NCBI RefSeq assembly: GCF_001548055.1
Contig: NZ_AP014724.1
Coordinates: 1,116,001-1,180,000, forward strand
Source: Sulfurospirillum cavolei
GTDB taxonomy: Bacteria; Campylobacterota; Campylobacteria; Campylobacterales; Sulfurospirillaceae
DNA: 64,000 nucleotides
Direction of reading: 5' to 3'
In this document: positions 1 to 64,000 of the stretch, one piece after another
How positions within the stretch are numbered: the first letter of the stretch is position 1
How the letters are laid out: each line of letters opens with the position of its first letter
The notes under the pieces: model-generated
Database searches by the model: none
What the model was told of the DNA's origin: nothing
The model's input: the letters and a program-made list of their open reading frames with translations, nothing else
Made by a program: the position numbers and the translations under genes

Positions 1-917
1 GTGCGGGACTTTATATTCCCGGCGGTAAAGCGGCATATCCGAGCAGTTTACTGATGAACGCCATTCCCGCAATCGTCGCAGGCGTCAAAGAGATCGTTGT
101 TTGTACGCCGGCTCCCGATAACGAGCTTAATCCTTTATTATTGGCGGCGATGCACGTGTGTCGTATCGAAAAAGCGTACAAAGTCGGTGGAGCAAGTGCC
201 ATCGGCGCGATGGCGTACGGCACGCAAAGTATTCCGAAAGTCGACGTGATTACGGGACCTGGCAATATTTTTGTCGCAACGGCTAAGAAAATGGTATTCG
301 GCGAGGTCAATATCGATATGATCGCAGGTCCAAGCGAAATCGGCGTTTTAGCCGATGAGAGCGCAAATGCGAACCATTTGGCGATCGATTTGCTCTCACA
401 AGCCGAACACGATGAAATGGCAAGTTCTATTTTGATTACGCCTTCGTCCGAGATTGCGGAAAAAACGCGCAAAGAGATTGACACGTGGCTTCCAACCTTG
501 CAACGAAAAGCGATTGCGGAGGTGTCGATTCAAGAGCGAGGCGCGATTATTCTCACGCGCGATATGGACGAAGCGGTGGCTTTAATGAATCAAATCGCGC
601 CGGAACATCTGGAAATCGTCACGTCTCACCCGTTTGATCTTTTGCCGAAAATTCGTCACGCGGGTGCCATTTTTATGGGAGCGTATACGCCAGAACCGAT
701 CGGAGATTATATCGCAGGTCCTAATCATACGCTTCCTACAGGAGGAACCGCAAAATTTTATTCGCCTTTGAGCGTCGATCACTTTTTGAAACGCTCTTCG
801 ATCATTAGTATGAGCAAACAAGGCATCGACGAGATCGGCGAAGCATGTGCACTGCTTGCTAAGACCGAAGGACTTGGAGCACACGAAGCGAGCGTTAAGG
901 TTCGATTAAAAGCATGA
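1..917 (+). CDS. hisD: Histidinol dehydrogenase, 5' end outside window
   Basis: Catalyses the last two steps of histidine synthesis, the NAD-dependent oxidation of L-histidinol to L-histidine. The reading frame is open from base 3, where it already encodes the family segment GLYIPGGKAAYPSS, so only about the C-terminal 305 residues are present. The Zn ligands and catalytic residues are visible: Gln/His in SQAEHDE, the catalytic Glu-His pair in APEHLEIV, the Asp in GDYIAGPNH and the late His in LGAHEAS. An internal ATG at 54 is not the start, because conserved residues lie before it. The stop overlaps the panE start by four bases (ATGA), so the two are probably translationally coupled. Very sure of identity. 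Confidence 0.96.
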   Translation, partial: AGLYIPGGKAAYPSSLLMNAIPAIVAGVKEIVVCTPAPDNELNPLLLAAMHVCRIEKAYKVGGASAIGAMAYGTQSIPKVDVITGPGNIFVATAKKMVFGEVNIDMIAGPSEIGVLADESANANHLAIDLLSQAEHDEMASSILITPSSEIAEKTRKEIDTWLPTLQRKAIAEVSIQERGAIILTRDMDEAVALMNQIAPEHLEIVTSHPFDLLPKIRHAGAIFMGAYTPEPIGDYIAGPNHTLPTGGTAKFYSPLSVDHFLKRSSIISMSKQGIDEIGEACALLAKTEGLGAHEASVKVRLKA

Positions 918-1867
918 AGTTTATTGTTTTAGGCGCGGGCGGAGTCGGAAGTTATTTTGCCGCAAAGCTCTTGCGAGCGGGTCATGAAGTTTTATTGGTG
1001 GCGCGCGGCGCACATTTGGAAGCGTTGCGTACGGAAGGTTTGCACCTATTTCACCCCGATTTGACGTGTTCGATGCCCGTTCACGCCGTGGACATGGAGG
1101 CGTTATTCTCTATCGACGTGCTTGAGTACGATGCGATTTTACTTGCGACAAAGTCGATGGCGACGCGGGAAGTTGCGATTTTTTTGGCAAAACGCTTACG
1201 TGGAAACGTGAAAATTCCTTATATCGTTTCATTGCAAAACGGTGTCGAAAATGAAGCGATTTTATGCGATTACTTCGCGGAAGAGTACGTTATCGGCGCG
1301 TTGACGCGCAAAATAGGCGCACATGTAATCGCCCCGGGACGCATCGAAGCGGTCGGTGAGGCCGAAACGATCGTGGGTACGTTGTTCTCGACGACGGAAA
1401 ATGAGTTATTCTTGGAAACACTTGCACAATCGTTTAACGAAGCGGGTATCCCGACGCATACGACGTACGATATTCGTCAAGAGTTATGGAAAAAGCTGAT
1501 CATTAACAACGGAGTAAATGCGTTGTGTGCTCTTTTGGAAGTTAAAACGGGCGTTTTGTTCGACGATACCAAACTCTCTGCCTTGGTCTACGGCTTAATG
1601 CAGGAGACGGCACGTGCAGCACGAAGCTTACATGTCAAGATTTCTCAAGAAGACGTCGATGCGATGTTTGAACTGATTTCGCATTTCGACTCGATCAAAC
1701 CTTCGATGTTGGTCGATTGGGAACATCATCGTGCGTTGGAAATCGATGAGATTTGCGGTATCGTGATTCGCGCCCTTCATCAAATCGGTGAGGACGCGGC
1801 GTATACGAAAACGATTGCGACGCTTTTAGAATTTAAGACGGAGAAACGAAACCATGACAGAGATTAA
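914..1867 (+). CDS. panE: 2-dehydropantoate 2-reductase (ketopantoate reductase)
   Basis: Reduces 2-dehydropantoate to pantoate with NADPH in pantothenate/CoA synthesis. The 317 residues match the family length. The N-terminus carries the dinucleotide motif GAGGVGSYFAAKLL with the following VARG segment, and the C-terminal ApbA_C domain contains the conserved Lys in LWKKLIINNGVNAL. It starts at the ATGA overlap with hisD and overlaps mogA by 14 bases, so all three are probably one operon. There is no obvious functional link to its neighbours; the arrangement looks like housekeeping packing. A KACATGTM motif lies inside it near 1629. Confidence 0.9.
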   Translation: MKFIVLGAGGVGSYFAAKLLRAGHEVLLVARGAHLEALRTEGLHLFHPDLTCSMPVHAVDMEALFSIDVLEYDAILLATKSMATREVAIFLAKRLRGNVKIPYIVSLQNGVENEAILCDYFAEEYVIGALTRKIGAHVIAPGRIEAVGEAETIVGTLFSTTENELFLETLAQSFNEAGIPTHTTYDIRQELWKKLIINNGVNALCALLEVKTGVLFDDTKLSALVYGLMQETARAARSLHVKISQEDVDAMFELISHFDSIKPSMLVDWEHHRALEIDEICGIVIRALHQIGEDAAYTKTIATLLEFKTEKRNHDRD

Positions 1868-2384
1868 AATCGGAATTTTAACCGTATCGGATCGCGCCAG
1901 CGCCGGTGTTTACGAAGACCTCTCAGGGCAGGCGATTATCGCTACCCTCAATGAGTATTTAAGTTCTCCGTGGAAAAGTGCGTATCGCGTTATTCCCGAC
2001 GAACAAGCGTTGATCGAAGCGTCGTTGAAGCAGATGGCAGACGAAGAGGGATGCTGTTTGATCGTAACGACCGGAGGTACGGGACCGGCACTTAGAGACG
2101 TAACGCCCGAAGCAACCGAAGCGGTATGTGAAAAAATGATGCCCGGTTTTGGAGAATTGATGCGTCAAGTCAGCCTTAAATACGTACCGACGGCAATTTT
2201 ATCGCGTCAAACGGCGGGAATTCGAGGAAAAAGCCTTATTATCAATCTTCCCGGTAAACCCAAATCGATTCGAGAGTGTTTGGATGCGGTTTTTCCGGCC
2301 GTACCTTATTGCATCGATCTTTTAGAAGGACCGTTTTTGACATGTCATGAGGAAATCATCAAACCGTTTCGCCCTAAAGCGTAA
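1854..2384 (+). CDS. mogA: Molybdopterin adenylyltransferase
   Basis: Activates molybdopterin by adenylation before molybdenum insertion. The 176-residue protein has the MoCF/MogA signature TTGGTGPALRDVTPEAT around residues 73-89 and opens with the typical IKIGILTVSDRAS strand. It overlaps panE, and its product would serve molybdenum enzymes such as the formate dehydrogenase encoded at 48973-51837. MoaB-like proteins share the fold, but the length and the RDVTPEA context favour MogA. A hairpin followed by U residues lies directly downstream. Confidence 0.88.
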   Translation: MTEIKIGILTVSDRASAGVYEDLSGQAIIATLNEYLSSPWKSAYRVIPDEQALIEASLKQMADEEGCCLIVTTGGTGPALRDVTPEATEAVCEKMMPGFGELMRQVSLKYVPTAILSRQTAGIRGKSLIINLPGKPKSIRECLDAVFPAVPYCIDLLEGPFLTCHEEIIKPFRPKA

Positions 2385-2390
2385 ATGTTA

Positions 2391-2420
2391 AGTAAGGGCA
2401 AGACGCCCTTGCTACTTTTA
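2391..2420 (+). terminator. Probable rho-independent terminator after mogA
   Basis: A nine-base-pair stem (arms 2391-2399 and 2405-2413, one G-U pair) with a five-base loop is followed by ACTTTT. It sits just after the mogA stop codon. Confidence 0.65.
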
Positions 2421-2428
2421 GGTATGCG

Positions 2429-2559
2429 AAGAGTTCTTGCCGAACTCTTGACACGTCTTTAAAGCAAAGCTCTAAAGACTGCGTTAACGCTGCGTTTTCT
2501 TTGGCGCAAAGCCCACGCACCTTTAGTGCTTCTTCTTGCAAAATACGTTTTGCAAGAAG
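2429..2559. repeat. Cluster of hairpins in the mogA/dctP convergent spacer
   Basis: Several perfect inverted repeats follow one another: arms 2429-2436/2442-2449 (AAGAGTTC), 2455-2461/2473-2479 (GTCTTTA), the palindrome GCGTTAACGC near 2481-2490, and a twelve-base-pair stem 2532-2543/2548-2559 with a TACG loop. The last abuts the stop codon of the minus-strand TRAP protein gene and could terminate it. The others exceed what a terminator needs; I do not recognise a named repeat family. Confidence 0.6.
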
Positions 2560-2560
2560 T

Positions 2561-3667
2561 CTATTGTTCGAGTTGTTTAAGATAGCCGTATTCGCCCATC
2601 AGCGTCCAAGGACGTACTTTAGCCAAATAAGCGCGTTGCGACTCTAAAATTTCTTTAAAAACCGGATCTTTTGCCGCTTGTTCGTCTTCAATCTCGCGTG
2701 CCGCTTTTTTCAAAGCCGCCATTACGTCCGCCGGAAATTGTTGTACTTTGACGTTAGGATACTCTTTCGCAATATTGGCCCATGCTTCGGCATTGGCATG
2801 GGTTGCTTGATCCATAAGTTGGGAACCGACCGATTTGATAGCCGATTCTAAGATAGCACGTAAGTCGGCGGGGAGGGCGTCGATTTTCTTTTTATTGGCA
2901 AGGAGTTGAATCTCGCTTGCCGGTTCTTGCCAACCGGTATAATAGTAATTTGCCAATTTATGAAAGCCCATCGCAAAGTCAAAAACGGGACTAATCCACT
3001 CTACCGCATCGATCGTGTTGCGCTCTAAAGACGTGTAAAGTTCGCCCGGAGGCGTATTAACGGCATTGACGCCGAGTTTTGCCATAACTTCGCCGCCTTG
3101 TCCGGGAATTCTAAACTTGAGACCTTTGAGGTCGTCTAGGGATTTAATCTCTTTTTTAAACCAGCCGCCCATTTGCATGCCGGTTGAACCCATAGGATAG
3201 GAAATCAGTCCGTGTTCACCGTAAACTTTTGCCGCTAACTCTTTACCGCCGCCGTAGTTGTACCATGCGTATTGTTCGCTTAAAAGCATTCCAAACGGTA
3301 CGGTCGTAAAGAAAACCAATTTATAATCTTTCCCTTTGTAGTAGTACGAAGCGGTATACGCAAGGTCGTATTGTCCCTCTTTGACCATATCCATAACGCC
3401 AAAAGGGGCTTTGTGCTTATTGGGGGAATCGACTTTAATTTTCAAGCGGCCGTTAGACATTTTCTCAACGGTTTGCGCTAGCGTGAGCGGTGCCGGACCT
3501 AAAAAAGGAACTTGCTCCGCCCACGTGCTTGCCAATGTTAGCGTGTAGGTTTTTTCGGGTGTTGAGCTTGTTTTGACCTCTTTACTTTTGTCCTCTTTTG
3601 TATTTTCGCCGCATCCGCTGAAGAGCATGAGCGATGCGGTAAGAAGCGTGAATAGTTTTAAGCGCAT
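2561..3667 (-). CDS. TRAP transporter substrate-binding lipoprotein (DctP family), orphan
   Basis: A periplasmic solute-binding protein of tripartite ATP-independent transporters. The 368-residue product begins with a lipoprotein signal ending in LFSGC, so it is probably anchored by a lipidated Cys near residue 19. The body has the DctP-like features FRIPGQGGEVMAKLG (ligand Arg region) and DAVEWISPVFDFAMGFHK, the latter typical of the TakP/2-oxo acid or lactate-binding branch. No membrane subunits (DctQ, DctM) are nearby: the upstream neighbour is valS and the downstream neighbour is mogA on the opposite strand. It either uses a distant transporter or acts as a sensor partner. The ligand is uncertain. 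Confidence 0.85.
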   Translation of the reverse strand: MRLKLFTLLTASLMLFSGCGENTKEDKSKEVKTSSTPEKTYTLTLASTWAEQVPFLGPAPLTLAQTVEKMSNGRLKIKVDSPNKHKAPFGVMDMVKEGQYDLAYTASYYYKGKDYKLVFFTTVPFGMLLSEQYAWYNYGGGKELAAKVYGEHGLISYPMGSTGMQMGGWFKKEIKSLDDLKGLKFRIPGQGGEVMAKLGVNAVNTPPGELYTSLERNTIDAVEWISPVFDFAMGFHKLANYYYTGWQEPASEIQLLANKKKIDALPADLRAILESAIKSVGSQLMDQATHANAEAWANIAKEYPNVKVQQFPADVMAALKKAAREIEDEQAAKDPVFKEILESQRAYLAKVRPWTLMGEYGYLKQLEQ

Positions 3668-3688
3668 GGTGTTTTTCCTTATACCGAT

Positions 3689-6319
3689 TTAAAGGCTTAA
3701 AGAGCGGAGTTCACTCTCTATTTTTGCCATTTTATTTTGGGCGTCTTCCAATCCTTTTTGATTTTCGGCAATGACCTCTTGAGGAGCATTGGCGACGAAT
3801 CGCTCGTTGGAAAGCATACCGCTTAGTTTTGCGATCTCTTTTTCGAGTTTGATTTTTTGATGGTTAAGACGCTCGATGATAGGGGTTAAATCAACGCCCG
3901 TAAGGGGGATGAAAACCTCGACGTGATCGCTAACGTCGGTAACGGCATTGGCGATTTTCGTTTCCGTAAAGTCGATATGCTCAACTTTAGCCAACAAACA
4001 GATGTATTTCATCGCTTCTTGAAGGGTTGAATGATCGGTTACTTTAAGATAAGCATGTTCGATTTTCTTATTGGCAAGATCGATATTTGCTTTGGCGCGA
4101 CGAATCGCAACAATCGCTTCGATAACGATTTCAAACGTTTCTTCGATTTTCTCGTTGCGTTTTAAATCGTGCGGATAGCGTTTAATCATAATCGATTCGT
4201 TTGCTTCCAAGGTCGTGTCGGAAAGTTCTTGGTAAAGAAATTCGGAGATAAACGGCATAAAAGGGTGCAAGAGTTTCATCGCTTCTTTAAAAATAGCACC
4301 GAGTTCTAAGATTGCCGGTTTATCCGCTTTGCTGAGCTCAATACCCCAATCGCAAAATTCGCCCCATAAAAAGCGGTACAAAGTCGTTGCCGCATCGTTA
4401 AAACGATAATCGCTAAAATAGCCGCGTACCTCTTCGGTTGCCGCACTTAAACGGCTTTTCATATAAGCACCCAAAGCCGTTCGAATCTCAATATTTTCGA
4501 GGTCTTCAAAGGAGGAGGCGTTCATCAGCAAGAAACGAGACGCGTTGTAGAGTTTGTTGGTAAAATTACGCATCTGTTCCAATTTTTCCGTACTGAGTTT
4601 TATATCGCGCCCTTGAACCGCCAAAATGGCAAGCGTAAAACGTAGCGTGTCCGCGCTAAAGGCTTCGATACTGTCGAGCGGGTCGATAACGTTGCCTTTA
4701 CTTTTGCTCATTTTTTGCCCGTGTTCGTCTTTTACCAATGCATGCAAATAGACGTCTTTAAACGGAAGCTCTTGGAACGTATGTTCGCCTGAAAACATCA
4801 TACGCGCAACCCAAAAGAAGAGAATATCAAATCCCGTAATTAAAAGGCTGTTAGGGTAAAAATCGCTTAAATCGCTTTGCGACCATTTTTCTTCTTTGAA
4901 AACATCGCCGTTTCCCCAGCCTAACGTTGAAAAAGGCCAAAGCCCCGAGCTGAACCACGTATCTAAAACGTCGGGGTCTTGATGGATTTGGGTACTCTTA
5001 CATGTAGGACATTCATGCTCGCTTTCATTTTCACTTGCCCATTCGTGTCCGCAGGCATCGCAGTAGAAAACGGGAATTTGATGTCCCCACCAAAGCTGTC
5101 TTGAAATACACCAATCGCGTAACTCTTTCATCCACGCATTGTACGAATTGATCCAGTGGCTCGGGTAAAATTCCGTTAAGTGGCGGTTGACTTTTTCGAT
5201 CGCACCTTGCGCAATCTCTTTTTTAACAAACCATTGTTTAGAGATGTACGGTTCAACGACGTTTTTACAACGGTAACAGTGACCGACTTGGTTTTCGTAA
5301 TCTTCGATTTTCTCGACAAAGCCTTCTTCTTGCAGCTTCGCGACGACATGTTCGCGTGCATTTAAGCGTTCCATGCCTTGAAATGCGCCGCAATAATCGT
5401 TGAGCATACCCGCTTCGTCGAAAATCGTGATAAATTCCAATCCATGGCGTTTTCCGACTTCATAGTCGTTAACGTCATGGGCCGGCGTAACTTTCACGCA
5501 TCCGGTACCAAAGCTCATATCGACGTGTTCGTCGGCGATAATACTGATTTCTCTTCCGATGAGCGGTAAAACGACTTTTCGCCCGACAAGGTGTTTGTAA
5601 CGTTCGTCTTCCGGATGAACCATGACCGCCGTGTCTCCGAAATAGGTCTCAGGACGCGTCGTAGCGACGATGAGGTATTCGTGTGAATTTTGAAGAAAAT
5701 ATTTGAGATGGTACAGTTTGCCTTTGTGCGTTTCGTACTCGACTTCGATATCGCTGAGTGCGCCGTCGTGCGTACACCAGTTGACCATATAATTGCCGCG
5801 GACGATCAGCCCCTCTTCGTACCATTTGACAAATGCTTTTCGAACGGCTTTTTTAAGCCCGTCGTCCATCGTAAAGCGTTCCCTGCTCCACGCCGGAGAG
5901 GCTCCGAGCTTTCGCATTTGATGAAAGATTTGACCGCCGCTGTAGGCTTTCCATTCCCACACTTTTTCTAAAAATTTTTCGCGCCCGAGTTCTTCTTTTT
6001 TGATACCTTGCGCTAAAAGTTGTTTTTCGACGACGTTTTGCGTCGCAATGCCCGCGTGGTCCATACCCGGTTGCCAAAGAGTTTTGTAACCGTCCATACG
6101 TTTATAACGTGTGATAACGTCTTGGAGCGTGAATGTTAAAGCATGCCCGATGTGCAAGCTTCCCGTGACGTTGGGAGGCGGCATCATGATCGAGAAGTTT
6201 TTGCCTTTTTCTTGAATGGCTTTGTTGCCTTCTATTTCAAAGTAGCCTCTGCTCTCCCAAATTTTATAATAACGTTCTTCAATCTCTTTGGGGTTATAGA
6301 CGGTGCTTTTTTCACTCAT
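3689..6319 (-). CDS. valS: Valyl-tRNA synthetase
   Basis: Charges tRNA-Val with valine. It is a class I synthetase with the HIGH-type motif PPPNVTGSLHIGHA near the N-terminus, the editing CP1 domain in the middle, and KMSKS in GQKMSKSKGN. It ends in the coiled-coil tRNA arm (ERLNHQKIKLEKEIAKL region). I place the start at the ATG at 6319 (sequence MSEKSTVYNPK, about 876 residues), where the family's conserved N-terminus begins. An in-frame start 13 codons upstream would only add an unconserved tail. It probably shares a transcript with the following TRAP protein gene, 21 bases away. Confidence 0.96.
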   Translation of the reverse strand: MSEKSTVYNPKEIEERYYKIWESRGYFEIEGNKAIQEKGKNFSIMMPPPNVTGSLHIGHALTFTLQDVITRYKRMDGYKTLWQPGMDHAGIATQNVVEKQLLAQGIKKEELGREKFLEKVWEWKAYSGGQIFHQMRKLGASPAWSRERFTMDDGLKKAVRKAFVKWYEEGLIVRGNYMVNWCTHDGALSDIEVEYETHKGKLYHLKYFLQNSHEYLIVATTRPETYFGDTAVMVHPEDERYKHLVGRKVVLPLIGREISIIADEHVDMSFGTGCVKVTPAHDVNDYEVGKRHGLEFITIFDEAGMLNDYCGAFQGMERLNAREHVVAKLQEEGFVEKIEDYENQVGHCYRCKNVVEPYISKQWFVKKEIAQGAIEKVNRHLTEFYPSHWINSYNAWMKELRDWCISRQLWWGHQIPVFYCDACGHEWASENESEHECPTCKSTQIHQDPDVLDTWFSSGLWPFSTLGWGNGDVFKEEKWSQSDLSDFYPNSLLITGFDILFFWVARMMFSGEHTFQELPFKDVYLHALVKDEHGQKMSKSKGNVIDPLDSIEAFSADTLRFTLAILAVQGRDIKLSTEKLEQMRNFTNKLYNASRFLLMNASSFEDLENIEIRTALGAYMKSRLSAATEEVRGYFSDYRFNDAATTLYRFLWGEFCDWGIELSKADKPAILELGAIFKEAMKLLHPFMPFISEFLYQELSDTTLEANESIMIKRYPHDLKRNEKIEETFEIVIEAIVAIRRAKANIDLANKKIEHAYLKVTDHSTLQEAMKYICLLAKVEHIDFTETKIANAVTDVSDHVEVFIPLTGVDLTPIIERLNHQKIKLEKEIAKLSGMLSNERFVANAPQEVIAENQKGLEDAQNKMAKIESELRSLSL

Positions 6320-6378
6320 GGGGTTCGTTACCTTGCTTTTTTTGGTTGGATTATACAAAAAGAGCGGTAAGACTTGGT

Positions 6379-7176
6379 TTAAGCAAGGAACGTAGCGGTG
6401 TTTTTGCCGGCGGCTTTAGAGATGTAAAGGGCTTGATCGGCACGTTGAAGCATCGTGTTGAACGTATCTTCGTCTTTATAAGCGGTATAGCCGATACTGA
6501 GGTTGATTTGGAGCTCTTGGGCTTCGTTATTGCGCGAGACCGGAATCGTTTTGTGGTTGAACTCCTCTAAAATGCGATTGACGACCGTCGAAGCCGCATT
6601 TTTATCGTTGTCGACGATACACAAAACAAACTCGTCGCCTCCGAAACGTCCGATCGTATCGCACGAACGCAGTAAACGCTTAAGCGTATGCGCCGTTGTT
6701 TTGATCGCTTCATCGCCGATGAGGTGACCGTAGGTATCGTTAATCGGTTTAAAATCGTCGATGTCCAAAATAATCAGAAAAAGTGCTTGTGCCGAGCGTT
6801 TGATCTTTTGGATCTCTTGATGGACGACGGTAACGAACATCAAGCGATTATACAAGCCCGTCAATCCGTCGAAGTGGGAGAGGTTTTCCACTTCGACGTA
6901 CGATTTGTTCAAAAAATATGCCAAGAGCGTGACCAAGCTCGAGATGATGACGGTAAAGACGAATGCATAAATGAGCGTATGATAAACGATGGTTTGTTGC
7001 ATGCTCAACCAATCGGAAATGTAGGTCTCGTTGACAAAAGAGAGGGCTAAGTAGTGTTCAACATGTTGTTGATGGAGCAATAAAACGGGTACGGTACTCA
7101 TAAAAAGGTTGATGATAAATGTCATCGCGCCTAAAAGAAGCGGTCTTTTAAGCATGGTTTTCGGTAGGTGTTTCAT
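6379..7176 (-). CDS. Membrane-anchored GGDEF diguanylate cyclase
   Basis: Makes cyclic di-GMP from two GTP. The 265-residue protein has two membrane segments (about residues 12-35 and 66-88) flanking a short periplasmic loop of roughly 30 residues, then a GGDEF domain with intact active-site signature GRFGGDEF. An RxxD product-inhibition site (RSCD) lies five residues before the motif, so feedback inhibition is likely. The periplasmic loop is too short for a known sensor domain. No partner genes adjoin it. It may counterbalance the HD-GYP enzyme encoded at 46552-47358, but nothing links the two directly. Confidence 0.88.
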   Translation of the reverse strand: MKHLPKTMLKRPLLLGAMTFIINLFMSTVPVLLLHQQHVEHYLALSFVNETYISDWLSMQQTIVYHTLIYAFVFTVIISSLVTLLAYFLNKSYVEVENLSHFDGLTGLYNRLMFVTVVHQEIQKIKRSAQALFLIILDIDDFKPINDTYGHLIGDEAIKTTAHTLKRLLRSCDTIGRFGGDEFVLCIVDNDKNAASTVVNRILEEFNHKTIPVSRNNEAQELQINLSIGYTAYKDEDTFNTMLQRADQALYISKAAGKNTATFLA

Positions 7177-7260
7177 TCGTACGCACGCCCCTTTACGTCG
7201 ATACGAGATAGTAGCATAAAATGCGTAAAAGCATTCTGTTTTTTTGAAAATTGAAACGTA

Positions 7261-7283
7261 AAAGAGTCGGGTTACGACTCTTT
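7261..7283 (-). terminator. Terminator overlapping the end of cysK
   Basis: A perfect nine-base-pair stem (7261-7269 with 7275-7283, arm AAAGAGTCG) encloses a five-base loop that contains the cysK stop codon at 7272-7274. On the minus strand the stem is followed by a T-rich stretch. The hairpin therefore terminates the metY-rrf2-cysK transcript using the last codons of the gene. Confidence 0.7.
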
Positions 7284-8201
7284 ATACTCATACAAACCCG
7301 AACTTAAATAACGCTCGCCCGTATCGCATAAAATCGTGACGATCGTTTTGCCTTTATTTTCCGGACGTGCGGCTATTTGCGAAGCGACGTAGACGTTTGC
7401 TCCGGCGGAAATGCCTACTAACAATCCTTCGCGCTTCGCAAGGTTTCGCGAAGTCTCGATAGCATTATCGTAACTGACTTTAACGACCTCTTGGTACAAC
7501 TTCGTATCCAAAACGGCGGGAACAAATCCAGCACCGATACCTTGAATTTTGTGCGGTCCTGGATTTTCGCCGGAAAGTACGGGAGAAGTGTCCGGTTCGA
7601 CGGCGATAATTTGAATATCGGGATTTAACTCTTTGAGGCGTTTTCCCGTTCCCGTAAGCGTACCGCCCGTTCCTACGGCGGCAATGAGAATATCGACTTT
7701 ACCGTCGGTATCTCTCCAAATTTCTTCCGCGGTGGTGGCATAATGTGCGGCCGGATTGGCTTCGTTGGCAAATTGTTGCGGTACGAAAGCGTTTGGAATC
7801 TCTTTGGAAAGTTCCGTCGCTTTTTCCACCGCGCCGCGCATACCGAGCGTTGGTTCTGTCAGTACGAGTTCCGCGCCTAAAGCCGCTAAGAGTTTACGTC
7901 GCTCTAAGCTCATGGAACTTGGCATCGTCAGCATCAGTTTGAGTCCGAGGCTTGCGCACACGGTTGCCAAACCGATACCGGTATTGCCGCTGGTAGGCTC
8001 GATAATAACGCTATTGCGGTCGATAAGACCTTTATCGAGTGCCGTTTTAATCATATTGAAGCCGATGCGGTCTTTGACCGAATGCGAAGGGTTTAAAAAT
8101 TCGCATTTGCCTAAAACGAGGGCCTCGGAGGCGTTAGAAGCCGTATTGAGCTTCACCAAAGGCGTATTGCCGATGAGTTCGGTGACGTTTTGTGCGTACA
8201 T
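7272..8201 (-). CDS. cysK: Cysteine synthase (O-acetylserine sulfhydrylase)
   Basis: Forms L-cysteine from O-acetylserine and sulfide using PLP. The 309-residue form begins MYAQNVTELIGNTPLV, the family N-terminus. The PLP lysine is in NPSHSVKDR and the phosphate loop in TSGNTGIGLA. The frame is open further upstream, but that extension overlaps the Rrf2 gene in another frame. The ATG at 8201 has a good ribosome site (AAAGGA) seven bases before it. It is third in the operon after metY and the Rrf2 regulator, which fits regulation by cysteine or sulfide status. Confidence 0.94.
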   Translation of the reverse strand: MYAQNVTELIGNTPLVKLNTASNASEALVLGKCEFLNPSHSVKDRIGFNMIKTALDKGLIDRNSVIIEPTSGNTGIGLATVCASLGLKLMLTMPSSMSLERRKLLAALGAELVLTEPTLGMRGAVEKATELSKEIPNAFVPQQFANEANPAAHYATTAEEIWRDTDGKVDILIAAVGTGGTLTGTGKRLKELNPDIQIIAVEPDTSPVLSGENPGPHKIQGIGAGFVPAVLDTKLYQEVVKVSYDNAIETSRNLAKREGLLVGISAGANVYVASQIAARPENKGKTIVTILCDTGERYLSSGLYEYKES

Positions 8202-8214
8202 GTGAATTCCTTTC

Positions 8215-8628
8215 TTAAATAGAATAGTTGAGTTGAGCGTTGAAACGCTCGATGTAAATCGAAAAATCGGATAACGGAATCGTGAAAATCTCTTGAATTT
8301 TAGCATTGCTTTCTTCATAAAAGAGTTGCAATACGGGATCTTTGATTTCGCTATCGACCACCGTGATTTTTCCTTCTAACGCGATTAAAATATCTTTGAT
8401 CAAAATATCTTGCGCGTTTTTAGCCAATAAATAGCCTCCATAGGCTCCTCGGACGCTCGTAACTAAACCGGCTTGACGTAATAAGATTAACAGTTGTTCC
8501 AAATAGTTCTGCGGGATATGCGCCCGATGCGAAATCTCTTTGATTTGCATCGGCTTTTCGCTTTTGGCTAAAAAGAGTTGGTACATCGCATTGAGCCCGT
8601 ACATTCCTTTGGTTGAGAGTAATGACAT
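8215..8628 (-). CDS. Rrf2-family transcriptional regulator, CymR-like
   Basis: A 137-residue winged-helix regulator. The N-terminal half has the Rrf2 pattern: helix-turn-helix QIKEISHRAHIPQNYLEQLL, then the wing LVTSVRGAYGGYLLAK. It lacks the three-cysteine cluster of IscR and NsrR, so it probably does not bind Fe-S. That resembles CymR, which represses sulfur assimilation together with CysK in Bacillus. Its position between metY and cysK supports a role in controlling this operon. An inverted repeat in the metY promoter spacer is a candidate operator. Function is inferred from family and context. Confidence 0.87.
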   Translation of the reverse strand: MSLLSTKGMYGLNAMYQLFLAKSEKPMQIKEISHRAHIPQNYLEQLLILLRQAGLVTSVRGAYGGYLLAKNAQDILIKDILIALEGKITVVDSEIKDPVLQLFYEESNAKIQEIFTIPLSDFSIYIERFNAQLNYSI

Positions 8629-8637
8629 GTAAGCTCC

Positions 8638-9900
8638 TTATCCTAATGCAATTTTCAAGTCTTCGATTAAGTCGTCGACGTTTTCAAGTCCGATGCTTAG
8701 ACGAATTAAACCTTCTTTAACGCCCGCTTTATCCAACTCCTCTTTTGAAAGTTGTTGGTGTGTCGTACTAGCCGGATGCGTGATGATCGACTTGGAATCG
8801 CCGATGTTGACGACGACGCTAAAGAGTTTGGTCGTGTTGAGAATGTGTTTGGCAAACTCCAATCCTTCGACTTCAAAACTCAGCAAACCCGATGTTTGTG
8901 CGTTTTTAAAATACCGTTGGGCTCTTACATGTAAAGGATCGCTTTGCAATCCCGGATACGAAACGTTTTTGACTTTGGGATGCGCTTTTAAAAATGCCGC
9001 GACTTTGTGTGCATTGGAAGAGTGCTCTTTCATGCGTAACGCCAAGGTCTCTAATCCTTGAATCAACAACCAAGCGTTATACGGCGCTAACGTTGCTCCG
9101 ATATCGCGAATGAGCGACAAGCGAATCCTGAGTGAAAAGATCGGGAAAGGCAAGGTCGCATACACTAAGCCGTGATAGCTCTCGTCGGGTTCGTTAAAAT
9201 GCGCATAACGCGGATTGCCGATCAGCTTGGCATTTAAGCCTTTGGCTTCAACGATTAAACCGCCGATAGCACTGCCTTGTCCGTTAATGTACTTGCTCGC
9301 GCTGTGAACGCTAACGTCGATGCCGTTTAAGAGCGGTTGAAATAAAATCGGTGTCGCGACGGTATTGTCGCAGATGCTCACAACGGCGTATTTTTGAGCG
9401 ATTGAGACGATTTTTTCGATATTCGGGACGGCGATTTGCGGATTGGAAAGCGATTCAAAAAAGATCGCTTTGGTCCTATCGTCGATTAACGCTTCCAAAT
9501 CATCGGCATGATCACTTTCAAAGACTTTTGCGTGAATGCCGAAGCGTTTAAGCGTATGGGTGAGAAGCGTCGTCGCTCCGCCATAAATTTTTTTGGCCAC
9601 GATGATATTGTCGCCGGCTTCGGCTAAATTGGCGATAGCGTAAAAAATGGCGGCTTGTCCGCTGGCGGTCGCGATAGCCGCTTCACCGCTTTCCAAAGCT
9701 GCAATACGTGCTTCCAATACGTCGGTAGTCGGATTGTTAAGCCTTGTATAAATAGGTCCGAGTTCTCTCAGGGCGAAACGATCGGCGGCCGTTTCGGCAG
9801 AACCGAAATCGTACGCCGTCGTTTGATAGACGGGAACCGACATCGTACCGAACGCTTGTTTATCGTAACCGTAGTGAAGAGCAAGTGTTTCTTGATGCAT
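8638..9900 (-). CDS. metY: O-acetylhomoserine sulfhydrylase (Cys/Met metabolism PLP enzyme)
   Basis: Makes homocysteine (or cysteine) from an O-acetylated amino acid and sulfide. The 420-residue protein has the family N-terminus TLALHYGYD, the YTRLNNPTTDVLE motif and the PLP lysine in HSASKYINGQG. Its length is that of the MetY/CysD branch rather than the shorter cystathionine synthases, and the long insert near residues 230-260 agrees. I choose the ATG at 9900 because AAGGA lies seven bases before it; a TTG two codons earlier is less likely. First gene of the metY-rrf2-cysK operon. Confidence 0.91.
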   Translation of the reverse strand: MHQETLALHYGYDKQAFGTMSVPVYQTTAYDFGSAETAADRFALRELGPIYTRLNNPTTDVLEARIAALESGEAAIATASGQAAIFYAIANLAEAGDNIIVAKKIYGGATTLLTHTLKRFGIHAKVFESDHADDLEALIDDRTKAIFFESLSNPQIAVPNIEKIVSIAQKYAVVSICDNTVATPILFQPLLNGIDVSVHSASKYINGQGSAIGGLIVEAKGLNAKLIGNPRYAHFNEPDESYHGLVYATLPFPIFSLRIRLSLIRDIGATLAPYNAWLLIQGLETLALRMKEHSSNAHKVAAFLKAHPKVKNVSYPGLQSDPLHVRAQRYFKNAQTSGLLSFEVEGLEFAKHILNTTKLFSVVVNIGDSKSIITHPASTTHQQLSKEELDKAGVKEGLIRLSIGLENVDDLIEDLKIALG

Positions 9901-9930
9901 GTTCAATCCTTTTTGAGTTTTGCTGATGAC

Positions 9931-9959
9931 AGTATAGACAAATTTTTAACTATTGTCAA
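9931..9959 (-). promoter_or_regulatory. Consensus sigma-70 promoter of metY with inverted repeat in the spacer
   Basis: On the minus strand TTGACA (9954-9959) is separated by exactly 17 bases from TATACT (9931-9936). An inverted repeat GACAA/TTGTC (9937-9941 and 9953-9957) spans the spacer and touches both hexamers. This is where a repressor such as the operon's own Rrf2 protein could block polymerase. Confidence 0.72.
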
Positions 9960-10372
9960 GTATCTTTATAAAAAAACTAGAGATTTAATTTTTCTTCTCG
10001 ACCGAAAGAGAAAACATGCGTCTTTGTGTCGGATACATTAATAGAAAAAGATGCAAAAGATTCTCAAAGAGGAGGGCAGGGCATGAATGAAAACAGGTTA
10101 CATGTCAGGAAAGATTTGAGCCGTAATAATACGCAACGATTATTTTTAAGCAACGAACTAACGGGATATTTTATACAGATTATTATACATATTATTTTAT
10201 GTAAATAGCTATTTATAGGCTTTTGTTGCACTGTAAATTAATGGCGAAAGAATGGGGTAAACTAACGCTGTGTTAGTCGAAACGTTGCCAAAAAGCTTGT
10301 ATGGCAGAAGCCCTTTTTCAGAAGAGAAAAGCTATAATCGAAGAGAACGTTTAACGATTTGAGGAAGCAGCG
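9960..10372. other. Non-coding spacer between divergent metY and DUF2018 genes
   Basis: About 410 bases without a convincing gene. It is AT-rich, and a short frame at 10026-10208 has no homology I recognise and no persuasive start. A KACATGTM motif lies near 10099. A TATAAT hexamer at about 10333 could be the -10 element for the long plus-strand operon that starts at 10373. Confidence 0.5.
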
Positions 10373-10651
10373 ATGTTATATGAAGACGAAGACGATTTTT
10401 TAGTAGGCTCCGCAAAAAGTAAATTTTTCGATATTGTTTTTCACGCCAACAAGACCTTGGTCGAGCAAAAGCTTTTAGAAACGATCGATCGTTTCAGTGC
10501 TATGGAGCTTTTATTGGAAAAGATGTTAGGCGAAGAAGAGGCGTACCGTGCGATTAAAAACGTGCTTGTCGAAGAACCCGATGCGATTTTAAATCGCAAT
10601 AACGACTTTTTTATCGCCGCCGTTGGGGAAATATTAACTCAAAATGAGTAA
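10373..10651 (+). CDS. DUF2018 family protein (HP0242-like)
   Basis: A 92-residue, mostly helical acidic protein. The C-terminal pattern FFIAAVGEILTQNE and the FDIVFHANKTL segment match Helicobacter HP0242, the prototype of DUF2018, which is restricted to Campylobacterota. HP0242 forms an intertwined helical dimer; its cellular role is unknown. The gene opens the operon leading to the polyprenyl synthase and haem genes. Its end overlaps the next gene by eight bases. Confidence 0.8.
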   Translation: MLYEDEDDFLVGSAKSKFFDIVFHANKTLVEQKLLETIDRFSAMELLLEKMLGEEEAYRAIKNVLVEEPDAILNRNNDFFIAAVGEILTQNE

Positions 10652-11102
10652 AATAGCCTTTTTGTTTGGTGTCGTCGCGCTGGTTATTTCCATCGCCGAT
10701 GCCGAAATTTACAAGTACGAGCATCGCTTTATTTTGAAAAAAGACGAGCAGGGGTTGGTGTTTATCAATCATAAAGAGGTCACGAAAAAGCCGACGGCCG
10801 ACAACCCGAACAATGAATATTTGCTTCGGCTCCGTTGGACGCTTTTTACCAACGATATGTTGACGCTTTTAGTCAACTATCGAGGCTATCCGACGCAATA
10901 TATTTTAGAAAAAAAGTATCCGTTGCAAAACATCGTCGTTCCTTTATTGCCTGTCGGGGTGAATCCGATAACGTCTCAAACGTATGCTAGAATACAATTT
11001 TACGATTTCAATCAAACCGGAAAAACGGCGTATATCGATGTTTCGATTGCCGATGAAGCCAATAGAATAGAAGTAGAGTTTAAACCGAAAAAAACAGAGT
11101 AG
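10644..11102 (+). CDS. Conserved periplasmic protein of unknown function
   Basis: A 152-residue protein with a cleavable-looking signal peptide (hydrophobic residues 4-18, small residues ISIADA before the mature part). The remainder looks beta-rich and has no cysteines or known catalytic motif. Charged Lys/Glu-rich ends suggest a soluble periplasmic location. It overlaps the DUF2018 gene and precedes the polyprenyl synthase by 12 bases, so it is co-transcribed with envelope and quinone genes. I do not recognise a domain. Confidence 0.72.
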   Translation: MSKIAFLFGVVALVISIADAEIYKYEHRFILKKDEQGLVFINHKEVTKKPTADNPNNEYLLRLRWTLFTNDMLTLLVNYRGYPTQYILEKKYPLQNIVVPLLPVGVNPITSQTYARIQFYDFNQTGKTAYIDVSIADEANRIEVEFKPKKTE

Positions 11103-11114
11103 GGTAGGAAAAGC

Positions 11115-12011
11115 GTGCTGGAAAAAGTCGAAAATGCGATGCTGGAAATGGTCGCCTCTTTAAAAGATGCGAGAAGTGTTGAACTGTTTCATCAAGTTCC
11201 AAAAGGTAAGCGATTACGCGCGAAGTTGATTTTAAAAATTGCGGGCGCAAGCGAAGAGTCTATTCGTTTGGCGGCGATCGTCGAGTTGATTCACGCCGCG
11301 AGTTTACTGCACGACGACGTTATCGACGATGCGTTTACCAGACGCGGAGAAGCTTCCTTGAACGCGCTTTTTGGCAATAAAACCGCGATTATGCTCGGTG
11401 ATATTCTTTATTCTAAGGGATTTAGCGCACTGACGTTTTTACCTCAAAAAATTGCTTTTACGATCTCTAACGCCGTTTCGCTTCTTTCCGTGGGCGAGCT
11501 TTTGGACGTCGAACTTGCCGATGCGTTCAATGCGGATGAAGAACGCTATATGGATATGATTTATAAAAAAACCGCTTCTTTAATTGAAGCATCTGCCGCT
11601 TCTGCGGCGATGCTTGCCGGTAAAAATCCCGATATTTACGCTCTTTACGGAAGAAACTTGGGGTTGGCGTTTCAGATTATCGACGATATTTTAGATATTA
11701 CCCAATCGAGCGAGACGCTCGGAAAGCCTTCTTTGAACGATTTTAAAGAGGGTAAGACGACGTTGCCTTATTTGTATACGTACCGAAAATTAGACGCAAA
11801 AGATCGTTCCGTTTTGCTTTCACTGTTTGCGAAGCCTTTGGACGAAACGCAAAGTGCGTGGATTAAACAAAAGATGGCTGAAACGCAAGGACTTGAAGAT
11901 GCCCTTTCGTTTGCGAAAAAGCTTGGATACGAAGCCTTACATGTGATTTCAAACGAAGAAGACGTAGGACTCGGCGCGATTATGCGAGAGATGATAGAGA
12001 GGAAATTTTAA
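11115..12011 (+). CDS. Polyprenyl (octaprenyl-type) diphosphate synthase
   Basis: Chain-elongating prenyltransferase of the FPP/GGPP superfamily; it makes the isoprenoid tail for menaquinone or another polyprenyl diphosphate. The first aspartate-rich motif is LLHDDVIDDAFTRRG and the second is FQIIDDILDITQ, both intact. At 298 residues it is slightly short for octaprenyl synthases but usual for Campylobacterota. The start is a GTG at 11115 preceded by AGGAAAAGC. The stop shares one base with hemA, so coupling is likely. Chain length cannot be read from sequence with certainty. Confidence 0.88.
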   Translation: MLEKVENAMLEMVASLKDARSVELFHQVPKGKRLRAKLILKIAGASEESIRLAAIVELIHAASLLHDDVIDDAFTRRGEASLNALFGNKTAIMLGDILYSKGFSALTFLPQKIAFTISNAVSLLSVGELLDVELADAFNADEERYMDMIYKKTASLIEASAASAAMLAGKNPDIYALYGRNLGLAFQIIDDILDITQSSETLGKPSLNDFKEGKTTLPYLYTYRKLDAKDRSVLLSLFAKPLDETQSAWIKQKMAETQGLEDALSFAKKLGYEALHVISNEEDVGLGAIMREMIERKF

Positions 12012-13315
12012 TGCATTATATGACAGTTAGTTTTACCCATAAAAATACCGATATTAAAGTTCGGGAAAAATTGGCGTTTAACTCCGAAGAAAAAAGCGTT
12101 CATTTTATGACGGCTTTGAAAGCGTGCGCCGCGGTGAACGAGGTCATCTTACTTTCGACATGTAACCGCGTCGAGATCATCGCCAGCGTCTCGGACGTCT
12201 CTTCCGCTTTAAGCGATACCTTTGATCTGCTCTCGCACGTATCGGGTATCGCACGAGAAGATTTGGAAGGAAGAGCCGACGTGTATGAGGACAACGGTGC
12301 GATTCATCATCTTTTCACCGTCAGCTCCTCTTTAGACAGCTTGGTTATCGGCGAAACCCAAATCGCTGGACAACTTAAAGACGCATTTAAATATGCGTTT
12401 GAACACAACTTTTGCGCTCAAAAACTCGGTCGCGCGATGCATCATGCGTTTCGTTGCGCGGCGGAAGTTCGCAGTCGTACCGACATCTCCAAAAGTCCCG
12501 TTTCCGTTTCGAGCGTTGCGGTCAGTAAAGCCAAAGATTTGCTCGGTAATTTAGGCGGACTCACCGCATTGATCGTCGGTGCGGGGGAGATGAGCCAATT
12601 AGCGGCAAAACACTTGATCGCAAGCGGGGTCAATTTAATTATTATCAACCGTAACATCGAGCGTGCGCAAGAGTTGGCGAACGAATTGGGCGAGCTTGCC
12701 ACCGTAGCACCGTACGCGAAACTGACGGAGTTTATCAATCGCTACCGTTTGGTTTTTTCGGCGACGGGTGCGCCGCATAGCGTGATTACCGACGATATGG
12801 TCGAAGAGAGGGATTTCTCGCGTTATTGGTTCGATATTGCCGTTCCTCGCGACATCGACGTTAACGAGCATGCCCATTTGCATGTTTTTGCCGTCGACGA
12901 TTTGGAAGAGATCGTCAACCGTAACATGTCGCTTCGAGAAGAACAGGCAAAAGTCGCCTACAGTATCGTCGGGCGCGCTACTATGGACTTTTTTAAATGG
13001 TTACAGAGCATGTGCGTCGATCCGATTATTAAAGAGATTCGAGATCATGCCAAAACCTGTTCGATGCAAGAGTTGGATCGGGCAGTCAAAAAAGGGTATA
13101 TTCCCGAAGAGTTACAAGATCAAGTCTCAAAAGTCTTGCACCACGCTTTTAACTCTTTTTTACACTCCGCAACGAAAAATCTTAAAGACGTCGCCGAAAA
13201 ACCCGAAGCCGATACGATCGTACAAGCGGTTCAATATATTTTTGATATTAACGAAGACCAAACCAAACAACTCAATCTTTATAAATGTGAATACCAAATG
13301 GGAGTACTGAAATGA
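12011..13315 (+). CDS. hemA: Glutamyl-tRNA reductase
   Basis: First committed step of C5 haem synthesis, reducing glutamyl-tRNA to glutamate-1-semialdehyde. The catalytic Cys lies in STCNRVEI near residue 50; the conserved [14 protein letters not shown] segment follows, then an NADP-binding domain ([15 protein letters not shown]) and the helical dimerisation domain. 434 residues is the family length. It overlaps its neighbours on both sides (one base with the prenyl synthase, four with proS). hemC lies downstream in the same operon. Confidence 0.96.
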
Positions 13316-15015
13316 AATTTTCCAAACTCTATGCACCGACGACCAAAGATGCGCCTAAAGATGCGACACTTCCTAGCCATCAGTACTTGGTGCGCGGCGG
13401 TTTTATCTCGCAAGTCGGAAGCGGACTGTATAACTTCCTACCGATGGGAAAAATCGTCTTTGATAAGATTAAAAACGTCGTCAAAGAAGAGATGGACAAA
13501 ACCGGAGCGCAAGAGATCCAAATGGACGTGGTAACGCCTGCGGAACTCTGGAAACAAAGCGGGCGTTACGATGTTTTCGGTAAAGAGTTATGCCGTTTTA
13601 AAGATCGCAAAGACAACGAGTTCGTTTTAGGACCGACACACGAAGAAGTGGTCGTAGACATCGTTCGCAACCGCATTAACAGCTACAAACAGCTTCCGCT
13701 TCATTTGTATCAAATCACGACGAAATTTCGCGACGAAGCCAGACCTCGTTTTGGCTTGCTTCGCGGGCGCGAATTTACGATGAAAGACGGTTACAGTTTC
13801 CACGAAGACGAAGCGTGTATGAAACAAGAGTTCGACGTGATGGAAAAAACGTATACTAAAATTTTTACGCGTTTGGGGCTTGATTTTCGAGCGGTCGAAG
13901 CCGATAGCGGCGCCATCGGCGGAAGCGGCAGCAAAGAGTTTATGGTGCTGGCGCAAAACGGCGAAGACGACATCGTCGTATGTCAAAGTTGTGCGTACGC
14001 CGCCAACGTCGAAGCGGCAAAACGGGCACCTAAAACGACGAACGCTCAAGCACCCGAAGCCAACTTTGGAAAGTTTAAAACACCCGATATGAAGACGATT
14101 GACGATGTCAGCGATTTTTTCAAAGTCGATCCGTTTTACAGTATTAAAGCCGTCGTAAAAAAAGCAATCTATGTCGACAAAGAAGAAGTGGTCGTCTTTT
14201 TCGTTCGCGGTAACGACGAACTTCAAGAGACGAAAGCGCAAAATGCGTGCGGTGCTTTGGATTTGGTCGACGCAAGTTTGGAAGAGGTTGAAAAAGCGGG
14301 TTTATACGCCGGCTTTATCGGACCGATCGGTTTGGAAAACGTCCGTTTTTACATCGATTTCGAACTCAAAGAAGCAAAAAATCTGATCTGCGGAGCAAAC
14401 GAAGTCGATTACCACTTCGTCGGCGTTTCGATGTTTAATTTTAAAGAAGAGCGTTATAAAGATTTGGTCTCCGTTCATGCCGACGATCGATGCGCGTGCT
14501 GCGGCGGTGTACTTCACGTGACCAAAGGAATTGAAGTCGGGCATATTTTCCAGCTCGGACAAAAATACGCTAAAGCGATGGGTGCAACGTTCTTGGATAA
14601 AAACGGTAAAGCACAACCGTTTTATATGGGCTGCTACGGTATCGGCGTAAGCCGATTGGTTGCCGTGATGATTGAAGCCAGCCATGACGATAAAGGATGT
14701 ATTTGGAACAAACAAACCGCACCTTACGTCTTAGATATTATTGTTTCCAATAGCAAAGACGAGACACAAAACGCATTTGCCGAAGCCATGTATACGAAAT
14801 TTCAAGATGAAGGCGTGAACGTTTTATGGGACGATCGTAACGAACGTTTCGGCTTTAAAATGAAAGATTTCGAATTGATCGGTTTTCCGTATGCCTTGAT
14901 TGTCGGTAAAGAGCTGGAAGAAGGTTTCGTCGAGATCGTCGAGCGCAAAACATTGGACAAAACCGTCGTCAAAAAAGAAGACGCTTATGCCGCGCTCAAA
15001 GAGCTTCTCGCGTGA
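13312..15015 (+). CDS. proS: Prolyl-tRNA synthetase (bacterial type)
   Basis: Charges tRNA-Pro. A 567-residue class II synthetase: motif 2 around [21 protein letters not shown] (shown across residues about 139-159), an editing insertion domain in the middle, motif 3 in [10 protein letters not shown], and a C-terminal anticodon-binding domain. It starts at the ATGA overlap with hemA and ends overlapping fxsA. Identity is clear. Confidence 0.96.
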
Positions 15016-15437
15016 AATATTTTTTAATCTATCTGTTCTTGGAAGTGGTCGTAACGGTCAATATGACCTCGTGGATCGGCGCGGTAGCGACGTTTGTCGA
15101 GATGGTTTTTTCCGCCTTGGTCGGGTTAATCATTCTCGCCAATATGCGCGTGACGTTGATGCAGAATATGAACGCTTTGATGCAAGGAGAGATTAGCCTG
15201 TCGTCGTTTCAACGTTTGAACCTTTGGACGATCGTCGGCGCGATTTTATTGATTTTACCCGGTTTTTTAGGCGATATCGTAGGACTTTTACTTCAGTTTA
15301 GCTCTATGATGACGCTGATTGTCTCCAAACTTTTACATGTCGGCGAGGAAAAAACGACGCCTCGCCATTTTAGCAAAGGAAATCACGATGAAATTATCGA
15401 TGTTGAAGTTATTGACGATTCTCGCACTCTTAAGTAA
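15012..15437 (+). CDS. fxsA: FxsA-family inner-membrane protein
   Basis: Small membrane protein of 141 residues with three or four hydrophobic segments (about residues 3-20, 22-45, 69-92) and the FxsA pattern [16 protein letters not shown]. coli FxsA affects phage T7 exclusion; its normal role is unknown. The start is a GTG at 15012 that overlaps the proS stop (GTGA). Its C-terminal tail runs through the ribosome site and first 50 bases of the next gene. Confidence 0.82.
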
Positions 15438-16248
15438 CCTTTCTCTCTTTGCGGCGGCGGAAAAGAAAGAATCCTCCGATCAAAAGGTACTCGCTTTTTT
15501 AGAACAAGCCGTGAGTAATAACGAAAACTATACGCTTGAAAAAGCGACGATCGTCAAAAAAGAACCGCTCAAAGAGATCGCCGGATGGACGGCTTATTTC
15601 GTGCGTCTCGATTTGAAGCTTAAAGACGGCAGTAAGACCGTATCGCTTAGCGACGTTGTTTTCTCCGACGGCGTGTTGTTTAGCAAAGATTTTACGGCGT
15701 TGGGAAGTAAACGAAGCATTAAAAGTCGTTTTTCACTCGATATGGACGCAAAAGCCTATGATAAAGAGCATCTTCTTGTAGGCAATTTCGACGCACCGCA
15801 TAAGTTGGTCATCTTTAGCGATCCTTTATGCCCGTTTTGCATGGATTTCGTACCCGAAGTGATTGAAGATGTTCAAAAAAATCCTGAAACGTTTGCACTT
15901 TTTTACTATCACTTCCCGCTTTCGATTCATCCGGCGTCTCCTACGTTGGTGAAAGCGATACTCTTAGCCGAGGAGAAGGGCGATAAAGCGATCACGCAAA
16001 AAGTCTATAAGGCGTATTTGGATATTCAAGAAAAAGACGAACAAAAGATTTTAGATATTTTCAATAAAACATTCGACAAACGCTTCACGCTCCAAGAGAT
16101 CAACCAAGCGTCTATTCTCAAGCGTTTGAACGACGATCTTGCTTTCGCTCAAACGATGATGGTTAACGCTACGCCGACGATTTATATTGACGGAAAAAAA
16201 GACGATACGAAAAAAGTGTATAAAACGTTTATGAAAGAGTCCAAATGA
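15388..16248 (+). CDS. Periplasmic thioredoxin-fold disulfide protein (DsbC/DsbG-like)
   Basis: Thiol-disulfide oxidoreductase or isomerase of 286 residues. It has a signal peptide ([18 protein letters not shown] to LFAAA), an N-terminal domain of roughly 110 residues resembling the DsbC dimerisation region, then a thioredoxin fold with active site CPFC in [11 protein letters not shown] and the cis-Pro loop [11 protein letters not shown] place the start at 15388 because AAAGGA lies eight bases upstream and the signal peptide begins there; a longer in-frame version would bury the signal. It overlaps fxsA by 50 bases and hemC by four. Substrates unknown. Confidence 0.87.
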
Positions 16249-17189
16249 AAAAACTAATCATTGCAACCCGCGGCAGTAAACTCGCCCTTTGGCAATCCGA
16301 ACACGTGAAAGCGGAACTGGAAAAAGCACATCCTAGCTTAGAAGTCGAACTCTCCGTTATGATGACCAAAGGCGACAAAATTTTAGATACGCCCTTAGCC
16401 AAAATCGGCGGTAAGGGACTCTTTACGAAAGAGTTGGAAGAAGCGATGCTTCGAGGCGAAGCGCACATTGCCGTGCACAGCCTTAAAGACGTTCCGATGG
16501 AGTTTCCAAAGGGCTTAAAACTGGGCGTTATCACTAAGCGCGAAGACGTGCGCGATGCGATGCTTTCCGAAAAATACGCCTCCTTGGAGACCTTACCTCA
16601 CGGTGCGGTTGTAGGAACGACGAGTTTAAGACGTCGAATGCAATTGCTCAAACTTCGCCCCGATTTTGTGATCAAAAACCTTCGCGGCAATGTCAATACA
16701 CGCATTCGTAAGCTCAAAGAGGGCGAATTTGACGCGATTATTTTAGCGAGTGCCGGCATTAACCGTTTGGGATTGGCACATGAAGTGGCTCATTTTGTTC
16801 CTATTTCCAAAGACGTGATGATTCCTGCTTCCGGACAAGCTGCTTTGGGTATCGAAATCGTCGATGATCCTGAAGTTGAACGTTTGGTATCGGTCTTGAA
16901 CGATCAAAATGCGATCATTGAAACGCGCGTAGAACGCGATTTTGTAACGATTTTGGAAGGCGGTTGCCAAGTACCCATCGGAGTCAATGCCGAAATTGAA
17001 GGCGAAAACTTACATGTCAAAGCGATTTTAGGAATGCCCGACGGTTCTGAGATGATGAGCGAATCGATCACCTCGACACGTGCCGAGTATGCAAACGTCG
17101 GCAAAGCGTTGGCGCAAAGCGTGCTAGAGCGTGGAGCGAAAGCACTTTTAGAGCGTGCCGAAGCAATGGCACTCAACGAAGTCTTTTAA
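16245..17189 (+). CDS. hemC: Porphobilinogen deaminase (hydroxymethylbilane synthase)
   Basis: Polymerises four porphobilinogens into hydroxymethylbilane. The 314 residues include the N-terminal [11 protein letters not shown] motif, the arginine-rich [11 protein letters not shown] and NLRGNVNTR segments that bind the growing chain, and the dipyrromethane-cofactor Cys in [10 protein letters not shown]. It follows hemA and proS in one operon, so tetrapyrrole genes are grouped here. Confidence 0.97.
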
Positions 17190-17198
17190 GGAAAACGT

Positions 17199-19007
17199 AT
17201 GGAACGCGTGATTGCACTGCTCCGCCAAAACGATTTGCTACGTGTCATCGACGATGAACTTGATATTGACCTTGAAATTCCTCATTTAGCGTACATTGAA
17301 GTGAAAAAAGAGGATTCAAAGGCACTGTTGTTCACCAAACCCGTCAGTAAGCGTTTGGGAAAAACCTTTGATATGCCGGTGTTGATGAATGTTTTTGGCT
17401 CGAAGAGGGCGACCGAACTCATTTTCGGAAAACATCCCGACGCGGTTGCCAAGCAAATCGAATCGTTGATGCATATGAAACCGCCCTCATCGTTTATGGA
17501 TAAACTCGGCATGCTTGGAACGCTTTTCAACCTTAAAAACGCACTTCCAAAACGCCTTTCCAAAAAAGGTACATGTCAAACAAAAATCTACCAAGAACCC
17601 GATCTTTACGATTTACCGATATTAACGACATGGCCGCAAGACGGCGGACCGTTTATCACGATGGGACAGGTCTATACGCAAAGTTTGGACGGTACGAAAC
17701 AAAACTTAGGCATGTACCGCCTGCAAGTCTATAGTAAAAATCGTTTGGGAATGCACTGGCAGATTCATAAAGACAGTGCTCATTTTTTCCACGAGTACAA
17801 AAAAGCAGGGCAAAAAATGCCTGTCTCCGTTGCTATCGGCGGCGATCCTTTGTATATTTGGTGCGGTCAAGCGCCGATGCCGATCGGTATGTTTGAACTC
17901 TTACTCTACGGCTTCATCAAAGATCAAAATGCGCGTTTGGTTAAATCGTTGACCAATCCGATTTATATACCCGAAGATACGGACATTGTGATCGAGGGCT
18001 GGGTTGATCCCGGCGTGATGGAAATCGAAGGGCCGTTTGGTGACCATACGGGCTATTACACGCTTAAAGAGCCGTATCCCGTGATGGACGTGAGTTGCAT
18101 TACATGTAAAGAAAAACCGATCTATCAAGCTACCGTAGTGGGTAAGCCTCCTTTGGAGGACAAATACATGGGTTGGGCGACCGAGCGTATCTTTTTACCG
18201 CTCTTAAAAACCACCGCTCCTGATTTGATCGACTACAATATGCCTGAAAACGGCGTCTTTCATAATCTGATCTTAGCCAAAATGAATGTACTTTATCCGG
18301 GGCATGCCAAACAGTTTATGCATGCGTTTTGGGGCGTAGGGCAGATGAGCTTTGTCAAGCATGCGCTTTTTGTCGACGAAAAAGCACCGAATTTAAATGA
18401 TTATGAGCAAATCAGCGATTATATTTTAAATCGCGTGTGTGCCAAACGATTGTTGATCAGCGAAGGCGTTTGCGATGCCTTAGATCATGCTTCGCCCAAT
18501 GCGCTTTTCGGCGGAAAACTTGGGGTCGATGCGACGGGCGAAGCGGTGGAAGCTGGCGTAAAAACGTTACTGAGCGATCAAGAATTATGGCTTAAAGTAA
18601 CCACGCTTGTTCCCGAAGTCAAAGCTTTAAAACAGTACAAAATCCATACGAAGACACCGATATGTGTTTTAGCGATTGCGAAAAAACGAAATGCACGGGA
18701 TGTTTTTGAAGCACTCAAAGCTTTTAGAGATCATATCAAGCTTTTTGTCATCGTTGATGATGCTTCCAACGGTGTCGATAATCCTTACATGTTAATTTGG
18801 CGCACGGTTAATAATATCGATGCGTTGCGCGATATTTTTATTGAGAACGAATTGATCGGAATTGACGCGACGACCAAAACGGAATTAGACGACTATACCA
18901 GAGAGTGGCCGGAAGATACGACGTGCGATCCGACAACGATCCAACGCCTGATTGAACAAGGTCTTGTCAAAAACGACCCGATTTTTTTGAAACATTTTCA
19001 GATTTGA
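17199..19007 (+). CDS. ubiD: UbiD-family decarboxylase, probably menaquinone pathway
   Basis: A prenylated-FMN-dependent aromatic acid decarboxylase of 602 residues. The catalytic Glu/Asp region is visible in EIEGPFGDHTGYYTL, and the downstream KPPLEDKYMGWATERIFLPLL segment matches the family. In Campylobacterota, which make menaquinone by the futalosine route, this long UbiD form is generally annotated as a menaquinone decarboxylase; that assignment is inferred. It closes the operon that includes the polyprenyl synthase, consistent with quinone synthesis. UbiX, which makes the cofactor, is not in this window. Confidence 0.9.
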   Translation: MERVIALLRQNDLLRVIDDELDIDLEIPHLAYIEVKKEDSKALLFTKPVSKRLGKTFDMPVLMNVFGSKRATELIFGKHPDAVAKQIESLMHMKPPSSFMDKLGMLGTLFNLKNALPKRLSKKGTCQTKIYQEPDLYDLPILTTWPQDGGPFITMGQVYTQSLDGTKQNLGMYRLQVYSKNRLGMHWQIHKDSAHFFHEYKKAGQKMPVSVAIGGDPLYIWCGQAPMPIGMFELLLYGFIKDQNARLVKSLTNPIYIPEDTDIVIEGWVDPGVMEIEGPFGDHTGYYTLKEPYPVMDVSCITCKEKPIYQATVVGKPPLEDKYMGWATERIFLPLLKTTAPDLIDYNMPENGVFHNLILAKMNVLYPGHAKQFMHAFWGVGQMSFVKHALFVDEKAPNLNDYEQISDYILNRVCAKRLLISEGVCDALDHASPNALFGGKLGVDATGEAVEAGVKTLLSDQELWLKVTTLVPEVKALKQYKIHTKTPICVLAIAKKRNARDVFEALKAFRDHIKLFVIVDDASNGVDNPYMLIWRTVNNIDALRDIFIENELIGIDATTKTELDDYTREWPEDTTCDPTTIQRLIEQGLVKNDPIFLKHFQI

Positions 19008-19020
19008 TTTAATAAACCGT

Positions 19021-19053
19021 ATATCATTATTTTATAAAATAAAGTAATGATAT
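19021..19053. terminator. AT-rich hairpin after ubiD
   Basis: Arms ATATCATTA (19021-19029) and TAATGATAT (19045-19053) are perfectly complementary, followed by ACATCTTTTT. It may end the long haem operon, though the stem is A/T only and therefore weak. Confidence 0.45.
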
Positions 19054-19147
19054 ACATCTTTTTGCTTCACGGTTGCGTTTTTGCCTTCAGTATTGAAATA
19101 TTTTAAATAAAATTATAAAATGATGTATTTCGACTAAGGATTTTACG

Positions 19148-19741
19148 ATGCAAATCTCTTATAAGCCTTTAGTAGAGCGTTTTTCAATTCCTCGACCTAC
19201 CTTAATCGAGTGGCAGAAGAGGGCAGAAGAAAAAGAAAATTGGCGTGTGAAACATTTGGCGTATCTTCGGATGCAACTTTGCGTTGAAAAAGAGACGTGT
19301 GCCGAGCTTAAAAAATATGCTCCGTGTCCGGAAGAACTCTTCTTGCTTTGCGTTTATCTCTTTTTTTACACTATCGACGCTTATATTCCCAAAGACGACC
19401 TCATGCGAGGCTTTCGTGCTTTTGCGCTTGAAGTGCGAAACGGCGTTGAATATCAGCACGAATTTGCCGGACGAATCTGGTCGCTACGTATGGGCGAGGA
19501 ATCAAGTAAAAAGATGGTTAATTATTACCGTTTGTTTGACCTCTTAAAACACCTAACGGCGGCGCAATATGCCGTACTTTTGAGTGCGGCGATAGAATTT
19601 GTTCATGCGGCAAAAAGCAAGTACCGCATCGACACGAAAGCATGTTTAGAGGGTAAAACATGGCAAGAGCTCTTTACGTACGATAAGGCGTTTTCGCTTA
19701 AAAGCATCGAAACATTTTTTAAAAATAAAGGGATATTGTAA
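19148..19741 (+). CDS. Uncharacterised protein with possible N-terminal helix-turn-helix
   Basis: A 197-residue, helix-rich, soluble-looking protein that I do not recognise. The first 25 residues (SYKPLVERFSIPRPTLIEWQKR) read like a helix-turn-helix of the kind in which the second helix recognises DNA, so DNA binding is possible. Four cysteines are scattered without a metal-binding pattern. The gene has its own AT-rich upstream region with a TATAAA element and is directly followed by a small membrane protein gene with no gap, so the two are co-transcribed. Confidence 0.6.
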   Translation: MQISYKPLVERFSIPRPTLIEWQKRAEEKENWRVKHLAYLRMQLCVEKETCAELKKYAPCPEELFLLCVYLFFYTIDAYIPKDDLMRGFRAFALEVRNGVEYQHEFAGRIWSLRMGEESSKKMVNYYRLFDLLKHLTAAQYAVLLSAAIEFVHAAKSKYRIDTKACLEGKTWQELFTYDKAFSLKSIETFFKNKGIL

Positions 19742-20008
19742 ATGGCGCATATCGAGATGGATCTGTTTCAATGGCTTGGATTTGGAGGAATGCTCTGTAT
19801 TGTTCTTGCCTATTTTTTGCTGCAAATCGGTAAATGCGACGTGCATTCTTTGGTATATCAGCTTTTAAATTTAACGGGAGCACTTGCACTCATCGTCTCG
19901 TTATACGTTCATTTTAATTTAGGATCGTTTCTGATTGAAATTTTTTGGATCGTTATTACCGTATACGGCATCGTTAAAAATCTTTCGAATGGGTACAAAA
20001 AGTGCTAA
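19742..20008 (+). CDS. Small three-helix membrane protein (CBU_0592-like)
   Basis: An 88-residue protein with hydrophobic segments at about residues 8-26, 38-56 and 60-77. The spacing and the pattern FGGMLCIVLAYFLLQ ... LLNLTGALALIVSLY ... FLIEIFWIVITVYGIV resemble the CBU_0592-type family of small bacterial membrane proteins, whose role is unknown. The start codon immediately follows the stop of the preceding gene. Confidence 0.68.
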   Translation: MAHIEMDLFQWLGFGGMLCIVLAYFLLQIGKCDVHSLVYQLLNLTGALALIVSLYVHFNLGSFLIEIFWIVITVYGIVKNLSNGYKKC

Positions 20009-20136
20009 AAAGCTATATTTTACATATAATAATACATAAAATATCCTTTAAATAATAAATTTTATTATATGATATTTATTTCTTTATAAGTTGAATTGCT
20101 CTAAGATACTATCATCAAAACCCAAAAGGAGAAACA

Positions 20137-20787
20137 ATGAGACAGTACGAAACGTATAAATGTAGCAAATGCGGTAATGAGGTTGAAGTGCAAAATGTCG
20201 GAGGCGGAAAGTTGACCTGTTGCGGTCAAGAAATGAGCTGTATTACCGAAGATCTTACGGCTGTCAATCTAATGAAAGCCTTTGCCGGTGAATCGCAAGC
20301 GAGAAATAAGTACGATCTTTTTGCGGACATCGCACAAGAAGAGGGCTGGCATGCGGTTGCACGTCACTTTAGAGAAGCGGCAGAGAATGAAAAATGGCAT
20401 GCACGCGCAGAATTTAAAGCGTATCATAAACTCGTAGACGGTGCGGAAACGGAACTCACGCTTAAAAACTTGGATAGTGCAATGGCGGGCGAAAACTACG
20501 AGCACACGACAATGTATCCGAATTTTGCGAAGATTGCGGAAGAAGAGGGGCATAAAGAGCTTGCACGTCTTTTTAACGCTATCGGCAAAGTCGAAGTCGA
20601 ACACGAACGCGAATATAAAGCCTTACAAGATGCGATGAGAGAAGACGGTTTCTTTAGCGATGAGGAAGATGAGATTTGGGTATGCGAAGTATGCGGTCAC
20701 ATTCATCGAGGTAAACGCGCACCTAACGCCTGCCCGCTTTGTAAAGTCGGTAAAGAGTATTTTAAACGCCAATGTTTAGGACTCTAA
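20137..20787 (+). CDS. Desulforubrerythrin (three-domain rubrerythrin)
   Basis: A peroxide-reducing non-haem iron protein. In order: a desulforedoxin-like domain with Cys at residues 9, 12, 28 and 29 (exactly the desulforedoxin spacing), a four-helix di-iron rubrerythrin domain with the Glu-rich repeats [11 protein letters not shown] and [13 protein letters not shown], and a rubredoxin-like C-terminus with CEVC and CPLC pairs. This three-domain arrangement is known as desulforubrerythrin from Campylobacter jejuni. The 216-residue length fits. It is preceded by a strong AAAGGAG ribosome site and an AT-rich promoter region, where peroxide-responsive control is plausible but not visible. It suits a microaerophile or anaerobe facing oxygen. 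Confidence 0.92.
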
Positions 20788-20803
20788 AAAGCACTTATTG
20801 AAA

Positions 20804-20837
20804 AAAATAGCCGCATTTATATTCACGCGGCTATTTT
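20804..20837. terminator. Bidirectional terminator between rubrerythrin and xerH
   Basis: An eleven-base-pair perfect stem (AAAATAGCCGC, 20804-20814, with 20827-20837) and a 12-base loop carries A and T runs on both sides. It serves both converging genes and abuts the xerH stop codon. Confidence 0.8.
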
Positions 20838-21890
20838 CTAAAAAATATCCGTTGTTTTCGTGAGACGGTCTTTGTCAAAATGTGTATAAATTCTTGACGT
20901 ATTAATGTCTGCATGTCCGAGCGATTCTTGTACTAAAATCAAATCTTTACTTTTTTGATAAAGCAACGTCGCAAAGGTATGTCGTAACATATGCGCTCCG
21001 TTTTTATTTTTACGAATACCGACATGTAAAAGAATTTTCTCAACAAGTCGACTGACGTATGCTTGGGTTAATACCTTACCTTTGTGGTTGCAAAATAAGA
21101 GGCCGTTATCACATGTTTTGGAGGCTAGCCACAGCCGTAAATCTTCTTGAATAATCGTTTCTTTGATCATGACGACTCTAGGTTTGTTACCTTTTCCTCT
21201 CACTTGAATGACGTAAGCGTTTCCGTCTTTGACAAAATCTTTAATAAGAATATGAAGGGCTTCGCTGACCCTGATGCCCGTATACAAAATTACTTTGATA
21301 ATCAAGCGGTTTCGTGCGGCTGATGTGACATCAAAAGGATAAGTATCGATACCTTCAATAAAGCGTTGAGCTTCTTCCTGATTCATAAAAGAGGGGAGTT
21401 TCGTACCGCTTTTACCTCCCAGCCCGCCCCAATTTTTGAGCTCGATCCCGTATCGAAAGGCATTACCGGTTTCGTCTGCATTTTGTTTATCGATAAATCC
21501 GAAAAAGGAGATGAGTGCAATGCGATAGTTTTTTTTAGTCGCATCCGATAGATTAGCCGTTTCGGATGCTAAAAAGTCACTTAATAACTCTTCGTCTATC
21601 TCTCGCATTGAGGAAGCTCCGTAAGTGTTTAAAAAGAGCGATAATTTTTCAAGAGGAATAAAATAGACGTGAATACTGTTGATACCGATATTGCGAATTT
21701 CCTTGATAAGCGGTTTTAACATCTCAAGTGAATAGAGATTTTTCGAAAGCTTTTGGAGAATCAACGCCAGTCGGTCTTTATCTTTGACATGCCGATTTGA
21801 AAGAGACGTAATCTTATTTCTGATGAATCGTATAAGCCAAAAAAGATAAGTGTCGTTAAACGAGTTTTCACAGTCCAAAGGGTATTTCAT
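20838..21890 (-). CDS. xerH: Tyrosine recombinase XerH (chromosome dimer resolution)
   Basis: Site-specific recombinase of 350 residues. The catalytic residues of the tyrosine recombinase family are all visible: Arg in TGIRVSEAL, Lys in RGKGNKPRVV, HxxR in HMLRHTFAT, His in LGHADINTSR and the nucleophile Tyr in RIYTHF. The N-terminal core-binding domain is longer than in XerC/D, as in XerH of Helicobacter and Campylobacter, which acts alone on a difH site. No phage genes flank it, so a phage integrase is unlikely. A dif-like inverted repeat lies in its upstream spacer at about 21970-21999. Confidence 0.88.
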   Translation of the reverse strand: MKYPLDCENSFNDTYLFWLIRFIRNKITSLSNRHVKDKDRLALILQKLSKNLYSLEMLKPLIKEIRNIGINSIHVYFIPLEKLSLFLNTYGASSMREIDEELLSDFLASETANLSDATKKNYRIALISFFGFIDKQNADETGNAFRYGIELKNWGGLGGKSGTKLPSFMNQEEAQRFIEGIDTYPFDVTSAARNRLIIKVILYTGIRVSEALHILIKDFVKDGNAYVIQVRGKGNKPRVVMIKETIIQEDLRLWLASKTCDNGLLFCNHKGKVLTQAYVSRLVEKILLHVGIRKNKNGAHMLRHTFATLLYQKSKDLILVQESLGHADINTSRIYTHFDKDRLTKTTDIF

Positions 21891-21969
21891 CGATACGTCG
21901 CTTTTATTGAAGTCAGTGACTTATACTAACGTTTTTTCATTTAAATTTCGAATAAAAACTTCAAATTAA

Positions 21970-21999
21970 TTAGTTTGGAAATTATAGTTTCCAATACAA
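21970..21999. other. Candidate dif (difH) recombination site beside xerH
   Basis: Perfect seven-base arms TTGGAAA (21975-21981) and TTTCCAA (21988-21994) are separated by six bases, TTATAG. A six-base centre is the layout of Xer sites; extending to 12-base arms keeps 9 of 12 positions symmetric. It lies about 80 bases upstream of xerH in a non-coding spacer (21891-22148). I cannot compare it with published difH sequences here. Confidence 0.5.
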
Positions 22000-22148
22000 A
22001 TACGACATATTAAGAGGGCACATCTATAGCCGTTCAATATTTATGACAGTCATTTTATCGTTAACAACCCTTTTTTATGGGCGTTTTTTATAATATAAAC
22101 TATAAAATACCTTTTACATTTCACATTGTATGAATACAGGAGAAAAAG

Positions 22149-22595
22149 ATGTCTCAATTAAAAACGAAACTTCAAGACGACTTGAAAGAAGCCATGAAAA
22201 ACAAAGATGTTTTTAAACGCGACGCGATACGCTTTTTAATGAGTGCTCTCAAACAAATCGAAGTTGACGAGCGCAAAGAGTTGAGCGATGAAGATATTAT
22301 GAAAATTATCCAAAAATCCCTCAAACAACGCGAAGACGCGATTAGCGCGTTTCAAGAAGCCGGGCGTAACGATCTTGTCGAAAAAGAGACGGCGGAAGCT
22401 TCACTGCTTAAAAGTTATTTGCCTCAGCAATTAAGCGATGACGAACTGAAAGCTATTATTCAAAAACATATTGCCGCTTTAGGCATTAGTTCCATGAAAG
22501 AGATTGGAAAATTGATGCCGGTTATTTTAAGCGAATGTGCCGGCGTGGCAGATGGAAAACGTATTAATCTTATCGCAAAAACCATGTTAGCGTAA
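22149..22595 (+). CDS. YqeY/GatB-like domain protein
   Basis: A 148-residue protein of the YqeY family, related to the tail domain of GatB. It has the N-terminal LQDDLKEAMKNKDVFKRDAIRFL helix and the EKETAEASLLKSYLPQQLSDDEL segment. The role is uncertain; it may bind tRNA or assist amidotransferases. It stands alone with a clear AGGAGAAAAAG ribosome site and ends at a strong terminator. Confidence 0.88.
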   Translation: MSQLKTKLQDDLKEAMKNKDVFKRDAIRFLMSALKQIEVDERKELSDEDIMKIIQKSLKQREDAISAFQEAGRNDLVEKETAEASLLKSYLPQQLSDDELKAIIQKHIAALGISSMKEIGKLMPVILSECAGVADGKRINLIAKTMLA

Positions 22596-22599
22596 AAGT

Positions 22600-22637
22600 G
22601 ACATGTAAGAGATTTTCTCTTACATGTCGTCTTTTTT
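22600..22637 (+). terminator. Terminator made of two inverted KACATGTM motifs
   Basis: A perfect 13-base-pair stem (22600-22612 with 22616-22628) and three-base loop are followed by GTC and seven T residues. Each arm contains one copy of the dispersed ACATGT motif, giving GACATGTA and TACATGTC. It terminates yqeY, and it lies between converging genes. Confidence 0.88.
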
Positions 22638-23857
22638 TAGTGAAGCTTTTGTTTATGCGCCAAAATGACTTCTTGCGTCTGTAGGGCAATCTCTAACTCT
22701 TCGTTCGTCGGAATGACCAGTACCGTCACAGGACTCTCTTTTGTGCTAATTTGCATGGTACGCGAAGAACGTTTTTGATTGAGAATCGGATCGATTTCGA
22801 TACCCAGATTTTGAAGATTCTCGCAACTCTTAGCACGAACGTTGTGGGCATTTTCTCCGATACCTCCGGTAAAGACGATACAATCGACGCGTCCTAATGC
22901 GGCACTGTAGGCACCGATGTATTTTTTGATGCGGTAGTTGAACATTTCCAATGCCAATTGAGCTTTTTCGTTACCCTCTTCTGCCATTTGCCCGACTTCT
23001 CGCATGTCATTGATACCGCAAATGCCTTTGAGACCGCTTTCTTTGTTTAAGACGCGATCTAAGGTTTCAATATCCAAACCTTCTTTGCGTGCAAGGTAAA
23101 ATAAAACGGCCGGATCGATATCGCCGCTTCGCGTTCCCATCATCAATCCTTCAAGCGGTGTTAACCCCATAGAAGTATCGACGCTCTGCCCGTTTTGAAT
23201 TGCACTGACGCTTGCGCCGTTTCCCAAGTGCAAGGTAATTGCGTTCAGTTGAGAAAGCTTTTTGCCCATAAATTTTGCCGCCTCTTTTGCGACAAAACGA
23301 TGCGAAGTTCCGTGAAAACCGTAGCGTCTGATTTTTAAATCTTCGTAATAATGATAAGGAATTGCGTACATGTAAGCATGCGGCGGCATCGTCGCGTGAA
23401 AAGCCGTATCAAATACGACGACTTGCGGAACGCTGGGGCTTTGTTCCAAAGAAACTTTAATACCGGCTAAATGCCCCGGATTGTGAAGCGGTGCCAATGG
23501 AATCAAGCGTTCGATTTCCGAGGCGACCCATTCATCGACGATTACGGGTTCACGGAAAGAAGAGCCGCCTTGCACGACGCGGTGCCCTATTCCGTCAAGG
23601 TCGTTTAAATCGTGAATGGCACTCGATTCGATCAAAAGTGCGCTCATGAGTTTTAAAGCGATTTCATGGTTTGGAATCGGCAATTTATGCTCAATTTTTT
23701 GTTCAGCACCCTCTTTGTCAAGGTATTTAATACGTGCAAGCGAAGAGTTTTCCCCGATTTGCTCGATTAAGCCGCTGGCAATGACGGCATAATTTTCCAT
23801 GTTAATTAATTGGTATTTAATTGAAGAACTTCCCGCATTGAGCACTAGAATTTTCAT
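22637..23857 (-). CDS. ackA: Acetate kinase
   Basis: Converts acetyl phosphate and ADP to acetate and ATP. At 406 residues it has the N-terminal VLNAGSSSIKY motif, the catalytic RRYGFHGTSHRFV segment and the ATP-binding GGIGENAHNVR loop. It overlaps pta by four bases and is second in the pta-ackA operon, giving substrate-level ATP formation or acetate activation. Confidence 0.97.
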   Translation of the reverse strand: MKILVLNAGSSSIKYQLINMENYAVIASGLIEQIGENSSLARIKYLDKEGAEQKIEHKLPIPNHEIALKLMSALLIESSAIHDLNDLDGIGHRVVQGGSSFREPVIVDEWVASEIERLIPLAPLHNPGHLAGIKVSLEQSPSVPQVVVFDTAFHATMPPHAYMYAIPYHYYEDLKIRRYGFHGTSHRFVAKEAAKFMGKKLSQLNAITLHLGNGASVSAIQNGQSVDTSMGLTPLEGLMMGTRSGDIDPAVLFYLARKEGLDIETLDRVLNKESGLKGICGINDMREVGQMAEEGNEKAQLALEMFNYRIKKYIGAYSAALGRVDCIVFTGGIGENAHNVRAKSCENLQNLGIEIDPILNQKRSSRTMQISTKESPVTVLVIPTNEELEIALQTQEVILAHKQKLH

Positions 23858-25962
23858 TGAGCCTCCCCTTCGCCGCTTTGCGCTTGGATTGCCGTGATGG
23901 CAACCGTATTGACGATGTCGGGAACCAAACAGCCTCGGCTTAAGTCGTTGACCGGTTTGCGTAATCCCTGAAGTACCGGACCGATAGCAACGGCTCCGGA
24001 GCTTCGCTGAACCGCTTTATACGTGTTATTACCGGTGTTGAGATCCGGAAAAATGAAAATCGTTGCTTGCCCCGCAACGTGGCTATTAGGCAGTTTTGTT
24101 TTTGCAACGATCGGGTCGATTGCCGCATCGTACTGTATCGGCCCTTCGACCAAAAGATCGGGACGAGCTTCTTTGACGATTTTGGTCGCCAAGCGTACTT
24201 TTTCGACCTCTTCGCCTTTGCCGGAATCTCCCGTAGAGTACGAAAGCATCGCAATTTTCGGCTCAATACCGAACATTTTTGCCGTATCGGCAGACGAGAT
24301 AGCGATTTGCGCTAACTCTTCCGCATTGGGGTCTTGGTTAACGGCACAGTCGCCGTAAACTAAAACGCGCGTATCCAAACACATAAAAAAGAGGCTTGAT
24401 ACGATGGAAATACCCGGTTTGGTTTTAATGATCTGAAGTGCCGGACGAATCGTTTCTTGCGTCGTATGAATCGCACCGGAAACCATACCGTCGGCATGTC
24501 CCAAATACACCATCATCGTACCGAAGTAATTTTTCATCATCATACTGTCTTTAGCGACTTCGAGGGTTAAGCCTTTGGCTTTACGCATCTCGTAAAAAGA
24601 GGTAACGAAAGAGTCCATAAGCGAAGAGTTGAGCGGATCGATAATCGTCGCTTTGCTAATATCCAGCCCTAGCGTAGCACTTTTCTGTCGTACTTCTTCT
24701 TCGACACCGAGTAAGATAATATCAGCAACGTCGCGTCGAAGCAAAATCTCCGTCGCTCGCAAGATACGTTCGTCATTACTTTCCGGAAGAACAATGCGTT
24801 TGCGATCTCTTCGTGCTCTTTCGAACAAGGCGTATTCAAACATTACCGGTGTAATCGAGCTTGCGGAAGAAGGCATATTGATAGAGCGATGCATCTCTTC
24901 AATATTGACATTAGACGAGAAAAGTCCCATAGCAAGCGCAATTTTACGTACGCTTTGCGGCGTAATGCGGGCAGGCACGTTGGCAACGTTGACGGCAGTG
25001 GTAAACGTACCCTCGTCGACGCTTAAAATGGGAATGGAAAGGTCTTTAAATCCCGCAATCAATTTGTTAATCGACTTGTGCGGCATCATACCTGCGGTGA
25101 GTAAAATACCCGAGATATTCGGATAGTTGTTTGAAAAAACGGTGCTTAAGCATCCTACGATAATATCGGATCGGTCGCCCGAGGTAATAATTAAATCGCC
25201 GTCTTCGATGTATTCTAAAAAATTATCGAGTTTCATAGCGGCGATTTTGCTTTGTTTGACCACGCGGCGTAAATCTTTTTCTTCTCCGTAGATATGAACG
25301 CATCCTAACGTTTTTTTGATTTCGGCGACGGTAGGCGTATCCAGTTCGGGAATCTCTTGTAAAAAGTACAGAGGCGCTTCTTGTAAGGACTCTTTTTGCG
25401 TCAGCTCTTTAAGCGCTTCCCATTCCGTTTCGCCTAAGCGGTTGACAAAAGTCGCAAAGTGCTGACAACCTGCCGCTTTAATGGCTTCGGCTTCGATATG
25501 AATTTCGTCGATTACCTCTTTAACGTTTTTACCTTTACCTTTTAAAACGCTAATAAAAGGGCTACTAAGGTTTTTGGCGATGGAGAGATTAATATCAAAA
25601 TCGATCGTCGGCGAAAAGTTGGATTGGTTTAATCCCTCAATCAATACAAAGTCGTACCGGCTCTCTAAATTCTTCAATTTATCGATCAGCGTTTCAAGCA
25701 CTTCGTTATATTTGTTTTCGGCAACCAAACTCTCGACTTCGTGAACGCTATAACCGACCATTTCATGAACGTCCATACCCAAGGCATAATGTTCAAGCAT
25801 AAACTCGATATCTTTATCGACCGTTTTGTCGTCTGCAACGACGGGGCGAAAAAAAGCAACTTTGCCTAGACGTCCTTTTAAAAGCTCCATGATACCCATC
25901 GCTACGACCAAACTACCGGCCGCGGGTGCTAGCGATGAAATATACAAACTTTTCGTTTTCAT
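23854..25962 (-). CDS. pta: Phosphate acetyltransferase (long form)
   Basis: Interconverts acetyl-CoA and acetyl phosphate. About 702 residues: an N-terminal BioD-like P-loop-related domain (starting MKTKSLYISSLAPAAGS), a central DRTGG domain (GDLIITSGDRSDI) and the C-terminal catalytic PTA domain (RIVLPESNDERILRA onward). I choose the ATG at 25962, with GGAG five bases upstream; the frame is open ten codons further but without a ribosome site. First gene of the pta-ackA pair. Confidence 0.95.
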   Translation of the reverse strand: MKTKSLYISSLAPAAGSLVVAMGIMELLKGRLGKVAFFRPVVADDKTVDKDIEFMLEHYALGMDVHEMVGYSVHEVESLVAENKYNEVLETLIDKLKNLESRYDFVLIEGLNQSNFSPTIDFDINLSIAKNLSSPFISVLKGKGKNVKEVIDEIHIEAEAIKAAGCQHFATFVNRLGETEWEALKELTQKESLQEAPLYFLQEIPELDTPTVAEIKKTLGCVHIYGEEKDLRRVVKQSKIAAMKLDNFLEYIEDGDLIITSGDRSDIIVGCLSTVFSNNYPNISGILLTAGMMPHKSINKLIAGFKDLSIPILSVDEGTFTTAVNVANVPARITPQSVRKIALAMGLFSSNVNIEEMHRSINMPSSASSITPVMFEYALFERARRDRKRIVLPESNDERILRATEILLRRDVADIILLGVEEEVRQKSATLGLDISKATIIDPLNSSLMDSFVTSFYEMRKAKGLTLEVAKDSMMMKNYFGTMMVYLGHADGMVSGAIHTTQETIRPALQIIKTKPGISIVSSLFFMCLDTRVLVYGDCAVNQDPNAEELAQIAISSADTAKMFGIEPKIAMLSYSTGDSGKGEEVEKVRLATKIVKEARPDLLVEGPIQYDAAIDPIVAKTKLPNSHVAGQATIFIFPDLNTGNNTYKAVQRSSGAVAIGPVLQGLRKPVNDLSRGCLVPDIVNTVAITAIQAQSGEGEAQ

Positions 25963-26037
25963 CTCTCTCCTTTTAAATGTAACTCTACTCACTATACTAT
26001 AGCAAACGTCTAATAAAGATATAACAAAATAAAATGA

Positions 26038-27477
26038 CTACATAAAATTCGGCGCATCGTTGGAAAAAAGGATAATGTCGCCTTTTTGCGTAAACTCGGC
26101 TAATACGTCTTGGAGTGTACTTTTATCGGATAAAATAATTTTTTGAGCTTTTTGAATCGCTTTGTTTAGTATCGTAACATTCGTTTTTCCGGTAATAATC
26201 ACCAGATCGAAAACATCGTCGATTTTTTTCGCTAAAAGCGTATTGTCGTGTTCGTTACTTTCAACGATACCCGGCGTAATGATCACTTTACGACCTTGAT
26301 ACGTCGCGATTAAGTCATACGAACCGAGCATTCCTTCTAAATTACCGTTAAAGCTATCGTCGATAATGATTTTTCCGCCGGCTTCGATACGCTCTAAACG
26401 ATGTTCGACACTACGCAAGGTCGAAACCGAAGCGCGAATCGTCTCCGTATCAATGCCTAAAGCATGCGCGACGTAAATAGCCGCACTTAAGTTGGCGGCG
26501 TTAAATGCCCCTAAAAGATTACAATGAAAGCGTTCCTCTCTTCCCTCAATCGGAATCGTAAACGATAGTCCTTCTAAGGTGGCGTCGACGTCCGTAATTT
26601 CCGAACCGAAAACACTGATACATCCGCCTGCTTTAGCATGCGCACTCTCATGAACAAACGCTCTTTCAAGGCGTGTGGAGTGTAAAAGTTCCATTTTCGT
26701 ATTGCGAATGTTTTCGAGCGTTTTGAAGTATTCGATATGTTGAGCACCGATGCACCCTACAACGGCGATATGAGGATTGACGAAACGTGCGATTTCGTCA
26801 ATGTCGCCTTTGAGCCTAGCACCGGCTTCGACGATATAGACGTCGCACGCTTCGGGTAGGTTTTCGTTAATATCTTTGATAATACCGCCTAACGTATTAA
26901 CGCTACGGGGTGTTTTATAGACGCGATAGGCAAAAGAGAGAATATGTGCTAAAAAATTTTTAATGCTGGTTTTACCGTAACTCGCCGTAATCGCTACGAC
27001 TTTTAACGAAGGATTGTGCATCAATTTTTGACGTGCGGATCGTTTAAAACCTTCAAAAAGAATCTTTTCGTACGAAAGTGCGATCATATGCGCCGTTAGA
27101 AGAGGAATCAAAACGCCAAACGTCTCGCAACCGTGCCAAACACTGATGCATAGCGTATCTTGAAACAAAGCCGCTAAGAGTAAAAAGAGAAAAAAACGCT
27201 TTACGCGAGGGGTAAAAACGAGCTTTTTATCGAGCTTACGATGCCATGCGAAAAGAGCAAAAAGATAACCGATACTCCACAGTAGAACCGGCCATCCCGA
27301 TAAAAGATAATAACCCGCAAGCGGTACGGCTAGAAAATAAAGATGCCAATCGTAACGATGGTAGTGAAAACACAAACGTTCTAATCGATAGGAATACCAT
27401 TGCATAGCACTCATAAAATAATAGCCAAGACCTAAGGTTAAAAGCAGTTGCGAACTTACCTGTATCAACAGTTCCAT
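26038..27477 (-). CDS. murF: UDP-N-acetylmuramoyl-tripeptide--D-Ala-D-Ala ligase
   Basis: Adds D-Ala-D-Ala to the peptidoglycan precursor. This 479-residue form starts with several hydrophobic segments (about residues 7-110), as in other Campylobacterota MurF proteins. The Mur ligase core follows with the ATP loop ITASYGKTSIKNFL, and the C-terminal domain contains EHRLERIE. Its partner ddl, which makes the D-Ala-D-Ala substrate, lies three genes upstream in the same operon. It overlaps the acylphosphatase gene by one base. Confidence 0.9.
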   Translation of the reverse strand: MELLIQVSSQLLLTLGLGYYFMSAMQWYSYRLERLCFHYHRYDWHLYFLAVPLAGYYLLSGWPVLLWSIGYLFALFAWHRKLDKKLVFTPRVKRFFLFLLLAALFQDTLCISVWHGCETFGVLIPLLTAHMIALSYEKILFEGFKRSARQKLMHNPSLKVVAITASYGKTSIKNFLAHILSFAYRVYKTPRSVNTLGGIIKDINENLPEACDVYIVEAGARLKGDIDEIARFVNPHIAVVGCIGAQHIEYFKTLENIRNTKMELLHSTRLERAFVHESAHAKAGGCISVFGSEITDVDATLEGLSFTIPIEGREERFHCNLLGAFNAANLSAAIYVAHALGIDTETIRASVSTLRSVEHRLERIEAGGKIIIDDSFNGNLEGMLGSYDLIATYQGRKVIITPGIVESNEHDNTLLAKKIDDVFDLVIITGKTNVTILNKAIQKAQKIILSDKSTLQDVLAEFTQKGDIILFSNDAPNFM

Positions 27478-27749
27478 TACGCCCTCTTCTCGAAAGTATC
27501 GAAATGCATCGACTCGATTTTTTCACATGTAACGTTTTTCACGTCGGAAAACAAAGAACCGTCGTATAATTTACTGATAAAAAATTCCAAATCTTCTTCG
27601 TAATCGGCATTCAAAACCACTTCAACGCTACCGTCCGCTAGGTTGCGGATGTATCCGTAATACTCAAGTGCGTGGGCAACTTCGAGCACGTATTTTCTAT
27701 AATTAACGCCTTGAACGCGCCCTGTCACAATCATCCGATATGTACTCAA
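27477..27749 (-). CDS. acyP: Acylphosphatase
   Basis: Hydrolyses acyl phosphates such as acetyl or carbamoyl phosphate. The 90-residue product has the phosphate loop GRVQGVNYRKYV with the catalytic Arg and the catalytic Asn in YIRNLADGSVEV. The start appears to be TTG at 27749, overlapping the stop of the hydrolase gene (TTGA), with GGAG about eight bases upstream. Size and motifs are complete. Confidence 0.9.
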   Translation of the reverse strand: MSTYRMIVTGRVQGVNYRKYVLEVAHALEYYGYIRNLADGSVEVVLNADYEEDLEFFISKLYDGSLFSDVKNVTCEKIESMHFDTFEKRA

Positions 27750-28465
27750 CCCAAAGACTCCATCATAATTTTTTCGATTGTTTCGCCGTTTCGTAAAAAA
27801 AAGAAATGATCACCCTCCAAAGGGAAAAAACGGCTTCCTTTGATCAAGGCATGCATTTTCTCGCCACATTGAAGAGGCATTGCGGTATCGTCTTTGCCCC
27901 AAAACAAAAACGCTTTTGCTTTACATGTAAGAAAATGCGGACTTAAATCTTCATTCACAACACGCTTGATAATTTCATACATCACATCGCTCATGCCATC
28001 CACATCTTTGGTAGCAAAAAGACGGTAAAAAGAGCGTGGTGCAAAAGGTTTAAGCAGCTTGAACAGAGCAATTTTGAACCTTACTTTCAAAGACTTTGGC
28101 GGAACAATACCCGCACTGGAAAGCAAGACCAAAACCTCAGGTGCTAAAAGCGTTGCCACCTTGCCGCCGTAGGAGTGCCCGACGATCATAAGGGGTTTTA
28201 CATGTAAGGCTTTTAGAAAGACCCTAACGATGTCGGCATACTCTTGGGTGATAATGATGCGATCAAGCGGAGAGTGCCCAAAACCGGGAAGATCAAGGTA
28301 AAGATGCTGATAGGAAGGAAAACACTTTCCAAACGCTTGCTTCATAATCTCTTTGTTGCTTCCCCAGCCGTGTAAGAACAGAATCGTTTGAGGTTGATCA
28401 AGATTGAGCAATTCGTAGGAGAGCGCGTACGTGTTATTTTGAAATACAATCTCTTTCTTAGCCAT
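27746..28465 (-). CDS. Alpha/beta-fold hydrolase
   Basis: A 239-residue serine hydrolase. The oxyanion segment is LFLHGWGSNKE, the nucleophile elbow GHSYGG, the acid is probably Asp in WGKDDTAMP, and the His is in LEGDHFFFLR. The substrate is unknown; carboxylesterase or BioH-like activities are possible. It lies in the ddl-murF operon and overlaps both neighbours, but has no known role in cell-wall synthesis. A KACATGTM motif near 28199 writes Leu-His-Val in it. Confidence 0.86.
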   Translation of the reverse strand: MAKKEIVFQNNTYALSYELLNLDQPQTILFLHGWGSNKEIMKQAFGKCFPSYQHLYLDLPGFGHSPLDRIIITQEYADIVRVFLKALHVKPLMIVGHSYGGKVATLLAPEVLVLLSSAGIVPPKSLKVRFKIALFKLLKPFAPRSFYRLFATKDVDGMSDVMYEIIKRVVNEDLSPHFLTCKAKAFLFWGKDDTAMPLQCGEKMHALIKGSRFFPLEGDHFFFLRNGETIEKIMMESLG

Positions 28466-28685
28466 CGCTCTTCTTTTTCGTGCTGGCGTAGATTTTTTCT
28501 AAAATTTCAACCGCTTCACTCATTTTTTCGTAAGCGTCTATCGGAATCATCACTGCTTCAAAGTGATTGTTTTTAACGATAACGACGCGCTTTTGCTTCC
28601 CTTTGGTAATACTGCCCAAAACCGTACTAAAGTTTCGCACCATATCGGTCGCCGTCATTATTTCGTCTTTTGCATAGGTCATCAT
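28458..28685 (-). CDS. Orphan Phd/YefM-family antitoxin-like protein
   Basis: About 75 residues starting MMTYAKDEIMTATDMV, with the Phd/YefM N-terminal DNA-binding fold (TATDMVRNFSTVLGSI) and the RVVIVKNNHFEAVMIPIDAYEKM segment typical of the family. The ATG at 28685 is chosen because AGAGG lies nine bases upstream; earlier in-frame starts lack one. No toxin gene adjoins: its neighbours are ddl and a hydrolase that it overlaps by eight bases. It may be a domesticated transcription factor of the cell-wall operon. Function is inferred from family only. Confidence 0.78.
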   Translation of the reverse strand: MMTYAKDEIMTATDMVRNFSTVLGSITKGKQKRVVIVKNNHFEAVMIPIDAYEKMSEAVEILEKIYASTKKKSDG

Positions 28686-28742
28686 AGCGCTGAACCTCTT
28701 TTTGTGCATAATTTTATGTAAAATCATACGAAAAAGAGGCTT

Positions 28743-29780
28743 TTATTTCCCTTTTGCTGCTTGAATCGAGTTGATATAGCGATACGCTTTCGGCATCGCG
28801 ATACCTTGCGGAAGATGATAACGCAATGCATATAAAACCCCTTCAAAATCATCAAAGAGGTAATTGGCCATACTGCCCGGAATCGGATTGATTTCGTTGA
28901 GGTAGACTTCATCGTCGATCACAAAAAAATCGCAGCGAATCAATGCCCCGATAAATAAAGGATCGTAAAGTCGTTTAAATGCTTCGCGAATCGATTGTTC
29001 GAGCCGCTCGTCGATCGTCGCTTCGTTAACGCGCTTTGTGCGTGAAAAATCGAGGTATTTTTTATCAAAATCCAAAAATTCCTCTTTTTGAGGCTCTTCG
29101 ATGATTGAAAAAATAAAATCGTCGGCTTTGCATCCCGCTAAATTAAACTCTTTAACCCCTTTTTTAAACGGTTCGATCAGCACGGTATCGTCGAACTCAT
29201 ACGCAACGTCCAAGGCATATGAAAGCTCTTTTTCCCCTTTCACGACGCTGATACCGATAGAACTTCCCAAACGAAGCGGCTTGACGATAAACGGATACTC
29301 GATGCGAATCGGCATCGGAGAATCTTTGCGCAGCACTTGGTAGTCAAGCACGTTTACGCCGACTTCTTGCGCATAGAGTTTGGTAAAGAGCTTGTTATAG
29401 CTGATCGCACAGCCCTCGGTTCGAGGACCGATAAACGGAACGCCGAAAAAGGTAAGCATCGAGCTGAGTGTTCCGTCTTCGCCGTCCATTCCGTGAACGA
29501 GATTGACCATGACGTCAAAAGCTACTTTACGTTCGCCTAAAATCTTTTTCGCGTAAAAACCGCCTTGTTTTAAAACCAACGCCGTATCGTTTTTGTATGC
29601 GCCGCTACTGAAACGTTTTGACGTGATGGTCTCGGTCGGAATCAGGTAAAAATTGCGATCGTAATCGCAGAAAATATAGACGATTTCGGTTTTCGGAAGT
29701 ATTTTTTTGAGTGCGATCGCACTAACGACGCTGATTTCGTGCTCAAAACTGTGTGCTCCGAATAAAACGGCTAGAGTCAT
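28743..29780 (-). CDS. ddl: D-alanine--D-alanine ligase
   Basis: Joins two D-Ala for peptidoglycan. This 345-residue ATP-grasp protein shows LFGAHSFEHEISVVSA at the N-terminus, LVHGMDGEDGTLSSML in the middle, the ATP-binding PFIVKPLRLGSSIGISVVK, and the metal-binding end VYLNEINPIPGSMANYLF. The family is a good match. It sits in the operon that also encodes MurF. Confidence 0.95.
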   Translation of the reverse strand: MTLAVLFGAHSFEHEISVVSAIALKKILPKTEIVYIFCDYDRNFYLIPTETITSKRFSSGAYKNDTALVLKQGGFYAKKILGERKVAFDVMVNLVHGMDGEDGTLSSMLTFFGVPFIGPRTEGCAISYNKLFTKLYAQEVGVNVLDYQVLRKDSPMPIRIEYPFIVKPLRLGSSIGISVVKGEKELSYALDVAYEFDDTVLIEPFKKGVKEFNLAGCKADDFIFSIIEEPQKEEFLDFDKKYLDFSRTKRVNEATIDERLEQSIREAFKRLYDPLFIGALIRCDFFVIDDEVYLNEINPIPGSMANYLFDDFEGVLYALRYHLPQGIAMPKAYRYINSIQAAKGK

Positions 29781-29794
29781 AAAGTATCCTTCTT

Positions 29795-30352
29795 TTAACT
29801 AAGCTTTCGTAAAGCTTCTTTGATAAGTGTTTGCGTATCGCCGCTTTGAAGAGAACCTAAAGCTTTTTTGATCGCGTCTTTTTTAAAACCCAAACTTTCC
29901 AAAGCCATGGTCGCTTCCAACATACTGCCACCGCTACTCTCCTCATCGGATAAGTGAAGCGAAAAGTCGCTCAATTCGACCAAAATACGTTTGGCGCTTT
30001 TAGGCCCGATACCGGGAACTTTTTGAAACGCGTGAACGTTTTGACTGAGTAACGCTTGCGTAAAATCGTCCGGACTCAACGTTGAACAGACCGCAAGCGC
30101 GGTTGAGGGACCGATGCCGTTTAGTTTGATTAAGGTGTCAAAAACTTTTTTTTCGTTTTCATCGACGAAACCGTAAAGGCTATGTTGATCTTCGCGAATA
30201 ATTTGCGTGACATGTAAGCTGATTGCGTCCGAGGTAATCTTACCGAGGCTAAACAACGAAATAAAGATTTTATACGTGATACCCGAAGCGATTTTGAGGT
30301 GCAGCGCGGTGATCTCTTTTTTGACAATTTTTCCTTCAATACCTACAATCAT
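29795..30352 (-). CDS. ruvA: Holliday junction DNA helicase subunit RuvA
   Basis: Binds four-way DNA junctions and loads RuvB. The 185-residue protein begins MIVGIEGKIVKKE (OB fold), followed by the helix-hairpin-helix pair in LIKLNGIGPSTALAVCS and FQKVPGIGPKSAKRILVEL, and ends in the RuvB-binding helical domain. It overlaps the upstream fapA-like gene by four bases. Confidence 0.95.
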   Translation of the reverse strand: MIVGIEGKIVKKEITALHLKIASGITYKIFISLFSLGKITSDAISLHVTQIIREDQHSLYGFVDENEKKVFDTLIKLNGIGPSTALAVCSTLSPDDFTQALLSQNVHAFQKVPGIGPKSAKRILVELSDFSLHLSDEESSGGSMLEATMALESLGFKKDAIKKALGSLQSGDTQTLIKEALRKLS

Positions 30353-32277
30353 TTGCTGCTATACTCGCTTGAACGTATAATTTTTTGCTCGCCGTTACCT
30401 AAGTCTTTGAGCGTAATTTCGCGTGAAATTTCATGCTCTTTGGGGTTATACGTCACGTCTTTAGGCGGCGAAATCAGTTTAAATCTCACTTCGTTAAACT
30501 CTTTCCATGCGGAATGATTGATAATTTTAGCCGAAAAAACTTTGTTTTGTACTTTATTGAGGTCTTCACGAAACTCTTGAAGCTCTTCTTTTTTGTCTTT
30601 AAAGGTTTGCAAAACCGTATTGTAATCCAACACTTTTTCCTGAAAATCTTTAATTTTCGCAAAAAGCGTGACGGGAGGTTCGACGCCGTTTCGTTTCAAC
30701 TCTAAAATTTTGTCTTTGACCATTTCCGCCATCGGTTTGTTCTTATCGATGTACTCTTTTTTGGCACTGAGTTGCCTTGGATATGCTTTGAGCTCTTCTT
30801 CAAGTTTTTCGATTTTACGATTGATTGAAGCAATCATTTCGTTAAACTCTTTGGTAACGCTCGGATCGATAATCAGCTTGTTATTATTGCCCTTGAGCTC
30901 TTGGATCTCAATCACTTCCGAGGCCGTAATCTTCCCGTTGGAGATGAGATTTTCGATTTTTACGATCTTGGCATTAATTTCGCCGCCGATCATCTGTTTG
31001 ACATGTACCGTATCGGCGATGACTTTACCGCCTTCCAAACGATCGATCTGGACGTCTTGCCCGTTGGCTTCGCCTCGATGCACCGCGATGATGATTTTAT
31101 CGGCTTCGATCACGGCACTTTGATGCGTCTGTCCGCCGATTTCGGCCAGTTTAGCTTTAATTTTGGCACCGCTTCCGATGTTACCTTGAACGTGGACTTC
31201 GGAAGTCTCAACGCTCATACCCGCACCGATAGCGTCTTTTAAAATGTCTTTTTCTTTGATGTTTATCTTGATGTTCGAGTTAAGGTTGGTATCGATCGAG
31301 CCGGTTGAGCGAAAGCTAATTTCATTGATTTCCATCTGATCTTGGATGTCGTAGCTACCTTTGTCGAAATTAACGTATCCACCGCGGTTTGCAATGTATT
31401 TGATGCCGGTTTCATTCTCTTTTTTCGTAATGTTCGCCGAAACGACGATCGCCGTATCGTTGCTTTTTCTCGGTTCCTTGACGGGTAAAAAAGCACCTCG
31501 GCAATTGCGTCCGGGCGTTCCGGGTTGAGGCTTGACGTACTCGATGATACATTCGTCTTTTTCGACGGCCAAAACGTATCCGCGTTTGGAATAATCGACC
31601 TTACCGTCGGATGTTTTTGCATTCATCTTCTTTTTGTAATGAAAAATGAGATCGTCGTTGATGCATGGGATTTCATCGACGCCTTGGCAGACGACAAACG
31701 AAACGTCTTGGTCTAAAAATCCGTTTACGCGAATATTCGCTACGAGTTTTTTAACCTCTTTGTACATGTTTTGATCGCGAATGCCGACCAAAATACCCGC
31801 CTTTATTTTTTTGGTCTGAATATCATGGAGCATCATCTCTTCGAGTCTTGAACTATAGGTAACGTGATGGCTTTGCGACACTTTGGCGATAATTTTCGTC
31901 AAATTCTTATTGCCGCTTAAAGCGATTTCGGGAAGTTCGATCGTCTCTTGGGTCGGATCGATTTTATAGATTTCGACACGGTAATATTGTGAAATTTTAA
32001 GATTTGGATTGAGCAAAAACGTATCGTCTAAAAAGAGCTTCATCAGCTCTTCGGTCACTTCATTGTTTTCGCTTTTTTCGTCGCTGAAAAACGTTGTTAC
32101 TTTGAGTAACTTAAATCCCAATTCTGTCGGCTTGACATGTTGGGCTAACGCAATATTTTTCAGTTCCTTATGAACGTTGGTCGTATCGATGATGATGGAT
32201 TTAAACTCCGACGTTTGGCTTTCGTTTAAAGCCGTTTCGTTTGAGCCTACCCCTTTAATTTTATCAAACAGTCCCAA
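30349..32277 (-). CDS. FapA-family (DUF342) polymer-assembly-like protein
   Basis: A large protein of about 643 residues. The centre has the DUF342 beta-helical repeats (for example INIKEKDILKDAIGAG and VIADTVHVKQMIGGE), followed by a C-terminal coiled coil (about residues 500-590). The best start is a TTG at 32277 giving MGLFDKIKG, because GAGGAAA lies seven bases before it; the frame stays open ten codons further with no ribosome site. FapA-type proteins are of unclear function in most bacteria and have been linked to flagellar or envelope assembly in some. It heads the ruvA-ddl-murF operon. Confidence 0.82.
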   Translation of the reverse strand: MGLFDKIKGVGSNETALNESQTSEFKSIIIDTTNVHKELKNIALAQHVKPTELGFKLLKVTTFFSDEKSENNEVTEELMKLFLDDTFLLNPNLKISQYYRVEIYKIDPTQETIELPEIALSGNKNLTKIIAKVSQSHHVTYSSRLEEMMLHDIQTKKIKAGILVGIRDQNMYKEVKKLVANIRVNGFLDQDVSFVVCQGVDEIPCINDDLIFHYKKKMNAKTSDGKVDYSKRGYVLAVEKDECIIEYVKPQPGTPGRNCRGAFLPVKEPRKSNDTAIVVSANITKKENETGIKYIANRGGYVNFDKGSYDIQDQMEINEISFRSTGSIDTNLNSNIKINIKEKDILKDAIGAGMSVETSEVHVQGNIGSGAKIKAKLAEIGGQTHQSAVIEADKIIIAVHRGEANGQDVQIDRLEGGKVIADTVHVKQMIGGEINAKIVKIENLISNGKITASEVIEIQELKGNNNKLIIDPSVTKEFNEMIASINRKIEKLEEELKAYPRQLSAKKEYIDKNKPMAEMVKDKILELKRNGVEPPVTLFAKIKDFQEKVLDYNTVLQTFKDKKEELQEFREDLNKVQNKVFSAKIINHSAWKEFNEVRFKLISPPKDVTYNPKEHEISREITLKDLGNGEQKIIRSSEYSSK

Positions 32278-32415
32278 AGTGTTTTCCTCATAATTCTCAT
32301 AAACCAAAAGGCTTACTTTAGCCTAAATATCGGCACATTCAAAAATAAATATAAGGGTATCTTAGCAAAAAATAGATAAAAAATTTGTTTAAACGATTTT
32401 TGGATAAAATTCGAA

Positions 32416-33825
32416 ATGCTTATCAAATCATTTTTTACAAACAGTATCGGAACATTGGTTTCGAGAATTTTCGGATTCATCCGCGACATGCTGAGTGCTT
32501 CGATTTTAGGAGCCAATATTTACAGCGATATTTTCTTCGTTGCCTTTAAATTTCCAAACCTTTTTAGGCGGATTTTTGCCGAAGGTGCGTTTACGCAAAG
32601 CTTTATTCCCGTCTTTATCAAAACGACGCACAAATCGCTTTTTACGTATCGTATTTTTGTACGCTTTTTACTTTTCCTCGTCGTTTTTTCCCTTTTCGTA
32701 ACACTCTTTAGCGAATTTTTTGCCAAAGTCATCGCGTTCGGGTTCGACGAGGAGACGGTTGCCCTGTCCGCTCCGTTCGTTGCGATCAATTTTTACTACC
32801 TTCCGCTCATTTTTATCGTGACGCTTTTAGGGTCGTTGTTGCAATACAAACACCGTTTCGCCGTAACGGCGTTTTCGACGGCATTGTTAAACATCGGTAT
32901 GATCGCCGCATTATTGTTGTTTCAAAATTGGGATCGTAAAACCATCGTATATGCCCTCAGTTACGGCGTTTTACTCGGCGGTATTTTACAGGTTTTGGCG
33001 CATGTAATCGCGCTTAAAAAAGAGAACCTGTGTAAACTCTTTCGTGCCGGTTTTGCGCATCGAAAACGAAACGATGCGGCACTTCAAGCGACGCAAAAAA
33101 GCTTTAACCGCTCGTTCTTGCATTCGATCGTCGGAAACTCGACGCCCCAAATCGTCTCTTTCGTCGATACGACTTTGGCAAGTTTTTTAGTCACGGGGAG
33201 TATTAGTTATCTTTATTACGGTAACCGTATCTTTCAACTGCCCTTAGCCCTTTTTGCGATTGCTTTGACGACGGGTATTTTTCCGAAAATGACGCGATTG
33301 CTTAAAGCAAACGACGAAGCGGAAGCAACGCGGCTACTCTCGCAGGGCTTTTGGATTTTGGCTTTTTTGCTGACGACGTCGACGCTCGGAGGTTGTATGT
33401 TAAGCCGAGAAATCGTTTGGCTTTTGTTTGAAAGAGGCTCGTTTTCAAGTCACGATGCGGAAGTCACTTCATGGGTTTTGGCGATGTACATGTTAGGCTT
33501 GATTCCCTTTGGGCTCTCCAAGCTCTTTTCGTTGTGGCTTTATGCGAGCATGCGGCAAAAAGAGGCGGCGGTAATCGCCATGTACGCGCTAGGTACTAAC
33601 CTTCTCTTCTCGTTTGCGCTGATTCAACCTATGGGGGCGGCAGGGCTTGCATTGGCGGGATCGTTATCGGCATGCGTGCTTCTGTCCTTAACGATTCGAT
33701 CGTTCGGCACTCAAGCCTTTTTTGCTATACTGTACGATAAAAAATTAATCCTCTTAGCGCTCGTTCTCGTCGCGGAAGCGGTATTACTCTATTTTTTCAA
33801 GGAATTCTTACATGTACATTTTTGA
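32416..33825 (+). CDS. murJ: Lipid II flippase MurJ
   Basis: Moves lipid-linked peptidoglycan precursors across the inner membrane. 469 residues with about 13-14 membrane segments and the family signatures NSIGTLVSRIFGFIRDML at the N-terminus, FRRIFAEGAFTQSFIPVF near residue 50 and GNSTPQIVSFVDTTLAS in the middle. It is transcribed away from the cell-wall operon and overlaps cysS by 14 bases; the overlap includes a KACATGTM motif near 33807. Confidence 0.95.
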   Translation: MLIKSFFTNSIGTLVSRIFGFIRDMLSASILGANIYSDIFFVAFKFPNLFRRIFAEGAFTQSFIPVFIKTTHKSLFTYRIFVRFLLFLVVFSLFVTLFSEFFAKVIAFGFDEETVALSAPFVAINFYYLPLIFIVTLLGSLLQYKHRFAVTAFSTALLNIGMIAALLLFQNWDRKTIVYALSYGVLLGGILQVLAHVIALKKENLCKLFRAGFAHRKRNDAALQATQKSFNRSFLHSIVGNSTPQIVSFVDTTLASFLVTGSISYLYYGNRIFQLPLALFAIALTTGIFPKMTRLLKANDEAEATRLLSQGFWILAFLLTTSTLGGCMLSREIVWLLFERGSFSSHDAEVTSWVLAMYMLGLIPFGLSKLFSLWLYASMRQKEAAVIAMYALGTNLLFSFALIQPMGAAGLALAGSLSACVLLSLTIRSFGTQAFFAILYDKKLILLALVLVAEAVLLYFFKEFLHVHF

Positions 33826-35218
33826 TTCGGCTCAAAAAAAGAAAGTTCTTTTCGAATCGATACGTCAGGGCGAAGCAAAACTATACGTTTGCGGTCCGAC
33901 CGTTTATGACGATGCTCATTTGGGGCATGCCAGAAGCGCGGTTGCATTCGATTTGTTGCGTCGCGTTTTGATCGCATCGGGGTATCGGGTCTGTTTCGTC
34001 AAAAACTTTACCGACATCGACGATAAAATTATCGCTAAAATGCACCAAAGCGGTCAATCGCTAGACGAGATCACCGCGTTTTACATCGAACGTTACAAAG
34101 ACGAGATGCGAGCTTTACATGTCGATGATGCCGACATCGAGCCTAAAGCGACCCAAACGATTCACGAGATCATCGCGTTTATCGAAACGATGCTTGCCAA
34201 AGGCGTTGCGTACGGCACGAGCGACGGCATCTATTTCGATACGTCCAAAGATACGAAATACCTCTGCCTTAGCCATCGCAGTATGGAAGAAGAAACCGCT
34301 CTTGCGAGGGTTGAGACGAAAGAAGAGAAAAAAGACGCCAAAGATTTTGCTTTATGGAAATTTTCCAAAGCAAACGAGCCGAGCTACCCTGCACCTTTTG
34401 GCGCGGGACGTCCCGGATGGCATATCGAATGTTCGGCGATGATCGAGAAACATTTAGCCTATCGTGACGGTGCCTACCAGATCGATATTCACGCCGGCGG
34501 AGCCGATTTGCTCTTTCCTCACCATGAAAACGAAGCGGCGCAAACCCGATGTAAAAGCGATCAGGAATTGGCAAAATACTGGATGCATAACGGCTTTGTT
34601 ACCATCAACGGCGAAAAAATGAGCAAATCGCTCGGAAACAGTTTTTTTCTTAAAGACGCCTTGAAACACTACGACGGCGAAGTGCTTCGTTTTTATCTTC
34701 TCTCGACGCATTATCGCGCTAATTTTAACTTTTCCGAAGAAGACCTCTTAATGAGCAAAAAACGTTTGGACAAAGTGTATCGATTGAAAAAACGCGTTTT
34801 TGACATCGCAAGGGATGAAACGCCCGTTGAGCCTCTTTTTCGCGACCAGATGCTAGAGGCGTTGTGCGACGACCTGAATATCTCAAAAGCCTTGGCGATT
34901 TTAGATGAAACGATTTCGCGTTTTAACGATCAAATCGATCAAAATCCGAAAGATAAAGCTCTCAAACGTCAAGCACACGCCAATCTTCATTGGATAGAGT
35001 CGCTTTTGGGCATAGGACTTTACAATCCTTATATGTACTTTCAGCTCGGCGTTGACGATGCCGAAAAAGCTCACATCGAAGCATTGATCGAAGAACGCGC
35101 TCTTGCTAAAAAAGCTAAAGATTTTGCCAAAGCCGATGAGATTCGCGCTCTTTTGGAATCCAAACGGATTCAATTGATGGATACGCCAAACGGCACGCAA
35201 TGGGAGAAGGTACTTTAA
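33812..35218 (+). CDS. cysS: Cysteinyl-tRNA synthetase
   Basis: Charges tRNA-Cys. A 468-residue class I synthetase with the HIGH motif in TVYDDAHLGHARSAV, the Zn-binding Cys/His residues (CGPTVYD, GWHIECSAM, HHENEAAQ), and KMSKS in GEKMSKSLGN. It begins inside the end of murJ and shares a base with the msbA start, so the three genes form a tight operon. Confidence 0.96.
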   Translation: MYIFDSAQKKKVLFESIRQGEAKLYVCGPTVYDDAHLGHARSAVAFDLLRRVLIASGYRVCFVKNFTDIDDKIIAKMHQSGQSLDEITAFYIERYKDEMRALHVDDADIEPKATQTIHEIIAFIETMLAKGVAYGTSDGIYFDTSKDTKYLCLSHRSMEEETALARVETKEEKKDAKDFALWKFSKANEPSYPAPFGAGRPGWHIECSAMIEKHLAYRDGAYQIDIHAGGADLLFPHHENEAAQTRCKSDQELAKYWMHNGFVTINGEKMSKSLGNSFFLKDALKHYDGEVLRFYLLSTHYRANFNFSEEDLLMSKKRLDKVYRLKKRVFDIARDETPVEPLFRDQMLEALCDDLNISKALAILDETISRFNDQIDQNPKDKALKRQAHANLHWIESLLGIGLYNPYMYFQLGVDDAEKAHIEALIEERALAKKAKDFAKADEIRALLESKRIQLMDTPNGTQWEKVL

Positions 35219-36933
35219 TGGGCGGTATGAAAGTTATTTTTAAACGTTTTCAACCTTTTTTTAAAGATTATATCCCCTACTTTGTTTTGGTCGTCATCGG
35301 GATGATTCTCTCAAGCGGCGGAACCGCTTTTTCGGCCTATCTCGTGCAACCTTTGTTGGATAAAATTTTTATCGCAAAAGACCACGAAATGTTGGCGCGT
35401 TTGCCTTACGTTATTATTCTCGTTTACGGTTTAAAAGAAGCAGGCAGGTATATGCAAGCGTACTATACCGCTTATATCGGGCAAGATTTAATTCGTCGAT
35501 TCCGCGATTTGATGCTTCAAAATCTTTTACGCTTAGACTTGTCGTTTTTTCACGAATACCGAACGGGTGAACTGATCAGCCGCAATACGAACGACGTGGA
35601 ACGCGTACGAACCGTCGTTTCCAATCTTGTTCCCGAGCTCTTAAAAGAGTCGTTTACGATTTTGGGGTTGATCGGCGTCGTGATTTATCAAAATTCGGAA
35701 CTGGCGTTTTATGCCTTGGTGATTATGCCCTTAGCGATTTATCCGCTCAGTCGCCTTTCTAAAAAAATGAAAAAGGTCTCACGGCAGTCGCAAGAAAAAG
35801 TTTCCGACATTACGGCAAAACTCAGTGAGATTTTCAACAATATCGAAATTATCCAAGCTAACAATGCGCAAGCGTACGAACATACCTTGTTTAAGAACGA
35901 GAACGAACGCTACTTTAAACTTACAATGAAAGCGACCAAAGTCAATGAGCTCGTCAGCCCCGTCATGGAAATTTTAGGCTCTATCGGCGTTGCGGTCGTC
36001 ATTATCGTCGGCGGAAACGAAGTCATTCAAGGAGCTATGAGCGTAGGGGCTTTCTTCTCGTTCTTAGCGGCTCTTTTTATGCTTTATACGCCGATTAAAA
36101 AGATATCGGGTCTTTACAACAAAATGCAAGACGCCATTGTTGCCAGCGAGCGTATTTTCTTTTTATTGGACTTGGAACCGAGCGTGCAAAACGGCGGTTC
36201 GGCATTGCCTGAAAAAATCGAAACGATTCGGTTTGAAAACGTCTTTTTATCGTACGGCAATCAAGAAGCACTCAAAGGCGTCGATTTGGACGCCAAATCC
36301 GGAGAAATGGTCGCACTCATCGGTAACAGCGGCGGCGGCAAAAGCTCTTTAATGAACCTTTTGATGCGCTTTTACGCTCCCTCAAGCGGAGATATTTTGC
36401 TCAACGAGCGTTCCCTCTCTTCCTTTGATTTGCACGCTTTACGCGAAAAAATCGGTATGGTGACGCAACGGGTTTATATCTTTCACGACACCGTTGCGGC
36501 GAACGTCGCTTACGGTAAAACGATCGAAGAAGAACGCGTCATCGAAGCTTTGAAAAAAGCCAATGCCTATGAGTTTATCCAAGATCTCGAACACGGTATT
36601 TATACCCATTTGGACGAATTCGGTACGAATCTTTCAGGCGGACAAAGACAACGTATCGCCATTGCCAGAGCCATTTATAAAAACCCTCAAATCTTAATTT
36701 TAGACGAAGCGACTTCAGCGTTGGATTCGCATAGCGAACAAAAAATAACCGAAGCAATCGAAAACCTCGTTAAAGATAAAATCACGTTCGTGATTGCCCA
36801 TCGGCTCTCAACGATTAAAAAAGCTGATAAAATCGCTTTTTTAAAACAAGGACGCATCGTCGCGTTAGGCAGTGACGAAGAGTTGCAAAACAGTTCTGCC
36901 GAGTATGTTCAGCTGAAAAGTTTACAGTATTAA
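35218..36933 (+). CDS. msbA: Lipid A export ABC transporter MsbA-like
   Basis: A homodimeric exporter half of about 571 residues: six membrane helices in the first 310 residues, then an ATPase with Walker A GNSGGGKSS, the signature LSGGQRQRIAIARA and Walker B ILILDEATSALD. Placement behind murJ suggests lipid or lipid A-core flipping, but other exporters share this form. The start at 35218 overlaps the cysS stop and has GAGAAGG upstream. Confidence 0.88.
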   Translation: MGGMKVIFKRFQPFFKDYIPYFVLVVIGMILSSGGTAFSAYLVQPLLDKIFIAKDHEMLARLPYVIILVYGLKEAGRYMQAYYTAYIGQDLIRRFRDLMLQNLLRLDLSFFHEYRTGELISRNTNDVERVRTVVSNLVPELLKESFTILGLIGVVIYQNSELAFYALVIMPLAIYPLSRLSKKMKKVSRQSQEKVSDITAKLSEIFNNIEIIQANNAQAYEHTLFKNENERYFKLTMKATKVNELVSPVMEILGSIGVAVVIIVGGNEVIQGAMSVGAFFSFLAALFMLYTPIKKISGLYNKMQDAIVASERIFFLLDLEPSVQNGGSALPEKIETIRFENVFLSYGNQEALKGVDLDAKSGEMVALIGNSGGGKSSLMNLLMRFYAPSSGDILLNERSLSSFDLHALREKIGMVTQRVYIFHDTVAANVAYGKTIEEERVIEALKKANAYEFIQDLEHGIYTHLDEFGTNLSGGQRQRIAIARAIYKNPQILILDEATSALDSHSEQKITEAIENLVKDKITFVIAHRLSTIKKADKIAFLKQGRIVALGSDEELQNSSAEYVQLKSLQY

Positions 36934-36971
36934 ACGCGCCTTAAATCAACCATCTTTTATGTTCAATGGGG

Positions 36972-36977
36972 TATAAT
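36972..36977 (+). promoter_or_regulatory. Putative -10 element for the pyrD operon
   Basis: TATAAT lies 30 bases before the pyrD start in the only sizeable gap of this gene run. No good -35 match is seen, which is common for sigma-70 promoters of Campylobacterota. Confidence 0.5.
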
Positions 36978-37006
36978 CGCGTACTTATATGCCAAGGAAA
37001 CGAAAG

Positions 37007-38068
37007 ATGTTTGATTATGCGACGATGAAAAAACTTATGTTCAATTTTTCCCCTGAAAATGCGCATCATATTGCAGAATTTTTCTTTAAAAACGGTGCCA
37101 AGTACGCTCCCTTTATACTTCCTCTTCTGGCGGAACGCTTTTTTGTTCACGACAAACGCTTGGAACAAAACCTTTTCGGTTGTACGTTTTTAAACCCTCT
37201 GGGATTGGGTGCGGGATTTGATAAAAACGCGACGATGATTAAAATGCTTACCGCCCTTGGATTTGGCTATATCGAGTACGGTACGATTACTCCCAAACCC
37301 CAAAGCGGTAATGCCAAACCCAGACTGTTTCGCTTTGTCGAAGAAGAATCGATTCAAAATGCGATGGGCTTTAACAACGAAGGCATGGACGTGATCGCAA
37401 AGCGTTTAGAATCGCTCTACCCTTTTGCGACGCCTTTGGGTGCCAATATCGGCAAAAACAAAGTAACGCCGAGCGAGGACGCGCTCAAAGATTACGAGCA
37501 ATTGATTCGTCAATTTGATCGTTTGAGCGACTATTTAGTCATCAATATCTCCTCGCCCAATACTCCGGGTCTACGCGATTTGCAAAACGAAGCGTTTATC
37601 AAAGACCTTTTCGTCATGGCAAAATCATTGACGAGTAAACCCGTTTTACTCAAAATCGCTCCGGATTTGACGGTCAAAGATGCGATTGATTTGTGTTCGT
37701 GCGCCCTCGAAAACGGTGCGGCGGGTATCGTCGCGACCAATACGACGATCGATTATAGCCTGCTGAAAAACGCCAAAGATTTCGGCGGCATCAGCGGTAA
37801 AGTCTTGAAGGAAAAAAGCTTTGCTTTGTTTGAAGCCCTTGCCAAAGAATTTTTCGGCAAAACGACGTTGATTTCCGTCGGCGGTATCGACTCGGCGGAA
37901 GAAGCGTATCGAAGGCTTAAAGCGGGCGCAAGCCTTGTTCAGACGTACACGTCGTTTATTTTTAAAGGACCGAGCGTCAATAAAGAGATCAATTTAGGCA
38001 TCTTGGCACGTATGGAACACGAAGGATTTAGCCGTATCGGCGAATTGATAGGATCGGATAGGAGATGA
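37007..38068 (+). CDS. pyrD: Dihydroorotate dehydrogenase (quinone), class 2
   Basis: Oxidises dihydroorotate to orotate, passing electrons to quinone. 353 residues from the ATG at 37007, which has AAGGA eight bases upstream; an in-frame start six codons before has none. The class 2 features are an N-terminal membrane-associating helix (KKLMFNFSPENAHHIAEF), the FMN-binding and catalytic VINISSPNTPGLR with its Ser, and SVGGIDSAEEAYRRLKAGAS near the end. First gene of a seven-gene run to yggS. Confidence 0.95.
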   Translation: MFDYATMKKLMFNFSPENAHHIAEFFFKNGAKYAPFILPLLAERFFVHDKRLEQNLFGCTFLNPLGLGAGFDKNATMIKMLTALGFGYIEYGTITPKPQSGNAKPRLFRFVEEESIQNAMGFNNEGMDVIAKRLESLYPFATPLGANIGKNKVTPSEDALKDYEQLIRQFDRLSDYLVINISSPNTPGLRDLQNEAFIKDLFVMAKSLTSKPVLLKIAPDLTVKDAIDLCSCALENGAAGIVATNTTIDYSLLKNAKDFGGISGKVLKEKSFALFEALAKEFFGKTTLISVGGIDSAEEAYRRLKAGASLVQTYTSFIFKGPSVNKEINLGILARMEHEGFSRIGELIGSDRR

Positions 38069-38074
38069 TACCGT

Positions 38075-39376
38075 ATGAAAGCGTTAGGATTATTTTTACT
38101 TTTTTTAGGAGCATTAATGGCTAATTCGTTGCCGCAACATTTCACAAAAACTTTGGACAACGGTCTTCAAATCGTCGTTATTCCCATGAACAATAAAAGC
38201 GACGTTATTACGACGGATATTTTTTACCGCGTCGGTAGCGGAAACGAAACAATGGGGAAAAGCGGTATCGCTCACATGTTGGAACATTTGAACTTTAAAT
38301 CGACGAAAAATCTGAAAGCCGGCGAGTTTGACGAAGTCGTCAAAGGATTCGGCGGCGTTAACAACGCTTCCACGGGATTTGATTATACGCATTATTACAT
38401 CAAAAGTTCATCGAAAAACCTCTCAAAATCGTTGGAATTGTTTGCGGAGTTGATGCAGAACCTACGCTTAAGCGACGAAGAGTTTCAACCTGAACGCAAC
38501 GTCGTTTTGGAAGAGCGTTTGTGGCGAACCGACAACTCGCCGATCGGGTATCTCTATTTTCGGCTTTTCAACAACGCGTTTACGTATCATCCGTACCATT
38601 GGACGCCGATAGGATTTAAAGACGATATTAAAAACTGGACGATTGAAGATATTCGCAGTTTTCACTCGAAATATTATCAACCCGCAAACGCGATCGTCGT
38701 TGTCGCGGGCGATATTCACGCCAACGACGTTTTTAGCGAAGTCGAGAAGCAATTCGGAGGCATTAAAAACGATAGCGATCTTCCCGCACCGCACCATCAA
38801 GTCGAGCCCGTACAAGACGGGGCTAAGCGTATTATGATCAAAAAAGAGAGTGAAGTCGAAATGGTGGCGATCGCTTATAAGATTCCTGATTTTAAACACG
38901 AAGATCAGGCGGCACTTTCGGCTTTAAGCGAGCTTTTGAGTAGCGGAAAAAGCAGTAAATTGCAACGGGTTTTGGTAGACGAAAAACAATGGGTCAACCA
39001 GATTTACGGCTATGCGATGGAAGCGAAAGATCCTTCCGTCTTTTTATTTTTAGCGGTATGCAATCCGGGTGTGAAAGCCGAAAGCGTCGAAGCGGAGATT
39101 TTAAAAATTATCGAAAGCCTTAAAAAAGGCGATATTAGCGATAAAGATATTGAAAAGATCAAGATCAATACCAAAGCCGATTTTATTCATAATTTAGAAA
39201 GTTCAAGTGAATTGGCGACGCTTTTTGGCTCGTATTACGCTAAAGGGGATATTGCTCCGCTTTTATCTTACGAAGAGCGTATCAATCGACTGAAAAAAGA
39301 GGATATTATAGGCGTTGTCAAAAAATATTTGGTTCCGCAAACATCAACGACGGTTATATTACGAAAGGAGTATTAA
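38075..39376 (+). CDS. M16-family zinc peptidase, exported
   Basis: A 433-residue protein with a signal peptide ([18 protein letters not shown]) and the inverted zinc motif HxxEH in [13 protein letters not shown], followed by the downstream Glu in [10 protein letters not shown]. The C-terminal half matches the non-catalytic M16 domain. It resembles pitrilysin/PqqL-like peptidases conserved in Campylobacterota; the natural substrate is unknown. It lies between pyrD and dapA with short spacers. Confidence 0.9.
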
Positions 39377-39377
39377 G

Positions 39378-40271
39378 ATGCAACATGTTTTACAAGGTGC
39401 CATGACCGCACTCATTACGCCGTTTAAAAACGGAAAACTCGATGAAGTTCATTATGCAAAATTAATAGAAAGACAAATCAAAAACGGTATCGACGTCGTC
39501 GTGCCCGTCGGAACGACGGGAGAAAGCGCAACGCTTGATCACGAAGAGCATCGCCGCTGTATCGAGATTGCCGTAGACGTTTGTTCCAAAAGCGACGTTA
39601 AAGTTTTGGCGGGAGCCGGAAGCAATGCTACGCACGAAGCGATCGGTTTGGCAAAATTTGCCCAAGCGCACGGCGCACACGGTATTTTATCCGTGACCCC
39701 TTATTACAATAAACCGACTCAAGAAGGTCTGTTTCAACATTACAAAGCCATCGCCGGTTCGGTGGATATTCCGGTGCTTTTGTACAATGTTCCCGGTCGT
39801 ACCGGATGCGATTTATTGCCCGATACGATTTTTAGACTCTTTGATGCATGTCCGAATATTTTCGGTGTAAAAGAAGCAACCGGTTCAATCGATCGTTGCG
39901 TCGATTTGCTTGCACATCAGCCGAAACTTGCCGTTTTTAGCGGCGAAGACGCGATTAATTATCCGATACTTTCCAACGGCGGTTCGGGTGTTATTTCCGT
40001 AACGTCCAATATCTTGCCCGATCAAACGGCTAATTTGACGCATTTGGCACTCAAAGGCGATTTTCACGGTGCTAAAGCGATTAACGATTCGCTTTACGAG
40101 ATCAATAAAATTTTATTTTGCGAGAGCAACCCGATTCCGATTAAAGCGGCGATGTACATTGCAGGGCTTCTTGAAACCTTGGAATACCGCTTGCCTTTAT
40201 GCGCTCCCAGCCACGACAATATGAAAAAAATAGAAAATACCCTTAAAAATTATACGATTAAAGGATTTTGA
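39378..40271 (+). CDS. dapA: 4-hydroxy-tetrahydrodipicolinate synthase
   Basis: Condenses pyruvate with aspartate semialdehyde in lysine/diaminopimelate synthesis. 297 residues from the ATG at 39378, which has AAGGAG upstream. The Schiff-base Lys is in [10 protein letters not shown], with [17 protein letters not shown] and [15 protein letters not shown] as the other hallmarks. It supplies diaminopimelate for the peptidoglycan enzymes encoded nearby. The stop overlaps the next start by one base. Confidence 0.96.
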
Positions 40272-41038
40272 TGCGAGGTAAAACACTGGTCATTAGCGGC
40301 GGTACGCGCGGTATCGGTAAAGCAATCGTTTATGAATTTGCACGCGAGGGCGTCAATATCGCGTTTACGTACAACTCAAATGAAGAACTAGCCAAAGAAC
40401 AAGTCCACGATTTGGAAAAAACTTACGGCATTAAAGCCAGAGCGTTTGCTTTGAATATTTTAGAGCCGGAAACCTATAAAGACCTCTTTTTAGAGATCGA
40501 TAAAGAGTTTGATCGCATCGATTTTTTTATTTCCAATGCGATTATCTCCGGACGACCCGTCGTCGGCGGTTATACGAAATTTATGAAACTAAAACCCAAA
40601 GGTATCAATAATATCTTTACCGCAACCGTCAACGCATTCGTCGTCGGTGCGCAAGAAGCCGCCAAGCGTATGGAAAAAATCGGAGGCGGTAGCATCATCT
40701 CCCTCTCTTCGACGGGCAATCTCGTCTATATCGAAAATTACGCGGGTCACGGGACGGCGAAAGCGGCGGTCGAGACGATGGTGCGTTATGCGGCGGCGGA
40801 GCTCGGAGCTTTAGGCATTCGCGTCAATGCGGTCAGCGGCGGTCCTATCGAAACCGATGCATTGCGTGCATTTACTAACTACGAAGAGGTACGCGACATT
40901 ACGGCAAAACTTTCGCCTTTAGGACGCATGGGGCAACCCGAAGATTTGGCGGGTGCTTGCTTATTCCTTTGTTCCGATAAAGCGTCGTGGGTAACGGGAC
41001 ATACGTTGATTATCGACGGCGGTACGACGTTTAAATGA
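40271..41038 (+). CDS. Short-chain dehydrogenase, FabL-like enoyl-ACP reductase
   Basis: An SDR protein of 255 residues. The cofactor motif is SGGTRGIGKA. The active site reads ENYAGHGTAKAA, a Tyr followed by Lys with six residues between, the spacing of enoyl-ACP reductases (FabI, FabL) rather than the YxxxK of most SDRs. The segments AAKRMEKIGGGSIISLSS and VNAVSGGPIETDAL closely match what I recall of Bacillus FabL. Genes at this position in relatives are often annotated simply as oxidoreductases. The neighbouring pgsA supports lipid metabolism. Start at the ATG at 40271, sharing a base with the dapA stop. Confidence 0.82.
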   Translation: MRGKTLVISGGTRGIGKAIVYEFAREGVNIAFTYNSNEELAKEQVHDLEKTYGIKARAFALNILEPETYKDLFLEIDKEFDRIDFFISNAIISGRPVVGGYTKFMKLKPKGINNIFTATVNAFVVGAQEAAKRMEKIGGGSIISLSSTGNLVYIENYAGHGTAKAAVETMVRYAAAELGALGIRVNAVSGGPIETDALRAFTNYEEVRDITAKLSPLGRMGQPEDLAGACLFLCSDKASWVTGHTLIIDGGTTFK

Positions 41039-41577
41039 TGAACCTACCCAACTTTTTGGCAAGTACGCGCATCGCGCTTGCCCCTTTAATGTTCGTTTTG
41101 CTCGTCAATCGCGATTTAGCGTTATTCGAAGGCTTACATGTCAGTTGGCTGGACTATTTTGCGGCATTGATTTTCGTGATTGCGAGTGCGACCGATTTTT
41201 TCGACGGATACATTGCACGCAATTGGAATCAAAAAACGCAACTGGGAGCTATTTTAGATCCGCTTGCCGATAAAATGCTGACCTTAGCGGCATTCTTAGG
41301 TTTGATGATGATCGATCGTGCCAATGCGTGGGCGATTTACTTAATTTTAACGCGTGAATTTTTCATTACGGGTCTTCGCGTCGCGGCAATCGGCGAAGGA
41401 AAAAATATCGCCGCATCGATGGCGGGTAAAGTCAAAACCGTTCTTCAAATGATCGCTATCGGCTTTTTAATGATGAATTGGCCTTTTGCCGAGCTCTTAT
41501 TATGGGCGGCCGTGGCGTTGACGCTCTATTCGGGATACGAGTATATCATCGGTTATACGAAAAAAGGAACGCATTAA
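41035..41577 (+). CDS. pgsA: CDP-diacylglycerol--glycerol-3-phosphate 3-phosphatidyltransferase
   Basis: Makes phosphatidylglycerol phosphate. A 180-residue membrane protein with the CDP-alcohol phosphotransferase motif in ASATDFFDGYIARNWNQKTQLGAILDPLADK (positions about 58-88), which includes the D-G-x3-AR-x8-G-x3-D-x3-D residues. It overlaps its neighbours by a few bases on each side. A KACATGTM motif near 41134 encodes Leu-His-Val. Confidence 0.94.
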   Translation: MMNLPNFLASTRIALAPLMFVLLVNRDLALFEGLHVSWLDYFAALIFVIASATDFFDGYIARNWNQKTQLGAILDPLADKMLTLAAFLGLMMIDRANAWAIYLILTREFFITGLRVAAIGEGKNIAASMAGKVKTVLQMIAIGFLMMNWPFAELLLWAAVALTLYSGYEYIIGYTKKGTH

Positions 41578-42635
41578 TGGGGATCTTCGCGTCCGTTCTT
41601 GTTTTATCGTTTTTGATCTTTTTTCACGAACTCGGGCACTTTTTAGCGGCGCGTTTTTTTGGCGTACATGTCGAAGTTTTTAGCATCGGATTTGGCACAA
41701 AAGTCTTCAAAAAAATATTCGGCAAAACCGAATATTGCATCAGTCTGATTCCGCTTGGCGGATACGTGCAGATGAAAGGTCAAGACGATCGCGATCCTAC
41801 CAAAGTCAGTTTCGATCCCGACAGTTACACGATCCAAGCACCGTGGAAGCGCATGATTATTCTTTTTGCCGGTCCTTTTGCCAACTTTTTACTGGCGTTT
41901 TTACTTTTTATCGCTACCGGTACGATGGGCATTACGAAGTTTTCGCCTATCGTCGGTCAAATCGGAGAAAGCTCTCCCGCTCTGGTTTCCGGCATCATGA
42001 CGAACGACCGTATCGTTTCGATTAACGATTCCATGATTCAGACGTGGGACGACGTGAGCCGTGCGATTCAAGCAAGCGAAGGCGCATTGCGCGTCAAAGT
42101 CGAACGAGAAGGATTGGTGCACACGCTGGTGGTCGAGCCGAAAATCAGCGCGTATCAAAATATGTTTAAAGAGACCCGGTATAAAAAAATGATCGGTATT
42201 GCGCCTAGCACTCAAACGATGAACGTTCGTTACGCAGGAAGCGAACTGCTTGCTTTTGCATGGGATCAGACCGTGCAATCGACGACGTTGATCGTTAAAG
42301 GATTGGAAAAATTGATTGTCGGAGAAGTTCCTATGAAAGAACTTGGCGGTGTAATCACCATCGTTAAAGTTACTTCCGAAGCAAGTGATGCGGGGTTGGT
42401 GGTGCTTTTAGGCTTAACGGCATTAATTTCCGTCAATTTAGGCGTTCTCAATCTCTTACCGATTCCGGCACTGGACGGCGGACACATAATGTTCAATTTC
42501 TATGAGCTTGTAACGAAACGCGTACCGAGCGAACGCGTTTTGGCGACGATGACGACGGCAGGATGGATGGTGCTTTTAAGCTTGATGGCTTTGAGCCTTT
42601 TTAACGATATTTACAGGTTAACCAATGGAAACTAA
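41577..42635 (+). CDS. rseP: RIP zinc metalloprotease RseP
   Basis: Intramembrane site-2 protease. 352 residues from the ATG at 41577: the zinc motif HELGH in the first membrane helix (FLIFFHELGHFLAAR), a PDZ domain in the middle (GIMTNDRIVSINDS) and the conserved NLLPIPALDGGH in the C-terminal helix. It probably cleaves anti-sigma factors or signal-peptide remnants; partners are not visible here. The start overlaps the pgsA stop. Confidence 0.93.
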   Translation: MGIFASVLVLSFLIFFHELGHFLAARFFGVHVEVFSIGFGTKVFKKIFGKTEYCISLIPLGGYVQMKGQDDRDPTKVSFDPDSYTIQAPWKRMIILFAGPFANFLLAFLLFIATGTMGITKFSPIVGQIGESSPALVSGIMTNDRIVSINDSMIQTWDDVSRAIQASEGALRVKVEREGLVHTLVVEPKISAYQNMFKETRYKKMIGIAPSTQTMNVRYAGSELLAFAWDQTVQSTTLIVKGLEKLIVGEVPMKELGGVITIVKVTSEASDAGLVVLLGLTALISVNLGVLNLLPIPALDGGHIMFNFYELVTKRVPSERVLATMTTAGWMVLLSLMALSLFNDIYRLTNGN

Positions 42636-43302
42636 AGATTTTGTAACGACCTTGGACGACATTTTGACGCGTGTGGAAAAAGCGCGTTTACAGATTAGCG
42701 AACATCACATCGTCAAAATCGTAGCGGCGAGCAAAAGTGCCGATACGGCGATGATCGAAGCGATGTATCATGCGGGACAGCGAAGTTTCGGCGAAAATAA
42801 AGTTCAAGATATGAGCGACAAAGTCCATACCCTCTCCTCTCTTCCGTTGGAATGGCACTTTATCGGACGTTTACAAACCAATAAAATCAACCAACTCATC
42901 GACCTTGATCCTTTTTTAATGCACTCTTTAAGCTCGATCGAACTTGCGCAAGAGCTAGACAAACGCTTACATGTCAAAGGTAAAACGATGAATGTTTTAC
43001 TTCAAATTAATAGCGCGTACGAAGCGCAAAAAGCAGGCGTGATGCCCGAAGCCGCGCTTGAAGCGTACGAGCAAATCAGCCTTATATGTAAGCATCTTCA
43101 GCTCAAAGGCGTTATGAGTATCGGCGCACACACCGAAGAACAAAACATCGTTCAAAAGAGTTTTGAGACGACCTATAAACTATTTGAGTCTCTCCAAAAA
43201 CATGGAGCAAAGTACTGTTCGATGGGTATGAGTGGGGATTTTGAGCAAGCGATTGCGTGTGGATCAAACATGATTCGTTTGGGCAGTATTTTATTTAAAT
43301 AA
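42625..43302 (+). CDS. PLP homeostasis protein YggS family
   Basis: A 225-residue single-domain PLP-binding protein of the alanine-racemase-like barrel type. The PLP Lys is in IVAASKSADTAMI, with the family segments FGENKVQDM, EWHFIGRLQTNK and SMGMSGDFEQAI. It buffers PLP and has no known catalytic activity. Last gene of the run that starts at pyrD; a terminator follows. Confidence 0.93.
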   Translation: METKDFVTTLDDILTRVEKARLQISEHHIVKIVAASKSADTAMIEAMYHAGQRSFGENKVQDMSDKVHTLSSLPLEWHFIGRLQTNKINQLIDLDPFLMHSLSSIELAQELDKRLHVKGKTMNVLLQINSAYEAQKAGVMPEAALEAYEQISLICKHLQLKGVMSIGAHTEEQNIVQKSFETTYKLFESLQKHGAKYCSMGMSGDFEQAIACGSNMIRLGSILFK

Positions 43303-43321
43303 GATTCTTCCCTATAGGGGT

Positions 43322-43352
43322 AAGGTTTACGTTAAAAAAACGTTACCTTTTT
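43322..43352 (+). terminator. Terminator after yggS
   Basis: Arms AAGGT...ACGTT and AACGT...ACCTT form an imperfect stem around a run of A residues and are followed by five T residues. It separates yggS from the Sia-like operon. Confidence 0.65.
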
Positions 43353-43407
43353 AATTGCCGGCGCATATTTTCCTTCTTTTTTCTAAACGCATCATACCGA
43401 TTTACGT

Positions 43408-43413
43408 TATAAT
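43408..43413 (+). promoter_or_regulatory. Putative -10 element for the Sia-like operon
   Basis: TATAAT stands about 31 bases before the first start codon; no clear -35 is seen. Confidence 0.5.
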
Positions 43414-43443
43414 AAACGCAACCTTACCATTTGGCGGTTTGAA

Positions 43444-45531
43444 ATGCGTTTTTTAGTATTTTCTTTACTGCTTTTTTCTTTATACGTCCATGCAAGTGAA
43501 GTCGCGTTAAGCCAAGAAGAACAACGTTATATTGAGGCTCATCCGATCGTTCGCGTTCACAATGAAATGGATTGGGCACCTTTTAATTTTTACGAAGACG
43601 GACGTGCGCAAGGTCTTTCGATTGACGTGATGAATCTCATTGCCCAAAAAGTCGGCTTAAAAGTGGCGTATATTACGGGATATTCATGGAATGAATTTTT
43701 GACCATGATGCAAGAAAACCGTCTCGATGTTATGCTCAATATCGTGAAAAACGATGATCGCGAAAAATACCTTCTGTTTACGACACCCTACCAATCGGTC
43801 GCTCATTGCGTCGTCGTGCGTAACGACGCTCCTTGGAAAATCGAAACGATTCACGATATTCTTGATAAAAATATCGCTATGGAAGAAGGGTTTTTTAACC
43901 ATCATTATTTAAAAGAACATTATCCAAACACGCGTTTAGCACTCAAAAAAGATACCTTATCGACGTTGCAAAGTATTGCTTATAACGAAACCGATTTAAC
44001 CGTGGGTTTGGTTCCGGTGGAAACGTATATGATTAAGCGTTACGGACTGAGTAACCTAAAAGTGATCGGCATTTCCGACGAAGAGCTTTTTGCGCCCAAA
44101 GATTTGCGCATCGCGACGTCTGTCCACAACCCTATTTTGATCGGTATTCTTCAAAAAGGTTTGGATGCGATCGATCAGGAAGAGCACAACCGTATTGTCA
44201 ATCTTTGGGTCAATACGAACGTTGAAAAAATTATGAATTGGAATTTGCTGTTTAAAATTCTGTTTTTCTTTTTCTTGATTTTAGCGGGAACGCTTTTTTG
44301 GACATGGCGTGTCAAGAGGATTCAAAAAGAGCTCGCCGATTCTAATTTTTTAATGCACAATCTCTTAAACGCTATCCCAAATCCTCTTTTTTATAAAGAC
44401 GCAAACGGTGTTTTTTTAGGATTTAACCAAGCATACGAAGAGGCTTTCGGTATCGATTCTACACGTTTTATCGGAAAAACCGTTTTAGAATTAGACTACT
44501 TACCGCCGGAAGATCGTTTAAAATACCATCAAGAGGACATGCGCGTCATTCAACACACGCTTTCGTTAAAGCGTGAACAAGAGATGGTTTTTCACGACGG
44601 AGCCGTGCACCATACGCTCTATTCGGTAAACGGTTTTAAAACGTTAAAGGGAAAACCGGGCGGATTAATCGGCATTTTTGCCGATATTTCGCATCAAAAA
44701 AAGATTCAGCACGAACTTGAAATTTCCCGTCACGAAGTCGAAGAGAGTCATAAAGCGATGAAAGATTCGATTGAATATGCCTCCTTGATCCAACACTCTT
44801 TACTACCGAATCATACGCTTTTACACCGTTTTTTTTCCGATTATTGCGTGCTTTGGCAACCTAAAGACATCGTCGGCGGCGATATTTATTTTATGGAAGA
44901 GTTTGACGACGGTAACACTTTACTCGTGATGATGATGGATTGTACCGGACACGGCGTTGCGGGAGCTTTTGTGACCATGCTTGTCAAAGCCGTCGAACGA
45001 CAGATTATCGCTACGATCCGTCATCAACACGAACGCATCAGTCCGGCCAAAATCCTCGGTATTTTCAATCAAAGTATCAAGCATCTTTTAAATCAACACG
45101 ATGCCACGGCCATCAATAATGCGGGGTTTGACGGTGCCGTTCTTCTTTACGACAAAATCAATGCAAGCATCACGTTTGCGGGCGCATGTTTACCGCTTTT
45201 TTACCTTCAAGCCGACGGTACGCTGAGCATCCTCCAAGGCGATAAACACTCCGTAGGGTACAAACAGTCACAGACCGAATACGTTTTTCGCGAACACGTA
45301 TTATCCGTCGAACAAGGCATGCGTTTTTATATCACAAGTGACGGCTTTTGGGATCAAAACGGCGGTGAAAAAGGCTTTCCTTTCGGCAAAAGTAGATTTA
45401 CGGACCTACTCAAAAAGCACTATCAAGAGCCGTTTGCCGATCAAGAAGAAATTTTTATTAAGACCTTGCATGCGTATCAGGGAAGTGAAATACGAAGCGA
45501 CGATATTATGCTTATCGGCTTAAAAATCTAA
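43444..45531 (+). CDS. SiaA-like sensor phosphatase: solute-binding, PAS and SpoIIE domains
   Basis: A 695-residue membrane protein. In order: a signal peptide (1-17); a periplasmic family 3 solute-binding domain (about 20-258, WAPFNFYEDGRAQGLSIDVMNLIA and the two-lobe pattern); one membrane helix (about 265-290); a PAS domain (about 297-415, IPNPLFYKDANGVFLGFNQAYEEAF); a short coiled coil; and a SpoIIE/PP2C phosphatase (about 450-695) with metal-binding Asp residues in IVGGDIYF, MMDCTGHGVAGAF, SDGFWDQNGG and SDDIMLIGL. The two following genes encode SiaB- and SiaC-like proteins, so this is the SiaA equivalent that would dephosphorylate SiaC when its ligand binds. The sensor architecture differs from Pseudomonas SiaA. 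Confidence 0.87.
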   Translation: MRFLVFSLLLFSLYVHASEVALSQEEQRYIEAHPIVRVHNEMDWAPFNFYEDGRAQGLSIDVMNLIAQKVGLKVAYITGYSWNEFLTMMQENRLDVMLNIVKNDDREKYLLFTTPYQSVAHCVVVRNDAPWKIETIHDILDKNIAMEEGFFNHHYLKEHYPNTRLALKKDTLSTLQSIAYNETDLTVGLVPVETYMIKRYGLSNLKVIGISDEELFAPKDLRIATSVHNPILIGILQKGLDAIDQEEHNRIVNLWVNTNVEKIMNWNLLFKILFFFFLILAGTLFWTWRVKRIQKELADSNFLMHNLLNAIPNPLFYKDANGVFLGFNQAYEEAFGIDSTRFIGKTVLELDYLPPEDRLKYHQEDMRVIQHTLSLKREQEMVFHDGAVHHTLYSVNGFKTLKGKPGGLIGIFADISHQKKIQHELEISRHEVEESHKAMKDSIEYASLIQHSLLPNHTLLHRFFSDYCVLWQPKDIVGGDIYFMEEFDDGNTLLVMMMDCTGHGVAGAFVTMLVKAVERQIIATIRHQHERISPAKILGIFNQSIKHLLNQHDATAINNAGFDGAVLLYDKINASITFAGACLPLFYLQADGTLSILQGDKHSVGYKQSQTEYVFREHVLSVEQGMRFYITSDGFWDQNGGEKGFPFGKSRFTDLLKKHYQEPFADQEEIFIKTLHAYQGSEIRSDDIMLIGLKI

Positions 45532-45601
45532 TCCATCAACAGAGGAAAAACGGCAACGTTTTAAACCCGATCTTCATCAAAAGCAAAAAGGAGCGTTTGC
45601 G

Positions 45602-46168
45602 ATGATAGACATCAACACCGTTAAAAAATTAATCGAAAAAGACGGTATCGTCTTTTTAGCGTACGGCGGTTTTTTATCGCAAACGCTGATTGCCGGCATG
45701 ACGGAAGCTTTGGAAAAAGAGGCAAAAGAGAGTGATTTGGGGATGAACGAGTCGACGAATATTTTTACGATTTTTATCGAATTGGCACAAAATATGATGA
45801 ACTACTCTAAATCCAAAAACGAACAAGCCTCTTCCCATAAGTCTGAGGGCTTGATCCTTGTAGGCAAGCGTCCCAAGCAAAAGCACTATTACGTCTTGAG
45901 TCAAAATATCATCACGCTTGAAGATAAAGAAAAGATATTGCCCAAGCTTGCCGAACTCGTTTTAATGAATAAAGAGACGATTAAACAGCGGTACAGAGAG
46001 CTTCGAAAAAGCGGTAGCGAAGCGCATCATAAAGGCGGAGGTATCGGGTTTTACGAAATTGCCAAACGAAGCGATAAACTCTCCTACGAGTTTGAACAAA
46101 TTAGTGAAAAGAGGTATTATTTTCGCATGAAAGCTATTATTAAAACACAAGGGAAGGCATTGATATGA
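45602..46168 (+). CDS. SiaB-like protein kinase (DUF6272)
   Basis: A 188-residue GHKL-fold protein. The N-box is ELAQNMMNYS (E and N conserved) and the G-box is GGGIGFYEIAKRS, so ATP binding is plausible. SiaB in Pseudomonas phosphorylates SiaC and thereby inactivates it. Here it lies between the SiaA-like phosphatase and the SiaC-like gene and overlaps the latter by four bases. A ribosome site AAGGAG precedes its start. Function by analogy; I see no direct evidence of kinase activity. Confidence 0.82.
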   Translation: MIDINTVKKLIEKDGIVFLAYGGFLSQTLIAGMTEALEKEAKESDLGMNESTNIFTIFIELAQNMMNYSKSKNEQASSHKSEGLILVGKRPKQKHYYVLSQNIITLEDKEKILPKLAELVLMNKETIKQRYRELRKSGSEAHHKGGGIGFYEIAKRSDKLSYEFEQISEKRYYFRMKAIIKTQGKALI

Positions 46169-46542
46169 ATAATTTAAAAGTTGAAGCCACGCAATATACT
46201 CCTGAAATTTCATTGGAGACTTATGGGGAAATTAACATTAAAGGCAAATCGTACCCTGAAAATACGTTTGAGTTTTACATGCCGATTTTGCATTGGCTCC
46301 GAACGTATTTTACCGAGCCAAATGCTCCTCATTCGTTGACCGTTAATGTCGAAATTACCTATTTTAATTCCAGTAGCTCCAAACTCTTCTTCGATTTTTT
46401 CGATATTTTAGATGCGAATAAAGAAAATTTCAATATCACCGTCAATTGGATTTTTGATCGCGAAAATGATAGTGCCAAAGAAGCGGGCGAAGATTTTATC
46501 GAAGATTTTACCGATCTTACGATTCATCTGATTGCAAAATAG
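46165..46542 (+). CDS. SiaC-like regulatory phosphoprotein (DUF1987)
   Basis: A 125-residue protein of the DUF1987/SiaC type. The conserved YFNSSSSK motif (residues 66-73) is where the regulatory residue sits in Pseudomonas SiaC (Thr68 there); here serines occupy the site. FEFYMPILHWL and a Asn/Ser-rich turn match the family. In Pseudomonas the unphosphorylated form binds and activates the diguanylate cyclase SiaD. Here the next gene encodes an HD-GYP phosphodiesterase, which is then the likely target. Confidence 0.84.
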   Translation: MNNLKVEATQYTPEISLETYGEINIKGKSYPENTFEFYMPILHWLRTYFTEPNAPHSLTVNVEITYFNSSSSKLFFDFFDILDANKENFNITVNWIFDRENDSAKEAGEDFIEDFTDLTIHLIAK

Positions 46543-46551
46543 AGGCATAGC

Positions 46552-47358
46552 ATGGAACAACATGAAGTGATTAAAAACCCTTTGATCGTTGAATTGGAAC
46601 TCTTACGCGTCAATTTCGATAAAACAACGGAAAAACTGATTAAAGATATTCAACGTCATGAAAAAATTATGACCAAAGCCGATAAGCGTCAAAAGCAAGA
46701 GTACGACGAACTTCAGCGTAAATTTGCCGAAGTGGAAGCTTTGCAGCAAGAGATTGAAGAGACGCAAAAAGAGGTTATTTTTACGATGGGTTCGATCGGT
46801 GAAAGTCGTAGCAAAGAGACGGGAAACCATGTGCGTCGCGTTGCCGAATACTCAAAGCTAATTGCCTTGCATTACGGGCTTTGCGAACACGATGCCGAGA
46901 TGCTCAAACAAGCAAGTCCGATGCACGATATAGGCAAAGTCGCCATTCCGGACGCCATCTTAAATAAGCCAGGCAAACTCACGCCCGAAGAGTTTGAAAT
47001 CATGAAAAAACATACGGAGCTTGGCTATGACATGTTAAAACATTCGCATCGCCCCCTCCTCCAAACGGCGGCAATCGTCGCCTACGAACACCATGAAAAA
47101 TTTAACGGACAAGGGTATCCGCGCGGACTTAAAGGAGCCAATATCCATATATACAGCCGTATTACCGCATTTGCAGACGTCTTTGACGCTTTGGGAAACC
47201 AACGATGCTATAAACCGGCGTGGAAAGACGAAGATATCTTTAACTTATTTCATCAAGAACGAGGGGAACACTTCGACCCTAAAATCGTTGATATTTTTTT
47301 CAAAAACTTGAGTGAATTTTTATATATCAGAGAGATGTTTAAAGATCCTGTTGCATAA
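46552..47358 (+). CDS. HD-GYP phosphodiesterase with N-terminal coiled coil, SiaD-position gene
   Basis: A 268-residue soluble protein. Residues 1-75 form a charged coiled coil, and the rest is an HD-GYP domain with a complete set of metal residues: HVRRVAEYS, MHDIGKVAIP, KKHTELGYDM, EHHEKFNGQGYPRGL and FADVFDAL. It should degrade c-di-GMP to pGpG or GMP. Its location as the fourth gene of a Sia-type operon and its N-terminal coiled coil, which resembles the position of the SiaC-binding stalk of SiaD, suggest SiaC controls it. That makes the module the reverse of the Pseudomonas one. A terminator follows. Confidence 0.88.
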   Translation: MEQHEVIKNPLIVELELLRVNFDKTTEKLIKDIQRHEKIMTKADKRQKQEYDELQRKFAEVEALQQEIEETQKEVIFTMGSIGESRSKETGNHVRRVAEYSKLIALHYGLCEHDAEMLKQASPMHDIGKVAIPDAILNKPGKLTPEEFEIMKKHTELGYDMLKHSHRPLLQTAAIVAYEHHEKFNGQGYPRGLKGANIHIYSRITAFADVFDALGNQRCYKPAWKDEDIFNLFHQERGEHFDPKIVDIFFKNLSEFLYIREMFKDPVA

Positions 47359-47377
47359 GCAAAGCGCACCAAATCGT

Positions 47378-47407
47378 GCAAAGCCCCGAAAACGGGGCTT
47401 TGCTTTT
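47378..47407. terminator. Strong terminator after the HD-GYP gene
   Basis: A perfect eleven-base-pair stem (47378-47388 with 47393-47403) with an AAAA loop is followed by TTTT. It lies between the converging Sia-like and fdh operons and could serve both. Confidence 0.82.
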
Positions 47408-47427
47408 GACATGTAAGCCTACATGTA
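47408..47427. repeat. Two KACATGTM motifs in a facing pair
   Basis: GACATGTA at 47408-47415 and TACATGTA at 47420-47427 form an inverted repeat with seven-base arms and a four-base gap, directly after the terminator and before the fdhC stop. It is one of two inverted pairs of the dispersed motif I see in this window. Confidence 0.6.
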
Positions 47428-47434
47428 AGGCTAA

Positions 47435-48334
47435 TTAAACCTTGCCCTCTTCTTTGAGCTTCTTGTACCAAGAGCTGTGAAGGATGGCGACTTCCTCTTC
47501 TTCTTTATAACCCGTGATCATCGAATGAATCGCACCTTTGATGGCAATCGCCGCCATATAGACATGCACCATAAAGAACGTAGCGACGACCATACCTAAG
47601 ATATTGTGAACGATCGCACTGAGACGTAGCAGGTCGATTTGGCTCATACCCAACATCGTAGCAACCGGTGAGAGATCCTTGTTTAAAAAGAACATCAACG
47701 CTCCGGTAATAATCATCACGATACCGCCTGGCATCGCGATCCAAAACCATGCTTTTTGTCCGGCGTTAAACTTACCTGCGGGGACGGGTTTTTTCTCTTT
47801 GGAGAGGTAACCGCCCACGATCATCATCCATTTTACGTCGTCGTTATTAGGGAACATATCCCTAATCCAAGCAATAATCATCGGAAGAACCGTAATCGCA
47901 AACACGGGTGTTGCCAAACCGTGTAAGTTCTTACAAATCCTCACAAACATACCGCCGCCGAAAAAATCTCCGAATGCCATAACAAAGCCCGTAGGCACGA
48001 TGACTAAAAACGAAAGGGCCGCAAGATTGTGCATGACGCGCATCAAAACGCTAAACGCAAAAACCTTCTTTCCGTGATGCGAAAACACTTTAGGTCCGAT
48101 CAGTAAATAGTGAATGCCTCCCGCAACGGGAACCAGAAACAGTGCGATCAAAAAGCCTTTCCAGAACCATTCGCGTTGAAGAAGCGTAAACACTTCTCCA
48201 AACGCATGGTAATTGGGAATCGCATTGAGCATCGCCGTTCCGTACAACGGACTATCGAATTGACTCACGCTAATGGCATAAAGAGACGACATACTTAGCA
48301 GTGTGCTTAAAAGTACTATCCATCGTTTCTTCAT
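47435..48334 (-). CDS. fdhC: Formate dehydrogenase cytochrome b subunit
   Basis: Membrane diheme subunit that passes electrons from formate to quinone. At 299 residues it begins with a signal-like segment, followed by four membrane helices with conserved His residues (MRVMHNLAALSF, NLHGLATPVF, IVHNILGMVVA). The family segment GGIHYLLIGPKVF is present. Third gene of the fdhABC operon; overlaps fdhB by four bases. Confidence 0.92.
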   Translation of the reverse strand: MKKRWIVLLSTLLSMSSLYAISVSQFDSPLYGTAMLNAIPNYHAFGEVFTLLQREWFWKGFLIALFLVPVAGGIHYLLIGPKVFSHHGKKVFAFSVLMRVMHNLAALSFLVIVPTGFVMAFGDFFGGGMFVRICKNLHGLATPVFAITVLPMIIAWIRDMFPNNDDVKWMMIVGGYLSKEKKPVPAGKFNAGQKAWFWIAMPGGIVMIITGALMFFLNKDLSPVATMLGMSQIDLLRLSAIVHNILGMVVATFFMVHVYMAAIAIKGAIHSMITGYKEEEEVAILHSSWYKKLKEEGKV

Positions 48335-48963
48335 TGCGTTAGCCCCTTTCTACCTTGTTTGTTATACGCCATATTCCAAATATACGAGTTGTTCGCCTCT
48401 TTGCTTTGACCGCGAGCGAGCACACGGGTACGGTAAAGCTCGGACACTTTCTCGGAAGTTCCGATGAGAAGCGCATTGGTCGAACACATTGCCGCACATA
48501 CGGGTACTTTACCTTCCGAGATACGGTTTTGACCGTAACGTTCTCGCTCGTGTTCGGAGTTGGTCTCTAATGGACCGCCGGCACACATCGTACATTTGTC
48601 CATCGCCCCTTTGGCGCCGAAAACGCCATCACGCGGGAACTGCGGAGCACCGAACGGGCATGCGTACAAGCAGTATCCGCATCCGATACATTTTTCTTTA
48701 TCGTGAAGCACGATACCGTCGGCTCGGATATAAAAACAATCCACCGGACAGACTTGCGAGCACGGTGCGTCGGCACAATGCATACACGCAATCGAGATCG
48801 ACGTCTCTTGACCTTCGACGCCGTCGCCCAGCGTCACGACTTTACGGCGGGCAATGCCCACGGGTAATTCGTGAGCATTTTGGCACGCAACCACACATGC
48901 AAAACATTCGATACAGCGATCCGTATCGCAATAGAATTTTAATCGGCTATTGGTATTTTCCAT
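48331..48963 (-). CDS. fdhB: Formate dehydrogenase iron-sulfur subunit
   Basis: Electron-transfer subunit of 210 residues. Four cysteine groups for [4Fe-4S] clusters are visible: CIECFACVVAC, CMHCADAPCSQVC, CIGCGYCLYACP, and CTMC with the late CAAMC. It links the molybdenum or tungsten subunit FdhA to the cytochrome FdhC, both adjacent. No membrane anchor is apparent. Confidence 0.95.
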   Translation of the reverse strand: MENTNSRLKFYCDTDRCIECFACVVACQNAHELPVGIARRKVVTLGDGVEGQETSISIACMHCADAPCSQVCPVDCFYIRADGIVLHDKEKCIGCGYCLYACPFGAPQFPRDGVFGAKGAMDKCTMCAGGPLETNSEHERERYGQNRISEGKVPVCAAMCSTNALLIGTSEKVSELYRTRVLARGQSKEANNSYIWNMAYNKQGRKGLTQ

Positions 48964-48972
48964 GGTGTCTCC

Positions 48973-51837
48973 TTACGCTTTTTCCACACGGCATAGACCC
49001 GCGTTGAACTCTGAGATTTGGGTAATCGGGTCAAAGCCGTAGTTAACGATCGTATTGGAACTTTCACCGATCGTATACGGACGTGCGCCTTCAGGATAAT
49101 TTGCACTCAAATCGACCCCTTGCATAATACCCGCAAAGTTGTACGGCATACAAATACGATCCGGCGTTACGCTACGGTTGTAGTGAACCCGTACCTTAAT
49201 CTTCGTACCCTGAGGCGCGTGAATCCACATCATTCCCTTATCTTCGATGCCATATTTGGAAGCAAGATCTGGGTGAATATTGGCAAACATCTCCGGCGTA
49301 ATGCTTGAGAGGTATTTACTCGTTCGCTCTAACATACCAGCCCCTGAGAGGTTGACTAAGCGCATAGACGTTAGGATCGTCGGGAACTCTTTGGACCAGT
49401 CTTGTTTGGTTTGCTCAGAGATGTAACGTGTTGCAACCCTAAAGTTATTGGCTTGATCCGGTAGTGCCGGATATTTTTGTACCAAATCCCAACGTGGAGA
49501 GTGAATAGGCTCTCTATGAACCGGTACGGGATCTGGGAATTCCCAAACAATCGTACGTGCCCTTGCATTTCCGTAGACGCAAACGCCATACTCTCGAGCG
49601 TATTTTTGAATAATACCGCTAAAGTCCATCGCCCAACTTGGTCCCATTTGCGCTTTTTCTTCTTCACTAAGCGTAATACCGAGCACTTTTTCGATATTGG
49701 CTTTGGTAAGTTGTGGGTAACCGCCTTGGATTTTTTGTCCCGGAAGCGTCACGGTTTCATCGGCAAGTAAATTATCACCGTTATGCTCAACACCGAAACG
49801 ATTTCGAAAGCCCAAGCCGCCTTCATTGACCGGTTTAGAGGCATCGTAAAGGATCGGCGAACCCGGATGTTTTTCATCCCAGCACGGCCACGGAAGTCCG
49901 TAATATTCGCCTTCCATTTCGCCGCGACCTTTGAGCGTCAACGGATCGAAGAGATGCCAGTTTTCTTGATGTTTGCGCAGACGCTCGGGCGTCCAACCGG
50001 AAAGTCCGATACTTTTAACCGTACGAGCAATCTCACGTACCGCATCGTCCGGCCATACAAAATCGTTTTTATACTGAACGACGTTACCGTTTTCGGCACG
50101 CATTTTCATACCCTTGACGTACTCATCGTAAAATCCGAATTTTTTCGCAAACTCGAACATCACTTCATGATCGGCTTTGCTTTCATACAGCGGCTTAACG
50201 ACTTGGGAACGCCATTGGGCGGAACGATTGGTAGCAGAAAGCGTTCCTTCGCACTCAAATTGCGTTGCAACCGGCAAGATATAGATACCGTCTTTTCGAT
50301 CGGTAATAATTGCCGCTTCATTCACAAACGGTTCGGCTACGATTAACATGTCAAGCTTATCGATGGCTTCTTTGATTTTCACCTGCTGAGACATCGAGGT
50401 AATTCCCGTTCCTTGTACCCAAAGCACGCGAATCGGAGCGGAAGAGGTCGTTTTTTCTTCTTGTAAAACACCTTGCCACCACTTCGCAAGTGAGAAACCT
50501 TTGGCGTGCATCCATTTACGCTCACCCTTATCGTCAAGATCAGGGTGGAAACGGTTTTGCATAGACTCGAAGCTAACACCCCATGTTTTACAATAGTACT
50601 GCCATGCGGCTTTATCCAAACCGTAGTACCCCGGTAAACTGTCAGAGAGGTTTGCCATATCGGTAGCACCTTGAACGTTATCGTGACCGCGGATAATATT
50701 ACATCCGCCTCCCGGACGTGCCGCATTACCAGTAACAAGTGAAAGAATTGGAAGGATACGCGTATTGGAGCTTCCTACAGAGTGTTGCGTAATACCGAGT
50801 GACCATGCAATGCTTGCGGGTTTGGTTTTAGCGTAAAGTTCTGCAACCTGTTGGATTAGCTCAATAGAAGCACCGGTAACATTGGAGGTCTCTTCAGGCG
50901 TCCATTTAGCAGCTTCGGCTCTGATTTGATCCATCGCATAAGTTCTATGCTCGATAAAATCTTTATCTTCCCAACCGTTTTTAAAGATTACATGTAAAAG
51001 TCCATAGGCAAACGCAATGTCAGTACCAGGACGAATACGCACGTAAATATCCGCTTTAGCAGCACTTCTTGTAAAGATAGGATCGACGACGATCAACTTC
51101 GCGCCTCTATCTTTGGCTTGTAGGAAATGTTTAAATCCGATTGGATTGGCAACGGCAGAGTTGGCTCCGACCATCATAATTAACTTAGAATTCTCAACAA
51201 CATCACCAAAGTGATTTGTCATAGCACCATAACCCCATGTATTTGCCGCACCGGCAACAGAAGCGCTATGTCAGATTCTAGCTACGTGATCGATATTATT
51301 TGTGCCCCAAAACGCGGCAAATTTTCTAAAGTAATACGATTGTTGGTTGTTAAATTTAGCCGAACCCAACATCATCAATGTGTCAGGACCGTTCTCTTCT
51401 CTAATTTTTAACATTTTAGAAGAGATCTCATTTAACGCTTGTTCCCACGTTAAACGTTTCCATTGTCCATTCTCTTTTTTCATCGGGTACTTGATACGTT
51501 GTTTGGACTTGGTCAAATCGATTTGATCCGTACCCTTACAACAGTGGCTTCCCTCGCTGATCGGGTGGTCGTGTGCGGGTTCTTGTCTTACCCATACGCC
51601 GTTATGCACTTCGGCTTTGATGCCGCAACCTGCCGAACAGATCGAGCAGATCGTTTTAACCGTTTTTGAGCCTGGGAACGGGTTTTTAACCTCTTCCGCA
51701 CTCGCCTCTCTGATCGCATCTTCTTTGGCTAGAAGATTTCCCGCTCCAAAACTAGCACTTCCCAGAGCCGCCATTTTTAAAAATGAGCGTCTTCCGATTT
51801 TGCTAGAGGAGAGTATGGGGTTTTCTGTTTTACTCAT
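48973..51837 (-). CDS. fdhA: Formate dehydrogenase catalytic subunit, selenocysteine protein with in-frame UGA
   Basis: Oxidises formate to CO2 at a molybdenum or tungsten bis-pterin centre in the periplasm. About 954 residues when the TGA at 51271-51273 is read as selenocysteine (residue 189). The context HVARI-Sec-HSASVAGAANT matches the catalytic site of known formate dehydrogenases, where Sec or Cys stands. Translation resumes in the same frame and the downstream part is complete (molybdopterin domains, IRPGTDIAFAYGLL, NIIRGHDNVQGATDM). The N-terminus has a twin-arginine signal RRSFLKMAAL and a [4Fe-4S] set CSICSAGCGIK with a later CCKG. A hairpin after the UGA fits a bacterial SECIS. Conventional gene calling splits it at the TGA. 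Confidence 0.93.
51243..51273 (-). promoter_or_regulatory. SECIS-like hairpin with the Sec UGA codon
   Basis: The UGA is at 51273-51271 on the minus strand. Starting 13 bases after it, a five-base-pair stem TTGCC/GGCAA (51257-51253 and 51247-51243) carries the loop GGTGC. A loop beginning GGU at this distance is typical of bacterial SECIS elements, which recruit SelB. Confidence 0.65.
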
Positions 51838-51851
51838 CTCATCTCCCGTGA

Positions 51852-52055
51852 TTAATAGGATCTCTTATAGTAGAGCTTCCATGCATCCGTCTCTTTATAC
51901 AAAATCTCTTTTTTCGGAGATTTCCCATAAACGACACCGTTTGCGCCTTTGGCACTCTATTTCGAGCTTGCCAAAACACCGCTTGCACCGGCAGTTGCTA
52001 CCACTGCCGTCGTCCCGAGGGCTTTTTTTAGAAAGTCCCTTCTGTTCTCGTGCAC
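51852..52055 (-). pseudogene. Small Tat-signal formate dehydrogenase-associated protein, interrupted by TAG
   Basis: A 67-residue frame running from a GTG at 52055 (AGGAGG six bases upstream) to a TAA at 51852. Translated: HENRRDFLKKALGTT (twin-arginine signal), then ATAGASGVLASSK, then an in-frame TAG at 51957-51959 (codon 33), then SAKGANGVVYGKSPKKEILY and TDAWKLYY. This matches the small Tat-signal protein encoded just before fdhA in many Campylobacterota. The stop lies after the likely signal cleavage region, so the mature domain would be lost. It may be a real nonsense mutation, a sequencing error or read-through. No downstream ribosome site for a restart is seen. Confidence 0.75.
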
Positions 52056-52095
52056 GATTTCCTCCTGCAACTTGCTGACATGTCAAAATAGCCAT

Positions 52096-52430
52096 GAAAA
52101 ATTGGCATAAAACGGTAATGTATCATTGACCGTCAATGAACGTCTTATGCACGTAAAAATGTTGTTAATGGAAGAAAAAAGACATAGAGGTATAAGAATG
52201 AAGTCTATAAATTTTAAAAAAAATATATCCTTCACGATACGTATGTGCGCTTACCCCGTAAGCATATATCATGAACAACGAGACCATTATAATGATTGAT
52301 AACTTTATCGCATCTTAAAACGGTAAATATTTGTTGACCTATAAAATAATATTTAAGCGTTATATTGGTAAATATATAATGACTTTTAAAATGTAAAAAG
52401 TTATTGCTAGGCTGATTTTTAAGGTTTCTC
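52096..52430. other. Non-coding region upstream of the fdh operon
   Basis: About 335 AT-rich bases without a gene. It holds two inverted repeats: CATTGA/TCAATG near 52125-52139 and GCTTAC/GTAAGC near 52250-52264. It presumably contains the fdh promoter; I cannot name a clear -10/-35 pair. A KACATGTM palindrome (GACATGTC) lies near 52078. Confidence 0.5.
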
Positions 52431-53087
52431 TTAAAGTTCGCGCGGCGTTAGAAGTTTCTTATAATAGGTTTTGGTTAAATGCAAGGCGGCGATCGGGTTG
52501 TGACCGAGGACTCTGTCTTTGACGACCAGATACGTGATCGGAGCTTGCGCGTATTTGATAAAAAGAGAGTCGTGTCCGACACACAATCCCATAATGACGT
52601 TTAAATCGGTTTTCGCTTTATTGATGTATTTGGCTTGTAAGACGGGATTACACATCGGCTCAAACGTATTCGGGCGTATTTTTTGCGCTTCTTGGAGTCC
52701 GATTTCGATCTTATCGCGCGAGCCGACTTTGCAGATCGCCATAAAAACGTCAAATCCGTTGATTTTTAAGATTTCGGCGAAGATTTGAGATTCATTGACC
52801 AAGCCTACACACGAAGCGATGCCTATTTTGCGTGCTCCGATACGTCTAGCAAATGCCAGTATCTCTTCCACGCGCGTCAGCGTTCCGTAGTATTTTCCTT
52901 CGATTTCCGCCGCGGCTAAAGCGATGGTGCGATCCATCCCCTCTTCTTGGTAGCATGCCAAGGAGGCGTCTAACATCGACGTTTCAACATTGCTCGTTAG
53001 GCAAAATTTGGGGTAACGACTCTCGTGTTTATGGCAATTAAGCGTTGCACATTCGGCGCAACTTAGCTCTTTTTCTTCCGTATGCAT
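52431..53087 (-). CDS. DUF1847 domain protein, cysteine-rich
   Basis: A 218-residue protein starting at the ATG at 53087 (AAGGATAATCACC upstream). The frame is open further upstream, but that part overlaps the next gene and looks non-coding. The N-terminus has a metal-binding cluster CAECATLNCHKHE, and the body has RIGARKIGIASCVGLVNE, GFDVFMAICKVGS and LNVIMGLCVGHDSLF, the DUF1847 pattern. Several Cys residues suggest a metal or Fe-S site. It is found in anaerobes; its role is unknown. It is followed by the fdh operon on the same strand, but the 340-base gap between them argues for separate transcription. Confidence 0.82.
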   Translation of the reverse strand: MHTEEKELSCAECATLNCHKHESRYPKFCLTSNVETSMLDASLACYQEEGMDRTIALAAAEIEGKYYGTLTRVEEILAFARRIGARKIGIASCVGLVNESQIFAEILKINGFDVFMAICKVGSRDKIEIGLQEAQKIRPNTFEPMCNPVLQAKYINKAKTDLNVIMGLCVGHDSLFIKYAQAPITYLVVKDRVLGHNPIAALHLTKTYYKKLLTPREL

Positions 53088-53092
53088 GGTGA

Positions 53093-53707
53093 TTATCCTT
53101 TTGACATGTAAAGGTATGTGCCGTAAAGGCTTAGGTAGACGCCGAGCAACTCTTTTAATCCTTGGCGTACGTGTACTCGCTCTTCTTCGTGAAAAATATT
53201 CTCTAAAAGTTTGACATGTAAGGTTTCGCCGAAAAGGACTAACCGCTCCGGCGTAAACGAGGAAGACGCTTCTTTTCCCAAGACAAAAAAGAGTCCCAAC
53301 GCGCGATTGAGTGCCGTAACATAGGCAAGAAGATTCTCGTAAATGCTTTTCTCGACCGGTTCTAGTTGGAAAAGAAAGCATTCCAAAGAGACCGCTAAAA
53401 AACTTTTCTTTTTTGGAAAGTTGGCATGCAAAAGCGTCGCGAAAAGGTTTTGTTTCGCTTCGCGTAACGCGGTAGGAATCGTAGCGTCCAACGCATCATC
53501 AAAGGCTTTAACGCTCGCTTCAAATCCCGAAGCATCGTGGAGCCCTTGATGCGACATTAACGTATGGATTTGCGCTTGCGTAAATTTCGTAGGCGTGTAC
53601 AGTTCCAACGAAGAGAGGGTTTGAAGTAAAAGAGCGTACAACGCTTTTTCATCTTCGTTCGGGTTTTTTGCCAAATATTCGAGTAAGTAAAGGATCTCTT
53701 TTTTCAT
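53093..53707 (-). CDS. Uncharacterised helical protein near the fdh genes
   Basis: 204 residues, predicted almost entirely alpha-helical, no signal peptide, membrane segment or metal site. I do not recognise a family. Its size, helical content and position upstream of a formate dehydrogenase operon recall TorD-like chaperones that protect Tat-exported molybdoenzymes, but I see no diagnostic motif, so this is only a possibility. It lies five bases from the DUF1847 gene, so the two are co-transcribed. Two KACATGTM motifs occur at its C-terminal end. Confidence 0.62.
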   Translation of the reverse strand: MKKEILYLLEYLAKNPNEDEKALYALLLQTLSSLELYTPTKFTQAQIHTLMSHQGLHDASGFEASVKAFDDALDATIPTALREAKQNLFATLLHANFPKKKSFLAVSLECFLFQLEPVEKSIYENLLAYVTALNRALGLFFVLGKEASSSFTPERLVLFGETLHVKLLENIFHEEERVHVRQGLKELLGVYLSLYGTYLYMSKG

Positions 53708-53772
53708 GCTTCCATTCTGCCAAAGCCCGGCTGAAAAAGTGCTATAATGCCAACGCTTTTTAAGGAGGTTTT

Positions 53773-54378
53773 ATGATTCATCTTTCGGCTTTTTTTGCGA
53801 TTTACGTCAAGTTTTTCTTTATTATGACGCCGTTTTTCGTAACGACGATCTTTTTGTCGATGACCAAAGGCGTCGATGAAAGCGATAAAAGACGTCTTGC
53901 GATTAAAGTAACGTTTGCGATTGCTGCGAGTTGTTTGATTATTCTTTTTTTCGGTAAATACATTTTTGAACTTTTCGGTATTACCCTTGATGCTTTTCGC
54001 ATCGGTGCGGGGGCACTTTTATTTTTAACGGCGGTCGATCTCGTGCAAAAAGACATTAACGCCGAACCGACATGTAAAGCCGATATTTTAAAGCATGCGG
54101 TCGTTCCTTTGGCAATTCCCGTTACCGTCGGCCCCGGAACGGTGGGTGCGTTGATGGTTATGGGTGCGGACATCGAGAGTTTTGACGACATGTTACTCGG
54201 ATCAAGCGCGCTTTTGTGTGCCATCGGCAGTATCGGCGTTTTGCTCTATCTCTCTGGGCATATCGAACGTTTGATCGGTCGTGCCGGATTGATCGTCTTT
54301 AGCAAAGTTACCGGACTCGTTCTTGCCGCTCTTTCGGCACAACTGATTTTCACGGGCATCAAAAACTTTTTGCGTTAA
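53773..54378 (+). CDS. MarC-family membrane protein
   Basis: A 201-residue inner-membrane protein with six helices and the family pattern IMTPFFVTTIFLSMTKG at the N-terminus and PLAIPVTVGPGTVGALMVMG in the middle. The family is called NAAT transporter by some annotations, but its substrate is not established. It converges on the following permease gene, overlapping by four bases. Confidence 0.9.
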   Translation: MIHLSAFFAIYVKFFFIMTPFFVTTIFLSMTKGVDESDKRRLAIKVTFAIAASCLIILFFGKYIFELFGITLDAFRIGAGALLFLTAVDLVQKDINAEPTCKADILKHAVVPLAIPVTVGPGTVGALMVMGADIESFDDMLLGSSALLCAIGSIGVLLYLSGHIERLIGRAGLIVFSKVTGLVLAALSAQLIFTGIKNFLR

Positions 54379-55454
54379 AAAAGGTGCCCGATCTTTCGAA
54401 AGCCGATCACGTATAAAATACTTCCGACGCTAAAAACGCCCAAAAAGTAAGGGTACAATTCCAAAACGGGTGTTCCTCGAAAGAAAATACTCTCCGTTCC
54501 CTCGATGAAATAGCGAAGCGGAGACAGTAAAGAGAGCGTTTGCAACCATGGATGCATCGCATAAATAGGCGTCCACGCTCCGCTTAAAAAGATAAGTGGA
54601 AGCATAATGACGACGGAGAGCTGTGCGACTTGCATCACGTCTTTGGCGACCGCCGCGACAAAAAGCCCGATACCCGCTCCCGTAAACGCATAGAAAAACG
54701 CTAACACTAAAAAAGCGAAAAAAGAGCCGTGAATGGGCGTGTCAAAGGCTCCGAAAACGACAAATCCGACCGAAATTACGATGCCGATCATCACGATAAT
54801 AACTTGGGAAAACGATTTGGCGAGAATAATGCTTTTTGCATCGACGGGCATTAAGAGCATAATATCCCACGTGCCGTCCTCTTTCTCTTTTACAAAGACG
54901 ACCGCCGTTAAAATGACCGAGAGCATCGTCGTGATCGACAAAAGCTCCGTTAATGCCATAAACGTTGCGTTATTGGCGTTTTCGTTGAAAAGTTTGTGCG
55001 TGACGAGCTCGACGCTAAAGGCGGTATCGGAAAAATTAAGCACGATGTTGCTCAAATAACTCAGCGTCGTATACGCTTGTGACGCGGCGGTTGCATCTAA
55101 AAGAACGTTAAGCGTCGCGTGTTTGTTTTTACGAAACGTCCGCTCAAAATCTTCGTCGAAGATCAATCCTAAAATGATCTCTTTATCGAATACGGCTTGC
55201 GAAAGTGCTGCTTGGGAATGAAACGCCACGGGAGGCAAAAATTCGGGTTCGTGGAAATAGTGTAAGAGTTTTTGGCTCAATCCGCCGCCGCTTTCGTCGA
55301 CATAGCCGATCGCCACGTTGCGAGGTTTCAGTTCTATGCCGCTTCCTGCGATGTACACTTCCATCGTAAAAGCGTACAAAACGACGAGCACCAGCTGCCA
55401 CGAACGAATGAAACGCACGAGTTCGCGCGCGACGACCGTCCAAAAGACCCTCAT
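54375..55454 (-). CDS. ABC-2 type permease, YbhR-like
   Basis: A 359-residue membrane permease with an N-terminal helix, a large periplasmic domain (residues about 40-170) and five C-terminal helices including KEKEDGTWDIMLLMPV, typical of the ABC2_membrane_3 family. It lies last in a four-gene operon with a second permease, a double ATPase and a membrane fusion protein. This is the layout of E. coli YbhGFSR, where the complex exports drugs or cations; the actual substrate here is unknown. Confidence 0.88.
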   Translation of the reverse strand: MRVFWTVVARELVRFIRSWQLVLVVLYAFTMEVYIAGSGIELKPRNVAIGYVDESGGGLSQKLLHYFHEPEFLPPVAFHSQAALSQAVFDKEIILGLIFDEDFERTFRKNKHATLNVLLDATAASQAYTTLSYLSNIVLNFSDTAFSVELVTHKLFNENANNATFMALTELLSITTMLSVILTAVVFVKEKEDGTWDIMLLMPVDAKSIILAKSFSQVIIVMIGIVISVGFVVFGAFDTPIHGSFFAFLVLAFFYAFTGAGIGLFVAAVAKDVMQVAQLSVVIMLPLIFLSGAWTPIYAMHPWLQTLSLLSPLRYFIEGTESIFFRGTPVLELYPYFLGVFSVGSILYVIGFRKIGHLF

Positions 55455-56572
55455 CGAAGCTCCTTTTTCAAGATCAAGCTTCCTAGCCCCATCAAGAAAA
55501 GCCCGTAAAATGCCAAAATAAAGAGGTAAAGTTGCGTTTTTGCCGAAGCCAAGCCTTCACCGACCAAAAAGACGTCGTATAAAATGTGGTTGTAATACAT
55601 TACGGGAAAAATATGTGCTTCATAGCGCGAAAAACCGACCATCGAAGAGATCGGCATCAAAATACCCGAATACAAAAATCCCGGAATAATCGTCACGATC
55701 ACCGTCAAAACAACCGCAACGATTTGCGTTCGCGTCACGATAGAGATGAGCATACCGATGGAAAGACTAATGACCAAATAAAGCTCAGAAGCGATCCAAT
55801 AAAGCCAAAAACTCCCTCGAAACGGTACGTCGAACCAATACGTCGCCCATAAAAAGAGAATAAAGATATTGATCGAGTGGAGGAAAAAAACGGGAATTAG
55901 CTTGGCGGCGATAAACTCCGCTTTGGAGAGCGCGGAAGCGTAAAAGTTAAAGATCGTGCCTTTTTCTTTCTCTTTGACGATGAGTAATGCCGCTAAAATC
56001 GCCGGAGCGATCAATAAAACCAAACCGATCAATCCCGGGACGATCGCATCTTCGTCACGCATCGCTTGATTAAAAAGTGTTCGTTGGTTGATGGCTATCG
56101 TATGCGCATCGCGATCGAGCATACGCTCTTGAATGGCAGACGCCGCATTGAGAACGACGCCTTTGACGTAACTTTCGATCGTCGAACCTCGCATCGGAAA
56201 TGCCGTGTCGACGAAGACGCCGATTTGGATTTTTTGCCCGTGAAGCAGACGTTTTTCGAACGATTCGGGGATGATAATAACCACGTCGCTTTGCGCACGG
56301 TGGATGGCATCAAGTGCTTCGCTTTCTAAACGAAGCTCTTTTTGAACCGTAAAATATTTTGAGTGTGCAAATTTTTCGATCAATAAGCGTGAATAATGGC
56401 TTTGATCGTAATCGATAATCAAGGTACGCGCCCCCGTCACTTCCATGCGAATTCCGTAACCGAAAAGCACCAGTACCATCGTGGGCATCAAATAGACCAT
56501 AATAATCAATCGGCTTCGTACGATTTCGCTCAGTTCTTTGAGAACATAAGCCTTAACGACGGAGAGTTTCAT
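55451..56572 (-). CDS. ABC-2 type permease, YbhS-like
   Basis: 373 residues with the same topology as its neighbour: N-terminal helix, large periplasmic domain and C-terminal helices with KEKEKGTIFNFYAS. It pairs with the downstream permease (four-base overlap) to form the heterodimeric membrane part, and overlaps the ATPase gene by four bases. Confidence 0.88.
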   Translation of the reverse strand: MKLSVVKAYVLKELSEIVRSRLIIMVYLMPTMVLVLFGYGIRMEVTGARTLIIDYDQSHYSRLLIEKFAHSKYFTVQKELRLESEALDAIHRAQSDVVIIIPESFEKRLLHGQKIQIGVFVDTAFPMRGSTIESYVKGVVLNAASAIQERMLDRDAHTIAINQRTLFNQAMRDEDAIVPGLIGLVLLIAPAILAALLIVKEKEKGTIFNFYASALSKAEFIAAKLIPVFFLHSINIFILFLWATYWFDVPFRGSFWLYWIASELYLVISLSIGMLISIVTRTQIVAVVLTVIVTIIPGFLYSGILMPISSMVGFSRYEAHIFPVMYYNHILYDVFLVGEGLASAKTQLYLFILAFYGLFLMGLGSLILKKELR

Positions 56573-58185
56573 CGAAAATACTCCAAAAATATCTCTTCAA
56601 AAGTATGCGCTTGAGGATGCTTGGCGTAAAAGCCTTCTATCGTATCGTCGGCGATTTTCGCTCCTTGGCGCATTAAAACGACGCGATCGCAAAATTCCGC
56701 TTCGCTCATATAGTGCGTCGTAATCAAAATAGCGATTTTCCATTTTTCTTTCAAACACTTCAAAAGTTCCCAAAACTGCGCCCTAGCAATGGCATCGACA
56801 CCCGAAGTCGGTTCGTCCAAAAACAAGATCACCGGTTCGTGTAAGAGTGCCGAAGCTAAGGAAAAACGCTGATTGATTCCCAAAGGAAGCTCCGGAGGCA
56901 AGGCGTTGAGATAGTTTTCAAAACCGAGCTCTTGCGCATAACGTTTGATGCGCTCTTTGGCCGTTTCACTCGGCAAACCGCGCATCGAAGCAAAATAGAG
57001 CAAATTTTCCTGTACGCTCATATCGTTATACAAGGCAAAATGTTGACTTACGTAGCCGATGGAAGCTTTAAGTGCTTGTCGATCTTGGGGTGTTTGAATC
57101 GTTTTGCCTAAAAGTCGCAATTCGCCTCCGTCAATCGGATAGAGTCCCAAAAGCATCTTAATAAACGTCGTTTTTCCGGCACCGTTGGCTCCGAGCAGTC
57201 CTAAAATCTCGCCTTTTTTTAGGGTAATATCAACGTTATCGTTGGCGACGAAAGTTCCGAAACGTTTGGTTAAGCCTTTGGCGTCCATTAAAACGTCGCC
57301 GTCAAAATCGCTTTTTTCTTTGTCGCTTAAAACGATCGGCGGCATCGTCTTGTCGTTTTTTAAGGCGTTAACGAAAAAAAGTGCCTCAAGCGTAGGCGTT
57401 TGCGTCGACTTGGATGCGAGCGGGGTAAGCGTGTAAAGGGTTTGTAAGGTTTTGATGCACGGTTCAACACAGGGGGTACCTGGGTCGTAACATAAAGATT
57501 CTACCGTTTGTAAAAGGGCTTCGGAAGTACCTTGCGCAATGATTTTTTGTTCGTCGAAAAGTAAGATTTTATCCATCTTCGCCGCTTCTTGCATGTACGC
57601 GGTACTGATCAAGCAAATCGTGCCTTCACTTCGGCGTATTTCCTCAAGGATTTCCCATAATTCGATCCGGCTCAAAGGATCAACACCCGTTGTCGGCTCG
57701 TCCAAGAGCAACAGTTTCGGGCGATGTAAGAGCGTGCAGATTAAAGAGAGTTTTTGCATCATTCCGCCGCTGAGTTTCCCCGCTTGGCGGTCTTGAAATT
57801 TTTCCAAACCCGCCATTTGAAGCAAGCGTGTTTTATAGGTCTCAAAAGCCTCGTTTTGAACGAGATCGTGAATATCGGCAAAAAAACGTAGGTGCTCGCT
57901 CACGGTTAACATGTCGTATAAGACAAGTCCGATACCTTGGGGCATCAAGCCGATACGCGCTTTAAGCGGTTCGGCCTCTTTGCACGAACGGTAGGTATGA
58001 TTGTCGAAAACGATTTCTCCTTTGCATGCAATGACGCCGGCGATTGCGTGAATCAAGGAGCTTTTTCCCGCGCCGTCCGCACCGATAAAACCGACAATTT
58101 CCCCCTCGTTCGCTTCAAAATTCGCATGCGCAATGCCCAAACGATTTTTATGAAAAACGCTTACGTCACGAACAACAAGTCGCAT
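56569..58185 (-). CDS. Fused two-domain ABC ATPase, YbhF-like
   Basis: 538 residues with two complete nucleotide-binding domains. Domain 1: Walker A GADGAGKSS, signature LSGGMMQK, Walker B LLLLDEPTTGVD. Domain 2: Walker A GANGAGKTT and Walker B VILFLDEPTSGVD, with a degenerate signature (LPLGINQRFS in place of LSGGQ). Such fusion is characteristic of YbhF. Activity of domain 2 may be reduced or asymmetric. Confidence 0.9.
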   Translation of the reverse strand: MRLVVRDVSVFHKNRLGIAHANFEANEGEIVGFIGADGAGKSSLIHAIAGVIACKGEIVFDNHTYRSCKEAEPLKARIGLMPQGIGLVLYDMLTVSEHLRFFADIHDLVQNEAFETYKTRLLQMAGLEKFQDRQAGKLSGGMMQKLSLICTLLHRPKLLLLDEPTTGVDPLSRIELWEILEEIRRSEGTICLISTAYMQEAAKMDKILLFDEQKIIAQGTSEALLQTVESLCYDPGTPCVEPCIKTLQTLYTLTPLASKSTQTPTLEALFFVNALKNDKTMPPIVLSDKEKSDFDGDVLMDAKGLTKRFGTFVANDNVDITLKKGEILGLLGANGAGKTTFIKMLLGLYPIDGGELRLLGKTIQTPQDRQALKASIGYVSQHFALYNDMSVQENLLYFASMRGLPSETAKERIKRYAQELGFENYLNALPPELPLGINQRFSLASALLHEPVILFLDEPTSGVDAIARAQFWELLKCLKEKWKIAILITTHYMSEAEFCDRVVLMRQGAKIADDTIEGFYAKHPQAHTFEEIFLEYFR

Positions 58186-58194
58186 AAGGGCTCT

Positions 58195-59310
58195 TTATTC
58201 GGGAACATTTTTGAGGTGAACCGGAAGCCCTTGCGCGTCCATGGAAACGACGCCGACCGCGGGCAATCCCATTTTAAGCGTCGGCTGAGGCTCTTTGGGC
58301 TTGACATGTAAAGCAAAAACGCGTTGAATTCGATCGCTCGGTACGCTGACTTCTTTGGGCGTAAACTCCGCTCGTTGTTCGATGCGAACGACGTTTGAGG
58401 CTATCGGCTTATCCGGAGTCGCATCCAAAAAAATGACCGCTTCATCTCCTACATGTAGCTTTCCGTTTTCTTTGGTATCGACAAAAATCTTCAAGTACAA
58501 CGAGCGAGGGTCCAACAAGGTCGCCACCACGCTTCCCGCACCCACGACTTCGCCGACGTTGGCGATTTTTTCAACCACGACGCCGTCAATAGAGGAGCGT
58601 AACGTCATTTCGTTCAAGACGGCGTCGATTTGACGTTTGGAAGCCCTCAGCGCATCGATACTTTGGCGCATCGCCTGAAGCGTTTGTTGTTGGGCATTCG
58701 CTTTCGTATGCTCACTTTTCGCGACTTGAATCGCCAAAGACGTTTGCGCACGTTTTTGATACAACGCGTCTAACGTATTGTGAGCCGTTTTGTATTTTAA
58801 ATCGGCGGTTTCGATTTGACGCTTTTCGATGAGGTTTTGTGCATAAAGGTTTTGAACGCGTTCCAAATCGCGTTTGTCTTGTTCGAGCGAGCGTATTTGC
58901 GATGCAATGCTCTTTTCAAGCTCTTCGTGCTGGTGTTTGCGAATTTGAATCGTATCGTTTGCCTGACGCAACGTTTCGCTTATCGTCGTTTCCGCAACGT
59001 TTAGTTCCGTCTCTTTGGCATTGATTTGTGCTTCGATTTGATTTTTTTGCGCTTCGTACTCATCGCTTTTCAAAACGGCGATAATGTCGCCTCGATGCAC
59101 GGCTTGTCCCTCTTCAATATCGATACGTTCGATTCTCCCGGCATACTTGGCATTCAGATTGATTAAATCGCCGTCCATACGCCCCGAGCCGAAAACGAGA
59201 TTGGGAGCGAGTGTTTGCGTGCGAAGTTTCATGAAAATGAATCCCGAAGCTCCGAGGAGCAAAAGAACGATCAAAACGCCTAAACGATACTGTTTGATTT
59301 TTTCCAACAT
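58195..59310 (-). CDS. HlyD-family membrane fusion protein, YbhG-like
   Basis: 371 residues: an N-terminal membrane anchor (GVLIVLLLLGASGFIF), the biotinyl-lipoyl hairpin around a long coiled coil (about residues 85-210, many Gln/Glu), and a beta-barrel end (VVEKIANVGEVVGAGSVVATLLDP). I use the ATG at 59310, which has AAGGAG five bases upstream; an in-frame start seven codons earlier lacks one. It connects the inner-membrane pump with an outer-membrane TolC protein, encoded divergently. Confidence 0.9.
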   Translation of the reverse strand: MLEKIKQYRLGVLIVLLLLGASGFIFMKLRTQTLAPNLVFGSGRMDGDLINLNAKYAGRIERIDIEEGQAVHRGDIIAVLKSDEYEAQKNQIEAQINAKETELNVAETTISETLRQANDTIQIRKHQHEELEKSIASQIRSLEQDKRDLERVQNLYAQNLIEKRQIETADLKYKTAHNTLDALYQKRAQTSLAIQVAKSEHTKANAQQQTLQAMRQSIDALRASKRQIDAVLNEMTLRSSIDGVVVEKIANVGEVVGAGSVVATLLDPRSLYLKIFVDTKENGKLHVGDEAVIFLDATPDKPIASNVVRIEQRAEFTPKEVSVPSDRIQRVFALHVKPKEPQPTLKMGLPAVGVVSMDAQGLPVHLKNVPE

Positions 59311-59438
59311 AAGCACTCCTTCTTTCGACACACGTTTAATTATATAACGAAAAGGGTATAACTTTGCCTAATTAAGAGCAAATTAATCCAAGCAGGACTA
59401 CCATTTTATCGATTCGTCCCTCGTTTAAAGGAGTAATA

Positions 59439-60746
59439 ATGCGATGGTTGTTTCTCTCGACAATGCTACCGGCATGGCTCTTTGCACAGACTTACGGCGA
59501 ATTGCTGAGCCTTTTGGAGTCTAGCTTCCGTTACCAAAGCGCGCAAGCACTTGAAAATGCTTCCGAAGCCTTGTATCAAGCCGCCAAAGGAAAAAATTTA
59601 CCCTCGCTCGATGCGACCTTAAGTGCAATCGAATGGAACGATACGCCGACGATGACGCTCAATATGCCGCCTCTGTTTTCGGGCATTACCGCACCGGTAG
59701 GTACGCGCAGACACCTTGAGGGCGCACTGGTGTTAACGTACCCTCTTTTTAGCGGATTTGCGATCTCCGCAACGATCGACAAAGCCAAATTGGAAAGCGA
59801 ACAGGCCTCTTTAAAACGTTTCAATCTTAAACGCAACCTTGCCTTACAAACCACGGCTCTTTACAGTGCCGTTATTGCCGAAACCAAAGCGATCGGCGCG
59901 TTAAAAAGTTCCGAAAACGCCATCGAAAAAGCCTATTTAAAAGCCAAAGGTTACTACGAAAACGGACTTTTAGCCCAAAGCGAACTTTTTGCGATAGAGG
60001 CGAAAAAATACGATATTCACGCGCAACTCATTGATCGCCAAAACCTACGCGAACAGTACCTCAATCAACTGGGAACACTGTTAAATACGAAAATCGTCAC
60101 GTTACACGACGAAACGTCGCTTGAGATGCACGCGCCGAGCGAAAATGAAGCATTAACGTTTGCGTTGGAAGAGCGCGAAGATATGAAAGCGATGCAAAAA
60201 TCCGTCGACGTCGCGCATAAAAGCATCGAGCTTGCCCAAAGCAAATACTATCCAAACGTCGCTCTTGTCGGTGCGATTAAACACCAAGGCGATTCGTTGG
60301 CGTTAAACGGAGACGGGTATACAAATGCCGATAAAAGCTATGCGGGAATGAGTATTTCGTGGAATCTTTTTAACGGTATGAGCGACCGCCAAACGCTTGA
60401 AGCGGCACGAGCTACGCAAATGTCCGCTTCTTTTGAGCTCGCAGCGTATCAAAGCGAGATTCAAACAGAAATTCAAAACGGTTTTTTGGAGTTTCATACG
60501 CTTGAAGCCAAACTGCAAAGTGCCAAAGAAGAGCTTCGTGCAAGCGATACCTACACCGCTCTTTCGCAAGGACGTTTCGACAACCAACTCATTAGCGCGG
60601 ACGAACTCTCCCGTGCGATCGCCTCCCGTGCCGCCGTCGAAGCCAAAGTCGCTTCGTTGGAGAGTCAGCTTTTTAACCAAAAGGCTCGCTTATGGCTTTT
60701 GTGCGGTTGGAGTGTTTTTGAAACAAGAGTGCTTCCGCATTTATAA
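59439..60746 (+). CDS. TolC-type outer-membrane efflux protein
   Basis: 435 residues with a signal peptide (ending AWLFAQT), and the two-repeat pattern of the OEP family: long helices with ALENASEALYQAAKGK, and the second repeat with KSIELAQSKYYPNVALVGAI. It is transcribed divergently from the YbhGFSR-like operon, sharing a 128-base control region, and presumably provides its exit duct. Confidence 0.89.
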   Translation: MRWLFLSTMLPAWLFAQTYGELLSLLESSFRYQSAQALENASEALYQAAKGKNLPSLDATLSAIEWNDTPTMTLNMPPLFSGITAPVGTRRHLEGALVLTYPLFSGFAISATIDKAKLESEQASLKRFNLKRNLALQTTALYSAVIAETKAIGALKSSENAIEKAYLKAKGYYENGLLAQSELFAIEAKKYDIHAQLIDRQNLREQYLNQLGTLLNTKIVTLHDETSLEMHAPSENEALTFALEEREDMKAMQKSVDVAHKSIELAQSKYYPNVALVGAIKHQGDSLALNGDGYTNADKSYAGMSISWNLFNGMSDRQTLEAARATQMSASFELAAYQSEIQTEIQNGFLEFHTLEAKLQSAKEELRASDTYTALSQGRFDNQLISADELSRAIASRAAVEAKVASLESQLFNQKARLWLLCGWSVFETRVLPHL

Positions 60747-60836
60747 CCAACACGACATACCGCAACGCATGTTTGGTGCAAAGCATCTTTTAGAAGAAAA
60801 AGAGTAAGATGCACGAAACATTTTAAGAAAAAGATC

Positions 60837-61433
60837 ATGGAAGCGGAACTACTCGATTTAATGCGCCAATACGGCTATATCATTCTCTTTTTTTGGAGTA
60901 TATTGGAAGGCGAAAGCGGTCTGGTGATGGCGGGACTTTTTGTGCATACCGGCGATATGGCGTTGGTTTGGGCGATTACAACGGCGGGATTGGGTGCGTT
61001 TGTCGGCGATCAAATCTACTTTTATTTAGGGCGATTTAAAAAAGAGTACGTCATTCGCAAATTTGGTTCTCAAAAGCGCAAATTTGCCCTTGCGAAGCTT
61101 TTACTACGCGAATACGGCGGATTTATCATCTTTATTCAACGCTATCTCTACGGTCTTCGTACGATTTTACCGCTTTGTATCGGGCTAATGGGGTATTCGC
61201 CGCGGTATTTTGCGATTTTAAATGGAATCTCCGCATGTTGCTGGAGCGCGATTATTATTGTGCCCGTCTGGTACTTCGGCGATACGATTTTATCGCTTAT
61301 CGCTTACGCTAAAACACATTGGTACTTTTTCGTTCCCGTTGTCATCCTCGGTATCGGATTTTTCATAGGTTTTATTCGTCGACGCTCCGCCCGAAGCAAA
61401 GTCCTTAAATCTCGATCCCGAAGTAATGTTTGA
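60837..61433 (+). CDS. DedA-family membrane protein
   Basis: 198 residues with the DedA (VTT) pattern: LEGESGLVMAGLFVHTG, GAFVGDQIYFYLGR and IIFIQRYLYGLRTILPLCIGL. Homologues are proposed lipid scramblases or transporters. The 3' end overlaps the converging VIT gene by 29 bases. Ribosome site weak (AAGAAAAAG). Confidence 0.88.
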   Translation: MEAELLDLMRQYGYIILFFWSILEGESGLVMAGLFVHTGDMALVWAITTAGLGAFVGDQIYFYLGRFKKEYVIRKFGSQKRKFALAKLLLREYGGFIIFIQRYLYGLRTILPLCIGLMGYSPRYFAILNGISACCWSAIIIVPVWYFGDTILSLIAYAKTHWYFFVPVVILGIGFFIGFIRRRSARSKVLKSRSRSNV

Positions 61434-62277
61434 CGACGTAGCCGATACCAAAAGAGATTAAGGCGACGCCGAACGTAATGTACGACATTTCGCGTACGCG
61501 TTTCCAAAATGCCAACTCTTTGGCGACGCTAATGTAAAAGTTATATGCAAAAATTGCCGCAAGTGCCGCACAAAACATCCAAAATATCGACATGTAAATT
61601 GCATCGAACAGAAAAAACGGCAACACGAGCAACGCCGTCGTGATAATATACGAAATGCCCGTATACAGCGAATACGTCATCGCGCTAATGTCTCCGTTTG
61701 GTGTCTCTTTCGACTCCAAGTATGCCGATCCCGCCATCGAGAGTGAAGCGGCAATACCCATGATAAGGCCGGTCACGCCTACGACGCTACTTTTTTCAAA
61801 GGCAAGGGCAAGACCGCTTAGCGTACCCGTGAGTTCGACGAGGGCATCGTTCATTCCCAAAACAATCGCACCGGCATAGAGCAGTTTTTTGTCGTGAAGC
61901 ATATCGATCAATTCGATTTCATGATGCATCTCTTGTTCGTAAATATCGTTAGCCTTAGGATCGATTTCGATGAGCTCTTTGTAAAACTGCTTAGCACCCT
62001 CTTCGCGGTTTTCCAGAAATTTAAGCGTAAACGAAACACCGAGAATTTTGGAAAGTAAAAGGTAAAAAAGCACGACAAACGAGCGCGGTCGTAACTCTTT
62101 TTGCGTAAATGAGCGAAGATAGGCATAATGTCCCTGCTCTTCTTTGGCGATTTTACGAAAAATCTCTCGGTTGGCTTCGTGTTTTTCCGATCGTGCGAGC
62201 ATGCTGTAGATCGTATAATCGTCTATTTCGTTTTGTTGTTGCTTGAGTGCTTTTTGGGTATTGACGGTTTGTTTCAT
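61405..62277 (-). CDS. Ferritin-like/VIT1 (MbfA-type) iron transporter
   Basis: 290 residues. An N-terminal ferritin-like domain (about residues 15-130) with the di-iron pattern NEIDDYTIYSML, AKEEQGHYAYL and YEQEMHHEIELID is joined to a VIT1/CCC1 transporter of five helices starting at IVLGMNDALVELTGTLSG. Er-VIT1 proteins such as rhizobial MbfA export iron and protect against peroxide. It may work with the desulforubrerythrin encoded at 20137-20787, though the two are far apart. The 3' end overlaps dedA. Confidence 0.9.
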   Translation of the reverse strand: MKQTVNTQKALKQQQNEIDDYTIYSMLARSEKHEANREIFRKIAKEEQGHYAYLRSFTQKELRPRSFVVLFYLLLSKILGVSFTLKFLENREEGAKQFYKELIEIDPKANDIYEQEMHHEIELIDMLHDKKLLYAGAIVLGMNDALVELTGTLSGLALAFEKSSVVGVTGLIMGIAASLSMAGSAYLESKETPNGDISAMTYSLYTGISYIITTALLVLPFFLFDAIYMSIFWMFCAALAAIFAYNFYISVAKELAFWKRVREMSYITFGVALISFGIGYVVKHYFGIEI

Positions 62278-62337
62278 GATCTTTCTCCTGATGCAACATT
62301 ATACTCAAGTCCGAATAAGAGAATGCGTATGATTTTT

Positions 62338-62368
62338 TTGACATGTAAGGAAAAGGTTGTGCTATAAT
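62338..62368 (+). promoter_or_regulatory. Probable promoter of tRNA-Gly
   Basis: TTGACA at 62338-62343 and TATAAT at 62363-62368 are separated by 19 bases, slightly long. The -35 overlaps a KACATGTM motif. The tRNA starts 14 bases after the -10. Confidence 0.6.
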
Positions 62369-62382
62369 GTCACCGCTAAAAC

Positions 62383-62457
62383 GCGGGTGTAACTCATCGG
62401 TAGAGTGTTAGCTTCCCAAGCTGAAAGTAGCGGGTTCGATTCCCGTCACCCGCTCCA
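62383..62457 (+). tRNA. tRNA-Gly, anticodon CCC
   Basis: A full cloverleaf: acceptor GCGGGTG (62383-62389) pairs with CACCCGC (62447-62453); D-arm ACTC/GAGT; anticodon stem TTAGC/GCTGA with loop TTCCCAA, giving anticodon CCC; T-arm with TTCGATT. The discriminator and CCA end (62454-62457) are encoded. It reads GGG glycine codons. Confidence 0.96.
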
Positions 62458-62488
62458 TAACCTCTTAAAACCTTCCAAAGGTATTTTC

Positions 62489-62788
62489 GTGAAAGAGAAA
62501 CTTCAAAAGATCGCCCGCCATCCCGTAACGAAAAAAGTCCTATCGGACATGAAACCCGAAAAATCTTTTTGGGGAATATTCGGTGTGTTTCTCTTTTTTA
62601 TCGCTCCCGAAATTATCGCCTATTTTTGGGCATCGGATATTGTTCATTTTGCCCAAAACGGTTTAATGACGCATCCTTCTCTTGTAGAGCGTTACACGGA
62701 CGAACTGTTGATTAAACTTTTTGAAGACGGTGTCAGTTATCTCAATCTTTGCGTCGGTATCGCTTTGTTTATTTGGCTATTTTTTTAA
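62489..62788 (+). CDS. Small two-helix membrane protein, unknown
   Basis: 99 residues from a GTG at 62489, which has AAAGG eight bases upstream. The frame extends upstream into the tRNA, so the GTG is the earliest sensible start. Two hydrophobic segments (about residues 32-50 and 83-98) are separated by a loop. The N-terminus is basic (KEKLQKIARHPVTKK). I do not recognise a family. Confidence 0.68.
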   Translation: MKEKLQKIARHPVTKKVLSDMKPEKSFWGIFGVFLFFIAPEIIAYFWASDIVHFAQNGLMTHPSLVERYTDELLIKLFEDGVSYLNLCVGIALFIWLFF

Positions 62789-62841
62789 AACGTATTCTTT
62801 GCTTTTTGGACGATTATTATTCTTAATGCAAACGGAGTTTA

Positions 62842-63747
62842 ATGTTTACCCTTTCTTTAGAAAAAGCATTACAGGTATATCGGTCGTCTTTTAGCGATCA
62901 TTCCAAATTCGGCGTTAACCTTCAAAAAAGCGGTTTAGATGAGATCGATATCGTTGTTCTCGAAAAAGATATATCGGTGCAAAACGTCACGCCTCTAAAA
63001 TTTGATTTTTACGTTTTTTTATTATCGATCGAAGGAGATTTGCTACGCCATATCGATCAGTTTGATTATAAAATTTCCAAGTATTCGTTTCAACTGCTTC
63101 CGCCCAATACGTTTTATTCGTTTGAAAATATTAGCCCGATTACCAAAACCTATATTATCGCTTTTAAAGCGTCTTACCTTCAAGATTGTTGCAATACGAA
63201 AATCGTACACTCGCTCTTTGATTTTCATAATACAAATATGAGTCCTATTACGTTATCGATGTCTTTATATCACCGCGTTATTAATATGTTTGAAGATATT
63301 TACCAAGCCCTAAAAGAAGGTGAAGAAGAGAGTCATTTCTTGGTTAAATTGATCTTGATGCGTCTTTTGCTGTTACTCAAAAATGATAAAATCAACCAAA
63401 ATAAATTGCATTTGACTCAAAAAAGTAGAGCTTGGCAATTGACGTATCGCTACTTGGATCTTATTGAGATGCATTTTTTGGAAGATAAAAAAGTTTCCGA
63501 TTATGCCAAAAAACTGGGAATTACCTCGAAACATCTAAGTGAGACGACTAAAACGACGCTTGGAAATCATGCTTTATTTTATATTCATCAGCGTCTGTTG
63601 AAAGAATCTCTCTATCTTTTAAAGTATTCCGATTTATCGATCGTACAAATTGCCTCAAAACTCTCTTTTCAGACACCTTCCGAATTTTCGCGTTTTTTTA
63701 AAACATACTACAAAATGACACCCAAAGCATTCCGATTAGGAATATGA
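62842..63747 (+). CDS. AraC-family transcriptional regulator
   Basis: 301 residues. A C-terminal double helix-turn-helix domain (about residues 205-300) with KVSDYAKKLGITSKHLSE and LSIVQIASKLSFQTPSEFSRFFK is preceded by a cupin-like N-terminal domain that may bind a ligand. It is followed by a chemotaxis-receptor-like gene; a palindrome TTTTGTATACAAAA lies between them and could be its operator. Regulated genes unknown. Confidence 0.88.
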   Translation: MFTLSLEKALQVYRSSFSDHSKFGVNLQKSGLDEIDIVVLEKDISVQNVTPLKFDFYVFLLSIEGDLLRHIDQFDYKISKYSFQLLPPNTFYSFENISPITKTYIIAFKASYLQDCCNTKIVHSLFDFHNTNMSPITLSMSLYHRVINMFEDIYQALKEGEEESHFLVKLILMRLLLLLKNDKINQNKLHLTQKSRAWQLTYRYLDLIEMHFLEDKKVSDYAKKLGITSKHLSETTKTTLGNHALFYIHQRLLKESLYLLKYSDLSIVQIASKLSFQTPSEFSRFFKTYYKMTPKAFRLGI

Positions 63748-63770
63748 GTTTTTTGAATCGGATTCCGTAT

Positions 63771-63784
63771 TTTTGTATACAAAA
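63771..63784. promoter_or_regulatory. Palindrome in the AraC/receptor spacer
   Basis: The 14-base perfect palindrome TTTTGTATACAAAA is followed at 63790 by a second TTTTGTA. It lies 75 bases before the next start codon and may be a regulator binding site. Confidence 0.45.
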
Positions 63785-63859
63785 GTATTTTTTTGTACTT
63801 TTCTTCGAGCTTATAAATAGATAATATTTTTAAAAATATTTTTAGAAATGGAGTCGTAC

Positions 63860-64000
63860 ATGAGTATCGGAAAACAGTTAATGACAATGCTATGCGTTGC
63901 TATTTTGGGGATTATCGCGGTTTTTAGTATCGGAATCCAAAAGATGGAACAGGTTTACACGAAAACGAATACATGCAATGTTAATTCTTTGCCGAGTATT
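63860..64000 (+). CDS. Probable methyl-accepting chemotaxis protein, 3' end outside window
   Basis: Only the first 47 codons are present. They encode a short cytoplasmic tip and one membrane helix (LMTMLCVAILGIIAVFSIGI), then the start of a periplasmic domain. This looks like the N-terminus of chemotaxis receptors of the 4HB type, but no signalling domain is visible. The start codon at 63860 has GGAG seven bases upstream. Confidence 0.5.
   Translation, partial: MSIGKQLMTMLCVAILGIIAVFSIGIQKMEQVYTKTNTCNVNSLPSI

Follow-up and report, generated by a model that had tools for sequence, protein, structure and literature searches.

Partner switches of the Sia type have so far been characterised for c-di-GMP synthesis, and the locus described here raises the question of how the same switch would act when wired to a degrading enzyme. 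It lies in Sulfurospirillum cavolei, within a window of 64,000 nucleotides (contig NZ_AP014724.1, positions 1,116,001 to 1,180,000), in which positions 43444-47358 hold four genes on the + strand for a SiaA-type phosphatase, a SiaB-family kinase, SiaC and an HD-GYP protein. A sequence-only reading had proposed such a module, and profile matches for all four genes bear it out. The four-gene set recurs in relatives, so the neighbourhood is not a product of chance.

Composition of the module

The first gene (43444..45531, + strand) encodes a SiaA-type sensor phosphatase with an N-terminal signal or transmembrane segment, a periplasmic SBP_bac_3 domain (2.8e-22), a further transmembrane segment, a PAS domain (PAS_4, 3e-16) and a SpoIIE/PP2C domain (2.8e-16; Pfam and NCBIfam). 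The SpoIIE part matches the solved PP2C domain of SiaA (6K4E, 2.5e-48) and keeps the PP2C acidic motifs GGD (478-480), D499CTGHG, SD633G and SD686. The second gene (45602..46168, +) encodes a GHKL-type protein kinase of the SiaB family (DUF6272/NF038262), scoring 132 bits against NF038262 (cut-off 85); its N- and G-boxes, claimed in the sequence-only reading, were located as E60-L-A-Q-N64 and as GGGIG at 146. The SiaB equivalog model NF038264 stays under its cut-off in this gene (83 of 225), and relative to SiaABCD the NCBIfam scores are at family rather than equivalog level. The intergenic segment between the two genes (45532..45601, +) is what remains of a stand-alone REC (response regulator receiver) gene that has been lost here and persists in Sulfurospirillum UBA4058 (L027:4683-5051, PF00072); both ends of that gene are kept, with a global alignment score of 64.3 against a shuffle maximum of 50.7.

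The third gene (46165..46542, +) encodes SiaC (DUF1987, PF09345; 1.2e-36), and the YFNSSSSK motif already noticed there places S69 in alignment with T68, the phosphosite of Pseudomonas SiaC, making it the predicted phosphosite here. The SiaC fold is supported by comparison with 6KKO (Foldseek, TM about 0.9 over SiaC). Most of the contact residues are kept, among them the interface residues Y65, N67, S69, D79 and D114 of Pseudomonas SiaC; contact residues R103, L107 and M75 differ, which counts against docking. Matches of a 'GGDEF' regular expression within SiaC reading frames proved to be false positives arising from an AGEDF string. With a 4-nt overlap of siaB with siaC and a gap of 9 nt from siaC to the HD-GYP gene, transcription as one unit is likely.

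The fourth gene (46552..47358, +) encodes the predicted HD-GYP phosphodiesterase, in which an N-terminal coiled-coil stalk, predicted to form one helix over residues 10-84, precedes an HD_5 domain (residues 84-245, 1.7e-34). All metal-ligand positions are intact (E89, H93, H125, D126, H154, H180, H181 and D209), as is the GYP motif (G188-Y189-P190), and these residues are invariant in 13 relatives. The protein thus has the E-x3-H, HD, H, HH, D and GYP signature of HD-GYP phosphodiesterases and is predicted to hydrolyse c-di-GMP. Its closest solved relative, with the same metal ligands in the HD-GYP catalytic domain, is the c-di-GMP phosphodiesterase PmGH of Persephonella marina (4MCW, E 4.8e-74); the second-best PDB match is 5Z7C (5.4e-45). 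Unlike the catalytic domain, the outer stalk is not covered by PmGH: the match starts only at stalk residue 61, leaving the part discussed below without a counterpart in it.

A SiaD-type contact motif in the HD-GYP stalk

A search of the PDB with the stalk alone (phmmer) returned chance coiled-coil matches and did not recover SiaD. The link emerged on querying with a docking motif derived from the published SiaD-SiaC contacts and the SiaD sequence in the PDB. The SiaD-type motif R..K[VI]...SD[RK].Q is present in the N-terminal coiled coil as R35-x-x-K38-I39-x-x-x-A43-D44-K45-x-Q47, in register with the SiaC-contacting SiaD residues R74, K77, V78, S82, D83, R84 and Q86 (PDB 7E6G). The putative SiaC-docking motif spans stalk residues 35-52 (RHEKIMTKADKRQKQEYD; 46654..46707, +), over which the register also takes in D91 of SiaD. 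The position of S82 is occupied by Ala here and in UBA4058 and elsewhere mostly by Ser, a point against docking. By itself the match of this stalk to the SiaD motif is weak (ungapped BLOSUM, shuffle p 0.04), and the shuffle p values of single stalks against the two SiaD motifs are likewise modest, so that the case for docking leans on register and distribution. Whereas SiaD carries two motifs per chain, the stalk has one; a candidate second box at about residues 54-73 was rejected, the D and Q positions being absent. AlphaFold2 prediction of an in-frame read-through fusion of SiaC and the HD-GYP protein gave both folds, with a relative placement that is not confident (pTM 0.51), a result that is neutral as regards docking. 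The sequence-only reading had assigned SiaC docking to the whole coiled coil of about 75 residues; the stalk does carry the contact motif, and the proposed dock narrows to residues 35-52. Together with the distribution described next, this register makes it probable that SiaC docks on the stalk and so controls the HD-GYP enzyme.

The motif follows SiaC across genomes

Among 397 Campylobacterota genomes, 20 contain SiaC above the cut-off; nine of these have a stalked HD-GYP protein and three a double-HD HD_5 protein, encoded next to siaC or one gene away, and a separate search added three further loci (L027-L029). Linkage of SiaC to HD-GYP genes is thus conserved in several Campylobacterota families. 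The motif was found in 18/18 HD-GYP proteins of SiaC loci and in 0/79 HD-GYP relatives from loci without SiaC. In six-frame reading frames the strict motif occurred 30 times near SiaC versus once far from it, the single distant frame being a kinase 4.9 kb from SiaC. A profile of the stalk motif (A4) matches 17/397 genomes, 16 of which fall among the 20 with SiaC; having been built from SiaC-adjacent proteins, the profile makes this co-occurrence partly circular, yet matches elsewhere were possible and are almost nil. Across the whole S. cavolei genome its sole match is the HD-GYP gene of the module, despite the presence of other HD_5 genes. SiaC distances correlate with those of the HD-GYP protein (r 0.69, Mantel p 0.007); the SiaC-SiaB correlation is lower, at 0.46. 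The motif as a regular expression was not found nearby in 46/77 SiaC loci, mostly from Pseudomonadota; a profile of the motif recovers a few more loci, with looser variants.

Proposed mechanism and alternative readings

We infer the phosphorylation chemistry, the binding with its stoichiometry (a single site on each chain, SiaD having two) and the regulatory sign as follows. The module would be a Sia-type partner switch with c-di-GMP breakdown as its output. A periplasmic ligand of the SBP3 domain, a cytoplasmic cue at the PAS domain, or both, would tune the SiaA phosphatase, which would remove from SiaC S69 the phosphate added by SiaB. Unphosphorylated SiaC would bind at residues 35-52 of the HD-GYP stalks, paired as a parallel dimer, with S69 inserting beside A43/Q47 roughly in the manner of T68 next to S82/Q86 in SiaD, and phosphorylated SiaC would be unable to dock. 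Docking would order the coiled coil and most likely turn the phosphodiesterase on, the input thereby lowering local c-di-GMP.

That SiaC activates rather than inhibits the enzyme is the sign we favour, with some reserve, by analogy to SiaD. The same docking evidence would equally serve an arrangement in which stalk-bound SiaC holds the HD-GYP domains inactive; dephosphorylation of SiaC would then block breakdown and raise c-di-GMP, with the same physiological sign as in Pseudomonas. About 41 residues separate the motif from the HD domain, compared with about 15 before the GGDEF domain in SiaD, so that the mechanical coupling differs. HD-GYP proteins are commonly dimeric, which counts against an inhibitory role, as does the finding that the SiaD-SiaC complex is the active form, SiaC stabilising the parallel stalk dimer (PMC8457831); we regard inhibition as possible but doubtful.

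Activation or inhibition apart, the docked protein might be a scaffold, or might hydrolyse a nucleotide other than c-di-GMP (cGAMP, pGpG). Activity on 3'3'-cGAMP is known for some HD-GYP proteins, the second-ranking PDB match is 5Z7C, and SiaC-linked motif proteins elsewhere include enzymes outside c-di-GMP turnover, such as class III cyclases. Against this, PmGH is by far the best match, every ligand residue is kept and the genome has 51 GGDEF places, which renders a different substrate or a scaffold unlikely. That SiaC and the HD-GYP gene are mere neighbours, the target of SiaC being unlinked, would fit the four of 20 SiaC genomes in which no motif-bearing protein was found, and a SpoIIE motif protein (L245) in genome G209 whose contig yielded no SiaC. 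It is hard to square with a gene order conserved between families, a motif confined, among the HD-GYP proteins compared, to those of SiaC loci and a single motif protein in the genome, and we consider it very improbable.

Relation to known systems

The module shares much with SiaABCD of Pseudomonas aeruginosa (PMC7647112, PMC8457831): a PP2C phosphatase with a sensor, a SiaB kinase, a SiaC with an N-[T/S]-S phosphosite, and a coiled-coil output gene adjoining siaC with the same SiaC-contact motif. It differs in its SBP3 and PAS sensor, in the Ser rather than Thr phosphosite and in its fourth gene, an HD_5/HD-GYP phosphodiesterase instead of the GGDEF cyclase SiaD; the locus falls outside SiaABCD in the strict sense. 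HsbA-HsbD and BgrV-BgrR, as cited in PMC8457831, are partner switches that also set c-di-GMP turnover, through STAS-domain proteins rather than SiaC and with diguanylate cyclases as outputs.

The sequence-only reading knew of no description of this wiring in Campylobacterota. A 2022 survey in mBio (PMC9239204) describes Campylobacterota clusters of PP2C, stas_STYK, STAS and c-di-GMP enzyme genes and proposes from gene co-occurrence, with SiaABCD as precedent, that control of 'a c-di-GMP turnover enzyme' runs via a STAS protein from a periplasmic-sensor PP2C and a SiaB-like kinase. The general wiring is therefore not wholly new; the excerpted text of the survey specifies neither an HD-GYP protein nor a docking site, and no description of SiaC docking on HD-GYP was found in the literature searched. 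What is added here is a short docking motif, taken from a solved complex, by which the wiring can be recognised and which singles out stalk residues D44 and Q47 and SiaC residues N68-S69-S70. If correct, partner switching could move c-di-GMP in either direction by swapping the enzyme on the stalk alone.

A probable portable docking box

Beside SiaC, the motif is also present in histidine kinases, diguanylate cyclases and class III cyclases; one PP2C phosphatase without linkage to SiaC has it too. Its presence in such varied proteins suggests a portable SiaC-docking box. A weak match in a hybrid kinase (G342, E 5e-4) was discounted: it has Asn for Ser, and no SiaC was found in its genome. SiaC is probably a general phospho-gated docking hub, with the box R-x-x-[KR]-[IV]-x-x-x-S-D-[KR]-x-Q plugging in unrelated outputs, sometimes several per SiaC. 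These outputs would range from diguanylate cyclases and histidine kinases through class III nucleotide cyclases and two or more HD-GYP architectures to a PP2C phosphatase. Targets of SiaC, most of them at present unannotated as such, would then be predictable by the box.

A Sia-type module ends in an intact HD-GYP protein

Family searches bore out the sequence-only reading, which had placed four Sia-type genes here at the same coordinates: a SiaA-like protein with SBP_bac_3, PAS and SpoIIE domains (43444-45531), a SiaB-family kinase (45602-46168), SiaC (46165-46542) and an HD_5/HD-GYP protein (46552-47358). Among solved structures, the phosphatase domain is closest to SiaA-PP2C (6K4E), the switch protein to SiaC (6KKO/6K4F) and the HD-GYP protein to PmGH (4MCW). 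The acidic positions of the SiaA phosphatase and the N-box and G-box of SiaB are intact, as are all eight ligand positions and the GYP motif of the HD-GYP protein, which are invariant in 13 relatives. The siaB and siaC genes overlap and a 9-nt gap separates siaC from the HD-GYP gene; this spacing suggests an operon, a pattern scan for promoters and terminators having shown no significant excess. At 47379-47408, 3' of the HD-GYP gene, a GC-rich inverted repeat, AAAGCCCCGAAAACGGGGCTTT, is followed by a T-rich stretch and looks terminator-like by eye; it is absent from the + strand results of the pattern scan.

SiaC is linked to phosphodiesterase-type outputs in Campylobacterota

SiaC scored above the family cut-off in 20 of 397 sampled Campylobacterota genomes, with one copy in the S. 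cavolei genome, and neighbourhoods were read at the SiaC loci of these genomes. The linkage to HD-GYP genes, for which the sequence-only reading had proposed a search, is present in several Campylobacterota families: the same stalked HD-GYP protein adjoins SiaC or lies one gene off in nine of the 20 (G000, G376, G395, G329, G373, G298, G265, G060 and G143); in three more (G039, G040 and G028) the protein found at this distance from SiaC is a double-HD HD_5 protein of 452-475 aa. Three further loci with the same SiaC/HD-GYP order came from an HD-GYP search of genome contigs: L027 in Sulfurospirillum UBA4058, L028 on a contig of a cave MAG and L029 in a MAG of Sulfurimonas. As an intact GGDEF cyclase directly adjoins SiaC in only 1 of 20 genomes (G209), the usual partner of SiaC in Campylobacterota is a phosphodiesterase-type output. 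For several Campylobacterota, a survey has put forward a PP2C/stas_STYK/STAS pathway that would lead to "a c-di-GMP turnover enzyme" (PMC9239204). In the searchable literature, which mostly excludes subscription papers, we found no description of an HD-GYP protein as SiaC target or of the docking motif beyond SiaD.

The HD-GYP stalk carries a SiaD-like, putative docking motif

In the crystal structure of the Pseudomonas diguanylate cyclase SiaD with SiaC, the SiaD stalk residues touching SiaC are R74, K77, V78, R80, I81, S82, D83, R84, Y85, Q86, M88, R90 and D91, of which S82 and Q86 bond the SiaC phosphosite residue T68 (PMC8457831). A PDB search queried with the SiaC-contacting residues alone recovered SiaD (7E6G) with two boxes, VRLERIARISDGFQSMAREQ and RRLEKVARISDRYQQMMRDL, and HD-GYP stalks carry the box at identical spacing, e.g. 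RHDKIMARSDKRQQQEYDEL. The window protein reads R35-H-E-K38-I39-M-T-K-A43-D44-K45-R-Q47-K-Q-E-Y-D52, with identical or like residues at SiaD R74, K77, V78, D83, R84, Q86 and D91; at the S82 position it has Ala, where most relatives have Ser. On the SiaC side, the window protein keeps the contacts Y31, Y65, N67, T68 (as Ser), S69, D79 and D114, and R103, L107 and M75 differ.

The box occurs in 18/18 HD-GYP proteins of SiaC loci versus 0/79 HD-GYP relatives whose loci lack SiaC (Fisher 6e-20, descriptive since the sequences are related). In six-frame ORFs the strict pattern matched 30 times near SiaC (547,000 residues) versus once far away (632,000 residues), in a kinase 4.9 kb from SiaC. Furthermore, a stalk-motif profile (A4) matched in 17 of the 397 genomes, 16 of them among the 20 with SiaC; as it was made from SiaC neighbours, positive matches are partly expected and the informative part is the near absence of matches in the 377 genomes without SiaC. 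The HD-GYP gene is the only profile match in the S. cavolei genome, though other HD_5 genes and 51 GGDEF places are present. Many Pseudomonadota SiaC loci gave no box nearby, so the box is not universal. Across ten loci, the distances of SiaC correlate with those of the HD-GYP protein (r 0.69, Mantel p 0.007), and this correlation exceeds that of either protein with SiaB (about 0.46).

AF2 predicts residues 10 to 84 of the HD-GYP protein as one continuous helix followed by the catalytic domain, and two relatives (L029 and L124) have stalks shorter by exactly seven residues, the one-heptad loss that a coiled coil would predict. As a stand-in for the complex we folded a SiaC-HD-GYP read-through fusion, in frame in the window if TAG is read as Gln; AF2 recovered both folds, matching 4MCW and 6KKO, with a pTM of 0.51 and no confident relative placement of the domains.

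A proposed switch and its direction

By transfer from Pseudomonas, SiaB would phosphorylate SiaC on S69, SiaA would remove this phosphate under the control of its PAS domain and its periplasmic SBP3 domain, and free SiaC would bind the HD-GYP stalk. In SiaD, SiaC makes the parallel dimer of the stalks more stable (PMC8457831), and by this analogy activation of the HD-GYP dimer is the more likely outcome of docking. Docking may inhibit the enzyme instead, because about 41 residues separate the box from the catalytic domain, versus about 15 in SiaD.

The motif recurs on other outputs

SiaC-adjacent proteins of other families carry the box near the N-terminus: HATPase_c kinases (L118:8296-9243, L119:6034-6978, L109:5286-6224 and L108:8659-9639), hybrid kinases (L162 and L208) and GGDEF cyclases (L108, L161, L175, L180, L181, L185, L190, L192, L195 and L203). 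Box-like motifs are found in class III adenylate/guanylate cyclases near SiaC (L115:682-1683 and L117:1926-2927, Q replacing the first R; L193:6156-7421, a looser variant), which would tie the Sia switch to cyclic mononucleotides, and SiaC-adjacent GAF-HD_5 proteins of Pseudomonadota (L177, L184 and L188) vary further, with Q to E. Read most simply, these sequences point to a box that serves as a portable dock for SiaC. The profile alone detected an unlinked 282-aa protein with the box ahead of a SpoIIE phosphatase domain (L245:826-1674, genome G209), possibly a feedback phosphatase recruited to SiaC; SiaC was not found on that contig. At L108:7396-9639 one SiaC is followed by three box proteins: a PAS-GGDEF cyclase, a stand-alone coiled coil of 77 aa and a HATPase kinase. 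At L113:5229-6986 the box occurs in two proteins behind one SiaC, a degenerate GGDEF-like protein and an HD-GYP protein.

History of the S. cavolei module

Among genus genomes with a readable yggS flank, yggS is followed by the Sia module only in S. cavolei and UBA4058 (G799, identified from matching contig coordinates), the others having no module match there, and SiaC was not found in other genus genomes of the 397-genome sample; the module was therefore gained or retained patchily. Given the longer order siaA-kinase-REC-siaB-siaC-HD-GYP in relatives such as L118, the window module looks like a reduced version. In UBA4058, siaA and siaB flank a stand-alone REC gene (L027:4683-5051), of which the window keeps the two ends only, and 45532-45601 is the deletion scar of this response-regulator receiver gene, still whole in UBA4058. 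Nearby, at 48973-51837 on the - strand, a formate-dehydrogenase-like molybdoprotein is split into two ORFs under table 11; residue 189 is encoded by an in-frame TGA that would suit selenocysteine (DHVARI-U-HSASVAG).
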